From the NCBI GenBank assembly GCA_963082975.1, contig OY720344.1:8109580-8173579 (forward strand): a stretch of 64,000 nt of DNA, in the 5' to 3' direction. The position numbers and the translations under genes are program-made. This document shows, piece after piece, positions 1 through 64,000 of the stretch (positions are counted from its first letter, which is position 1; every line of letters starts with the position of its first letter). A model generated the notes under the pieces. That model did not search any database, was not told the DNA's origin, and saw only the letters and a program-made list of their open reading frames with translations. Source of the DNA: Labia minor (taxonomy: Eukaryota; Arthropoda; Insecta; Dermaptera; Spongiphoridae).

Positions 1-460
1 CGTTACGTGATGGCGCGTGAGATTTGCAGTGTTAAAAAATTAATTCTGCTACTTTCAGCCATTCAATCAAACTGAAATTCTATATATAGCAGTTTTATAC
101 AATTTTTAATGATGTGAAAAATTATCAAACATATATCTTTATTTTTACGGTCACTAGAAGAAAAAAAATCAAAACGTTGTAGGTAATGACCCTCATCCTG
201 TTGAGCTACATTTCTTTCAAAAGTTGATAAAAAACTACGAATTTTGAATAATGCCCATGTACCAAATTTCATGATTCTATCTCAAACCGTTTTTGCGTAA
301 TCTTGTCTACATACATACACACATACACACACACAGAGACAGACATTTTTCTCAACCTTAGTGAAAATGATTCATGAACCTTCAAAACGTATAAAAACAT
401 CAAAATCTCTACATCGAAAATTTTCGTGATCGTATTACTATCTCTGGCGAGATAGTAAAA
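1..460. repeat. Dispersed repeat, copy A (partial at window edge)
   Basis: Closely matches 3074-3530, with shared landmarks in the same order: a GGCGCG motif, an AAGCTGAAATTC-like block, a CA-rich microsatellite near 310-335, and a final TCTCTGGCGAGATAGTAAAA at 441-460. The order and the GATAGTAAAA-type end resemble 3' tails of arthropod non-LTR elements, but no reverse transcriptase frame is visible, so the class is an inference. The segment just after it (461-505) recurs separately at about 2927-2975. Confidence 0.7.
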
Positions 461-1011
461 ATCTGGAGTGTCTCCACTCGACTATCTTTCAAATTTCAAT
501 TGGATAATCAAGCTATTTTCTATAGTTGAAAATTAATTAAAATTTTATTCTATCCGATCATAGGATTTAGCATAGGACATAATTTTCACTGATAACATTT
601 TATTGAAATAAGATGACTTTTTGGCTTAATATTATAATTTTGTGAGTTGCACAAATTTATGAAATAGCATTTGTTTTCAACTGATTTTAGCTGCATTTAA
701 CTTTTATCATCGTTTTGATAAAAATGAAATACATTATCAGGTACTCGACGGAGAAGTAGCAATGGATGTACCCATTACATCTTTTATATGGGATATTCAA
801 TGTGTATACAATTGCATATGGTATATTTATATGGATAATGCAATTTGAATATCTATTAAACAGGGGTAGTATTTTTTATAATCGTATACACATTTATATT
901 ACAATTATTATATTATATTATATTAACTTCCTTCGATACTTTGAAAAAGAAATCAAGAAATATAAGTTTAAACTGGCTTCTGAGACAGAACACCTCCACA
1001 CAAGCCAAATG

Positions 1012-1190
1012 ATGACACCACTTCACGTGCTGGCGCGTAATTGGCAGTCAACTTGTTAAAAAATTTAAAAAATTAATTCCGGTACTTTCAGCGATTTAAA
1101 TCAAGCTGAAATTCTATATATAACAGTTTTATACAATTTTTAATCATGTGAAAAACTATCAAACATATCGTATTTTTATGGTCAGTTTAG
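1012..1190. repeat. Dispersed repeat, copy B (5' part only)
   Basis: Matches the first 180 bases or so of the repeat at 1-460 and 3074-3530, from the GGCGCG landmark through the CATGTGAAAA block. It is more diverged and stops before the CA microsatellite, so it is a truncated copy. Confidence 0.6.
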
Positions 1191-1659
1191 AAAAAAAAAA
1201 AATTTAAGTAAAGAGATAAATTAACTTAATTTTTTTTAATTCGTTTACTTACCTATGGATTAAACAATTTCTTTCATTTATTTATTTATTTTTTTGAAAA
1301 TAAAATTAATATTGTAAACAAACTTAAATGATCTTCAAATATCTAAATAATACTAATTAATTGTATTAATTATTTATTTTAGTGGTGCAGTAATTATTAA
1401 TTTTATTTTATTACTTTTAAAATTGGAAAAAGAATATATAATATACTTTCACATATTAAACTAGTAATAAAAATTAAATATGATTATATATTATATGATG
1501 TACTTATATCAATCAAAATATAAATATTGTTTTATTTTTTGTATATTTTCTTTCAAAAGCAAAAAAATCAATAAATAAAACAAATAAATAATCAAAAATG
1601 ACACTGATTAATGAATTTAGTGTGACATTTATTCCACCCACAAATTATAAAACAGTTTG

Positions 1660-1695
<36 letters not shown>

Positions 1696-1706
1696 AAGAG
1701 AGAGAA
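1660..1706. repeat. (TA)n followed by (GA)n microsatellite
   Basis: An uninterrupted run of alternating TA turns into GA repeats. It is simple sequence. Reading frames across this stretch are artefacts of the repeat. Confidence 0.9.
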
Positions 1707-3073
1707 ATATATTTATATATAGATATATCTCGATGTATAGATAAATATAATAGAGAAAGATAACCAATGAGAATGAGTGATAGTGTCTGTCTGAATGGCA
1801 TTTTGATATTGTTCGTTTTACTACACATCACTTATTTGATAGTAATATTTAATAAGGTAGGAGGGGCGTTTGGTGTTATTTCCTACGACAGAAAAAAGGT
1901 GGAGTCGAACAAGAAGTCCGCCCACAAGACCGGAAGCACACACCGTCGCTCCCCACACCTTCCCTATTTTTCTTTCCAATTTTATCCAACCTTTCAATGC
2001 AAATTCCAACATTATTAAACAACAACGTTGTTTTCTTAAAAAATGCAATAAATAATAAAATTATAGAATAAATATCTTAGATATTTGATTAGCTTATAAA
2101 TAATTATCTGGTCGGGTTAAATTGCTATAATCAGAAATGCCCATCTTGACTAAATTATAATATAAATTTTGAAAAAAAAGAAAGAATTGTGGTACGAGCA
2201 CACAACTTTCAATTACCTACCCTTATTTTTATATATATTTTTTTCAATTTTATCCTGATAATAATTATCAATTTCGTTTATAGTTTATACTTAACCATTT
2301 TCTACTACTATTAATAATATGAAAACGTTTCTTATCTGAAATAAAATAAAAAAATAAGTATATTTTAAAGGCATTAAGAGAGAGAAAATTCGGCATTTAC
2401 CCCCAGAGTAATTTAAAATGGATAAAACTTCCAAAGATCAATCAAGTTAATTTTTTTTGTTTTTGCCCTTAAAAGAGCTAGTTTTTGAGAAAAGCGTAAA
2501 ATAGTGTAAAAGCAATTTTGTTAACTATTTCTTCCGATTATATACTATTTCAATGGTAGGTGGCTATAATATACATATCTCAGCCATATAAATATATATT
2601 GTAATGATTTTTTTGTATATGGGTGGATTTGGCAGGGGAAAATCTAAGAAAAAGAAGGGTTGGTCTCCTATGTGTAATGGAAAAGGGTGGATTTTGAATC
2701 GGCGTGAAGTGACCTGGAGATCTGGACTACAAAAAAGGAAAAAATATTAAATTTATCATTAAGAACAAAATTTATAAAAAGATTATAAATAGATATATTT
2801 ATATTAAATAGATTTATTATATTTAATGTTTAAATATAAATTTTTAAAACCTTTAAAGATTTAAATGTAAAGATTTTAAATTATAAAATTATATACAGTA
2901 ATTTTTTTTATATTTTTAATAAAAAAATCTGGAGTGTCTACACTCGACAATCTCGCAAATTTGAATTGGATTAATTAACATATATTATATTTAAATTAAA
3001 TTTAATTAATTAAATTATAAATTAAAATTAATAAATAATATTTATTAAACCAGCGCATGTTTGGCTCTTTGTT
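1707..3073. other. Gene-free stretch
   Basis: AT-rich intergenic DNA with no supportable gene. A GC-richer patch at about 1858-1990 stands out and is probably a decayed repeat, but I recognise no protein or RNA in it. The 2927-2975 block is related to 461-505. Confidence 0.5.
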
Positions 3074-3530
3074 GATGGCACCCCTTCACTTGTTGGCGCG
3101 TGAGATTTGCAGTGTTAAAAAATTAATTCTGGTACTTTCAGCAATTCAATCAAGCTGAAATTCTATATATAGCAGTTTTATACAATTATTAATCATGTGA
3201 AAAATTATCAAACATATATCTTTATTTTTACGGTCACTTTAGAAGAAAAAGAATCAAAACGTTATAGGTAATGATCCTTTTCCGGTTGAGCCAAATTTCT
3301 CAAAAGTTGTTAGAAAACTATGAATTTTGAATAATGCCCATGTACCAAATTTCATCATTCTAGCTCAAACCGTTTTTGCGTAATCTTGGTTACCTACATA
3401 CACACACACACAGAGACATTTTTCTCAACCTTAGTGAAAATGATTCAGGAACCTTCAAACATCAAAACATCAAAATCTCGACATCGAAAATTTTCGTGAT
3501 CGCAATACTATCTCTGGCGAGATAGTAAAA
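3074..3530. repeat. Dispersed repeat, copy C (most complete)
   Basis: The fullest copy of the repeat seen at 1-460 and 1012-1190. It runs from the GGCGCG region to the same TCTCTGGCGAGATAGTAAAA end. It contains a (CA)n tract near 3400 and no open reading frame. It could be the 3' untranslated end of a LINE or a non-autonomous element. Confidence 0.7.
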
Positions 3531-3972
3531 ATATAGAAAGACGTTTTATAAAAATTATAAATAAACCAATATTTGTTGGAAAACAATTTTTATAATTCTA
3601 TGATTATAAAAATACAAACAAAACAATCCTTCTTGGAAAACAATATTTTTTTAATAATGTAGCCGGTCCTTTCGTAGGAGACAGTCCGTGGACGACCGAG
3701 TGTAGTGGTGGTGCTTTTTCTCTTCCAGGAAAGTCCGTCTGCTCTCGACGCTAACCCCTGAACGAGTGTCCTTATCTGACTTTTTCACAAATCGTCTCTT
3801 CAGGGGAAACGTCTTACAATAATCTCTTCCAATGAAAATAAATTTATATTTAAATGTTTATATGTAAATGTATAATAAGAAGAATTTAACGTATAATAAT
3901 GTATAATAAGTAGGTAGGTTTTAGCGAAAATCTTTTTATTTTTGATTTACACTAATCCCCGATACACATATA

Positions 3973-4524
3973 TGAGGTTTGTTCAAATGAAAGGGTGAAT
4001 TTGGAATTATTTCGAAAAGTATTTATTTATTCATCAATATCCATTTTGTCTACTTCAAAGTAATTAATTCTCCTCAGATATAATGCACTTATGCCAGCGC
4101 TTCTTCCAATCGTTGAAGCACTTCTGAAATGCACTTATCGGTATGGCCATTACCTCGTTCTTCGATTCCGACATTATCTAATCAATTGTAGCAAAACGCT
4201 TTCCTTTCATTGTTCTCTTCAGTTTTGGGAATAGGAAAAAGTCGCAGGGAGTCAATTCTGGTGAATACGGTGGTTGAGGCATGATTACGGTGTTGTTTTT
4301 GGCCAAAACATCACGAATAATCATTAATACAGATTCTTTTATAAGTAAAGTATTGAAGAACACACAAAAACGTGACTAACTTTTTCAGTTGTCAAAAAAC
4401 AAACTACTAATCCATAATGGCTGATAATGTCAACATACCAACATAACAAAGCAAAAAAATCGATAATCTTATGATCCCAACACACAAAAATTCAAAATTC
4501 ATCTTTTCTTTTGAACAGACCTCG
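3973..4524 (-). mobile_element. Internally deleted mariner-like element
   Basis: Inverted ends of roughly 30 bp are visible: TGAGGTTTGTTCAAATGAAA at 3973 and the complement of a CGAGGTCTGTTC end at 4524, flanked by TA on both sides as expected for the mariner family. Between them on the minus strand lies the C-terminal part of a mariner transposase, including PPYSPELTPCDFFLFPKLKR with the third catalytic Asp, followed by a degraded tail resembling the usual W-KCI end. The N-terminal half with the DNA-binding domain and the other two acidic residues is missing. At 552 bp it is under half of normal length and cannot be autonomous. Confidence 0.8.
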
Positions 4525-5782
4525 TATAATTTTTAAACGTTGTACATTTATTTAACTAAATAAATAAATTATACAAATATTTGGTGTATTAATAAAAATC
4601 GCTTTAATGAATATTGTATTCCATTATGACAGATACAATAGAAAATATAAAAACTTCAAATAAAACTTGATTATATTTTATTTAATTGTTTTTTAAAAAG
4701 AAAAACATTCTCTTTTTTATTATAATTTGACAAATGATGAATAATGAAATTACAGGATATAGAATGTAAGACTTACAATTAGAAAGAGTATATCTTTAAA
4801 GTCCCAAAAATTTTTTTTAACAAAACCATAGATAAACTCAAAATACACTTATTTAATATTGATAATAATAATAATATTTATGTTTTAATTTGAAAAATTG
4901 CATAATTTTTATACAATATTGGCCATCAGTCATTCAGGATAAAAGCGCATATTCGCCTTACACATCAGTAAGTATATATCATTTATCTTTTAAATATTGT
5001 CTATTTTCAAAATTAATTCGCATACATTTTTATATTATATTCAAAATTTCAATATTTTAATGAAAAATAAGAGTATATTTTAAATAATGTATTATACATT
5101 AACTCAATTTTCTAAATTTATGTTAATTGATCTTCAAAATTTTCTATTTAATTCATATTGATAATTTGTATTGGGCTGATATTAAAAAATTATAAAATTA
5201 TATTTCGATTCTCCAAGTCATGAAATGTAAGTGAAGTAAAATAATTTAAGTTCTAATTAATATAGAAAAAAAACCTTTTTATATATTATAGATATATAAA
5301 TAAATGAAAGTAAAAATTTCTGTCCATTGATATTATAAAATTCTTGTGATATTATTGCACTAATAGTAAGGATATGATTAAAAGGGCGAGACACACAAGG
5401 GCGGATGAATTAGAAATTCTTTCTGGTTGATTCATTTATTGAAGAGTTTTAGGACGTTGTTACGCCTTAAAACATTCATCTGACATTTGAGTAATTATTT
5501 TTTTAAGAAATAATCATTTATTTTTAAAAATTAAAAGAAAATCGATTAATTAATTAATTATTTCTCTCAATAAAAATTAATGTAAATTACGTATTTCAAT
5601 ACTAAATTAACACCTCATCTATTAAATCATTTCGAATTTCAATAATTTTAGATAGTTGGTTCCAACATCTAATCATTTTTCATTCATTCTAGGCATCAAA
5701 TCTCTATTACTACAGAGATATTTCAAAAATGTATTTTTAAAATATTAAAAGATATTCAAATATTGAAAACTTTTTCTATAGA
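4525..5782. other. Gene-free AT-rich stretch
   Basis: I see no gene, structured RNA or clear repeat here, only AT-rich sequence with frequent stops in all frames. Confidence 0.5.
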
Positions 5783-6034
5783 TAGTTTGAATGTTAGGGC
5801 GCCCCAGGGTGAGAGGTTAGTGTAGCTGCCTCACATTCTCGTGGTCCCCGGTTGAAGTCCCGAGCCTGGCAAGGGAATTTCTCTAGCTGGCGTTTATGGG
5901 ATTGAGTCAATCCAGCTCCGGGATCAAAATTAAGAAAGCTATTTGATAGCGCCCCCGATCAAGAAATTGTTAGGTGTTGTTCTTGCGTAGGATATACAAA
6001 AGTCAGAGGTTGTTTTTTTTAGTTTGAATGCTAG
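5783..6034 (+). mobile_element. tRNA-related SINE with target-site duplication
   Basis: A 222-bp body (5798-6019) is flanked by a 15-bp direct repeat with one mismatch: TAGTTTGAATGTTAG at 5783-5797 and TAGTTTGAATGCTAG at 6020-6034. The body opens GGGCGCCCCAGGGTGAGAGG, has an A-box-like GAGAGGTTAGTG and a B-box-like GGTTGAAGTCCC about 35 bases further on. Both are features of a tRNA-derived RNA polymerase III promoter. It ends in a T-rich run at about 6012-6020. It codes for no protein and would depend on a LINE for mobility. I see no second copy in the window. The duplication is direct evidence of insertion; assignment to a named SINE family is not possible from here. Confidence 0.8.
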
Positions 6035-8518
6035 ATCATTCAACCACAACCACCACTACAAAGGCACATACTACTTATTTGTATAATAAAAAAATATTTG
6101 CATTCAATCCTACCAAAAGATAGAAAATAATGCATATTAAATTTATTCAATATTCGAGGTAGGAATAAAATTTGAAATGCCTAATATTGACTCAAATATA
6201 CCACTGTGGTATGTCGTTTTTAAAAGAGAACACATACTATCCAGTTTTTATATAAAATAACAGAGCTTGATTATTTTTAATCCAAATTTATGATAAATTA
6301 ATAAAAATTGAGAATATTAATTTGTTCAAACATTATGCTAATCTTATAATATTGATTTGCAGTAATAGGAATAATTCATATACTCGGATATACATATTTG
6401 AAATACCTTTGGAAATTGAAAGAGAAATGGAAGGGATTGAATGAATAGAACATCTAAGATTTTAGTAATTGATGTGTTATTAAGGCTCCATATATCATAG
6501 GTATGGGTCAAATGGAGAGGAAGGATTGGATAATTAAATAATGATATATTTTTAAACATCAATAGCAAAATGAAAGGTTAATGGTTGAAATGAAAGTAAC
6601 TTGGATCCTCTGTATTAGGTCTTAAGTTTTTTTATACATTTTTAAGTTTTTTATTTATTAATATAGTAGGTTTTTGGGGAGAAAAATAATGATAAGAAGT
6701 TACAAACAGAAATAGCATACAAATTAAAAAAATACTACAACTAAATTAAAAAAACAATCATTTTTATAAAAAAAAACGTCTTTTATTTTCTTTTAAAATA
6801 TCTGTTTACAAATAAATGTTTATTTTTAATATAAAATTAAATTAACTATTTTATTTATGAAATATATCACATATTTTTAAAGCGTAAAAAAATGACAATT
6901 AAAAAAGTATTATACTAAAAGTATTTTCCTAATACATATAACTATAGATAATTTATATATGAAGGTATATATTTATTAAATTTAATTAGATATTTTCCCT
7001 CACTGAACAAAGAATGATAATAATACTATATAAAGTCTTATTTACTCATTTATTTTACTTAATAAAATATTTTTTTTTGTTTATCTCTTTTAATTGATTT
7101 TTACACAACTATTTATTTAATATAAATCTAATATTATTTTATGATTTTTCAATTAATTAAAAAATTAATAATATATTGATATTAATTTAGCAAAATATTG
7201 AAATAAAAAATAAATAAACTTAAATAAATACGAATAGGATAATGCCTCTATTAATTATTTATTCTATTTCCAGGCGTAGTGGATACAAACATTGTTTATT
7301 TGAATATATACAAATAATTATTTTTTATTTTTGAAATGACATTGGAGTTAATTAAATTGATCTTCATCATAATATAATAATAATAATTTTATATAGAGTA
7401 AAAAAATAGAAATGTTATGTTGGAATAATAAACAGAACATTAGATATACAGTCTATAAATCAATATAATCTTTGGTTAATTATGATTTTGTCTAGTATTA
7501 AATTTTAAAATATATAAAAATGTTTGTTACATTTAATAATATAATTAATTTATTTTTAAGGGAGTAAAGAGTATCTACTGAAATTTTGTTGTTTTACTTT
7601 TTTACCCTTTTAGCTTCTTTCTTTTCTTTATTATATCTTAAAATTAAAATATTATTACAAAACTTAAAAATTAAATTTTTGTTATAATTTTTAATTTATT
7701 TTTTTTTTAAGATTTGTAAATTTTAATTTTTACAATAAATTTTATATAAATTATAAGACCAGAAATTTATAAGAAACTAGGAAGAGATAGTAACAGATAA
7801 TGAAAAATAACAAAATTATGTTTTAAAAATTTAATTATTTTTTTATTGCAATTTTTTTCTTAATCAAGATATCTAATAATAAAAGATATTTTTACAACTT
7901 GTGTAAAGAAATTAAGTATGCCAACATGATTTTAGTTTGAATGTTTAAGTTTCATATGTAATGTAGTAACATCTAACACAGAGGATATAAATATTTATTA
8001 AAAGATAAAAATTCAAAATTAATATTATACATATACACATATATATATATATATATGTATATATACACGTTAACATACAAATTTAAATACAAATATACAT
8101 TTAAAATAAAATGTAAATTTGTTTCTCACTAAAAAGTGTTACAAAAAGTAACCAAAAAATATATTTATAAACATTACTTAATTGCACAATAACATTTCAT
8201 CTAAATCTTTGAAAAATAGATTTTATTTTTGTTTAAGAATATTAATTAAATCTTTTTTTTTAATCATAGAATATTATAATTATAAACTTTTTATAAATAT
8301 TATTTCATATAAATTTAGAAAATATATATTTTATCTAAAGAAAAATTTTATTTTAAATGAGCAAGAATATAAATTAATTATATATGGATTAAATATAATT
8401 ATAATATATATACCTATATAGTAAATATAAAAAGATCACGTGATGAAATTATTATTATTAATTAATAGTTCTTATTGCTATTTTATAAAATAAAAAATAC
8501 CGTTGATTTAATTTAATA
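6035..8518. other. Gene-free stretch downstream of PERK
   Basis: Very AT-rich, low-complexity DNA on the 3' side of the minus-strand PERK gene. The short frames at 6344-6568 and 8182-8421 are Ile/Lys/Phe/Tyr-rich by composition and show no domain. Part of the proximal end is presumably PERK 3' untranslated sequence. Confidence 0.5.
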
Positions 8519-16546
<8,028 letters not shown>

Positions 16547-16970
16547 CTAGAAATTTCTTAAATATATAATAAAGTCACGATATGACCATTCTATATATTA
16601 TCTAATTATACATTAATATATTCTTATCACATTGTATTAAAATAAATAAAAGAAATTGTATTTAAAAATAGTATGATTAAAATAAACAAAATGTCAAATT
16701 GTTTTTGTTTAGTACAATTGAATCCAACGAGAGATTTGGAATGAATGACGTGTTCTGAAACCTGTCATAACATGAATGAAAACAAAATTCTGAAAGATCC
16801 CGCCCGTGTTTAAATACATTATAATTTTAATAATTAAATTTGTATTATCGGAAGTTTGAAAAATACTTGATATGATTTTAAGATAATAATAAAAAAAATA
16901 TTTTATAATTTAATGAGTGTCTGTGTCTAATGACAAAAACGGAATATTGACATGTTACAAAATAAAGATG
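16547..16970. promoter_or_regulatory. Upstream flank of PERK
   Basis: First few hundred bases 5' of the minus-strand PERK start codon. It presumably includes the 5' untranslated region and promoter. I see no motif strong enough to name. Confidence 0.3.
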
Positions 16971-17570
16971 AATAATATAAATATAAAATTTTTTTTATAA
17001 AATAACGTTTTTTCCATGGACTAAAATAAATTAAATAATTTTTTTTTAAGCCTGAAAAATTTTATGGATGAATTGCTTTATATTTAACAAAAAACTTTGA
17101 GCGCATTTAGTTTTATTTATTTGTTTATAGGAAACATCAAGTCAAATTTTTCTATATTTTTTTTTATTATGCAATAAAACTGATAGATTAAGAATTAATT
17201 AATTTTTTATTATTTTTCATACTCATAAAGTATGTAACAAATTTTAAAAGCATTATTTTTTTCTTAAATTTACATAATATCAATCAAATCCAAAACAGTT
17301 GATTATATTAGAAGAAATATTGTTACTTGTTAATGAAGTGTTTTAATGTGTGGTATGTAAGTATATATGTATAAATTATAGCTCTATAAAGGAATTTTAT
17401 TGCATAGAAATATAATAGAAAGCAAATGAAAACTATTTGGGGCCCTCGTTTTTAGTTGATTATGAAGAAATTCATTCAAAAACTTTGTCAAGCTTATAGA
17501 AAAATTATTATATTCCTTTTAGTCCATGAGAAAAACGTTATTTTATAAAAAAAATTTTATATTTATATTA
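16971..17570. mobile_element. Fold-back element with about 55-bp inverted ends
   Basis: The segment 16971-17025 and the reverse complement of 17517-17570 match over roughly 55 bases, including AAATAACGTTTTT and CATGGACTAAAA, with a single short mismatch cluster. The roughly 490-bp interior has no coding capacity. This is the architecture of a non-autonomous inverted-repeat transposon (MITE). I could not fix exact ends or a target duplication, so the superfamily is open. Confidence 0.6.
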
Positions 17571-18006
17571 TTTTATTCTTTTTAGTTTAGAGCAATTTTA
17601 CTTCGATAAATTGATTTAATATAACAAGAGAAATAGAAAAGATGATGTTATACGAGAATAAAACAAAAAAATACTAATCTTCTAAAATTTTGTTAGGTAA
17701 ATGTTATTATTGAATAATACTAAAAAAATAAAAAAAAAAGCTCAAACGTTTTCTGGACTAAGCTTTTGAACGTTTCGTTTAAGAGGAAATCTACCCCTAC
17801 TTCATTGGTGCTAGACCTGATTAATAATAATTCATTATTAATTTTAATGCTATAAAATATATTTTTATTACCTTCAAAATGAAAATCTATCCTAAAATCA
17901 ATATTTATGCTTCACAATACATTAAAAAAAATTAATCGGAGCAAAACAAAAGGAGATAGTTACTAAAAACAATTAATCGCTAATTACATTACAATTAATT
18001 ATTTAT

Positions 18007-18787
18007 AATTCAATCAGTGGCGTACCTAGAACTTTTGCCGCCCGGGGCGATCTGCAGTTTGCCGCCCTTTTTATTATAAGTCAATCAAATAGTGGTATTT
18101 ATAAATTAATGCACATAAATAAATTATTAAGTTATTTAATCAATATTAATTAATACACAGAGTAAATTTTTTTACGCATATTTGTATGCACTCGTAAACA
18201 TATTAATTTAATATTTACTCTTCTAGCTTTCATACTAGAAAAATCGTGTATAATGCTCTCAAAATTTATATTTATATTTTTTCCGCCGGCCCTGCTTTTC
18301 AAAAGAAAAATCGATGATTTAAAAAAATATTGGTATATCACTTCAAAGTAATCATATAAACTTTTCAAAAGAAATGACATTTATAAACTGATATCAAAAA
18401 ATTTTAGTTAGGAAAAATAGCTGAACAAAATCGTAAAGATGCGTTTACGAATTCAACGAATTTTAATGAGAATACAATAAACTAAAATTATTATCCTGTT
18501 CTTGGAATTAGAATTCAAAATTTACACTAAAATGCATTTATATACACAGAGGAATAATATTCGAAATCATATAGTTGATCATCTTATATATAAATCAAAT
18601 AGTAAACTTATAATAATTATAATAATCATTTATTATTCAAGAAAGAAAAAAAATAAATATGAAATGAATAAGTTGCTTTTTACAACTATAACTAAATATA
18701 AAAAATGCCGCCCCAAGATAAGTGCCGCCCGGTGCGGACCGCATCCACCGCACCCCCCCCCCCCTTAGGTACGCCACTGAATTCAAT
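18007..18787. mobile_element. Non-autonomous hAT element with 8-bp target duplication
   Basis: Body 18015-18779 (765 bp) begins CAGTGGCGTACCTA and ends with the exact reverse complement TAGGTACGCCACTG. It is bracketed by AATTCAAT at 18007-18014 and again at 18780-18787. CAGNG termini and an 8-bp duplication define the hAT superfamily. Both subterminal zones carry GCCGCCC-type blocks (near 18038-18068 and 18705-18730), which could be transposase binding repeats. The interior lacks a transposase frame. The perfect duplication suggests a fairly recent insertion between PERK and PYM. Confidence 0.9.
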
Positions 18788-19914
18788 TATATTTCTTCCA
18801 TATCTTCTAGGGATCCATTGAAATATCTATACAAATTTTCAAAAGTCTATCTCTATTTAAATACTTGGGTTCTGCAATCACGAAGGAAATAATGTTTTTA
18901 GTTATTTTTCTTGCCATACCCCTATATAATTTAATTCAATAATAAAAATATTTAATTTATTTCTATTCTGGCAATAATTTAATATATAACCAATGACAAT
19001 CAGCAAGAATGGAGACATTTCGGTTGCAAAAATTGATCCATCGTATTTTTTGATTGATTATCCATTTCTTAAAAAATATTTAATTGCATTTTTAATTAAC
19101 TATAGCACGCTGAAATTATTATTATTTAATTTCTATACCAGCCGAGTTTAATAATTATATTTATAATAGATGAAAAAGAACAATTTGATATATTGATATT
19201 ATTATTTGATAATATCTACAAACTTAAATTTCGAATTCGACTACATTTGAAGAGATAAAGATTTAATTTTATAGAAGTATATATAATAACGAATTACATA
19301 TAATATTAATTAATAGCATGTTGATCAATGTGGGGATTATTACATTATTATTTTTCTAAAAAATATTAAAAGGATCATCTTTTCTGTTTTAGATGTGGGT
19401 AAATTGATTTTTATTACTCGTTAGTTTCAAAGTGATAATACAGGTTCTGTAAGTGTTGGCATATTTTTGATACATTAAAATCAGGGGTTTTGGCATGCAT
19501 ATTTATAATTTGTAAACAGAAAGATAGAAATATAAGGTTCTTCGAGGAAATGAATTGTTGATCTATAAGAGTGAATGATCATTAGAGGGATGATCTTGAT
19601 CTGGTGTCCAAGAAAATACATTTTATATTGATTTAAAAAATATAAAAAAATATTTTTTAATAAGTAAAAATTTATTTGTTATTATTTTATTTCATTTTTT
19701 TAATTTGATGTATAAATAATATAAAAACGTAATTAAACAAATCTACTATAGATAGCGCTGCATGTTGACATTGCTTTTTCTAAGTCTTTTTTAAAAGAAA
19801 TCAATTATTTTAAATAAATAATTGATATATTAAAAAATAATATTATCAATTTCAACTTCTACTATTGAATTTTCAATTGTAATATCTCTTTAGATAATTT
19901 TTTTTTTCCTTTTA
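18788..19914. promoter_or_regulatory. Upstream flank of PYM
   Basis: AT-rich 1.1-kb region between the hAT element and the PYM start codon. It should contain the PYM promoter. No gene or specific motif can be supported. Confidence 0.3.
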
Positions 19915-21708
19915 ATGGCTTTAGGAACACCGACTTATATCCAAGATGAACTAGGTTAGTTATCTTTTCAATAAATTATTATTTCATGAATGGTATTTAA
20001 ATGAAAATTCATTTTTTATATATCAGGTGCTAAGTTCATCGCGGCAAGTCAACGTCCGGATGGCACCTGGCGGAAACAAAGAAGAGTTCGCGAGGGCTAT
20101 GTACCACAAGAAGAAGTACCACTGTATGTCTATGATAGAACAACCAGTCTGATCTATTTATATTAATTTAATTACAAGAAATTTGAACTAAATGAAATAA
20201 GAATACTTTAAATATATTCCTATGAATATAATCGATTAAATATTATTTTTTCTGCTAGAATACATAAGCTTGTTTTATTTATTTTTATTAATAAATATTG
20301 GTTTTTAAATAATTTTAAAATATTAAATTTTTCTTTAAAAAATCCAATATTATTAAAATTTAAATCTGAATTTATATTATATATATATATATATATACTT
20401 ATTTTAATTTTTATTTTCAAATTTATTTATATGTATAAAATCAATAATATAATAATAATTATTGCACCAATTAATTGAGTCCTTCAGTCTATGATACAGT
20501 TAAATGAGCCTTTAAGGACCTAATCAAGTTCACACTTTAATATAATTTAATATTTTTTTTTAGATATGAGAGTAAAGGAAAGCAATTTGTAAAGAGTCAG
20601 CCTAAATATCCTGTAGGATACAATCCTATTACTACTGGTTCAGAAGAACGCAGCAAGATAAATCAACCCATACCTGGATTAATCATTGATACTGAAAGTA
20701 ATTATTTTAATCTATTTATTACTATATATAAATAAAAAAGTACTTTTATATATTAAATAAAGAATTTAAAACCTATAAGTCATTTATTATTTTAATCTTT
20801 TTTTTACAAGATATCTTATAATAATCATGATATGGCTATATTTATAATCACAAAAAAATTTGATTATATTTTTTTATTTTAATAAGAGAACACTTCTCTT
20901 AGTGAAAATAATTATATTTTACTTTTAGCAAAATCGAATAAAAAGAAGAAAAAGAAAAACGCATCTCAACCGCCACCAGCGTCATTGGACCCTGAAGAAA
21001 TTATTTCAAATATTCGTGAGGATAATGTGAAAAATTCAATCTCCAATGAATTTTCCGAAGGTATAGTATTTAAATTGAATTTTTTTTTATTATTATATAC
21101 AATATACTCATGATACGTAATATATATATATTTAGAATATATTCCTCAAAATCATCCTTATCCGAGTTATCTCTATCCAATTCCTATTCTCTCTTCTACT
21201 TCCTTATGTACCTCCATCATCTATAGCCTTATAATTTTTCCAGTCAGGTAGCAATGTGCAGACAAAACCTTTTTTTTATTTATAGATAGATAGATATATA
21301 CCTTTTTTTAGATATAATCAAAATAATTATTTTTATCCAAAAATGTATTTTCTTTTTTCAGTGAAATCTAAGAAGAAACGATCAAAAGCAGGAGCAACTT
21401 CTGAACTTTCACAAATTTCAACCGCTCTGAATAAAATCGAGATTACTACTTTGAAAGAGGCATCACCATCATCTATGACTACAAAAACTTTAAATAATAA
21501 AAAATCATCATCCTTGGAAAATTCATTACCTGATCCAACAAAACGGTTAAAGAATTTACAAAAAAAACTTAGAGAAATCCAAGCAACGGAAGATAAAATA
21601 CGTTCTGGTAATTTGAAAAATCCTGATAAAGATCAATTAGAAAAGATTAAAAGAAAATCAGAAATTATTTCTGAAATTAAATCATTGACATTGATTTTAC
21701 AAGAATAA
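19915..21708 (+). CDS. Pym: PYM, partner of Y14-Mago (exon-junction-complex disassembly)
   Basis: Five exons, 249 residues: 19915-19954, 20027-20123, 20564-20697, 20929-21060, 21362-21708. GT-AG junctions keep one frame to the TAA. The N-terminus carries the diagnostic [18 protein letters not shown] and [10 protein letters not shown] segments (about residues 17-45), the Mago/Y14-binding region of the family. Exon 4 holds a Lys-rich tract (SNKKKKKKN). The C-terminal 50 residues ([19 protein letters not shown] onwards) form the charged helical segment that in PYM proteins contacts the small ribosomal subunit. Known role: cytoplasmic removal of exon junction complexes from mRNA, linked to translation. 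The usual annotation trap is to start exon 5 at a Met inside intron 4 (21343); the acceptor at 21360-21361 excludes that. Confidence 0.95.
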
Positions 21709-24592
21709 AGATAATCAAATTAAAAAAATATTTAAACAAAACTATATTTACATATTTTTTAAATCTCATATATATATATTGTATAAAAATTTCAGAATTT
21801 TAACTCTTAATTTATGTAAAATTTATATGAGACATTTCTATAGAAAAAAAGATATATACCCACTTTCATAAACCTTTTGGAAAATATTTTTATATTCTTA
21901 AAATGTTGATTTTAGATAAGGGCCCTGAATTTCGAGAATTATAATTAAATTAAAAAGAATGTTTTTATTTCAGTTTTCAGACTTATTTGTTATTTTAAAA
22001 TGATTTATTTACAGATATATATATATATATATATATAAATTTACGATATTGTTTCTTGAAAATTTGCTTAAATGACTTAGTTATATTCTTATCTAAAAAA
22101 AAGGCATCAAATTATCAGTCTCTAGCGAAAATTTTAAATGATAGATGGTTGAGTAGATATTAATTTTTAAATATTTTTTTTGGCCATGGAGAAATATTGA
22201 ATTATTTCCAAGATACGACAAAATTGTTATATAAATATACATACATTAAATATATACTAGAACAAATATTAGTTTACACTTACTACACAATAAATGAAAT
22301 GACAACAATAAATTATAAAAAGCATATTCAAAAAGTTAATTCTCAAGAACATTAATTAAATTAATATTCTGGCATATATTGCTTTGAAATATATTGAAGA
22401 CCTCATTCAAATTTTAACATTTATTTTTTTTTAATTCAAAGGACTTATTCTGATTGATGATAAAAAATTAAAATTTTAAAAACATTTATAATTGTACATC
22501 TCTATAATTTTTTTTATTTTATTTGTATTTTCAATGATTTTCATAACTGACTTATAATGGGGATCTATAAATTTTTTAGTTAACAAAATATTTTATTTAC
22601 ATTAAATTTATAAATTAACATTTTAGAGTTTTCATTGCTATTTGATGAGGGATTATTTGACTCAGTTAATAGCTCAAGACCGTGTAGAATAGGAAGATAA
22701 TTGGGTGAAGGTACATATCTTATCTCTCCTGGAGAAAGTAAAAGGTCAAAAAAGATAGATATAGGTACAACTATTTTGTTGTAAACCTAGTGGGATTATT
22801 TCTACTGTGATCCATTGGATGGAGGAATAAACAATGACAAACTCAATAACTCATTGCTGTATCTTTAAATCAGGTCAATTTCTATAAAATAATTTAAAAA
22901 TTTGTTTTTAAATTTAACATATTTTTTTCATAAATGAAATTATTTTTAAATTATAAGACATATAAAATAACAAACAAGATTAAATTGATAAATTCAAATT
23001 TTGCTTTATTTTAATAAATAAATAAATTAATTTATAAACATATTTCTTTTAAAAAGAATGAAATTATTTGTTTACGCATTTAATTGATAACTTCTTAATA
23101 TATATATATATATTATTAAAAAAAATGTTTAAGATATAATAGAAATTTTTGTTATCTTTAGATGAATATATTTAAAAATAGAAAATTTTATCTCAACACA
23201 TGTATAAGATATAATATATATGTTTAGAATTCAATTATAATTCGTTTTAACATGAAACGAATCATATGATCAATTAATTATACGAATATTTTAGAAATAA
23301 TAGAAAAACATTTATAATTGATTTGATAATATAATATATAACACGATGTAGTGCAAAATTTTCACATATTCTCTTCAACTTAATTCATTAGTAAATTGTT
23401 ATTAATAATTGTCATGATAAAATTTTTAAGATTTTTAAATGTGAAATTTAAATGTGTTGACATTCTATACACCCATCTAACTTACATACATTCAATATAT
23501 ATCTATAATTAATATGATATATCTCATTTCAGAATTCTATTTTGATAAAATATAGTGTATTATAAAATAAACAGAAAAATAATGTACTTTTTTTTATAAA
23601 TAAATATATATTTATTTATGAATATATATGTATATATATATATATATATATACATATATATATTCATTTTATAAGTGTCCATTGTAGTTTTATATCTTGA
23701 AAAAAAAAACAAAAACCAAAATAAATAGTTATATATAAAAAAATGTTCTTTCAATTACCATTGATTTATTATTATAGCTATCCAATAATTTACCCAATCA
23801 TTAATAAAATTTATAAAAATTTAGCCATTCATAACAACATATATATATATATACCTATATAAGTATATATAAAAATTTTTTGTCTGAACATAACTCAAAA
23901 TTTAAAATATTTTGACATTATATTTTTAAATTTCATAACCTGGAGGATCCCGAGTAAATAACATCTTTTTATAGACTCATAATTGTCTAAACCGATTACA
24001 ATTAAATTTTTCTATAATATTCTTATATACTCTTATTATTTGAGCAAAGGCTACAATATTAATATTATTATTTTATTAATTTTTATTATACCTACCTACC
24101 CTTTATATCTTATTGTCCATTCAAATATCAGAGCACTTTTTCCATTTGTCTTTATTTTTTCTACAACCCACCCAGCCATCAACCCAGTGTAGTGTTCAAT
24201 CTTCAGTCAGTTTTTCTCGAAACACGCAAAATTTCTCATTGTTTTAAGAAAAGAACGATTTAGAAGCGAATTATCTCAAAGGTATGTATGCTTTAACGTT
24301 AACGAAGTTGACCTTTTTTTGAAAAAGACTAACAATTAACGCCGTTTTAGAATGAATATATTAAATATTTATTATTAAAGGAGGAATAATCTTAAATATA
24401 AATAAAAAATTCTCTTAATTTAACATTTATTTTTTAAATGACTGAATATTATAGATAAAAATAATATTTTACTATTTTACTATTATAAATAAAACAAAAC
24501 AAGTATATTTTATATTAATAACAAAAATATAATTTTTTATGAGAATATCACAAAATAACTATTTCATATAATCTAATTTTCTATAAAAAAAA
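21709..24592. other. Intergenic region between convergent PYM and WASHC5
   Basis: 2.9 kb of AT-rich DNA, containing the 3' untranslated regions of two convergent genes. TA microsatellites occur at about 22016-22037, 23098-23112 and 23630-23660. GC-richer patches at 22640-22870 and 24130-24350 have no recognisable coding or RNA content. The latter ends in CAAAGGTATGT, which looks like a splice donor, but there is no supporting exon. Confidence 0.45.
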
Positions 24593-27500
24593 TTAAGATT
24601 GTTCTGAGCTTAAAAAACGGTAGTGATCTAGAATTGGCCTTGGAATGTAATGGGCAAGATCATCTCGTGATAATCCTGAATAATATACAAATTCTTCAAT
24701 AAAATGTAGTGCTGTCGATGATTCAGCATTCAATTCTAATGTCTTAATGTTACTGTAAATCAATAATAAATGAGTAATATATCTAAATAAATAATAAGTA
24801 AATTTATTGAAATAATTTTTTTTTTAAATTTAAACCTACCTTGTCGCTCCTTCTACGTAAGATCGAATATATTGTCCTATATATACTAGAAATTGATTTC
24901 GAATGGCTGGATGAAATTGTCTTAAGACGGTTTGAATACCAATAATAAATGGAACTCCATCTAATGGATCTTGTGATTTGCGACTGACTAGACCACCTAA
25001 ATTTATAAAAATAAAAGAGAATTAACGATTAGTGTAACATTTTTAAAATCTTTACTTTAATATGACTATAATTAAAATTTATTAAATTTTAAATTATCAG
25101 AAAACCATTATTTAATTTTTATTTTGCTTACCAAGATTTTTCGAATAATATAATTTGGATAATTGAGAGATCACAAATAGAAAAGTAAGTAAGGGAAAAT
25201 ATTCAAGATTTTTAGTTGTCACATAGATTTTTGCATAAGGATTTCCAATTCCAGCCCAATCCAAATAGGTGGAAATTTCATATAAAAGTGGACTATCTTC
25301 TTTAGGATATGGCTTTGTTGGATCTTTATAATAAGATCGAATATCTTTGAGTAGAGAACTAAAAACAATTACATTTAATTAATTACTTTAATTAATTCAT
25401 TCATAGTTATTATAATTAATATAAATAATTTTTATAATAATAATTTGTATTTTTATTTTAAAAACATTTAGTTTTTAAAAATACTCACTCATTAAAAGTT
25501 TTTAGTGCTTGTGCAAGAAGTTTACTTTCAAAACGACAAGAAGTATTTAATTCATAAGCTATATGTTTCCTTAATAATTGCATTTGTCCAATTTTGAAAT
25601 TCCATTCTAAAATTTGTGGCCATACTTTTTGGGCACGTGATGTATATTGAGAATAAAATCTAGTGGGATTGGCTAAAATAATGTTTTCAATAAATATAAA
25701 TATATATATATATTCTTTATATTTTGAATGGATTTTCATTAACCTACTTATGATATCTTCATTTGGTGTTAATCCTTTAGAAATTGATGAAAACATTTCA
25801 AGCCAATTTTTATCGTTTAAAACACCTCGTTGAAGGGCTTTTAAATAATTCTAGGCAAAATCATAAATAAATTTATTATTATTATTAATATTATATAGTG
25901 TGTGAATTAATAATATATTTACTTGTAATTCAGTAACAATCATAAAACAAAAAAGTCTATCTAAACCAGTCAAACCCGCTACGCCGACAGATTTTGTTAT
26001 TTTTGAAAAAAATTTAATATTTATAACTTCATTATGATTTTTATTATCATACCATGTCATGTTTTGTTCAACATAACAAGTAGTTCTGAAAAATAAATAA
26101 ATATGAATAATGATTAAATTGAAAAATTAGAAAAAGATATATAAATGGCTTCCAATTTATTATAATAACAAATTAGATAGGAATTTTATATATCTAATTG
26201 ATTACCTAGGATCAGTAATTCTTAATAATTCACGAGCAAGTCTACCAATGAAATTGATACTTGTTGAATCTGTAGGTGGAAATGTTGGAATTGGTATTGA
26301 ACGGCTTTGATGAACACTTTGCCAGTCTTGAACTTTATTCCTCAAAAAATTATTACATTCTTGTTCGACATTATAACTTATAATACGAGAAACCTAGAAA
26401 AATATATTATATTCATATACTTACATATATTCATTTATTATTCAATTGATTTTTAAAATTATGAAATTTTATTTAATATAAAATTATTATTTTTACCTCT
26501 TCCTGCCAAATTTTTAAACCATAAATATTTATATAGTCTTGAATATATTCAAATGATCTTCGATATCCATCCATAATTTCTCCTAAAGTTTCTAATTTTG
26601 TAACTAATTCAGATGTCTGTAAAATATTTATAAATAATTAATTAAAAAAGTCAACTATTTTAGATTAATATTAAAATATTATGATGAGGATAAATCGTGA
26701 ATTAGTAGCTGAAAAGTTCATTATTATTTTTCATTTAAAAAATGAATAACATAAATTTATTCAATAAATTTATCTAAAAGTTAAAATAATAATAAAAATG
26801 GCTATATTATTTGTTAACGACAATCAGATTTCTTTATATAACAAATCATTTAATTTAGATATAAACTAAAAATTGGCAGTATTGGTTTTGTTGTAACAAT
26901 TATTACTATTCCAATATCTGATTATTTATTTATTATGTTTTTATGCATCCTGGTGATTATTATCAGCGACCAGAATTATGCCAACCATAGTGAATACATT
27001 TAATTTTGTTTTGTTATTTAAAAAATCGTTATATATAGGTATGAACATGTAATATTGATGAAAGAAAATGAAATATGATAAATATAATGTTCCTATTCAA
27101 AATAAAAAAAAGTTGGTGTCCTAGATTTTGAAAATGATTTGTGGAATTTTTTTTTTATTTCTTTAAAATAGTCTTTAAATTTAAAAATTGTTTGTTATTT
27201 TAACTAAATCTTAATCTCATATAATTATAGAGATAGCAATAATCTACAACTTAAAATTTTATCAAAATTTTAATTCACTGTATTCATTTAGAAAAAAAAA
27301 ATATTCCTCTTCCCACCAACGATTTTATGCCTTAAATAATTTTGAATTCTCATTAATTATCCAGGGCTCATCATTAAAATATAAAAAAACAAATACCTAA
27401 TAAATAGTACATTTATCTAAATTTTTTTAAAAACAAAATATCGGATTAACTAATAAGATAATCGTGTAAAAATAGATTATGAATTTATAAAGAATATCGT

Positions 27501-30500
27501 ATTTACAACAAAATACTAATTGAAAAAATTATGATAACTTACCTTGGCTTTAGGATTAAAATTCAAATTTTGATGCAAAGCTGTTGCAATATGTTTCACT
27601 AATTCTTTTCTTATGCCATCCTCTAGCAATTGTTTTGGATCAATTCTAATTATTCCAACTAGAGTGCTTTTCATTGTAGCTACACCTTCTGTAATTACAG
27701 AGACTGCATGTGTCAATTTAGCAATTTCATGCCGTTCATCTAATTGAGCATATTCTCTTAAACGTTCTTTATCAAGTCGAGTAGGAACTTCACGTATCAC
27801 TTGTGTTTGTAAAGTTACAATACGGGCTAGTAAACCAAACATAGTCTCAGGAATAATATGTAATACCTAGGAAAAAAGAAAGAATTTATATTTTACATTA
27901 GTTAAATAAAATAATACAATAATTATTTCATTTGTATAAATTGTTTAATTTTAAGAAAAAAATATATAAATGTTTTATAAAAAACATATTATTGTTTCAT
28001 ATAAAAAACGAATCCAGTTTTTTAAATTTTTTTATACAATTTAGTAATTTAAACGAAGTTTTTTGTAGAGAGAATCCATCGTTGATTCATTAATTTTCTA
28101 ATATAATATGAATTCTAATTTTAAAAATTAAATAAATAAATTATATACCTGTCTGACATAGGCAACTAGTTCACCGGAATAATATTGAGAAACAGAAACT
28201 AAATCAGGACTATGAGCTTGATTAATCCGAAGAAGTGGAATTTCCAAAGCCGAAGATAACTAACAGATAAACAACCAAAACAAAATCACTTAAAATAAGA
28301 TAAAAAATAAATTATAAAAACAAATTTATTTATAATGTTTTTGTAATTTTTATTATTTTTTTGTGGCTCATTTCATTAAGGAAGATTTATTACTCTGAAG
28401 GTATTTTATTAGAAATACCTTAAGAAATGTTGCTCGTAATTTAATTGCTAATGAAGGGTCCCGTTTGATACCACGTTGCATGATATTAGTAAAAGAATCA
28501 ATTAGTTCCCAAGCATAGCTTAAATCACCAACAATTTGCATAACTATTAAAACATCTTCTTTAATATTACTTGTACGAATCATTAAATCAAGAAAAGTTC
28601 GTGTGTCGGTTAAGAATTGTTTTACTTGTAAATTCGACTCCAGTTGATGAAATCCTTTAAAAAAGAAATTTAAAATTTAAAACTATCCGACCATCTACTA
28701 TATAGTATGAGACTTTTTTTTAAGGTTGATACCTTGAACTTCTTCCAAGGCTTTGATAAGTTGAACAATCTTAAGCCCGGCAGATGCTATCTGATCATGT
28801 TTCAAAGTTTCAATTTCCTTACATATCTCAGAAAACCATTCTACAAGTTTTTCTTAAAAAATAAAAATAAAATAAATATTTCATTTTTTTATTATTATTA
28901 AATGAATAAATAAATAAATTAAAATTACCATTTTTTTCAACTCTTGTTAAAGGTTTATTTCCAGAAAAAACTTCCGAAAGTTCTGTCATTCGATCAATGC
29001 ATTCTTCTTTACATTTATTCCAACGTTTTTCTTTATCACTTAGAACCTTTAAAAAATAAAATTTATTTTATTTATTATTTATCAAAATTATTTTCGACTT
29101 TATACAAATTTTTTATACAAATTTTTTATATGAAAATTAATCAATCAAATTATATTGTATGAAAATAATAACAAAAACATTATTGAAATAAATAGAGATA
29201 CAAATTTCATTTTAATGTTTATTATTTTAATATAGAAGGAATTAGAATATTAATTATGAATAGGGAAGATCTATCATTAAATGTTTGTGTGAATCGACTA
29301 AAGGTAAAACAAAATAAACAGATTAATTGTCAAAAGATGTAAGTAGTTGGAAGATTTTATAACAAAATATAGTTATATACACAGATTATTCATGTAAAAA
29401 CTGAAAATTTATATTTTAGTTGTCAGAAATGTTCATAAAAAATAGACAATCTGAAGTTTGCTTTTGTAATTATGACATTTTTTCAATTAAAATCTTTAGA
29501 ATCCTTTAAATTGCAGATTACTATTACATCTATAATTTACTCTTAATGACTGTTATAGTTATTTTTCAAGAAATAAATGAACAATCTCCAAGGGAGAAGA
29601 AAGAGTTTTTAACAAAATAAACTTACAGGTTTAATATTATAAACTTACCATTTTAAATAATTCTTTAATTTTTAATTCAAATTGCGCAGTATTTATTAAC
29701 AATTGAAATGTAAGCATTGGGTCATATTTGGTATCAGCAATCACTTGTTCACGAATTTGTTTACTTTTTTTAGAAAATTCAAAAACTGAAAATGAAAAAA
29801 ATATTATATAATTAAATTGTGAAATTAGAGACACTGAAAAATTTCCCTGCATTTATTGAATAAAATAGTGCAATATATTTTAGCAACTAACTCTATTTAA
29901 AATAAATAGTTTGTTTGAATAAATTAAAGATGTATGGGATATTTCTATATTTTATAATAAAGGTTTCCGAAGATACATTTGGAGGCATTATTTGATCAAG
30001 ATTCGTATCAAACGCAACAAGAATTAGCAGGATCATTGGGAGTGACTCAACAAGTCATTTCAAAACGCTTGAAAGTCATGTGAATGATTCAGAAACAAAG
30101 AAATTCGGTGCCGTACGAGAAGCCGAAATATGTTGAGCGGCGTTTGATTACTTGTGAACAGCGGTTTGCAAAGAAAAAAATGGAATTTTTGCATCTAATT
30201 GGGACTGAAGACAAAAAATGGGTTCATTAGAATAAACCCAAAGGAAGGAAATTATGGGAACTTCCCAGACATGCTTCCACACCGACAGCCAAACCGAATA
30301 TTCACGGCTCCAAAGTCATGCCCTGTATTTGGTGGGATTAGCTAGATGTAGTATATTATGAGCTACTAAAACCGACTGAAACAATCACAGGCCATCTTAA
30401 TCAAAAGCAATAGATGCGTTTGAGCCGAGATCTAATAGATAAGCCGACGCAATACAACGATAGAGACGATAAGTAATTTTGAAGCATGATAATGTCGCAA

Positions 30501-33056
30501 AGCCCGTCAAAACACATTTGGAAACGTTGAAATGAGTAGTCCTACTTCACCCGCCGTATTTTCCAGACATTACTCCCTCCGACTACTTATTTGTTTCGAT
30601 CAATGACAAACGGCCTAACTGACCAGTATGATTCGTAAGCTGCCCGAAAAATGGGAGAAAGTAGTAACTAGCGATGGACAATATTTTGAATCATAAATAA
30701 AGTGACCATAAGTCCCGTTTTGAACGTGACAGTTCTGTTTTCAGGTAGCTTGTCCCTTATTTTAAATTTATTATTATATTATTATTCTAAGTTAGTGTTA
30801 TATTATTTACTATATTTTTCAGTTATTTTCATTATAATAAACAGAAATAATGAAAAATATACGTTTACTTAATAGCTTCCCCAAACTATTACCGAAAATT
30901 AAAAAATGTCCCGTTTTTAGGAAAAAAATAAATGGAAAAAAAGTACCAAAGTGATTAAGAAAAATTTTATTTTATAATATTGAAAAAATGTACCTGATAA
31001 TTTAGGAGCAGTATGTAAAATAAGCCAGCGTAAAGTAACATTGCACTCTCTTGAAACATTAAGAATTTTAGTTACATGTCCAAGAACTGCCTCTTCATTT
31101 AAAACGCCTTCTTTTAATAATTGTTGAGTATGTTGCACTAATTTTATAATATGCTGAGCATGTCTTTGAGCGCAATCACGAATATTTCCGGAATCAAGAG
31201 TATTGCTAAGAGCAGATCTTGCAGCTCTATATGGCTCCCATGAATCAGCAAGATTCACTACAATGCCCATATAAACACTAACCTGAAAAAATTAGTACAT
31301 ATTTATTTATATATCAAATTTAAATCTAAATAAATTAAATAACATACTATCCAATTGTCTGGAAAATATTTATCAACTATTTCGCGCATTCTAGCTGTTT
31401 GATTATGTAATGTATTTGGTGAAAAGAATAAACAAACATAAAGCATTGCTCCTTGACCAGCCAATGCTGCACTTCGATGTTCTGGTGATGGATAAGTACT
31501 TAACTGATTATAAATATCATCAGATCTAAGTCTTCCTATCACCATATCAATAAATGTAGTATTAATAGGTATTCGGCTAAAATAAAAAAAAAATTCTAAT
31601 TAACATTTAATGATGGGAAATGTATAAGGGAATTTTGTAAATAAAACCACATATTGATATTTTTTATTGAAAATTTATTCAAAAAAATACACGTTTCGAT
31701 TGCTACTTCTGCAATCGTTATCAAGCGACTGCACTGTCCGAGCGTCCAGTGCCGACATATTACAGAAACGTTGTGTATTTTTTGTATTTTTTTTGAATAA
31801 ATTTACAATAAAAAATATTAATATGTGGTTTTATTTACAAAATTCCCTTATAAATAAAAACAGCCACCAAAGCTTTAATAATTTAATATCTACAAAATGG
31901 GAAATGTATTTTGCGGAACTAGTAATAAAAACATTTACTTGAAATATTCTTCTGGATAGTTAGAAACTCGTTTAGCCCCCGTATTATTTGAAAAGCCAGT
32001 TGATCGTAATAATTTGCAGACATCATCAATATTACTATCATCACTTGATCGCTTTGAACAATAACGATAATAAGCAACTAACATTCGTTCTCGAACGGGG
32101 CCTTCAATATGAAGATCGAGTACAATTAACATAACTCCATAAAGATAAAGTGATTCACACTAAAAAAATATCAAAAATATGAAATCATATAATAAATAAT
32201 AAAAAAGTATTATTTCTTACCAATAATTGTTTGCCTTCTACAAGAAGAAATATACTTTCCAGACTTTGTTGAATATAAATGCCTTCCTCAAGCTCTTCAA
32301 GAAAATGATTTAAATCATTAATATAATTATGAATCGATTCAAAAGCTAAATAAAAACGTGTTAAAATTTCTATATTATTTTCGCGAAATTCTTCATCTAA
32401 ATCTTGTAAAACCTGAAAGTAAATTTCTATAATATTTTCATATAAATCTTTCAGTATATTTAAGAAATAAAAATTATACTCACAGGATTTGAATCTATTT
32501 TATGATTAAAACTTTCTGATGTTTTAAAATATGTAAAATCACTGATAATTTCGCCATATTTTTGAATATCATGTTTTAATTCTAATCTAAAGAAAATTAA
32601 AAATACAAATAAAAGATAAATTATACATTTCTTCGAAATTATTTATTATTATAGTTTTACAGTAAAAGTATTAAAACTAGAGGAATGTATATCAGGTATA
32701 TATATGAGTGTTGTCGAATAAATGAATAAGATCATAGATTAATTTCTTAACTTTTCTATTAACACAAATATAAAATATGTATTGGAATTAGGAAAAGGAT
32801 GTTAGAATTTAATTCTTTTTTAATACCAGCTATTAAATAATTTATTTAGAATAGGAATCGATGAAAATCATGCTAAATCATGCTAAATATCATCAATGAG
32901 TTCAAAATCACAATTATTTTGGAATATTACACACCGAAAAACTGGAGGAATGTACTGTCGGAGTCTTAAAAGTTCAGCAATGATGGCATTTCCTCGAGAA
33001 ACAAGTCGCAATAGTGTTTGACCACAGGGACTATCATCGGCTAAGAAATCCGTCAT
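24593..33056 (-). CDS. WASHC5: WASH complex subunit 5 (strumpellin)
   Basis: Complete 20-exon gene, 1167 residues (human about 1159): 32935-33056, 32484-32586, 32221-32412, 31939-32159, 31348-31576, 30994-31282, 29649-29785, 28929-29046, 28733-28852, 28419-28654, 28149-28259, 27543-27866, 26497-26616, 26206-26393, 25923-26085, 25748-25850, 25489-25672, 25132-25358, 24840-24996, 24593-24752. The start is [13 protein letters not shown]. The adjacent upstream ATG is out of frame. Landmarks in order are [101 protein letters not shown] and [11 protein letters not shown], all conserved strumpellin blocks. Role in the family: scaffold of the WASH complex, which activates Arp2/3 on endosomes and drives receptor sorting. 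Intron 6 holds a dead mariner and intron 4 a hairpin MITE; neither disturbs the exons. Confidence 0.97.
26617..27542. other. Large WASHC5 intron 12
   Basis: A 926-bp AT-rich intron with no recognisable element; most neighbouring introns are under 400 bp. Confidence 0.5.
29955..30700 (+). pseudogene. Dead mariner transposase in WASHC5 intron 6
   Basis: Plus-strand frames give [40 protein letters not shown], a [12 protein letters not shown] block (first catalytic Asp region), [29 protein letters not shown] and a degraded YL.RSMTNGL segment. The order is that of mariner transposases. At least six in-frame stops and shifts are present, the start is missing and I see no clear inverted ends. It lies antisense to WASHC5 inside a 1.2-kb intron, explaining that intron's size. 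Confidence 0.85.
31627..31848. mobile_element. Palindromic MITE in WASHC5 intron 4
   Basis: 222-bp hairpin whose left arm starts AGGGAATTTTGTAAATAAAA and whose right arm is its near-perfect complement (arms about 75 bp), flanked by TA on both sides. This matches non-autonomous Tc1/mariner-type elements. The arms include CACGTTTC/GAAACGTTGTG. The central loop (about 31705-31765) is GC-richer. No coding capacity. Confidence 0.8.
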
Positions 33057-33998
33057 TTCATTTGGCTCTGTAATAACTTTAATCTCATAAACAATGTTTT
33101 ATAAAATAAGAACCAAATAAACTTATATATAGGTAGAGAGAGAGAGAGAGAGTGATTATATTTAATTGGTTTCTTTTTTGTTCAAAATGTAATTTCAAAA
33201 TTTAAAATACTAATCAAGTGTCTAAAATGACTATTTTGGTAATTATTTAGAACAAGACCCATTTCTATCTAAGTATTTCCACGGAATCATGAAACAAAAA
33301 TCTTATAAAATATCAATTTCGCACTGAAAAGTAAATGTATATATAGGCGTCCATAAATTCCGATTTGTTTCAGGTATTTCTTTTAGTCACAAGTGTTGAC
33401 AGATAATATGTTGATTGATTTTGTCACATTTGTGTTTATATATATTAAATTATCTTTCTTTAACATATAATTTATTAATGGATATATAATTTTGTTATTA
33501 TATAAAGAGCATAAATAAATAAATAATTAGTCTACTCAAAACGAATTCTATTACTTAACTTAATATAAAAAGTATTTACATATATTAAAATTTTTGGAAT
33601 TTTATTAAATTAAATATAATATTTTAAAAAATTAAAATACAGTGAAATTAAATTCACATTTCAGTTTAGATAAGAATATTTAAATCTTTATGAAAATATA
33701 AGAATTATGAATTTTATTTAGAAAACTACTTTTACTAATTGGATTCAATGAATATAAAAATAATGCATTTGTTGACAAATAAAATGAAATTAAAAATATG
33801 TGATTTCATGGAAAAGAATGGGAGAATATAAATTAAAAGTTTTTTTTTATATAAATATAAAATAATTTTATTAATATTATTTCAAGGGATTAAGATACAG
33901 ACAAATAATATATATTAGAAGTTTTGCAAAAGTAATTTTATAGTAAATAAGTACAAAATTCGAAACTATGTTTATATAAAATATATTATTTTAAATAT
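33057..33998. other. Region between WASHC5 and the F-box gene
   Basis: WASHC5 upstream sequence on the minus strand, with a (GA)n tract at about 33136-33152. Bases 33455-33523 are nearly identical to 34608-34676 inside the F-box coding sequence, so a small piece of that gene has been copied here in the same orientation. No other feature is visible. Confidence 0.55.
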
Positions 33999-35090
33999 TT
34001 AAAAATATAAATCCAAATCGTTAAATTCGGGAATTTTCAAACGGAGTTCAATAAGTTCCTCTGAATTTAATCTACCTAGAATTGAAGTAAGAATTGAGGA
34101 AGGAAGGCCTAATAATCCTCCATGAATATTATTTCGATTTAAATCAATCTTTATTCTATTAGGTATTTCATCTTTAAATGTAATTGTTAAATCTTGTAAA
34201 CGTTTCAAAATAGTTGGTTTAAATTTTTCTAGATAACTACGTATGTATTTATTGTAGTTAAATATATGGGAATAATTAGATAAAATTTTATTAGATTCTT
34301 TTTTATACATTGTAACTATAACTAACTCACTCAAAAGGTTTAAATTCATATATATTTCATTTTCATCGTAGATATTAAATTTAATTGTGACTGTTCTTTT
34401 ATCATATAAATCCCATAATTCACATGATTCGGTTGGATCGAGTCGAAAATCACACTCATGGTTTAGCTGAACCAAAAGATATACAAATAAATTACAAGCA
34501 TATTCTGGTGGACAGGTGGTTATAAGATCATATAAAAATTTTGGAATTTCATAAGCGGTTGATTCATGTAATTGAAGATTGGTCGATCCTATACATAAGA
34601 AATCATTATTTTGCTTTAACATATAATTTATTAATGGATATATAATTTGGTTATTATAAAAAGAGCATAAACCAGAAAAGTTTTTAAAAAATTGTTTTTT
34701 AAATGGAAATATAAGTTTATGAAAATAATATATAACATCTGATAAAAGTGAACATATTATTAATTTTGGTTTATTTTCCGTAGATTCTTCAATAAGATTA
34801 ATTATCGATACACCAATCAAATGATGTCCATATATTTTGAAAATATAATTTGGATATTTTTTAAATTGAATATATACTCGATATGATTTATTATCTTTCC
34901 AATTATTACAATCAATAAGCGCATTATTAATTGGTATTTTCTCTGGTGAGAGAAATTGAATTCCATTTTTTTCTAATAAGCAACATAAAACAATTATAGC
35001 AATATCATATTCAGTGAGTTCATCATTAATTTCTGTCCATATTAAATTTAATAGATCTACAACCTCAATTTTCAATTGTTCTAGATTCAT
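33999..35090 (-). CDS. Fbxo7/nutcracker-like F-box protein
   Basis: Single open exon of 363 residues from MNLEQLKIEVVDLL. An upstream in-frame Met at 35201 would add 37 residues of Phe/Tyr/Ile low-complexity sequence. A TTTTCAG acceptor sits just before TGTAAAATAATG, so I take that upstream part as a 5' intron and start at 35090. The middle (about residues 15-160) contains WKDNKSYRVYIQFKKYP and SLLSDVIYYFHKLIFPF, resembling the FP domain shared by FBXO7 and the proteasome regulator PI31. The last 45 residues have LPSSILTSILGRLNSEELIE, an F-box-like helix pair that stops early. In Drosophila the similar protein is nutcracker, an SCF subunit that binds PI31. The homology is remote by eye; other F-box proteins with an FP domain are possible. 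Confidence 0.6.
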   Translation of the reverse strand: MNLEQLKIEVVDLLNLIWTEINDELTEYDIAIIVLCCLLEKNGIQFLSPEKIPINNALIDCNNWKDNKSYRVYIQFKKYPNYIFKIYGHHLIGVSIINLIEESTENKPKLIICSLLSDVIYYFHKLIFPFKKQFFKNFSGLCSFYNNQIIYPLINYMLKQNNDFLCIGSTNLQLHESTAYEIPKFLYDLITTCPPEYACNLFVYLLVQLNHECDFRLDPTESCELWDLYDKRTVTIKFNIYDENEIYMNLNLLSELVIVTMYKKESNKILSNYSHIFNYNKYIRSYLEKFKPTILKRLQDLTITFKDEIPNRIKIDLNRNNIHGGLLGLPSSILTSILGRLNSEELIELRLKIPEFNDLDLYF

Positions 35091-36987
35091 TATTTTACAC
35101 TGAAAATAATAATAATAATAATAGTAAAATATAATATAAAATATATTTATATGTATGTTAAAAAAAAAATAAAAATAAAAGATTAAAATTGTGTCCGACA
35201 TTTCAAAATTTCAAGATAAATTAATATTATATATATATAATCTTCTATACATAGAATTTTTTTTTATTTGTTAATTTATGAATGACAGATTTACTTGGAA
35301 ATTATTTTCTAAATGAGGGTCCCTAAAATTTAATAGTAGTAATACAATTTAGAATTGAAATAGGGTTTTTGAGATAAATCAAGTTTCGAGTGATGGCCGT
35401 AATTTTGACTTCAATTAAATTTTTCATGTCGTAGAGGTTATATGTATTGAAATAGAACTAATTTAATTTAAAATTATAAAAAGGTGGATGGAAATGCTAT
35501 TTGCTCAAAGTTTCTAATATAGGTTTTACTAGGTCAAAAGTATTTTTATTTAGTTATTATTCATTAAAAGTTAAAATATCTACTAATTAATGAAAAATAT
35601 CTGTTCCTGTGCTTCTTGAATTTCTATTATTTGATTGAGGATTATAATAGCTTTTTAACTGATTTTGTTATTATTATTTATTTTCTGCTAGCAGACTACA
35701 AAAATCTCAAAATTTGAAAATTAAGTGTCAAAAAACAGCTTTGTTTGACATATTTCAAACCGATTGCATCTAACTAATTTTGAGTCTAATTTTTTTAACA
35801 AGTTATTTAAATTAATTAATTCAAATTTTCAGAAAACAATTAAAATTAAATGTGATTATAGGAATTGAAAATATTAAAAAGTATTATATATGGTCGTATA
35901 ATTTATGTATTTGTAAAGTATTAAATAATAAAATATATAATCTTTTGCGAAAGAATAACTAAATGATATAAATTCTACTTTTAATATAATCTCAGTGGAA
36001 AATATGAAAAATATTTATAAATATGAAATATTAAATTTATGCAGATTTAAACAAATAAAATGTCGGCCACTTTTATATTTACTAGAATATAAAAAGAGTT
36101 ACCTTTTTTATAATTATAGTTAATCTCCAATGATGTGAATAAATTAGCAAGTTATTAAATATTTTTTTAATTTTATTATAAATATGTATTTTAAGGGTTA
36201 ATTTAATAATACTGAAGCACTATTATTAAATTAACAAAGATCGGTTAAATTTAAAAAATTATTAATTTTGACATATACGATCCATCTAAATGCAGTAATC
36301 ACAGCCCATCTATACACAGACAATCCGTATCCGTCAATATCCGTATCTAGAAGATCTAGAAAATGAGTTTAAAACTCCACTACACTCCACTATCATGCTC
36401 CAAATTTAATGCGCCATCTAAAGGAGAAATCATGAGTATATTATTTATGATTTTTCCCCGCTCTTAAGAAATATTGAATAAATTTGACTTTTGTATAGAA
36501 AATACATTTTTTTGTTTTTGTTTTTCTTTAATGCATGAATGCAACTATAATACTACAATATAATCAATATATAATAAAGAGTATCTTAGCTTTTTTTATC
36601 TTTTAATATAAATTAGTAAGATAAGATATATCAATTGACACCTATTATAAAAATATTTGTTTTATAAATAACATTAAAATAATATCTCCTTATGATAATG
36701 CAATGATATACCTTAAATTAGGTAAAAAGGAATAATTAAAATTTAAAAATTAGGAATTAATTTATTTTAAAATGTAAAAAGAGATTAAAAAGGAATTTAT
36801 ATATTAATAATTTTATTATTTTCTATTTTTATACAATTAAATTAAAAAATAATTTAAGGAAAAGATTTAATAATGTTCAATTTTCCTTTAATGAAAAACA
36901 TTGCAAATATTTTGTTTAGTTTTATTTTCATTTATAAATAAATGATAATCAATATATTTTATTTAAGATACTACAAAATATAATTAT
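35091..36987. other. Intergenic stretch upstream of the F-box gene
   Basis: 1.9 kb of AT-rich DNA containing the promoter side of the F-box gene and the 3' side of COX6B. The block at 36280-36430 is somewhat richer in GC but contains nothing I can name. Confidence 0.45.
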
Positions 36988-37594
36988 TTAATTTTTTCGT
37001 CCTGGTAATTTTCCAGGGAAACGATCTTCTTCAATTTGTTGATACCATTTTTCAACCCATGCATTTGGACACATGGATCTGAATACTCCTTTGAAATAAT
37101 TACATGGTTCATAGTCTTTGCCTTTAAGATATTGACAGCGATGAAAATCCAAGAAACTTTGGTAACAATACCTGAAATTTAAAATAATTCAATGTAATTA
37201 ATTAAAATGTTGGCAGAATCATAATCATTCTTTCTAGTATTTAGGTATTTATTAAAAAAATATATAATAAATTAATTGTTTATATAAGTAGAAGTAACGA
37301 AATTAATGTTTGTTAGAAGTAAAGAATTAAACTTAAATAATCCTTAAACCTAAAAGTAAAGAGAGAGAGATATATTGATTTTTAAAATAAAATAAAAATG
37401 ATCGACAGTTGGAATTTCGTATTCTTTAAAATTATTTTATTTAATTAAAAAACAAAATTATAAATGTATTATGGATTTCAAAATATTCTAATAAAGCCTA
37501 ATACTTACATAGATTGATTGGTATTTGGAAAACGGGGATCAAATGGTGCAGTTTTTAATTCAATTTCTTGATTCGACATTACTTTTTTTGGCAT
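36988..37594 (-). CDS. COX6B: Cytochrome c oxidase subunit 6B
   Basis: Two exons (37509-37594, 36988-37171), 89 residues. The protein reads TAPFDPRFPNTNQS then the twin-cysteine CHCH fold: Cys31-x9-Cys41 and Cys52-x10-Cys63, the exact COX6B spacing, and ends FPGKLPGRKN (human ends FPGKI). It is a peripheral intermembrane-space subunit that helps bridge the two halves of the respiratory complex IV dimer. The first ATG follows directly on a TTTATTATAG acceptor, implying a 5' untranslated exon upstream; a second Met five codons later (37579) is an equally plausible start. Length agrees with the family (about 80-90). Confidence 0.95.
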
Positions 37595-38002
37595 CTATAA
37601 TAAATAAAAAAAAAATAAATAATTATTTTTAAAGACCTTTTAATAGAATAAAAAGAGAATAATGGATTGATATACCTACAAAATGTTAAAAATTTCAAAT
37701 TTTTTTGATTTGGAAAACTAGTCAACAAAAAACAAAACATAAAAAAATAAAAAAAAAAAAACAGATTAGAAAGATATTTAGGAGATTTTAGGAGTGTTAA
37801 AGCAATAATGTACACAAACTAATTAATTAATTAAGTCAATACAAAGCATATTTAATTAACTGAATGAAGGATTTATAAAGAACAGAATACATTTAAAATA
37901 AACTCTTAAATTTATAGTAGAATGTTTACATTTTATTTCTAATGGTGGACGTGATTAAAAAATTAAAACAATAAGTAAGTTCTAAACTAAAAACACTTTA
38001 AC

Positions 38003-38036
<34 letters not shown>

Positions 38037-38125
38037 GCACTCTGCTAGAATAATAAAAAAATATCGGAAAAATAGCTATCTAAGATTATAGCTGAGGAGT
38101 GCATTTTATAATGTCTTTTTTAATA
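37595..38125. other. COX6B upstream / TRIR downstream region
   Basis: 530-bp AT-rich gap between two minus-strand genes, with a (TA)n run at about 38004-38032. It must contain the COX6B promoter and untranslated exon and the TRIR 3' end. No sharper motif seen. Confidence 0.4.
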
Positions 38126-39307
38126 TTATTTCACAAGGGGTCTAGTTTTATCATCATCTTCACAGGATGTCTGTTTGTAACGTCGAACTTCAGCCATATA
38201 AAGTGACCAGGCGTCAGTCGGTGTTTGTTCTTCTTCATCTTTTTTCTGTTTCTTTATCATACCAGTTGGAAGGACTCGGCCACCCCTTCGTTTTCCAATT
38301 AAGCTTAGGGTTGGCTTTTTTATTGGTGCTTCAACAATGACATTTGGTTTTTCTGTAGTTTGTTCTGTAGTTTGTTTATTCTCTTCTTGCATTTTTTTAA
38401 ACATTTCTAAAAAACTACCATCATTTCGAAATGCATTTTGTAATTTTTCACCTTCCCCACTTTGATCATAATTCGAGTTACTATTAGGAGAATCATCTTG
38501 ATTATATCTATACGAGGATTTATTATAATTTTTACTACTTGAGGAATAACGGTCCGAATATTTACTATTCCAACGTCTTTCATTTTGGAATGAACTAGAA
38601 CTGGATTGATTTCTTGAGTAACTATCACTATGGTGGGAGTGTCTATTACTAGAACCGCGATATCTCTCTTCTGAAAATCGCTCTCTGGACCGATAGTCGT
38701 CATCCCTTGAACGTCTATCCCTTTCCCGATCGCGCGGCCTGTCTCTTTCTCGATCACGATCTCTATCCCTTCGATCTCTATTACGGTCCCTATCTCTTCT
38801 ATAATCGTCTCTATATCTTCTATCATCTCGATCTCTATTCCTATTTAGTCCTTCCTCTTTGGATTTGTAATCAAGTTCATCTCGATACCTAGATTTGTCG
38901 CTTTCTTTAGACTTCACATCGTCAACTGAATTGGATTCATTGGAAGGCTGTTCATTGATCTCCTTGTCCTTGTAATAATCACGATCCTCGGAATCAAAAT
39001 ACTTATCCGTTGAAGTCGATCGAGAGGGTGATCTTGATGATGAGCTTGACATATCTCGAATGTGATCTCGTTTCGATTCCTCTTTTGAAGGAGACTCTCC
39101 GTATTCTTTTGAATCAGAATAACGTCTCCTTTCGTTGGAGTGCTCTTCTAATTGAGAATCTTTTGATCTCCGAGATTCATGATCTTTTTTTTGAATGTCT
39201 ATTTTGTGAGAATACCGAAAATCGTAATTTTCCATAGTATCATCAGAAGAGATAGCATCAAAACCATCTCGACTCTGCGAGAATGAATCTGGCGATCTGC
39301 CATCCAT
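38126..39307 (-). CDS. TRIR (C19orf43)-like protein with RS/RD-rich N-terminus
   Basis: 393 residues from MDGRSPDSFSQSRDG. A further upstream in-frame codon at 39325 is TTG and is not used. The C-terminal 99 residues (295-393) match telomerase-RNA-component-interacting RNase: NDGSFLEMFKKMQEE, TLSLIGKRRGGRVLPTG, TDAWSLYMAEVRRYK and the end DDDKTRPLVK. The human protein is about 176 residues with a short disordered front. Here residues 1-290 are instead a long Arg/Ser/Asp-rich tract (RDRDR, RSRD, RYRD, YSRNQSSSS), like those of splicing-associated nuclear proteins. The family role, an RNA-binding 3' exoribonuclease activity, is known only for the mammalian protein; function here is inferred. 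It is antisense-free and head-to-head with the MXRA7-like gene. Confidence 0.85.
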   Translation of the reverse strand: MDGRSPDSFSQSRDGFDAISSDDTMENYDFRYSHKIDIQKKDHESRRSKDSQLEEHSNERRRYSDSKEYGESPSKEESKRDHIRDMSSSSSRSPSRSTSTDKYFDSEDRDYYKDKEINEQPSNESNSVDDVKSKESDKSRYRDELDYKSKEEGLNRNRDRDDRRYRDDYRRDRDRNRDRRDRDRDRERDRPRDRERDRRSRDDDYRSRERFSEERYRGSSNRHSHHSDSYSRNQSSSSSFQNERRWNSKYSDRYSSSSKNYNKSSYRYNQDDSPNSNSNYDQSGEGEKLQNAFRNDGSFLEMFKKMQEENKQTTEQTTEKPNVIVEAPIKKPTLSLIGKRRGGRVLPTGMIKKQKKDEEEQTPTDAWSLYMAEVRRYKQTSCEDDDKTRPLVK

Positions 39308-39999
39308 CGTCCTATGACACACCAAGTAAGATGCTGTTTGTTCTTCTGCCCACCTAAAAGGAACAAAAACTTCTAGGTGTAATTACGCTGATGATAAAAT
39401 GATTAGATAACCTTTTTGAATTTTATAGTTTAAATATAATTACATGTAAGATATTTATTTCATTTCATTAAAATTAATCACATCCACCAATAAACTATAA
39501 CAAAATTGATGAAAAATTATTTAAATCCTCCATTTAAAAAGGTATAAGAAAATAAAAAATAAAAATAAACATTTAAAATGTTTGTAGAAATTATCAACTT
39601 TGATTAATTCAAATCAATATGGGGTTAAATTTGAAATTGGAATTGTGTTAGTTGTTTTAAACAATATTCAAGTTTTGGTTGAAAAAAAGGTAAAGGGAAA
39701 TTTTAATTGTAAATTATTTATATCTGAAAATCATACCTTGGATAACTTGAAAAAATATGGCCTCCTGCGGAAAAGAAAATCGAATCGAATATTACGTGAT
39801 TCTGTGACGTCACCACAAATGGATCAAGTCGGCATTGGGTGTGTTCTATTCTTCGAGATGATCCATTCAATTTAATATTAATTTTCACTAACATTCCAAA
39901 AATAAATCGTTAAATTTTTATTTTTTTGCCAAAATTTAAAATAATCTAATAAAAACAATTAATATTTATTAAAATAAGATATTACATAAAATTATAAAG

Positions 40000-40030
<31 letters not shown>

Positions 40031-40422
40031 ATATTTATATATATATAGATATAGATATATATTAATAAATAGTATATAATAAGTATATTTTATATTTTAA
40101 ATTAAAAATAATATCTATATACATGAAATATAGATATAGATGGATATATAATTATAGAAAATTTTTAGTAATTTTTTTATCTTTTTAATTTTAAAATAAA
40201 TACGTAAATTAAAAACTATATATATATATATTATTTAAATATAAAATATTCACACTTGATTATTCAACACATATATATATATATAGATATAGATAGATAT
40301 AGATATACAGTGATTATCATTTTAGAAATATTTTTAAATGTAGGATAGGTTAGTTTATCATTGAAAATTAATTAATGAATTATCCCTATTTCTAAATATA
40401 TATTTATTCATTAACAACAAAA
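39308..40422. promoter_or_regulatory. Divergent promoter region, TRIR-like / MXRA7-like
   Basis: 1.1 kb separates the two start codons. It contains one perfect TGACGTCA palindrome at 39805-39812, the consensus for CREB/ATF-type bZIP factors, in the GC-richest part of the gap. Long TA tracts lie at 40000-40030 and 40210-40310. The 91-codon frame at 39600-39875 has no recognisable features and is probably fortuitous. Confidence 0.4.
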
Positions 40423-42998
40423 ATGTTGGAAGATCTCTCAAATTTTAATATTTTTTTAAACAATTTATCGATATATTATATAATTGCAGTGATTTCAACT
40501 ACTTTAATATTTGTTTTGACGTGCTTAAATGAATATAAACATTCAACAGATAGAGATCAGAAATTGGTATATAAATAAAATTCACTTATACAATTAACAT
40601 TTAAATTATTATTTATATGTAAACTATTTTATTTTAAATAAGGGTAATAACATTAAAAACGATGATGGACTTCTTGACAGCACTTCAAGCTTGATTAGAA
40701 ACTATAAAATCGCAAGAAATAAAATTCTTTTAAAGGAGAAAGACTCTTATTTAAATAATGAAATGTTAGAACAAGAAAGAGCGTAAGTTGAATTATTTCA
40801 AATTTAATCTCATAAATATTTATTTAAAGAAATTCCGAAGTTAAGAATAATTGGAATGCATCAAATCTAAAAAGCTAATGAACCCGTGTGAAAATTTCCC
40901 TCAATGAAAATTATTTAAAAAAAATTACAATTTTTATTTAATTCATATATAAATAGAAATAGCAAAAATGAAATTTTAAGTTAACCATGATATGATTGAA
41001 AGTTATCTGATAACACGCAGCAACAAAATTACAAAAGTGGAAAAAAACGTTTTTACCTGAGAGATAAAAATAACAATTGAGTAATTAAAATAAAAACAAA
41101 AATAATGATATTAATCCTAAGTTTACTCGATGATCTGTAGTTGAAATATGAAAATTTATTTATTTATTCAAGAAATTTTCTACATTATTTCTTTTCCGTA
41201 ATGGGGTAAATTATAAAAATTTTACATTTTAATGAACTTATAAATGTGCTTGTTTAGGTGAATTTAAATCCTTTATTAATTACATATATACATAAATACA
41301 AAGGAGATAAAGTTAGTCAGAATAAATTGCTCCTCCCGAACAAAGGATGGAACATCGATGACTTGGCCTTCTCCTCATTCCTCTCCTGCTGACATCGCGG
41401 AGAACTCCCTATCTTGATCTCAAGAGAGTAGGGTCCTGGTTCACCCACAGAAGACTATCTTCTCCCATATCTATAAAAAATGTCATCAACTGCGAAACCC
41501 AGTTATATGTAGTCTCAGAATCTTTCCTACTCAGTATCAAGTGTCCTTTAGCTTTGGTTAACCAATCCTCCGACATTAAGAGAATTTTGATAAGTCAACC
41601 TAGTGCCCTTTTAAAGTTTTCATCGAACTCACGAATAATTCCCAGCATCTTAAACCCCAAATCTCGAGCGAATACACAAAGGAAAATAATACTTAAGCGT
41701 CACGAAGGCTTCTCTTTATAAAAACGAATTATTATGATTAATTTATTTAACTTTTTCCAATAACGCCGTAGGGCAATAAGAGGGATAGAATGGCGTTTGA
41801 ATGTTTTAAATACTTTTAAGCCGATTTCACGAAGTTTATGTCACTAAATTACTCTTAGCCTTTTAGATAAAGTTATTCAAATTAAATTGTTTTTAAGAAA
41901 TTAAAATATTTATTATAGTATAGAAAAATATAAACAAATTAAATAATATCAAAAAGACATGAAAATTGTTTTATGTAGGATTTCGGATTATTCTTTTTAA
42001 GTTCTTATTTAATAACACTTACAAAGAGGTTTTAATAATAATTTAAAATAAAAATAAATACACATTTTATCTGTATATGTTTCAATTTTTGTCACTTTTA
42101 GTTTTTTTTGAGCCAGTTTGTTGTATTTGAAGCTCCTTTTTTAATTTTTTCACCAACGTTGAAGAGATTCATTAATGATTTGTAGTGTATCTTGGCTTGT
42201 ATGAGGGAAGCTTCAGCACTTTCTATAATACTAAAGGCCCAGATTGGCTTAATGATGACCTTATATATTAGAGTCTCTTATCATTTATATTCATTTAAGA
42301 ACGTCTGTATTGCGAAGAGACGTCTCGTTTTAGATTGTAGAGAAAATCACAGCCTATCGAAGGGTTTTTCCATATCCAAAATAACTAAGAGAAATAATCT
42401 ATAGACTCAAACGATTTTGTTAATTATATTATTTGAATAAATATTTATAAATAAATGCGAAGATAGAATTTAGAAAGTTAGTATGCAAAGTTTGGATAAA
42501 ACTGGTTTACAAAATCGCCTGATTATGCTCACAACATATTCATTAATTCCTTTTTTATAAGTTTAATTTTCAAGATTAAAATCCAATATATATATATATT
42601 AAAATTATATAATTTAGTAGATTTATATTCTTAATTAATTTTGTAGTCTCTAAACCCCGAAAAGGGGAGGAGAGTAATCATAAATAACTAAAAATAAATA
42701 TTCTTAATTTTTTATTTTTTAGGAATTAATGATATGATTTTCTTCAATTACCTTTAAAAGATTATTAAAATAATTAATAATAATTAATAAAAATAAAGAT
42801 TATTTTTTGAATTTATTTCTTTTAAAATTTTAGATTTTGAAATAGGAAATAATTGATTCCAGGATTAACTATAATTAATTATAAACTTGTTTTAGAGAAG
42901 AAAAAAGGCAAATGGAACACATTTATAAATTACTTCAAGAAGATGGAAATGAAGTGACTTTTGAGGATTTACAAGAACAATTGAATCTTTATAGGTAG
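40423..42998 (+). CDS. Small single-pass membrane protein, MXRA7-like
   Basis: Three exons (40423-40566, 40643-40782, 42896-42998), 128 residues, GT-AG junctions, frame closes at TAG. Residues 16-35 (SIYYIIAVISTTLIFVLTCL) form one membrane helix. The remainder is charged and helical, ending EEKRQMEHIYKLLQE and FEDLQEQLNLYR. A short N-terminal membrane anchor followed by a coiled region and a terminal motif of the form ..I..LL.......DLQEQL.LY is what I recall of matrix-remodelling-associated protein 7, whose function is poorly known. The assignment is by pattern only. Intron 2 (2.1 kb) holds retroelement debris. Confidence 0.6.
41330..41710. other. GC-richer block in the MXRA7-like intron 2
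   Basis: Distinctly higher GC than its surroundings, with broken frames on both strands. Probably an old transposable element; I recognise no motif. Confidence 0.35.
42105..42290 (-). pseudogene. Possible Jockey-like reverse transcriptase C-terminal fragment
   Basis: Minus-strand translation gives TLIYKVIIKPIWAFSIIESA followed by a helical stretch. This resembles the thumb start (IYK..I.PIWTYGIQLWG) of Jockey-clade reverse transcriptases. Short and without catalytic residues, so only a relic at best. Confidence 0.4.
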
Positions 42999-43200
42999 AA
43001 AAAAGAATATTGCTCCAATAAAAGCCTTAAAAATCACATTAAAATATATATATATACGTAGAACAAAATAAATTATTATAAGTTAAATGTGTAATATATA
43101 TTATAAAATGTATATTTTTTTATTAAATAATAATATATGTACCATAATATAGAGGACAATATAATTTAAATTATCAATATTAATAAAATGAAAAGATAAT

Positions 43201-46200
43201 TCACATTGAAAATGTAACTGATCTAGCACCCTGTGTACTACCAGGAATATCATCTTCTTGAGCTCCACATGACTTTTTTACATATTGAGGGTTAACCATT
43301 ATATCTTCTTCCATACTTTGAATTTTGTTATCTAAATCAGTACAAACCGCCATCTAAAAGAAAAAATGTATTATATTTAAGAAAAAAAAACATTTAATAA
43401 ATTATTTTTTTCTTTTATCTTTCCAAAAATTGCTTAAGAGTACAAGATAGATAAGAATATTATTCAAGAAAGTTAGTATCTTTAAAGATACTTTATACTA
43501 TATAATTTATATAAGAATCAATTATAACTATTCTCAGCCATCTAAAATTATTAATTATTTTAAAATGTTCTTTAAAACAACTTTATTTATTAATTTTTTT
43601 CCATCAAAAAATAAATTTCAAAATAGAAATTAATTAAATATTCCAACCCGAAAATTTATATAAAAACATGTTTGAAATCTATTTATAAAGCTCTATAACA
43701 CTGGACAATTAGAAAATGTGGACAGCGTATGTCTTTGTTATTTTTCCCATATGGAATGCATTGGTGGAAAAATAAGTTAGAGAGTCTCATTACTGAACTT
43801 TCGGTTTTCCTCCTGCCTCCTAGTTCATTATCTATTTATAAATATTTATATAATTACTTTTTTGTTGATTGAAAACAAATCTTTTAAATAGGATTCTAGG
43901 CATATTTTCGTCTTGGTACCTATTTCAGGTTTGTTTAAATTATTTGTATATGAACAGTTTTTATGGAATAAGAAGTTAAGAAAATTATTATATAAATAAA
44001 AACATATTTTGGTTCATAAATTACCTCTTCTTCAAGTTTTCTGAGCATCGTTGGGCTATTATATTTTTCGGGATCATCATGAAAAATAACCATTCCATCT
44101 TTTTGATTAATGGTTGCAAAAATTTCTCCTTCTTCAATCTTAAAAAAAAATGATATTGAATTAAAAAAAATATATTTAGGTTTCTATATAAATTTTCTTT
44201 ATAATATAAAAAAATCAATTTATTATTTCAAATTATTATTAATGAAAATGATGTGTAAAAAGGGCAAATTTTAGCAAAGCGTCTAAAAACTTTCATATAT
44301 ATATATATCAAATGAAAAGGTACGAAACGATACACTGGGTACACAAATGTAGACTTATTCAAAATATACACCATAGGTCTGAGCACAACGATCCCACTGA
44401 TGTACAAGCCGCAGGATTCCTTGTTCCCAGAATTCATGTGACGAGACCCAGTCCTTCACAGCGTCCTTGAGTACGTCGTCCGAGTTAAAGCGATCCCTTT
44501 TCATGTTTCTTCAGTGGATCAAACACATGGATCACATCTCAGGGTGACATGTGTGGCACAAAGTCTCATCACTTGTGACGATCCGCTCCAGAAAAGTGGG
44601 GTCTTCCTGATACCGAAACAGATGTAGTACGCAAGAGGAAAGGAACTTTTGCTGGTCGGTGATCTGCTTCGAAACCCAAGCGGCACACACCTTCCAATAT
44701 CGTAACCTGTCGTGAACAATTGCCCACACGGTTCCATAGCTGACATTCGCAATGGGACATGTCGATCACTTCGTCCACCTGACAGTGTTTGACTGGTCTG
44801 GTCCGTGAGAGTGTGGGTGATGACCCGACACCGTTTTTAAGTCGTTTCTTACCTTTTCATTTGATCACCACATGTATGTATAAAAAATAATTTAATCTCT
44901 TTAGTGTCTTTCAAATTAGTTTTGAATAAAGGTAAAGTAGTGAAATAATTTTAGTTTATAAATATTTGGCGTTAAACAACTTACCATATTAACTATATAT
45001 TTTTCAGCATCAGCAGGTCCCGGTAATTGTACTCTACTTGCCACATCAGAGAGCGATAATGTTAAAAATGTTTTTGTTAATCTCTGTATATTTTTTTTAT
45101 AAAGTGAAGCAATCACTTGTTTTGCTAATCCATTATTTCCATCTCTTAAAAAAGTTTCATGGTATTTGGTTACTATTAATCTCAATTCGTCTGAACTATT
45201 AGTTGCATATGCTAAAGTTAAATCATTATAAGCTTGACTTAGAGGTTTGATAAATCTTGTTACAATTTGTGATGTATATTTTGGAATATTTTGAACCTAT
45301 AAAAATTTTTTTTCATAATTATAAAGGAAAATTGGAAAAGTATCTATTTTAATATTTAATTATTTCAATTGATTTACTTTTCCATGTAAAATAAGTGAAA
45401 TTAATATATATTTTTTATAAGCTTCTAGCATTATATGAGAGACAGCTAAGGCAGGAGTCGTGATTACAACTTCGAGAAAATATAAAGCACGGTCATAATT
45501 TTTAATCGCAGCATAGATCATACCACCATAATAATAATATAATAAAAAATATTTAGAATCGAATTGTCCACCCTAAAAATATATATATTAAATATTAAAT
45601 TTAAAAATATTATGTAAGAAGATAATTAAGAATTAAAAAATATTTTTTTTAAACAAATTTTTAAAATTTAATTTTAAATAAAGTCTTACTTCTGGAATGA
45701 TAGTAGTAATATCTGTATCAAGAAAACGAACTGCTGGTTTAAAGCATTTGGCTAATAAACATAATTGGCACAAGTCTGCATGGATTGAAGTTAATTGTGA
45801 TTCAATAAGTTGAATTTTATTGATTGCTCTTCTCAATACATCAATTCCTTTCAAGGGTAATTTCAATTCTGTTAATGCATTAGTTAATAGATGACAAAGT
45901 TCAGCATCTAAAAATTAATAATAATAATCAAGATATATTATTTATGAAAGAATTATTGTGTAAAGAATTTATAGATTAAAAGGAAAATAAAAAAGCAGAT
46001 ATTAATAAGAATATTTTTCAGAAACACTTTAAAATACTTAAACGATAATGATAGGATTAAAGAGAAACCCAAGTTCTTGCAATACATACACATGTCGGGT
46101 GAAAAACGCATTTGTTCTCCACTGCATCCGAACATAAAATTTCGTACTTGATGAAAGAGTAATTGTTGTTGTTCTGTAGTGGTATTTGCCAATGGAATTG

Positions 46201-46483
46201 AGAGTTTTACATATAATACAGCTAATACTCCAAGTGAATGCTGTTGATTATCTAACGTTTCCAAAACATTATCCAAGTGTTGACTGTTTTTCATTAAAAC
46301 ATCCGTTGACTTATTTATAAAATCAGATAATTCTCTATAATTACCTTTATAATAGAGGATATAAAATAGAAGCAAATTAAATATATATAAATTATATAAA
46401 AAAAGTTTTAATAATTGTCAATCAAAACCTTGAAGTGAAAGTGTTCGAACATTATTAACAAATTGTTCCAAAGCAGAAGCCAT
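43201..46483 (-). CDS. CSN3: COP9 signalosome subunit 3
   Basis: Seven exons, 433 residues (human 423): 46429-46483, 46090-46344, 45690-45907, 45378-45572, 44985-45296, 44025-44138, 43201-43353. Recognisable blocks in order: [95 protein letters not shown] and [15 protein letters not shown], then [16 protein letters not shown]. The last two lie in the PCI winged-helix domain. The protein is a scaffold subunit of the eight-subunit complex that removes NEDD8 from cullins and so controls cullin-RING ligases. Its stop is 202 bp from the convergent MXRA7-like stop, and its start is 1.16 kb from TBP. Intron 5 carries a mariner relic. Confidence 0.97.
44307..44865 (-). mobile_element. Internally deleted mariner-like element in CSN3 intron 5
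   Basis: Inverted ends of about 24 bp, ATCAAATGAAAAGGTACGAA at the left and the complement of ATCAAATGAAAAGGTAAGAA at the right. Minus-strand frames give [20 protein letters not shown] and [14 protein letters not shown] (first catalytic Asp region), then jump to [20 protein letters not shown] and a [15 protein letters not shown]-terminus. The middle with the second and third catalytic residues is deleted and several frameshifts are present. At 559 bp it is under half length. I could not confirm the TA duplication on both sides. It is notably GC-richer than the surrounding intron. Confidence 0.8.
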
Positions 46484-47640
46484 TTCCAATTTATAATTAA
46501 AATAATTTATGTTACAAATTATTAAATTAAAAACTATTATTCATATATACCAATAATTATTAAAACAAATCAAAAATGAAGTTAGAGAATTCATAGAATA
46601 TAGTTGTAAGAAAATGAATTGACAGTTTTGAAATGGATAAATGAAAATTATATATATATATATAAATTATCATAAAATATAATATTATTAATAAGATAAA
46701 GAATAAATATAGATAAAAATAAATAATAATATATATCAAAATTAAAATTTATTATAATAAATTAAATAATAAATTTATATATGTATATTTTAATAAAAAA
46801 AAAAAAAGATTTAATAAAATCATTTAATATATTTGATTTAATTAATTTTTAAATATTTTTAAAATATTTTATTTTATATTTTAATTTTATTTTTTAATAA
46901 AAAAGAAGTGATATGATTGTAAATGAGAGCGCTCTTACGTCCAATTTTAAAAATCATATATCAACATATCCCATACAATCCCATATCATTAATTTATAAC
47001 ATACAAAATTTAAAAGAAAAAACCTTTCATTTTTTGAAAAAAAAAGAATGAATAAGTTATATACTGAAAATTGTATTTTAATGTTAAATTATACAAATAT
47101 TATTTTAATATTTTTTTTAACTAATATTTATTTTTTTCAAATAAAAATTATTTATCCTTCTCAAATAATGTTTTATTTTAATTTTCATTCTTTTTTTAAA
47201 ATATTAAAAAAAAGTTTATTATAAATTTAACGAAATACATAAGCAGTACTGGGACCACTGGGACAAAAAGAATTTGTACCGGGAATAAGTATCCTTATCC
47301 CACCGTGAGTGGCGCTACTTTTGTCTACCAAATACGACTAAACTAAACATATGAGTTGCAGGTCTATATTATCTATGATCATTATCTGACAATAGCTGGT
47401 TAGCTGGTTATAACGGGCAAATCTTGTTTCTGCTTGTTTCTATCATTTGGACTGAATTGGACATATTAATTTAAATTTTTATATTTTGTCGATGTAAAAA
47501 TCTCTATTTTTATCAAAAGGAATAATTTCTCTTTCCACAAAAGTTTGTTAGTGCAATTTAAATCTTATATTTCATTCTTTATTTATATTTTATTAAAAGA
47601 AAACGAAAATTATTTTTTCAGATTTTATAAATTTAGAAAA
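46484..47640. promoter_or_regulatory. Divergent promoter region, CSN3 / TBP
   Basis: 1.16 kb between two divergent start codons. The CSN3 side is almost pure AT. The TBP side (47230-47460) is GC-richer. A TTTTTTCAG acceptor-like sequence ends at about 47621, 20 bases before the TBP start, so TBP may have a 5' untranslated exon in this region. Confidence 0.4.
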
Positions 47641-48570
47641 ATGGAACAAATGCTTCCCAGTCCGGGATTCTCTATCCCAAGTATTGGAACTCCTTTACAT
47701 CAACCAGAAGAGGATCAACAAATTTTGCCTCAAGCTCAACAACAGCAACAACAACAACAACCTCAAATACAACCTACAACATCTCAACAGCCATCGTCAC
47801 AGATTCTACAACAAATGCCAAGTTTGGCTACACCACAAAAATCAATGCATTCTTATGCACCAGCATTTGCAACTCCACAAAGTATGATGCAGCCACAAAC
47901 GCCGCAAAATATGATGTCTCCACTCGTTGGAGGCCCTGGCAGTAATGCTCTTGGAGGTGGAAATTCAAGTATTCTCGGACCATCTACCCCTGGCCCTTTG
48001 ACACCGATGACACCCTCATCAGCCGACCCAGGAATTGTACCTCAATTACAGAATATTGTCTCAACAGTTAATCTTAGTTGTAAATTGGATTTGAAGAGAA
48101 TCGCTTTGCATGCACGTAATGCTGAATATAATCCTAAACGTTTCGCTGCAGTAATAATGCGTATTCGCGAACCACGTACCACCGCTCTTATTTTCTCATC
48201 AGGTAAAATGGTATGCACTGGCGCCAAAAGTGAAGATGATTCAAGACTTGCAGCAAGAAAATATGCAAGAATTATTCAAAAACTTGGTTTTACTGCTAAA
48301 TTTTTAGATTTTAAAATTCAAAATATGGTTGGAAGTTGTGATGTAAAATTTCCTATTCGTTTAGAAGGTTTAGTTTTAACACATGGACAATTTAGTAGTT
48401 ATGAACCTGAATTATTTCCAGGATTAATTTATCGAATGGTGAGGCCGCGTATTGTACTTTTAATATTTGTATCTGGAAAAGTTGTTTTAACAGGAGCAAA
48501 GGTTCGTCAAGAAATTTATGAAGCTTTTGATAATATTTATCCTATTTTAAAAGGTTTTAAAAAGCAATAA
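47641..48570 (+). CDS. Tbp: TATA-binding protein
   Basis: 309 residues in one uninterrupted coding exon. The start [20 protein letters not shown] is the conserved animal TBP N-terminus. The open frame extends 32 codons further 5', but that part is low-complexity and precedes an acceptor-like site. Residues about 30-70 are Gln-rich ([14 protein letters not shown]), followed by Pro/Ser/Thr-rich sequence. The final 180 residues are the complete saddle: [40 protein letters not shown], then the second repeat [39 protein letters not shown] and the end [10 protein letters not shown]. It nucleates TFIID and also serves RNA polymerases I and III. The core shows no substitution that looks damaging. Confidence 0.98.
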
Positions 48571-49337
48571 GACTATTTTTAGATTAACTTATGTTAATTA
48601 ATCAATTAAAAAGAAATATTTTATGAATGAACTAATTCTCTATCTAAAAGATTGATTATAAAATAAAAATCAATTTTTACATACTTATATATTATATATA
48701 TATTTAATTGTTTAAAAAAATGTTAGTTTTGTTTATGCAAAAACAATTCAAGTGATAAAGTTTATTAAAAAAATAATTGGTAATCAAATTAATTTTATTT
48801 ATTGTAATATAATTTTTATATAAAATTAAAAATATATTCATGAAAACAGGATAAAATTCTTTTTGTTTTGTTTTATTCATCATTTTTTTTACATTTACTT
48901 AAACGTTAATATCTCAAAAGATCATCTGGCATCAACTTGCGGCTGTGAAATTAGAAAAATTAACAAATCCTAATATTTTAACTTTCAAAAATTAATTAAA
49001 ATATGTTTATTTTGATTTAAGTCTGAATTTAAATTAACTAAAATGATGCCATAAATAATATTTAAGATAAGCATTTCACAAATTTTATAAATTCATTTGA
49101 ATCTTTTAAGGAAATGAGGACATGCCAATATATTGTGTATATGGCGCATAATGCTCTATTAATTCACAGCCAGACAATATTTCATAATAAGTAACTGTAA
49201 AGTTAATACAAAGTTTCAATAAATTATTTTAAATTCAATCCTAGTTTATATTTATTTTGAATAAAAACACTATTAATTTGTAATTTCAATGTCAATTTTT
49301 ATTAACAATTACTTCTTTTTAAATATTATATATTATT
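48571..49337. other. TBP downstream region
   Basis: AT-rich 3' flank of TBP with its untranslated region. Nothing else recognised. Confidence 0.45.
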
Positions 49338-49610
49338 ATTTAATACAGTGGTTTCCAACCTTTCTGAACCGACAATACTCACATAATATAGTAACCATAC
49401 TGAAAAAAATTGAAAAAAAAATCGAAAATGTTTAAAAGCCTTATCGCAATTTTTTTTAGAACCATATTGAAAAACTTGGAAAAAAATCGAAAAAATGCGG
49501 GCACTTGAAATGGCTTCGTGGGCACCAGGTTACCGATCCCTGTTATAGATTATTATAGATTTTAGAAAAAAAATTGTGTGCTCCACAGGTTGGAAAACAT
49601 TGATTTAATA
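49338..49610. mobile_element. Short hAT-type MITE with 8-bp target duplication
   Basis: Body 49346-49602 (257 bp) begins CAGTGGTTTCCAACCTTTCT and ends with the complement of CAATGTTTTCCAACCTGTGG. Both flanks are ATTTAATA (49338-49345 and 49603-49610), an exact 8-bp duplication as left by hAT transposases. No coding capacity. The termini differ from those of the 18-kb hAT element, so at least two hAT families are present in this genome. Confidence 0.9.
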
Positions 49611-49800
49611 TCTAATGTTATAAATATAGGAAGCTCACTCGTAAGAAGCTCAGATTTTTTAAATGTTTTTTCTACAATAAGAATTGAATATCTGTCAATT
49701 TGAAAAGAAGCTAATAGAATTAACCATAATTATTTATAAATCTATAAATAAAAAATAATAATTTAAATTTAAACATTAGGGGGAATTTCTATTTTATTAG

Positions 49801-50145
49801 AATGGTTTAGGTGAATTTCGGTTATTACATATTCATTACCATCATTACTCCTATTATTTTTTTATTTTTGTTTAGTTAGAATTAAATAATTGAACATTAA
49901 ATTTTTCAAAACATAGTTTCATAAATCGAGGTGATAGGGAATGATAGGGACACATGGCTAGAAGGAGAGAGAAAAGCCTGGCAAGAAACTTGTTTGTGGG
50001 GAGACCGGTTAATATTCATTGAAATGAAGAATGTAATAGAGTTGGGAGAGAATAGGATTTGGATGGAATAAGATAAACGCGGCCACACTTTCTAGAAGAA
50101 TGGTTTAGGTGCATTTCTATTATTACATATTCATTACCATCAATA
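49801..50145. repeat. Direct repeat pair around a GC-richer 250-bp insert
   Basis: AGAATGGTTTAGGTGAATTT at 49799 and a close copy at about 50097 each continue for some 45 bases into ATTACATATTCATTACCATC. Between them, 49905-50095 is GC-richer and unlike the flanks. This could be a local duplication or an insertion with a long duplication. I do not recognise the insert. Confidence 0.55.
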
Positions 50146-50890
50146 TACATCTATCATTAGAGATAGATCATTCTTATTATTGTTTGAATTCTTAAAACCT
50201 GTTTTTAGTTAAGAAGAATATCAAATTATGAAATATTTTAATATTGAAAATATATCAATTTTGAGAGTTTTCTATATAAATTTTTAATGCATCTAGCTAC
50301 AATTAATTAAATTTAAATTCATTTCAAAATAATTTGTTAATTTTATTTAGATTTAAATTATGATCATCGTTTTATTACAATATAAAATTAAAATATAATT
50401 ACAAAAATATACATGTTGAATATAAATCATCCATAAAATTAAAAAAATAGGTATTTATAAGTTAACTGGATGAAAATTTTCTAATAAGTTTATTTATGTA
50501 TGCGTTTGTATATTGAATAGTTTTATTAACTTAATATTTGAGGAATAATCATAGAATATAGAATTTTTTTTTAAAATCTCGCGAATTTTTAAAATTACTT
50601 TTCGAATATTGCATAATTAATTTTTCATTTTTTATTTAATTTTCAAATTAATTTGCACATTTTATATTATTTGAATAATTATATTTATAGTTTTAATGAT
50701 ATTTAATTTTTAAATAGTTGTCCACACTGAAAAATTTCAAAAGTGAGTTTGACAGAAACATTTTTATTTATTTAAATGCTATATAAACTTATATTAATTT
50801 TTTATTTATATAATAGAGCACTAATAAAATTAATAATTAAAATAAAATACACATAAATGTATATATTTTTAAATGAAATAATTACCAAGA
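50146..50890. promoter_or_regulatory. Upstream flank of WDR70
   Basis: AT-rich sequence 5' of the WDR70 start. Presumed promoter; no motif identified. Confidence 0.3.
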
Positions 50891-53056
50891 ATGGAGAATA
50901 AAAATAAAAAAATAACTTTTGGGAAAATTGGAGCTTTTTTAACAAAAAAGGACGATACAAATTGTGAAGTTATAGAAAATTTAGAAAAATTCAAACCGAA
51001 TGAAAAGGAAATTTTAATTGAAGATTTGGGAGTAGATGATGAGAGTCATGAAATTACTAATACCATGGGCTTCTCAGGTTTTGGTAAAAAAAAGTCAAAA
51101 CAATTTAATTTAGATGAACTTGTTCAAGAAGCAAAACGGATTGCTAAGAATCGCAATAAAATTAATGAAAAAAATGATTCAATAAATGAACCAACTCCTG
51201 GTCCTTCGAAAGAAAATGAAGAAAAAGAAGATGAAGAGGAAAATGAATGGGTTGGTCCACAAATTCCTCAAGAATTTCTAAATTCCAAAAGAATTGAAGA
51301 TAATGAAGAAAACGAGATCTCTGATGAGGACGAGGATGATGAAAATAAAATTCCATCAAGTAGCGAAGTATCTATTGCTCATGGAAATAAGGCTGTCGTT
51401 GCGATTTCAATTGATCCAGCGGGCGCAAGATTAGCGACTGGTTCTGTTGATTATGAGGTTCGATTTTGGGATTTTGCAGGAATGGATACATCTCTGCAGA
51501 GCTTCCGACAACTTCAACCTTGTGAGAATCATCCAATTAAATGTCTTCATTATTCAATTACTGGTGATGTTATTTTAGTAATATCTGGAATGTCACAAGC
51601 TAAAGTATTAGATAGAGATGGATTTGAAATAGCTGAATGTGTTAAAGGAGATCAATATATAGCAGATATGAAACGAACCAAAGGCCATATAGCTCCTTTG
51701 AATTCAGGTTGTTGGCATCCAAAAATACGTGAAGAATTTTTAACTTGCTCTGAAGATTCCACTTGTCGATTGTGGGATATCAATCGGGCATATACTCACA
51801 AAGCCATAATCAAAACAAGAGCCCATAATGGCCTTAAAACCAATCCAACAGCTTGTACTTTTAGTCGAGATGGAAATTTAGTAGCCTGTGCATGTACTGA
51901 TGGTTCCATTCAGATGTGGGATCATCGAAAGGCTTATGTAAATACATCCATGCTTTTGCGGGGAGCTCATCAATCGGGCTATGAAATCTCCTCACTCACC
52001 TTCTCCTATTTAAGTAATTTATTAGCAACACGAAGTTGTGATGATACTTTAAAGTTGTGGGATATAAGAAGTTTTAAAAAACCTGTACATACCGTTGGGG
52101 ATTTATTTTCCCGGTATCCCACTACCGATTGTTCTTTCAGTCCGGATGATTCTATGGTTTTAACAGGGACATCAATGAAAAAAACCGATTCTAATGGACA
52201 ATTATTATTTTACAATACAAAAACATTCGAAAAACTTCGTGAAATTAATGTTTCTAATTCGCATATTATAAAATCATTCTGGCATCCAAAATTAAATCAA
52301 ATTTTTGTAGGATGTGGTAATGGTGTTGTTAAAATATATTATGATGAAATTAAAAGTTTAAGGGGAGCAAAATTATGTATTAAAAAATCAAAACGCAAAG
52401 TACATTATGAAGAGGTAGTATCAGCTCAACAAGTATTAACGCCACACGCACTTCCCTTATTCCGTCAAGATCGACCACAATCTTATAGAAAACAAATGGA
52501 AAAAGCTCGTCAAGATCCTGTTAAATCAAGAAGGCCAGATTTACCTTTATCTCAAGGTTGTGGTGGACGTGTAGCTACATCTGGTTTGTATTTTTTTGAA
52601 TTTTGTGCTTGTAATATTTGGTTATGTTTCCAACTTAATTTTTTTAATAGCAATATCTTATTAAAACACAATTATTTTCTCCAATATTTCGATTACTTTT
52701 TATTTAGATCCAAATATATTATATTATTTTATATCTATTATTATTTTGAGATTTGAAATATCTAACATTCTTATTTATTTTATTCATACAAATATTATAA
52801 AATAATAAATATAAATATTTTTATCTTTATAGGTGGTACTTTAAGTTCATATGTTATCAGAACGCTTGGTCTTAGTAAGAGAGTTGAAGATGATCAAGAT
52901 CCCCGTGAAGCTATTCTACGATTTGCTAAAGAAGCAGAAGAAAATCCATATTGGATTGCACCAGCATATGCAAAAACACAACCACAAACTATTTTTCAAA
53001 ATACGGATGACGATACTGATGAACCTTCATCAAAAAAGAGTAAAACCTCTAAATAG
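50891..53056 (+). CDS. WDR70: WD repeat-containing protein 70
   Basis: Two exons (50891-52583 and 52833-53056), 638 residues. The junction GCTACATCTG/GTTTGT joins to AG/GTGGTACTTT and restores the conserved GGRVATSGGTLSSY. Without splicing the frame runs into a hydrophobic intronic tail. Residues 1-155 are acidic and disordered, with a conserved TNTMGFSGFGKKKSKQFNLD segment. The central part is a WD propeller with blade ends ATGSVDYEVRFWDF, TCSEDSTCRLWDI, ACTDGSIQMWDHR and TRSCDDTLKLWDIR. The C-terminus contains DPREAILRFAKEAEENPYWI and a Lys-rich end. In yeast and human cells WDR70 relatives act with CUL4-DDB1-type ligases in chromatin and DNA-break responses; here the role is inferred from the family. 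Confidence 0.95.
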
Positions 53057-53120
53057 TTATATGTATAATAATGTTTGTAAATAAATATATACTTAAGTTT
53101 GTTTTTTTTATATTATTTTT

Positions 53121-53518
53121 ACCGACCGACGATAGTAAGGGAGGTATTGTTTTCACACCAAATTTCACATGTGGAGATTTTTACATATCTCCACGAATCA
53201 TGCATTTTATTAACAGAAAAAGTATTTTTAGCATGATGTATGTCCGTATATATTTTTACATATCTCCACAAATCATGCACTGTGTATTGGTTTTATCCTC
53301 GGGAAAATCATCTTCATTAGTTTTTTCTTAATTTAAAATTATATTACGTCACCCACCCCATGACGTCACAGCCAGCTCTTATATATTCTAAATAAAATAA
53401 AATTTAAAATATTTATGTTATATGCATATCTGTTTTTTATTGCATTAATAGATACATTAAAATTATTTGAAATTGTTTCTGTAGCTGGAAATTAATTTAT
53501 TTCAAACCGTCGGTCGGT
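53121..53518. mobile_element. Element with ACCGACCGACG inverted ends
   Basis: Left end ACCGACCGACGATAGTAAGG at 53121 and right end CGTCGGTCGGT at 53508-53518 form an 11-bp inverted terminal repeat around 398 bp. A duplicated motif (ACATATCTCCACAAATCATG-like) occurs at about 53187 and 53262. The 43 bases at the left end recur inverted in PERK intron 13, which supports a mobile family. No target duplication is evident and there is no transposase. TGACGTCA occurs at 53361-53368. Confidence 0.6.
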
Positions 53519-53860
53519 TCTGCGCCTGGCCACAGGTCAACTTATTTATAATTATTTTTACATATAAATTTGTATTTTTATTAATATAATATTTTTTAAA
53601 TATTAACTTGCTTTATAATTTTATTTATTTTAAAAATTTCTCAATTTTATAAAATAAAAAGGATATAATTAGTATGGTAGTGATCAGAAAGGTATGGACA
53701 AGTATGGAAATAATATACATATAGAGAATATTTCTATACATTAACATTGTTTAGATTGTGTGTTTAGTGTTATCAATATTTAATACATATTATTTAAATT
53801 AATTGGTTATTTTTTACAGATTTTTGTTCTTTTTGATATTATACATATATATTATATTTA

Positions 53861-54105
53861 CCAGCTGGTCAGAGCGCCTTCGGCGCTCTTCACACCTGGA
53901 CGGGTGCTCCGCCCCCTGTACCCCCAGTGGTACATAGTATTTGGTTAAAAGTAGTAAAAGGTTTTCATCCATTTTGTTTCAATCAGTATATTACATAAAA
54001 CATTCATTTCTTTTTGTGTTCTTATTTAAAATATATTTTAATTTAATCAGTAAATTAATTATATATATTATTATTGTATATGTTATATCTAGCTATTTCT
54101 ATAGC
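53861..54105 (-). mobile_element. Helitron-like 3' terminus, copy 1
   Basis: Read on the minus strand, the sequence ends with GGGGGCGGAGCACCCGTCC, then a hairpin GAGCGCC/GGCGCTC (53872-53888), then a short TGACCAGCTGG tail. GC-rich 3' hairpins a few bases before a CTRR end are the Helitron signature. The direct copy at 57267-57495 ends in CTAG exactly, so this copy has a one-base change (CTGG). Confidence 0.6.
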
Positions 54106-54555
54106 TCAAAGATACTCGAAAGTTCTTGGCCACATTTCTCCAAATATCCCTATCCTGAGCCCTTGTCCCATCTCTCTTACGTCCCTTCCTATGCGTCCAT
54201 GGTCTTGATTCCCTTTGATAATAATTTTGATGAGATAAGCCTCTTTACTGCATGATAACAGGCGTTTCCCGATTGATATCTCGATTTAAATTCTTCTCAA
54301 ATATTATTATCCTTCGTGATTACATTCAATTTTTCTACATTTTTTTTGTATATTAAGATTTTGTATGTTAATACTGTGTTCCTCTTTGTCACTAAATATT
54401 TTTTCTTATCACTATTAATTTCAAACCTCAATTAATTTTTCCACGCTATCTGTAATTGCAATTGCCGAATCTCTTATAATATTTAAGACGTCTGCTTAGC
54501 CTAACATTTCAATTATTTTGTTTAATTGCATTTCGAGTGATTTTTTCCCAATTTG
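54106..54555 (-). pseudogene. RTE-like LINE 3' fragment, copy 1
   Basis: Minus-strand segments VLNIIRDSAIAITDSVEKLI and, further on, GLRIGIFGEMWPRTFEY match the corresponding parts of copy 2 at 57496-58130 and the LINE tail at 12270. The segment holding YKTIILSVVLYECETWS in copy 2 is deleted here. It lies between Helitron helicase and Helitron 3' end, so it appears nested. Confidence 0.6.
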
Positions 54556-54905
54556 TGTAATCACATACTCACAACATGCAACATATAATTGGCCGTGGGA
54601 AAAACATGGGGATTGCAAATGAATTCCGCAGCACTTGAGTGTCTGGCCCTGAGCTTGGAACATGGTCATATCGGCGGTCAAAGTTGAAAATTCCCCATAT
54701 ATTATATAACTACTGTAATTAGTATTATTATAATGTAAAATTATAAAGAAAAAATGTTTAGATATTATTGTAGACATTTTCATTCTGTAAATTAAATAAT
54801 TTTATTTCATTTAAATAAATACCTATTTTTAAATATTTTTTGCTCCCTATATTATTTATCTAATTCTCAAAATATATTAAGATCATATAAATTGGAATTA
54901 TTTAT
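54556..54905 (-). pseudogene. Helitron helicase C-terminal fragment
   Basis: Minus-strand translation contains FQAQGQTLKCCGIHLQSPCF then SHGQLYVACCEYV, the final conserved block of the PIF1-like helicase of Helitrons (usually GQTL...G..L..P.FSHGQLYVA.SR). Upstream flanking sequence (54725-54905) is repeated inverted at 56340-56511, and a truncated copy of the helicase codons (around YGGIFNFDR) occurs on the plus strand at 61305-61364. The reading frame then runs into LINE sequence. Confidence 0.75.
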
Positions 54906-55099
54906 TAATTATTATTAATTATTTATGTCAACTTATTTAAAATTTGATATCTACATTCATCTCATTCAAAAAATATGTATATTGTTTATTATGTTTATAA
55001 TTTAATTTTTTAAAAATAATATTGGCCTTTTTAAATAAACACTGAACACATTTTCAAGATTATATGAATAAATAATTTTAATTTTGATCTCATAATTGG

Positions 55100-55760
55100 A
55101 TTTTCATTTTCAAGTAAGATGGCTGGAATCACAATATATGAAGGGACATTTACAATAATAATATATAATTAATTTACTGATTTAATTAAAATATATTTAA
55201 AGTAAGAACACAAAAACAAATAAATGTTTTATCTAATATACTGATTGAATATTTAGTATATAATATTACAATTACAATTTTTATACTCTCTACTGACTGT
55301 TCATTTCATTTCACTGAAAATAGTGTCGAATAGAAATAGACGATATTACTGGGATTAATCTTATAATGCTAGCTAAAATTGTTTGTTTGATTATTGAGGA
55401 CCCCAGATCCATTTATTTTAATCAGATTGATGCAATGATGCAACATTTAATAATTGTAATAAATAAGAATTGTATATCAATATTTTTTAATTCAAACTCA
55501 ATAATAATGAATTATTTTTTTTAACTTATGTACCGAGCCGAGCCTCCCAGTACTAAAATATTATTATGGGTGGAATTACAATATATGAAGGGACACACAG
55601 AGATAAATAGATATAACATTTACAATATAAATATATATTTAATTTACTGATTAAATTAAAATATATTAAAAATATGAACCCAAAAACAAATAAATGTTTT
55701 ATCTAATCTTATCTTATTATGCTAGCTAAAATTGTATATATCTATCTATATATCTATATT
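55100..55760. repeat. Tandem pair of diverged repeats
   Basis: 55120-55245 and 55568-55710 match each other (CACAATATATGAAGGGACA, then an ATTTACTGAT...AAATAAATGTTTTATCTAAT block). Between them is the CTGACTGTTCATTTCA / GACGATATTACT block that recurs at 62300-62480. This is a multi-copy, partly permuted repeat with no coding capacity. Confidence 0.65.
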
Positions 55761-56154
55761 TCTATATATAGCCATTGGTTCTCAAAAACCGCTCTAACGA
55801 TTTTTTTCAAATTCACACTAGATATAGTATTTATAAAGAAAAATTAAGTTTTATTGATCATATCTCTTGAAACATACAGCTTCATTATTTATTTCTTAAT
55901 TAAAAATTATATATGGGTGACGTCAAAAATGGCATCCATTTTGAAATTTTACTCCCGCCTTTTTTTAAAGGATATTGTATTAATATTTTTTTTATATTTA
56001 AAATATTTTAAAAATTTTTATTTAATTTCGAAATAAAATTAAAAATATATATTTTAATAATATTTTATAATTATAAATTACGATAAATATATATCATTCT
56101 TCCAATAAAAAAAAATATTCATGCACTTAGAAACATACCTAATAATACATATTT

Positions 56155-56511
56155 ATGTATTATTGAGGACCCCAGTTCCATTCATTTTAATCAGATTGAT
56201 GCAATGATAATAATTATAATAAATCAATTAAAAAATTGTATATCAGCTCGGTGTCCCAAGTATTAATATCAGCCAAACCCAATAATAATGAATTAATTTT
56301 TTTTAAGTTAATTACCGAGCCGAGGCTCAGGGTCCCGGTATGATCTTAATATATTGTGAGAATTAGATAAATAATGTATAGAGAAAAAAATATTTAAAAA
56401 TAGATATTTATTTAAATGAAATAAAATTATTTAATTTACAGAATGAAAATGTCTACAATAATATCTAAGTATTTTTTCTTTATAATTTTACATTATAATA
56501 ATCTATGCGCA
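56155..56511 (+). repeat. Repeat with ACCGAGCCGAGGCTC motif and Helitron flank
   Basis: 56155-56335 matches 62400-62625, including CAGCTCGGTGTCCC and TACCGAGCCGAGGCTCAGGG. It is fused to 56340-56511, the inverted copy of the Helitron flank at 54725-54905. The homology breaks off at about 56511, where a GC-rich CGCACGGCAGTGCGCCGGCC segment begins. Confidence 0.65.
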
Positions 56512-57230
56512 CGGCAGTGCGCCGGCCAAGTTCCAGCAAGCCGCGCGCATGCCGTAAGTATATTTACACGAATGGTTTGGAGTCACTTTTGACCCCCCTG
56601 TATCTCAGTGCCTATTGCAAGTACAGAGATAAAATTTTATCTACGTAGTCATATACTAGAACTAAAGCAGTATGCCAAATTTCATAGTTATAGCTTCAGT
56701 AGATCCTGAAATATGTCCCTGTGAAAATAGCTTATTTTGGAACTGATTCACTGATTGGTCAACAAAATTCTTAGGGTATTTCCAATTGTCCTAGCGCTAT
56801 GAAATTTGGCATACAGGTCTTGTGTTATAAGTAGGTTAACAAAAAATTATGAAATTTAAGAAATCGGTCAAGCTTGAGTTGTTATAATCGAATATCAATG
56901 CGATTTTAACGAATTCAAACGAATTCATTGGTTTTGTCAGAAACTAATCAAGCTAGGACTTCGAAATTTGGTACACCGATATTATTCACAGTTTGTAGAT
57001 TTCTTTTAAAATTTCGTCAAAATCGGTTAACCGGAAGTGGTACTTTACCTACACTGGTTGCGTTTACCTTTCAAGTAAAGTACCAGTTTGCTTCGAGATA
57101 TTTGCTTCATATTTTGTATATAGATTTAAAAATATGAAAAAAATTCAGATACCAAATTTCATCATGATCTGACTACCGGAAGTGACATTTTACCTATACA
57201 AGTAGCGTTAGGTGTAAATTATAAATATAT
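56512..57230. repeat. Decayed interspersed repeat
   Basis: Repeated internal phrases such as TGCCAAATTTCAT, GAAATTTGGCATAC and CCGGAAGTG(A/G)(T/C)A(C/T)TTT, spaced at roughly 100-150 bases. These look like the 3' untranslated tail of a LINE or a related non-autonomous repeat. No protein recognised. Confidence 0.4.
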
Positions 57231-57266
57231 ATAATAGTGTTAAACCATTTTACTTTATAATTTAAA

Positions 57267-57495
57267 CTAGCTGCTCAGAGCTCCTTCGTCGCTCTTCACA
57301 TCTAGACGGGGGCTCCGCCCCCTGTACCCCCGAGTTGTACATAGTATTTGGTTGAAAGTAGTAAAAGGTTTTCATCCATTTTGTTTCAATCAATGTATAA
57401 CATAAAACATTCATTTCTTATTGTGTGATTATTTAAAATATATTTTAATTTAATCAGTAAATTAATTATATATATTTTTATTGAATATGTTATAA
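57267..57495 (-). mobile_element. Helitron-like 3' terminus, copy 2
   Basis: Direct copy of 53861-54105. On the minus strand it shows GGGGGCGGAGCCCCCGTC, a decayed hairpin (GAGCGAC/GGAGCTC) and ends TGAGCAGCTAG followed by T, the expected CTAG terminus and A/T insertion context of Helitrons. Confidence 0.65.
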
Positions 57496-58130
57496 CTATC
57501 TACTCGAAAGTTCTTGGCAGCTACAACTACATTTCTCCAAGTGTTCTTATCCTGAGCCTCTGTTCCATCTTTCTTACGTCATTCCCTGGTGTCCTCATCT
57601 TTGGCCCATAAATGCTGGGAAGAATCCTATTCTCAAATACTCTGAATCCACTCTCATCTCCTAAGATCATAGACCATGTCTCACACTCATATAATACAAC
57701 AGACAAAATAATTGTTTTATATATTTTAATTTTCATTCCCTTTTATAATAATTTTGATGAGATAAGCCTCTTTACTGAATGATAACAGGCGTTTCCCGAT
57801 TGCAACTTCGATTTAAATTCTTCTCAAATATTATTATTCTTCGTGATTACATTCAATTTTTCTACATATTCAAATTCTACATTTTGTATGTTAATACTGC
57901 TCCTGTTTGTTTCTAAATATATTTATTTATCATTATTAATTTCAAACCTCATCTCTTTTCCTACCTCGATTAATTTTTCCTCGCTATCTGTAATTGCAAT
58001 TGCCGAATCTCCTATTATATTTAAGTCGTCTGGGTCACCTAATATTTTACAATTGATTTCCGCATCTTACTCTTTCTTTACTACCTTCAAGATATATTTT
58101 AAGATCAAAATTTGAAAAAGTTTATCCGGA
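57496..58130 (-). pseudogene. RTE-like LINE reverse transcriptase fragment, copy 2
   Basis: Minus-strand frames give, in order, DPDDLNIIGDSAIAITDSEE (the ADD motif region with Ala changed to Pro), KLIEVGKEMRFEINND, KLQSGNACYHSVKRLISSKL, then KIYKTIILSVVLYECETWSM and FRVFENRILPSIYGPK. This is the palm-to-thumb order of RTE-like reverse transcriptases. Stops and frameshifts separate the blocks, so the copy is dead. Like copy 1 it sits directly next to a Helitron 3' end. Confidence 0.8.
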
Positions 58131-59361
58131 TCTATTGAGTCATGCGTAGGTTTTACTAAAGTCTACAAATAATTAGTGAACATAGATATCGAATTCGCTG
58201 TTTTTTTTAATATCTGTCATAATGAAAATATCTTAATTAATGTTGATCGATTTGGCATGAACCCGCAATGATATCGTCTAATATTTCCTCCGCCTATAGT
58301 TATAAGTATTGTATATGTTATAATAGAGTATAATATTTCTTGATCATTTCATTTTGATATTTTAATTTCATTGCTTGATTTTTATTGAATATTTTTAATT
58401 ATATAAAATTTTAGAAAATGCAAAGTTAGGGACTTGAGACAATTTATAAAAATTAACGGTATAAAAGTATTGATAAAACTAAAGATTAATTAATTTTTTT
58501 AGATCTTAGTTAATTCCCTCCCTTAAAATAAAAGAAGTATTCAAATATAGAAAGAATAAATACAAAATAATTTAAGTTAAATATGATTTAAATATTTTAT
58601 TATATTAATTAAAATGAGAACTTTTAGAATAAATTATTTAATTGAAATGATATTTGAATATTAGAATTTAAAATAAAAAGTTAAAATTTATAATAATTCT
58701 TTGATTGCTAGTTATATACATTGTGTAAAATGAGTCCGCCAGTCAGTGGGCCACGCCTGGCTCTTGAATGAACAACACAGAGAACTATATAAACTTTAAA
58801 AAATTAAATTCTGCGGTTATTGATTAGAATTAGATATTAATAAAATCTATAGCCTATGTTACCATAGAGATATATAAGAATATTGTGATGTAATTTCATA
58901 GAAATCGTTTCTTATTTTTTGATGTTCATAATTCTAAATTACCGGTAAAGTGTCGGTTAAGTAGGAAATTTCTTTTTTGTTTGTTTCTATGACAGCAAAA
59001 AAGTAAACAAATTACATACATATATACATATATACATACATACATACATACAAACACTCTCCTTTATATATATAGATTAATGTTTGTTTATTTTTATTGT
59101 TATAACTTAACAGTTTCTATATAATTTTCAATTAATATTAATAGTTCTAATTATTTATTATTCAATACAAGTTGGAAATTCAGAACTATAAAATAAAAGA
59201 ACAAATAAAATTATTATATTTAATATATAAACAAATATAATTTTAATTTAAAAAAATTTGCAATTTTTTTAAACACAAAATTACTTCAAAGGCTAAGAAT
59301 GGACGCGGGCGCGGCACAAAAAGGAAAAAATAGGAAGCTTTCTTAAAAAAAAGTATTGAAA
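58131..59361. other. AT-rich repeat-island spacer
   Basis: Gene-free. Contains a (CATA)n microsatellite at about 59016-59050. A GC-rich patch with GGACGCGGGCGCGGCAC lies near 59301. No function recognised. Confidence 0.45.
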
Positions 59362-59734
59362 TCTAATCAAAAACATACCTGTTAAAAAGGGGGCCAAGTT
59401 CCTATCGGCTATTTGTTTGCCTAAAAAAGGGTTCAAATCCATCCCAATGCCAAGTTTAGATGCACTTAAAAATCATTCATAATCATTTTTATCAATAGCC
59501 TGATCCACTGGTAAACATTTGGCATTCCAAAGAATCGCCACCACACCCAGTCCTCCGCCTCCTGCATCCAGGCACGCCACTTTATTCACGTCAACGGTCC
59601 ATCTGGCCGAAATTCACTTTACCATACACCCAACTTAAAATATGGTATAGTTGTTAAAATACGTAGGTACATGGTTTAAAATATCTAAAATTATAATACT
59701 TAGAAATTTGAACTTGGCAGGTTTTCGTACTGTA
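59362..59734 (-). repeat. Left arm of a large inverted repeat
   Basis: Reverse complement of 60922-61295 over about 373 bases with only a handful of differences by eye. Outer edge is at TCTAATCAAAAACATACC, inner edge at CGTACTGTAC. The arm contains an exon-like segment (described under the right arm). Confidence 0.85.
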
Positions 59735-59758
59735 CGTAACACTAGATTAATTGTAATA

Positions 59759-60684
59759 GGTTGGGGAAAAAGAAATCCATTATTTTTACGTGAACTTCAA
59801 GACTTTATTTAACATGTTTTGCATTGTCCGATTTAGGTCAAATATGCACCATTTTGTTCTATAATTTGTTGCCATTTTAATGGTAGCTTCATTATGCCTC
59901 TCTCATAAAAGTCTTGGTCCTTATTAGCGAAAAACTCCAGCAATTGATTTTCACACTCTTCCCTTGATGCCAATTTCTTATCACTAAAACACGCTTTGAC
60001 CACGATCGCTTTCGCATAATGTTGTCGTATGTGACCCATTTCTCATCCCCAGTCACCATCCGTTTAAGAAATGGGTTGATTTCATTACGTTTGGCCAAGG
60101 CTTCGCAGATGGAAATTCGATCCATCATGTTTTTTGGTGTTAATTGGTGTGGCACCCAAACATCAAGCTTTTTTTTAAACCCAGCTTTGTGCAAATGGTT
60201 TAAAACTGTTTTGTGGTCGATCTTTAACTCCTGGGCGATGCTACGACTACTAAAATGCCGGTCCACTTCGATGATTTCAGTGACTTTGTCGACATTTTCG
60301 ACGACGGGCCTGCCTGTGCGAGGGGCATCCTTAACGTCAAAAATACCCGAACGGAATCGACGAAACCAAAATTGCGCGTAATTAGCTGTTACAGTATCGG
60401 GACCATAAACACTATTCACATTTTCAGCCGCCTGACTTGCATTTTCGCCCTTATCAAAGAAAAACTGTAAAATGTACCGAATTTTCTCTTTGTTGACTTC
60501 CATCTTTAACGGCGTGTAACTCAGAACTGAATGGATAAAACAAAAAACTGCAAACGAATTATTTTAGTGCGAACTGTTTCCTTGACAACGAGCATAAATT
60601 TGAAATTGTTTGATCGATAATTTACGAGATATCGATCACTACAGCCATCTACCGAAAAAATAATGGATTTCTTTTTCCCCAACC
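59759..60684 (-). mobile_element. Mariner element, internally deleted, with perfect 29-bp TIRs
   Basis: Both ends carry an identical 29-bp inverted repeat starting GGTTGGGGAAAAAGAAATCC (59759-59787 and 60656-60684), flanked by TA at 59757-59758 and 60685-60686. Length 926 bp versus about 1.3 kb for intact relatives. It sits between the arms of the 59.4-61.3 kb inverted repeat. Perfect termini and duplication indicate a recent insertion; a full-length source elsewhere in the genome would be needed to move it. Confidence 0.95.
59833..60503 (-). pseudogene. Mariner transposase with internal deletion
   Basis: Starts MEVNKEKIRYILQFFFDKGE. The paired helix-turn-helix region is intact (ASQAAENVNSVYG, SIAQELKIDHKTVLNHLHKA), followed by the WVPHQLT linker and VTGDEKWVTYDN with the first catalytic Asp (near residue 153). 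After KRSWSKR, at about 60000, a deletion shifts the frame and removes the second and third catalytic residues. The distal part resumes in another frame as ECENQLLEFFANKDQDFYER and ends WQQIIEQNGAYLT. The protein could in principle still bind the element ends but not cut. Confidence 0.92.
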
Positions 60685-60732
60685 TAATATAATTATATTT
60701 TTATTATTTAAATATATAAATTAACCTGCTAA

Positions 60733-60908
60733 TTCTAAGTATTAAAATTGTAGATATTTTAAACCAAGTACCTACGTATTTTAACAACTACATATACCAT
60801 AATTTAAGTTGGGTATATGGTAAAGTGAATTTCGGCCAGATGAACCGTTGACGTGAATAAAGTGGCGTGTAGTGTGCCTGGATGCAGGAGGCGGAGGACT
60901 TGGTGTGG
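60733..60908 (+). repeat. Extra direct copy of part of the inverted-repeat arm
   Basis: Matches 60951-61120 in the same orientation (TACCTACGTATTTTAACAAC, GAATTTCGGCCAGATG, CGTTGACGTGAATAAAGTGG, GATGCAGGAGGCGGAGGAC) with more differences than between the two arms, so it is an older or partly diverged copy. Confidence 0.75.
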
Positions 60909-60921
60909 GACTGAGTGTTTT

Positions 60922-61295
60922 GTACAGCACGAAAACCTGCCAAGTTCAAATTTCTAAGTATTATAATTTTAGATATTTTAAAACATGTACCTACGTATTT
61001 TAACAACTATACCATATTTTAAGTTGGGTGTATGGTAAAGTGAATTTCGGCCAGATGGACCGTTGACGTGAATAAAGTGGCGTGCCTGGATGCAGGAGGC
61101 GGAGGACTGGGTGTGGTGGCGATTCTTTGGAATGCCAAATGTTTACCAGTGGATCAGGCTGTTGATAAAAATGATTATGAATGATTTTTAAGTGCATCTA
61201 AACTTGGCATTGGGATGGATTTGAACCCTTTTTTAGGCAAACAAATAGCCGATAGGAACTTGGCCCCCTTTTTAACAGGTATGTTTTTGATTAGA
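60922..61295 (+). repeat. Right arm of the inverted repeat, with exon-like segment
   Basis: Complement of 59362-59734. In one forward frame it reads LDAGGGGLGVVAILWNAKCL then PVDQAVDKNDYE, a stop, and FLSASKLGIGMDLNPFLGKQ, IADRNLAPFLTG. The second block begins after a TTTTTAAG acceptor-like site (about 61190) and ends at ACAG/GTATGT (about 61279-61285), a consensus donor. This looks like a captured gene piece, but I cannot name the source protein. The same segment is present in mirror image in the left arm. Confidence 0.6.
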
Positions 61296-61304
61296 TACTA
61301 ATTA

Positions 61305-61364
61305 CAGTAGTTATAATATATGGGGGAATTTTCAACTTTGACCGCCGATTTGACCATGTTCCCA
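61305..61364 (+). repeat. Helitron helicase scrap
   Basis: About 60 bases matching the minus-strand helicase region near 54660-54720 (ACTAATTACAGTAGTTATA, then GAATTTTCAACTTTGACCGC and GACCATGTTCC). It directly abuts the outer edge of the inverted repeat. Confidence 0.65.
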
Positions 61365-62270
61365 AATTAATTTTAAAAAACCAAGACCACACTTTACATT
61401 TACACATTTTAAACTCTAATCGAATCCAAAATCAAAATTTAAAAAATCGAGAAACAGACACACTGATATAATTAATTTGAAACATTTTAGGAAACAAATT
61501 TTGAATGGGTCATTTTTAGAAATCCCATTTAACAATTATAATAAATAATTAAAAAATTGTAAAATTTTTAAAGTATATAAAAATAAATTGTATAAATTGG
61601 TTAAAGGGTCGAGTGATAGTTCGGTGTCCCAAGTATATATTTTATATTAACACGCCTACTTTTCTGTATAATAAAGATATAACGAATAATATTTTAATTT
61701 TTATATAACCAAGAAATCATTTTTTCACTTAAAATATTGTTGTAAAGCCCAAATCTCCGATCCATATAACATCATCGACTGGGCCGCTACCTTAAGAAGT
61801 CTTCTCTTGCTCTGATTAGGGCCACCGGTATTTGCCATTAGTCTCGAAAAAATAATATTAAATTATATATAAATTTAAAAATTAGAATATTTGAATTTGT
61901 TTAAATTTTAACACATGTAATCAATCATATGCATAAAGAATAGAAAATTTTGAAAATCAACTTGGTATTAAATTCAGAAAAAAAATACTGATATATAGAA
62001 TATATCGACTATTCGAATATAATTGAAACTCTTTCTCTCCCTCTATTTTAAATTTTAAAAAAGGGAGTGTTAAGACATTATTTTGCCTTATGTAACATGG
62101 ATAGTTAAATGAATTGGGCTCCCTACCTCCCTGAGAAATTTCCACTAAAAATGTTTATAATATTTTATTTTAGTTTATTAAATCAAACTATTATTTTTTA
62201 TTTCAATATTTTTAATGTTAATACAATAATTTTTATTTTATAATCTTTAAAATAATTTAATTATTTTAAA
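61365..62270. other. Repeat-island spacer
   Basis: AT-rich, no gene. A GGGTCGAGTGATAGTTCGGT motif at about 61606 relates it to the repeat at 62510. Confidence 0.4.
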
Positions 62271-62650
62271 AAACGGCGGTGTTCAATTACAATTTTTTTA
62301 CTCTCTACTGACTGTTCATTTCATAACTGAAAATAGTGTCGAATAGAAATAGACGATATTACTTGGATTAATCTTATTATGCTAGCTAAAATTGTTTGTT
62401 TGTATTATTGAGGTCCCCAGTTCAATTCATTTTAATCAGATTGATGCAATGATGCAACATTTAATAATTGTAATAAATAATTAAAGAATTATATATTAAT
62501 ATTTTTTAAAGGGTCGAGCGACAGCTCGGTATCCCAGGTATTAATATTACCAGCCAAACCCAATAATAATGAATCATTTTTTTTAACTTAAGTACCGAGC
62601 CGAGGCTCGGGGTCCCGGTACTATATACTAATTGAATATTTAGTATATAA
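62271..62650. repeat. Repeat unit related to 55240-56335
   Basis: Contains, in order, the CTGACTGTTCATTTCA block, GACGATATTACT, GCTAGCTAAAATTG, GATTGATGCAATGATGCAAC, GACAGCTCGGTATCCC, TACCGAGCCGAGGCTCGGGG and finally GAATATTTAGTATATAATAT. At 55 kb the last block comes first, so the two loci are circularly permuted, as expected for pieces of a tandem or rolling-circle repeat. Confidence 0.7.
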
Positions 62651-63461
62651 TATTTTATAATATTTACCGGAGTATAATAAATTGATAACGTCATTTAATT
62701 CTCCTATATATCGAATCGAATATAAAGATAAATCTTCTACTAAACATTGTGTAAAAAAAATCAAATATGAATATAATATGAATATTTTTAATTTTATTTT
62801 AAGAATAGATATATATATCTCACAGGCGGTGGTTGTGACGTCATCCATATATAAATTTAAATTAAGAAAAACTAATGAAGATGTATTTTTTCAGAGATGT
62901 GATCAATAAAACTCAATTTTTCTTTATAAATACTATATCTATATACTAGCCTTTTGAACGCCCGCCGGCCCGTTGAAAAAGTTGGCTCTTATTTTGATTT
63001 TTCGTTCAATGTCTCTTAAAAAAAAGATAAATTTTTTTTATTAGTGTTTTCGAAATATGGTCCTCCGGCCAGGAAGACATTTTGAAAATTTCATTTTGGC
63101 CCGAGCTTAAAAGTATTTGCCCACCCCTGAACTAATGAAAAGTACTAAGCCCGTGTAAACTAGGCTTAAAGGTAACTTAATACTGAACAGTGAACAAAAA
63201 AATAAAATCATATTTCTGTGCTCAAGAAATGACGAGACGACAATGGCTGTCAGATTCTGTGCCTTTACATTCCAAGATGCTATATAAAGCAACTTTTTAG
63301 AATATACTTTACTTTACTTATTACTTTTTAATTACTAAACATACATATATCAAGAATGTTATCGCTTCATATAAGATAAAAGTTAATTGACCCTAATCTT
63401 ATTAAGCAATATATCATATATATATTTATATCACATAATTTTACTACTAGAACTCTATACA
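62651..63461. other. Repeat-island distal spacer
   Basis: No gene. TGACGTCA at 62836-62843. Short GC-rich scraps near 62955 and 63060 resemble decayed transposable elements. Confidence 0.4.
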
Positions 63462-64000
63462 GTGGCGCAACCAGGGGGTGTTTTGGGGGTTAACCCCCCC
63501 CCCCCCAGGAGAGAGAAATATAAATTGCTGTATATTATGTACAATATTACAAATAGAAAAGAAAAAATATAATCCTTCTTTTTATTTGAAAAAAAAAATT
63601 AATTCCTAAAGTAAAACTTACTGTATAATAAGTAAGTTTATTTTATTTTAAAAAAATTTTAACAAAAATTGCTTATTTTTTCGTACAGAATTAAATATAA
63701 GAAATAAAAAATGATTTTATTATTTCTCCTAAATAATAAAAAACAAAAGACTTTAATATGATTACTAGATGATTGTGAAATTTTCCAATTTGACTGTTAT
63801 TTAAATATAAAATAAATAAAAATACTACTCAAATTCTAAATATTTTTTATTAATAAAACATTAATTACTAAATTCATAAAAATTATGAAGGGAAGACTAA
63901 TTTTTTCAAAATGGAAACGGGTAAAAATCCCTAAAACCGAAAATCCCCAAAAGCGAAAATCCCTAAAAGAAAAAATCACTAAAAACAATTTTTTTCATTT
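63462..64000. mobile_element. Possible hAT element left end (runs off window)
   Basis: Starts CAGTGGCGCAACCAGGGGGT followed by a C-run, the typical opening of hAT non-autonomous elements and similar to the CAGTGGCG end at 18015. The right end is not in the window, so its extent is unknown. The last 80 bases contain short tandem AAAATCCCTAAAA-type units. Confidence 0.4.

Follow-up and report, generated by a model that had tools for sequence, protein, structure and literature searches.

A near-perfect inverted repeat in Labia minor is probably the 5'-terminal module of a non-autonomous Helitron-like transposon with homogenized arms

Introduction

Canonical Helitrons (Helitron1) begin with TC, end in CTRR, have a 3' hairpin and insert between A and T (A^T), according to the available portions of three reports (PMC5148889, PMC6544945, PMC4778049). 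Helitron2 elements and Helentrons are described, in texts accessible in part, as carrying asymmetric or subterminal inverted repeats, with Helentrons targeting TT (PMC5148889, PMC4067079). In HINE and DINE-1 elements the 5' subterminal repeat finds its complement in a further, short inverted repeat (PMC4067079, PMC7492417, partial texts), and in the accessible passages the HINE repeat of the oyster measures 7-12 bp with its halves 1-12 or 3-22 bp apart.

Recombination between inverted arms has been described in two settings. The accessible part of a study of the human Y palindrome P6 records 56 conversions and 3 inversions among 83 phased chromosomes (PMC3723533). In yeast, template switching at short inverted repeats leads to both arm homogenization and spacer inversion; the available sections describe a search from 7 bp with spacers up to 70 bp, and examples up to 16 bp (PMC8604942).

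We analyzed a 64-kb stretch of the Labia minor genome (positions 8109580-8173579 of contig C1 in an assembly of 604 Mb and 71 contigs), hereafter the window. Near its end lies an inverted repeat. We conclude with high confidence that this repeat makes up the 5'-terminal part of a Helitron-like, non-autonomous transposon and that its two arms are homogenized within copies. Its arms measure 383 bp and normally stand about 230 bp apart, far from the dimensions of the HINE repeat. Like P6, the family shows arm-to-arm gene conversion with occasional inversion; P6 is one palindrome at one chromosomal site, its arms many kilobases long, whereas here an arm of 383 bp is repeated in hundreds of mobile copies. 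The yeast events resemble ours in that arms are homogenized and the spacer inverted, but their arms are much shorter.

Results

Structure of the inverted repeat

Aligned without gaps (59361-59743 against 60914-61296), the two arms were identical at 378 of 383 positions (98.7%). A sequence-only reading of the window had reported a near-perfect inverted repeat by eye and had proposed an identity of about 85% as the level below which the claim should fall; the repeat is borne out well over that level. The five mismatches (59496, 59674, 59729, 59736 and 59737) pile up at the inner edge, with 3 in the last 15 nucleotides and 2 in the outer 368 (Fisher p = 0.0005). Other repeats in the window at E <= 1e-15 are 74-95% identical, in agreement with that reading, which had called most of them strongly diverged. 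The arms had no match in the rest of the window; the genome contains hundreds of copies of the element.

Between the arms lies a further repeat, X2, which was absent from the earlier description. It has the orientation of the right (P) arm and stands in tandem beside it. Over 175 aligned columns X2 differed from the arms at 13-14, although it aligned poorly at the inner end; its identity was about 89% with gaps and 93-96% in ungapped blocks. Folding of 59361-61296 with RNAfold gave -984 kcal/mol, against -443 to -473 kcal/mol for 5 mononucleotide shuffles.

Elsewhere in the window, some 240 nt at 31620-31855 match their own inverted complement at 76% identity and form an older palindrome. The GC content of 25% and the gene content would suit an insect. 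A TATA-binding protein gene (47470-48570, plus strand, Pfam TBP 2e-68) and a WD40 protein gene (50882-52756, plus strand) adjoin the transposon-rich end of the window.

Table 1. Positions of the element, its parts and its nested insertions in the window. A caret marks the boundary between host and element.
Feature	Position	Strand	Description and basis
Whole Helitron-like element	56502..61295	-	Termini from 23 two-ended copies and two paralogous empty sites
3' end	56502..56534	-	GGAACTTGGCC (complement of 5' GGCCAAGTTCC), hairpin GCGCAC-TGCC-GTGCGC, ATAGA, host T
Nested canonical Helitron	57267..59076	-	TC...CTAG between A and T; junctions by eye against copy L012
Q arm	59361..59743	+	The element's first 383 bp repeated internally in inverse orientation; repeat finding and alignment
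Stretch from Q arm to X2	59744..60732	.	AT-rich, contains the mariner
Mariner-type deletion derivative	59756..60687	-	TA at 59754-59755 and 60688-60689; exact ends by eye from the empty site
X2	60733..60908	-	Older tandem copy of the arm's inner half, between the arms
P arm	60914..61296	-	5'-terminal; element 5' end A^TCTAATC; 61296 taken as the host A
Empty site of the window insertion, paralogous	54658..54789	+	Joined flanks 95.5% identical over 133 columns

The repeat belongs to a mobile element with defined ends

A genome search with the left arm gave 652 candidate places, and the best 40 were scored. All 40 were two-armed (39 partners and the window's own copy), and the best-scoring arms among them were 99% like those of the window. 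From this search we took a first sample of 31 copies, ranked by their best single arm: the window copy (L010), L009 and L012-L040. In 31/31 copies one arm ran on into a common element sequence. Outside the other arm the flanks differed in nearly all 31; L012 and L018 shared theirs because both had entered the same repeat.

The 5' end read A^TC in 30 of the 31 copies and was mutated in one, the preceding A being present in 31/31. At the other end, all 23 copies whose 3' end fell in the fetched stretch read ATAGA^T. The element runs from 5' TCTAATC... to 3' ...GTGCGCATAGA. An asymmetric subterminal inverted repeat of 11 bp (5' GGCCAAGTTCC, 3' GGAACTTGGCC) was recognized by eye. The 3' hairpin of the window copy has a 6-bp stem and a 4-nt loop and stands 5 nt before the end; by eye, 4/23 copies carried a changed base in its stem or loop. 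The longer L009 stretch folded otherwise, though both halves of the stem are present. Matches to the 3'-end 30-mer with at most 2 mismatches numbered 219 + 212 = 431 in the genome and 0 for the reversed control, so the genome holds roughly 430 copies of the element.

Two paralogous sites without the element fix its target. The joined flanks of the window copy match one of these closely (Table 1), and those of L009 are 84% identical to the element-free stretch 53963-54079, apart from a gap of 8 nt close to the junction, a few bases away. Since both pairs of joined flanks match element-free paralogues, the element inserts into AT dinucleotides, with no duplication or, formally, a 2-bp AT duplication.

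The window copy is 4794 bp long with its two nested insertions and about 2050 bp without them. The common form, about 2.05 kb, consists of the P arm, X2 and a short AT-rich loop, the inverted Q arm and a tail of about 1.05 kb. By pairing of the two arms, its 5' part could form a hairpin some 1 kb in length. Pairwise tail divergence in the family was 1.3%. A reading of the arms as two solo elements facing opposite ways was rejected, many copies showing one two-armed unit. The sequence-only reading had listed an assembly artefact among the outcomes that would refute it; as 40/40 of the best-scoring arm places, together with 18/22 elements chosen regardless of their arms, were two-armed, a one-off artefact is very unlikely.

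Nested insertions

The sequence-only reading placed the inverted repeat "around a mariner". A mariner-type element does lie between the arms, but its presence is incidental: the loop of the sister copy L009, on contig C2, has an empty site, and the mariner is therefore a later insertion. The inverted repeats of the 30 other first-sample copies span 775-999 bp and leave no room for a mariner. The inserted element has the TA duplication, terminal inverted repeats and Mos1-type transposase of a mariner, in the form of a deletion derivative that keeps the DNA-binding (HTH) half of a Mos1-like transposase and lacks the mid-part of the catalytic region (Pfam HTH_48 1.4e-15; PDB 3hos 4.9e-26 across residues 23-188). 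Among the best 40 of 1424 candidates, 39 other copies of the same short form (about 930 bp) were 98-99% identical, as if a single defective form had multiplied in a recent burst. Another mariner copy lies about 370 bp outside the L009 element. No relatives of the mariner were confirmed in viral contigs.

The second insertion, a canonical Helitron, is common to L009 and the window copy, whereas L012, a copy of 2 kb, lacks it. It belongs to a family with a GAGCGCCGAAGGCGCTC-type palindrome and a CTAG end that is also found at 53860-54518. A 3' end of this type also occurs in stretch L079, some 4 kb downstream of a Rep-helicase locus with a 2039-aa frame near C5:34916909. By eye, a minus-strand frame at 54520-54660 resembles the C-terminal portion of a Helitron's Pif1-type helicase; it had no Pfam match.

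Relation to described elements and search for a partner

The element shares with canonical Helitrons the 5' TC, insertion between A and T without a larger duplication, and a hairpin near the 3' end. It differs from them in ending in ATAGA, CTRR being absent in 23/23 copies, and in carrying its first 383 bp a second time in inverted orientation; the stretches examined yielded no Rep-helicase element to match it. With Helitron2/Helentron, HINE and DINE-1 elements it has in common the asymmetric subterminal inverted repeat, the 3' palindrome and a tandem internal repeat, but its target is A^T and not TT (Helentron) or TTTT-T/C (Helitron2). Because the defining feature tested fails for each group (no CTRR, no TT target), we call the element Helitron-like only; on its termini and target it appears to be a member of neither Helitron1 nor Helitron2/Helentron. 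Full-text searches of open PMC papers turned up no title or abstract opening describing a Helitron-type element with an inverted 5' duplication of hundreds of base pairs or with arm conversion, a weak negative given the partial texts covered.

We found 104 matches to Helitron Rep domains in the genome. The ends of the element had no convincing match in six stretches around three RepHel loci (L077-L082), nor in 12 PF14214 stretches (L041-L052), whose 1500-base flanks may fall short of the ends. By eye, 0/22 PF14214 places on C1 lay within 15 kb of the 79 C1 3' ends among the matches listed (100 of 431). On contig C5 (G000:C5:46739897-46792979), Rep domains recur at even intervals of about 9.8 and 5.7 kb in what looks like a tandem Helitron array; five of these domains have the same score.

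Other origins were also considered. A tRNA or SINE origin was rejected, with no tRNA and no Rfam family at gathering score. One frame of the arm seemed to resemble the C-terminus of LINE ORF2; this reading was rejected too, the frame having no Pfam match and no degenerate-motif match in viral contigs. Exact arm motifs had no match in viral and GTDB contigs, and a distant BLAST search of phages and plasmids gave none.

Arms are homogenized within copies

Ranking by the single best arm should enrich for copies with one clean arm, and a second sample was therefore chosen by similarity of the tail and not of the arms. It comprised the 24 of 34 tail matches that were neither the window copy nor in the first sample (L053-L076, about 1 kb each). 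Both arms were present in 18/24; two places lacked the element (L053, which contains Ns, and L055), and in L064, L066, L069 and L070 one arm was complete and the other fragmentary or missing in the fetched stretch. L070 also has several extra partial copies of the inner repeat. We divided the arm into an outer half, on the side of the transposon terminus (positions 1-180), and an inner half, covered by X2 (181-345).

In the 18 tail-picked two-armed copies, the outer half held 18 distinct substitutions present in both arms of a copy and 0 in one arm, while the inner half held 7 in both arms and 15 in one (Fisher p = 6e-6 for outer versus inner); in addition, an 11-nt deletion affects a single arm of L063 in this half. 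Across the outer 180 positions the arms of a copy did not differ at all, against 1.65% between copies, and in the inner half the difference was 0.51% within and 1.10% between copies. Counted by copy, 39 states were shared between arms, compared with a mean of 5.5 and a maximum of 22 in 5000 shuffles. Such copy-level counts overstate the number of events, since some changes (e.g. 84A, 154T) were inherited by sister copies; the values 18, 7 and 15 are distinct changes.

The first sample gave the same signal in weaker form. Over positions 1-360, 17 states were shared and 44 unshared (shuffled mean 1.4, maximum 9 of 2000); over positions 1-180, the copy-level states were 10 shared and 8 unshared, and the distinct changes 6 in both arms and 8 in one arm, two of them adjacent. 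The weakness probably reflects the picking of copies by their single best arm. Outer and inner halves differed here also (Fisher p = 0.012; 26/31 copies, leaving out L009 and four short forms), but because arm selection biases this sample the claim rests on the tail-picked one. Two comparisons were set aside: the lower number of private changes in arms than in tails of the first sample, which is confounded by arm selection, and a surplus of transversions in the shared changes (17, with 8 transitions; in the tail, 78 with 65), which was not significant (p = 0.28).

Two variants could be traced to single copies. The changes at position 54 of L033 and position 73 of L032 are in both arms of their own copy, and for either variant a 31-mer containing it has just two genomic matches, one in each arm of the copy concerned.

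The loop between the arms inverts

In most copies X2 adjoins the P arm. The loop was flipped, with X2 beside the Q arm, in 5/27 readable copies of the first sample (L017, L024, L028, L030 and L031); the number readable is 27 because four short forms have lost a separate X2. A further 5/18 were flipped in the tail-picked sample (L056, L060, L061, L067 and L074), giving 10/45 overall. The group L017, L024 and L028 and the pair L030 and L031 carry different tail markers, none exclusively shared, and L067 is flipped yet has the both-arm 154T in common with five unflipped copies. There have been at least two inversion events and probably more, and exchange between the arms is the simplest cause.

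In the short forms (L029, L034, L040 and L037) the inverted repeat is only 775-784 bp, and L029 and L034 have X2-type bases in the inner P arm, as if a deletion had fused X and X2. Two substitutions in the inner half match the corresponding base of the window X2, namely 328C, which L059 has in both arms, and 188A, which L068 has in one, and are compatible with occasional copying from X2.

Discussion

The two arms of a copy carry the same changes, and the loop between them inverts; the arms are therefore homogenized within copies, by recombination or template switching, and are not merely young. On our reading the element would move in single-stranded form, relying on a trans-acting Rep-helicase. 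Homogenization would take place mostly after insertion, by intramolecular gene conversion or by replication template switching, the data being in keeping with either, and would work best on the outer half of the arm. This outer bias may come from initiation at the transposon end or from interference by X2 over the inner half. The more specific proposal, that the copying is driven by events at the transposon end, such as nicking or the stalling of a fork where the hairpin begins, and would be strongest at the terminus of a rolling-circle-type element, we put forward only tentatively.

Homogenization might instead be confined to transposition, with a folded-back single-stranded intermediate whose stem mismatches are repaired, so that every new insertion starts with identical arms. 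Helitron-type elements have been proposed to move as single strands, and a 5'-end nick starts the rolling-circle model in the accessible part of that account (PMC4778049); such a nick would fit the outer bias. Mutations arising after insertion should then be found in one arm, however, and the private rate of 0.0034 per bp in first-sample tails predicts about 22 of them over 18 x 360 bp of outer arm. The observed number was 0, which points to homogenization that continues after insertion. The copy-private variants present in both arms also count against this alternative, although an unsampled or lost source copy would be another way to explain them. We regard it as unlikely.

The sequence-only reading had suggested a hairpin-RNA role. 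A dedicated locus giving endogenous siRNAs, like the hpRNAs of Drosophila, would account for the long near-perfect stem, and the available text of one report describes the handling of such transcripts by Dcr-2/AGO2 in that insect (PMC10292708). The locus is, however, one of about 430 transposon copies and not a dedicated hpRNA gene, and its arms match no gene inside the window. As for an origin of the arms in a host target gene, the best 40 of the 652 genome arm places were all two-armed copies of the family. A hairpin-RNA role is not needed to account for the structure, and we consider a dedicated hpRNA locus very improbable; any double-stranded RNA made from the locus would be expected to match the transposon family itself first.

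Youth was the other half of the original suggestion that the repeat is either young or being homogenized. The family is indeed fairly young, as the tail divergence and the 99% likeness of the best-scoring arms to those of the window attest, and a young inverted duplication in a young family could in principle yield similar arms with no homogenization. It would not, however, place copy-specific changes in both arms far above chance, nor put each of two variants private to one copy genome-wide into both its arms, nor leave an arm divergence of 1.3-1.4% between copies beside 0.24% within them, and we give this explanation hardly any weight. Least credible of all is a Foldback/Galileo-type cut-and-paste element with the arms as its terminal inverted repeats, since the likeness to Galileo in long inverted arms, internal tandem repeats and inserted transposons (PMC4168063, partial text) is offset by the presence of only one arm at a terminus, the other having some 1.05 kb of sequence specific to the element, with a hairpin at its end, beyond it, and by the lack of the 7-8 bp target duplication, at most a 2-bp AT being seen.

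Near-perfect arms thus do not in themselves indicate youth. The genome carries hundreds of near-identical inverted repeats, similar in size and spacing and each set in a flank of its own, which together make up a natural reporter of recombination in which the element tail acts as a clock beside each inverted repeat. The conversion rate of inverted repeats, the frequency of spacer flips and the polarity of conversion become measurable without engineered constructs. If conversion starts at the transposon end, the biochemistry of transposition would be linked to self-repair of the terminus, and each element would retain a perfect inverted duplicate of the sequence required for its transposition to start.
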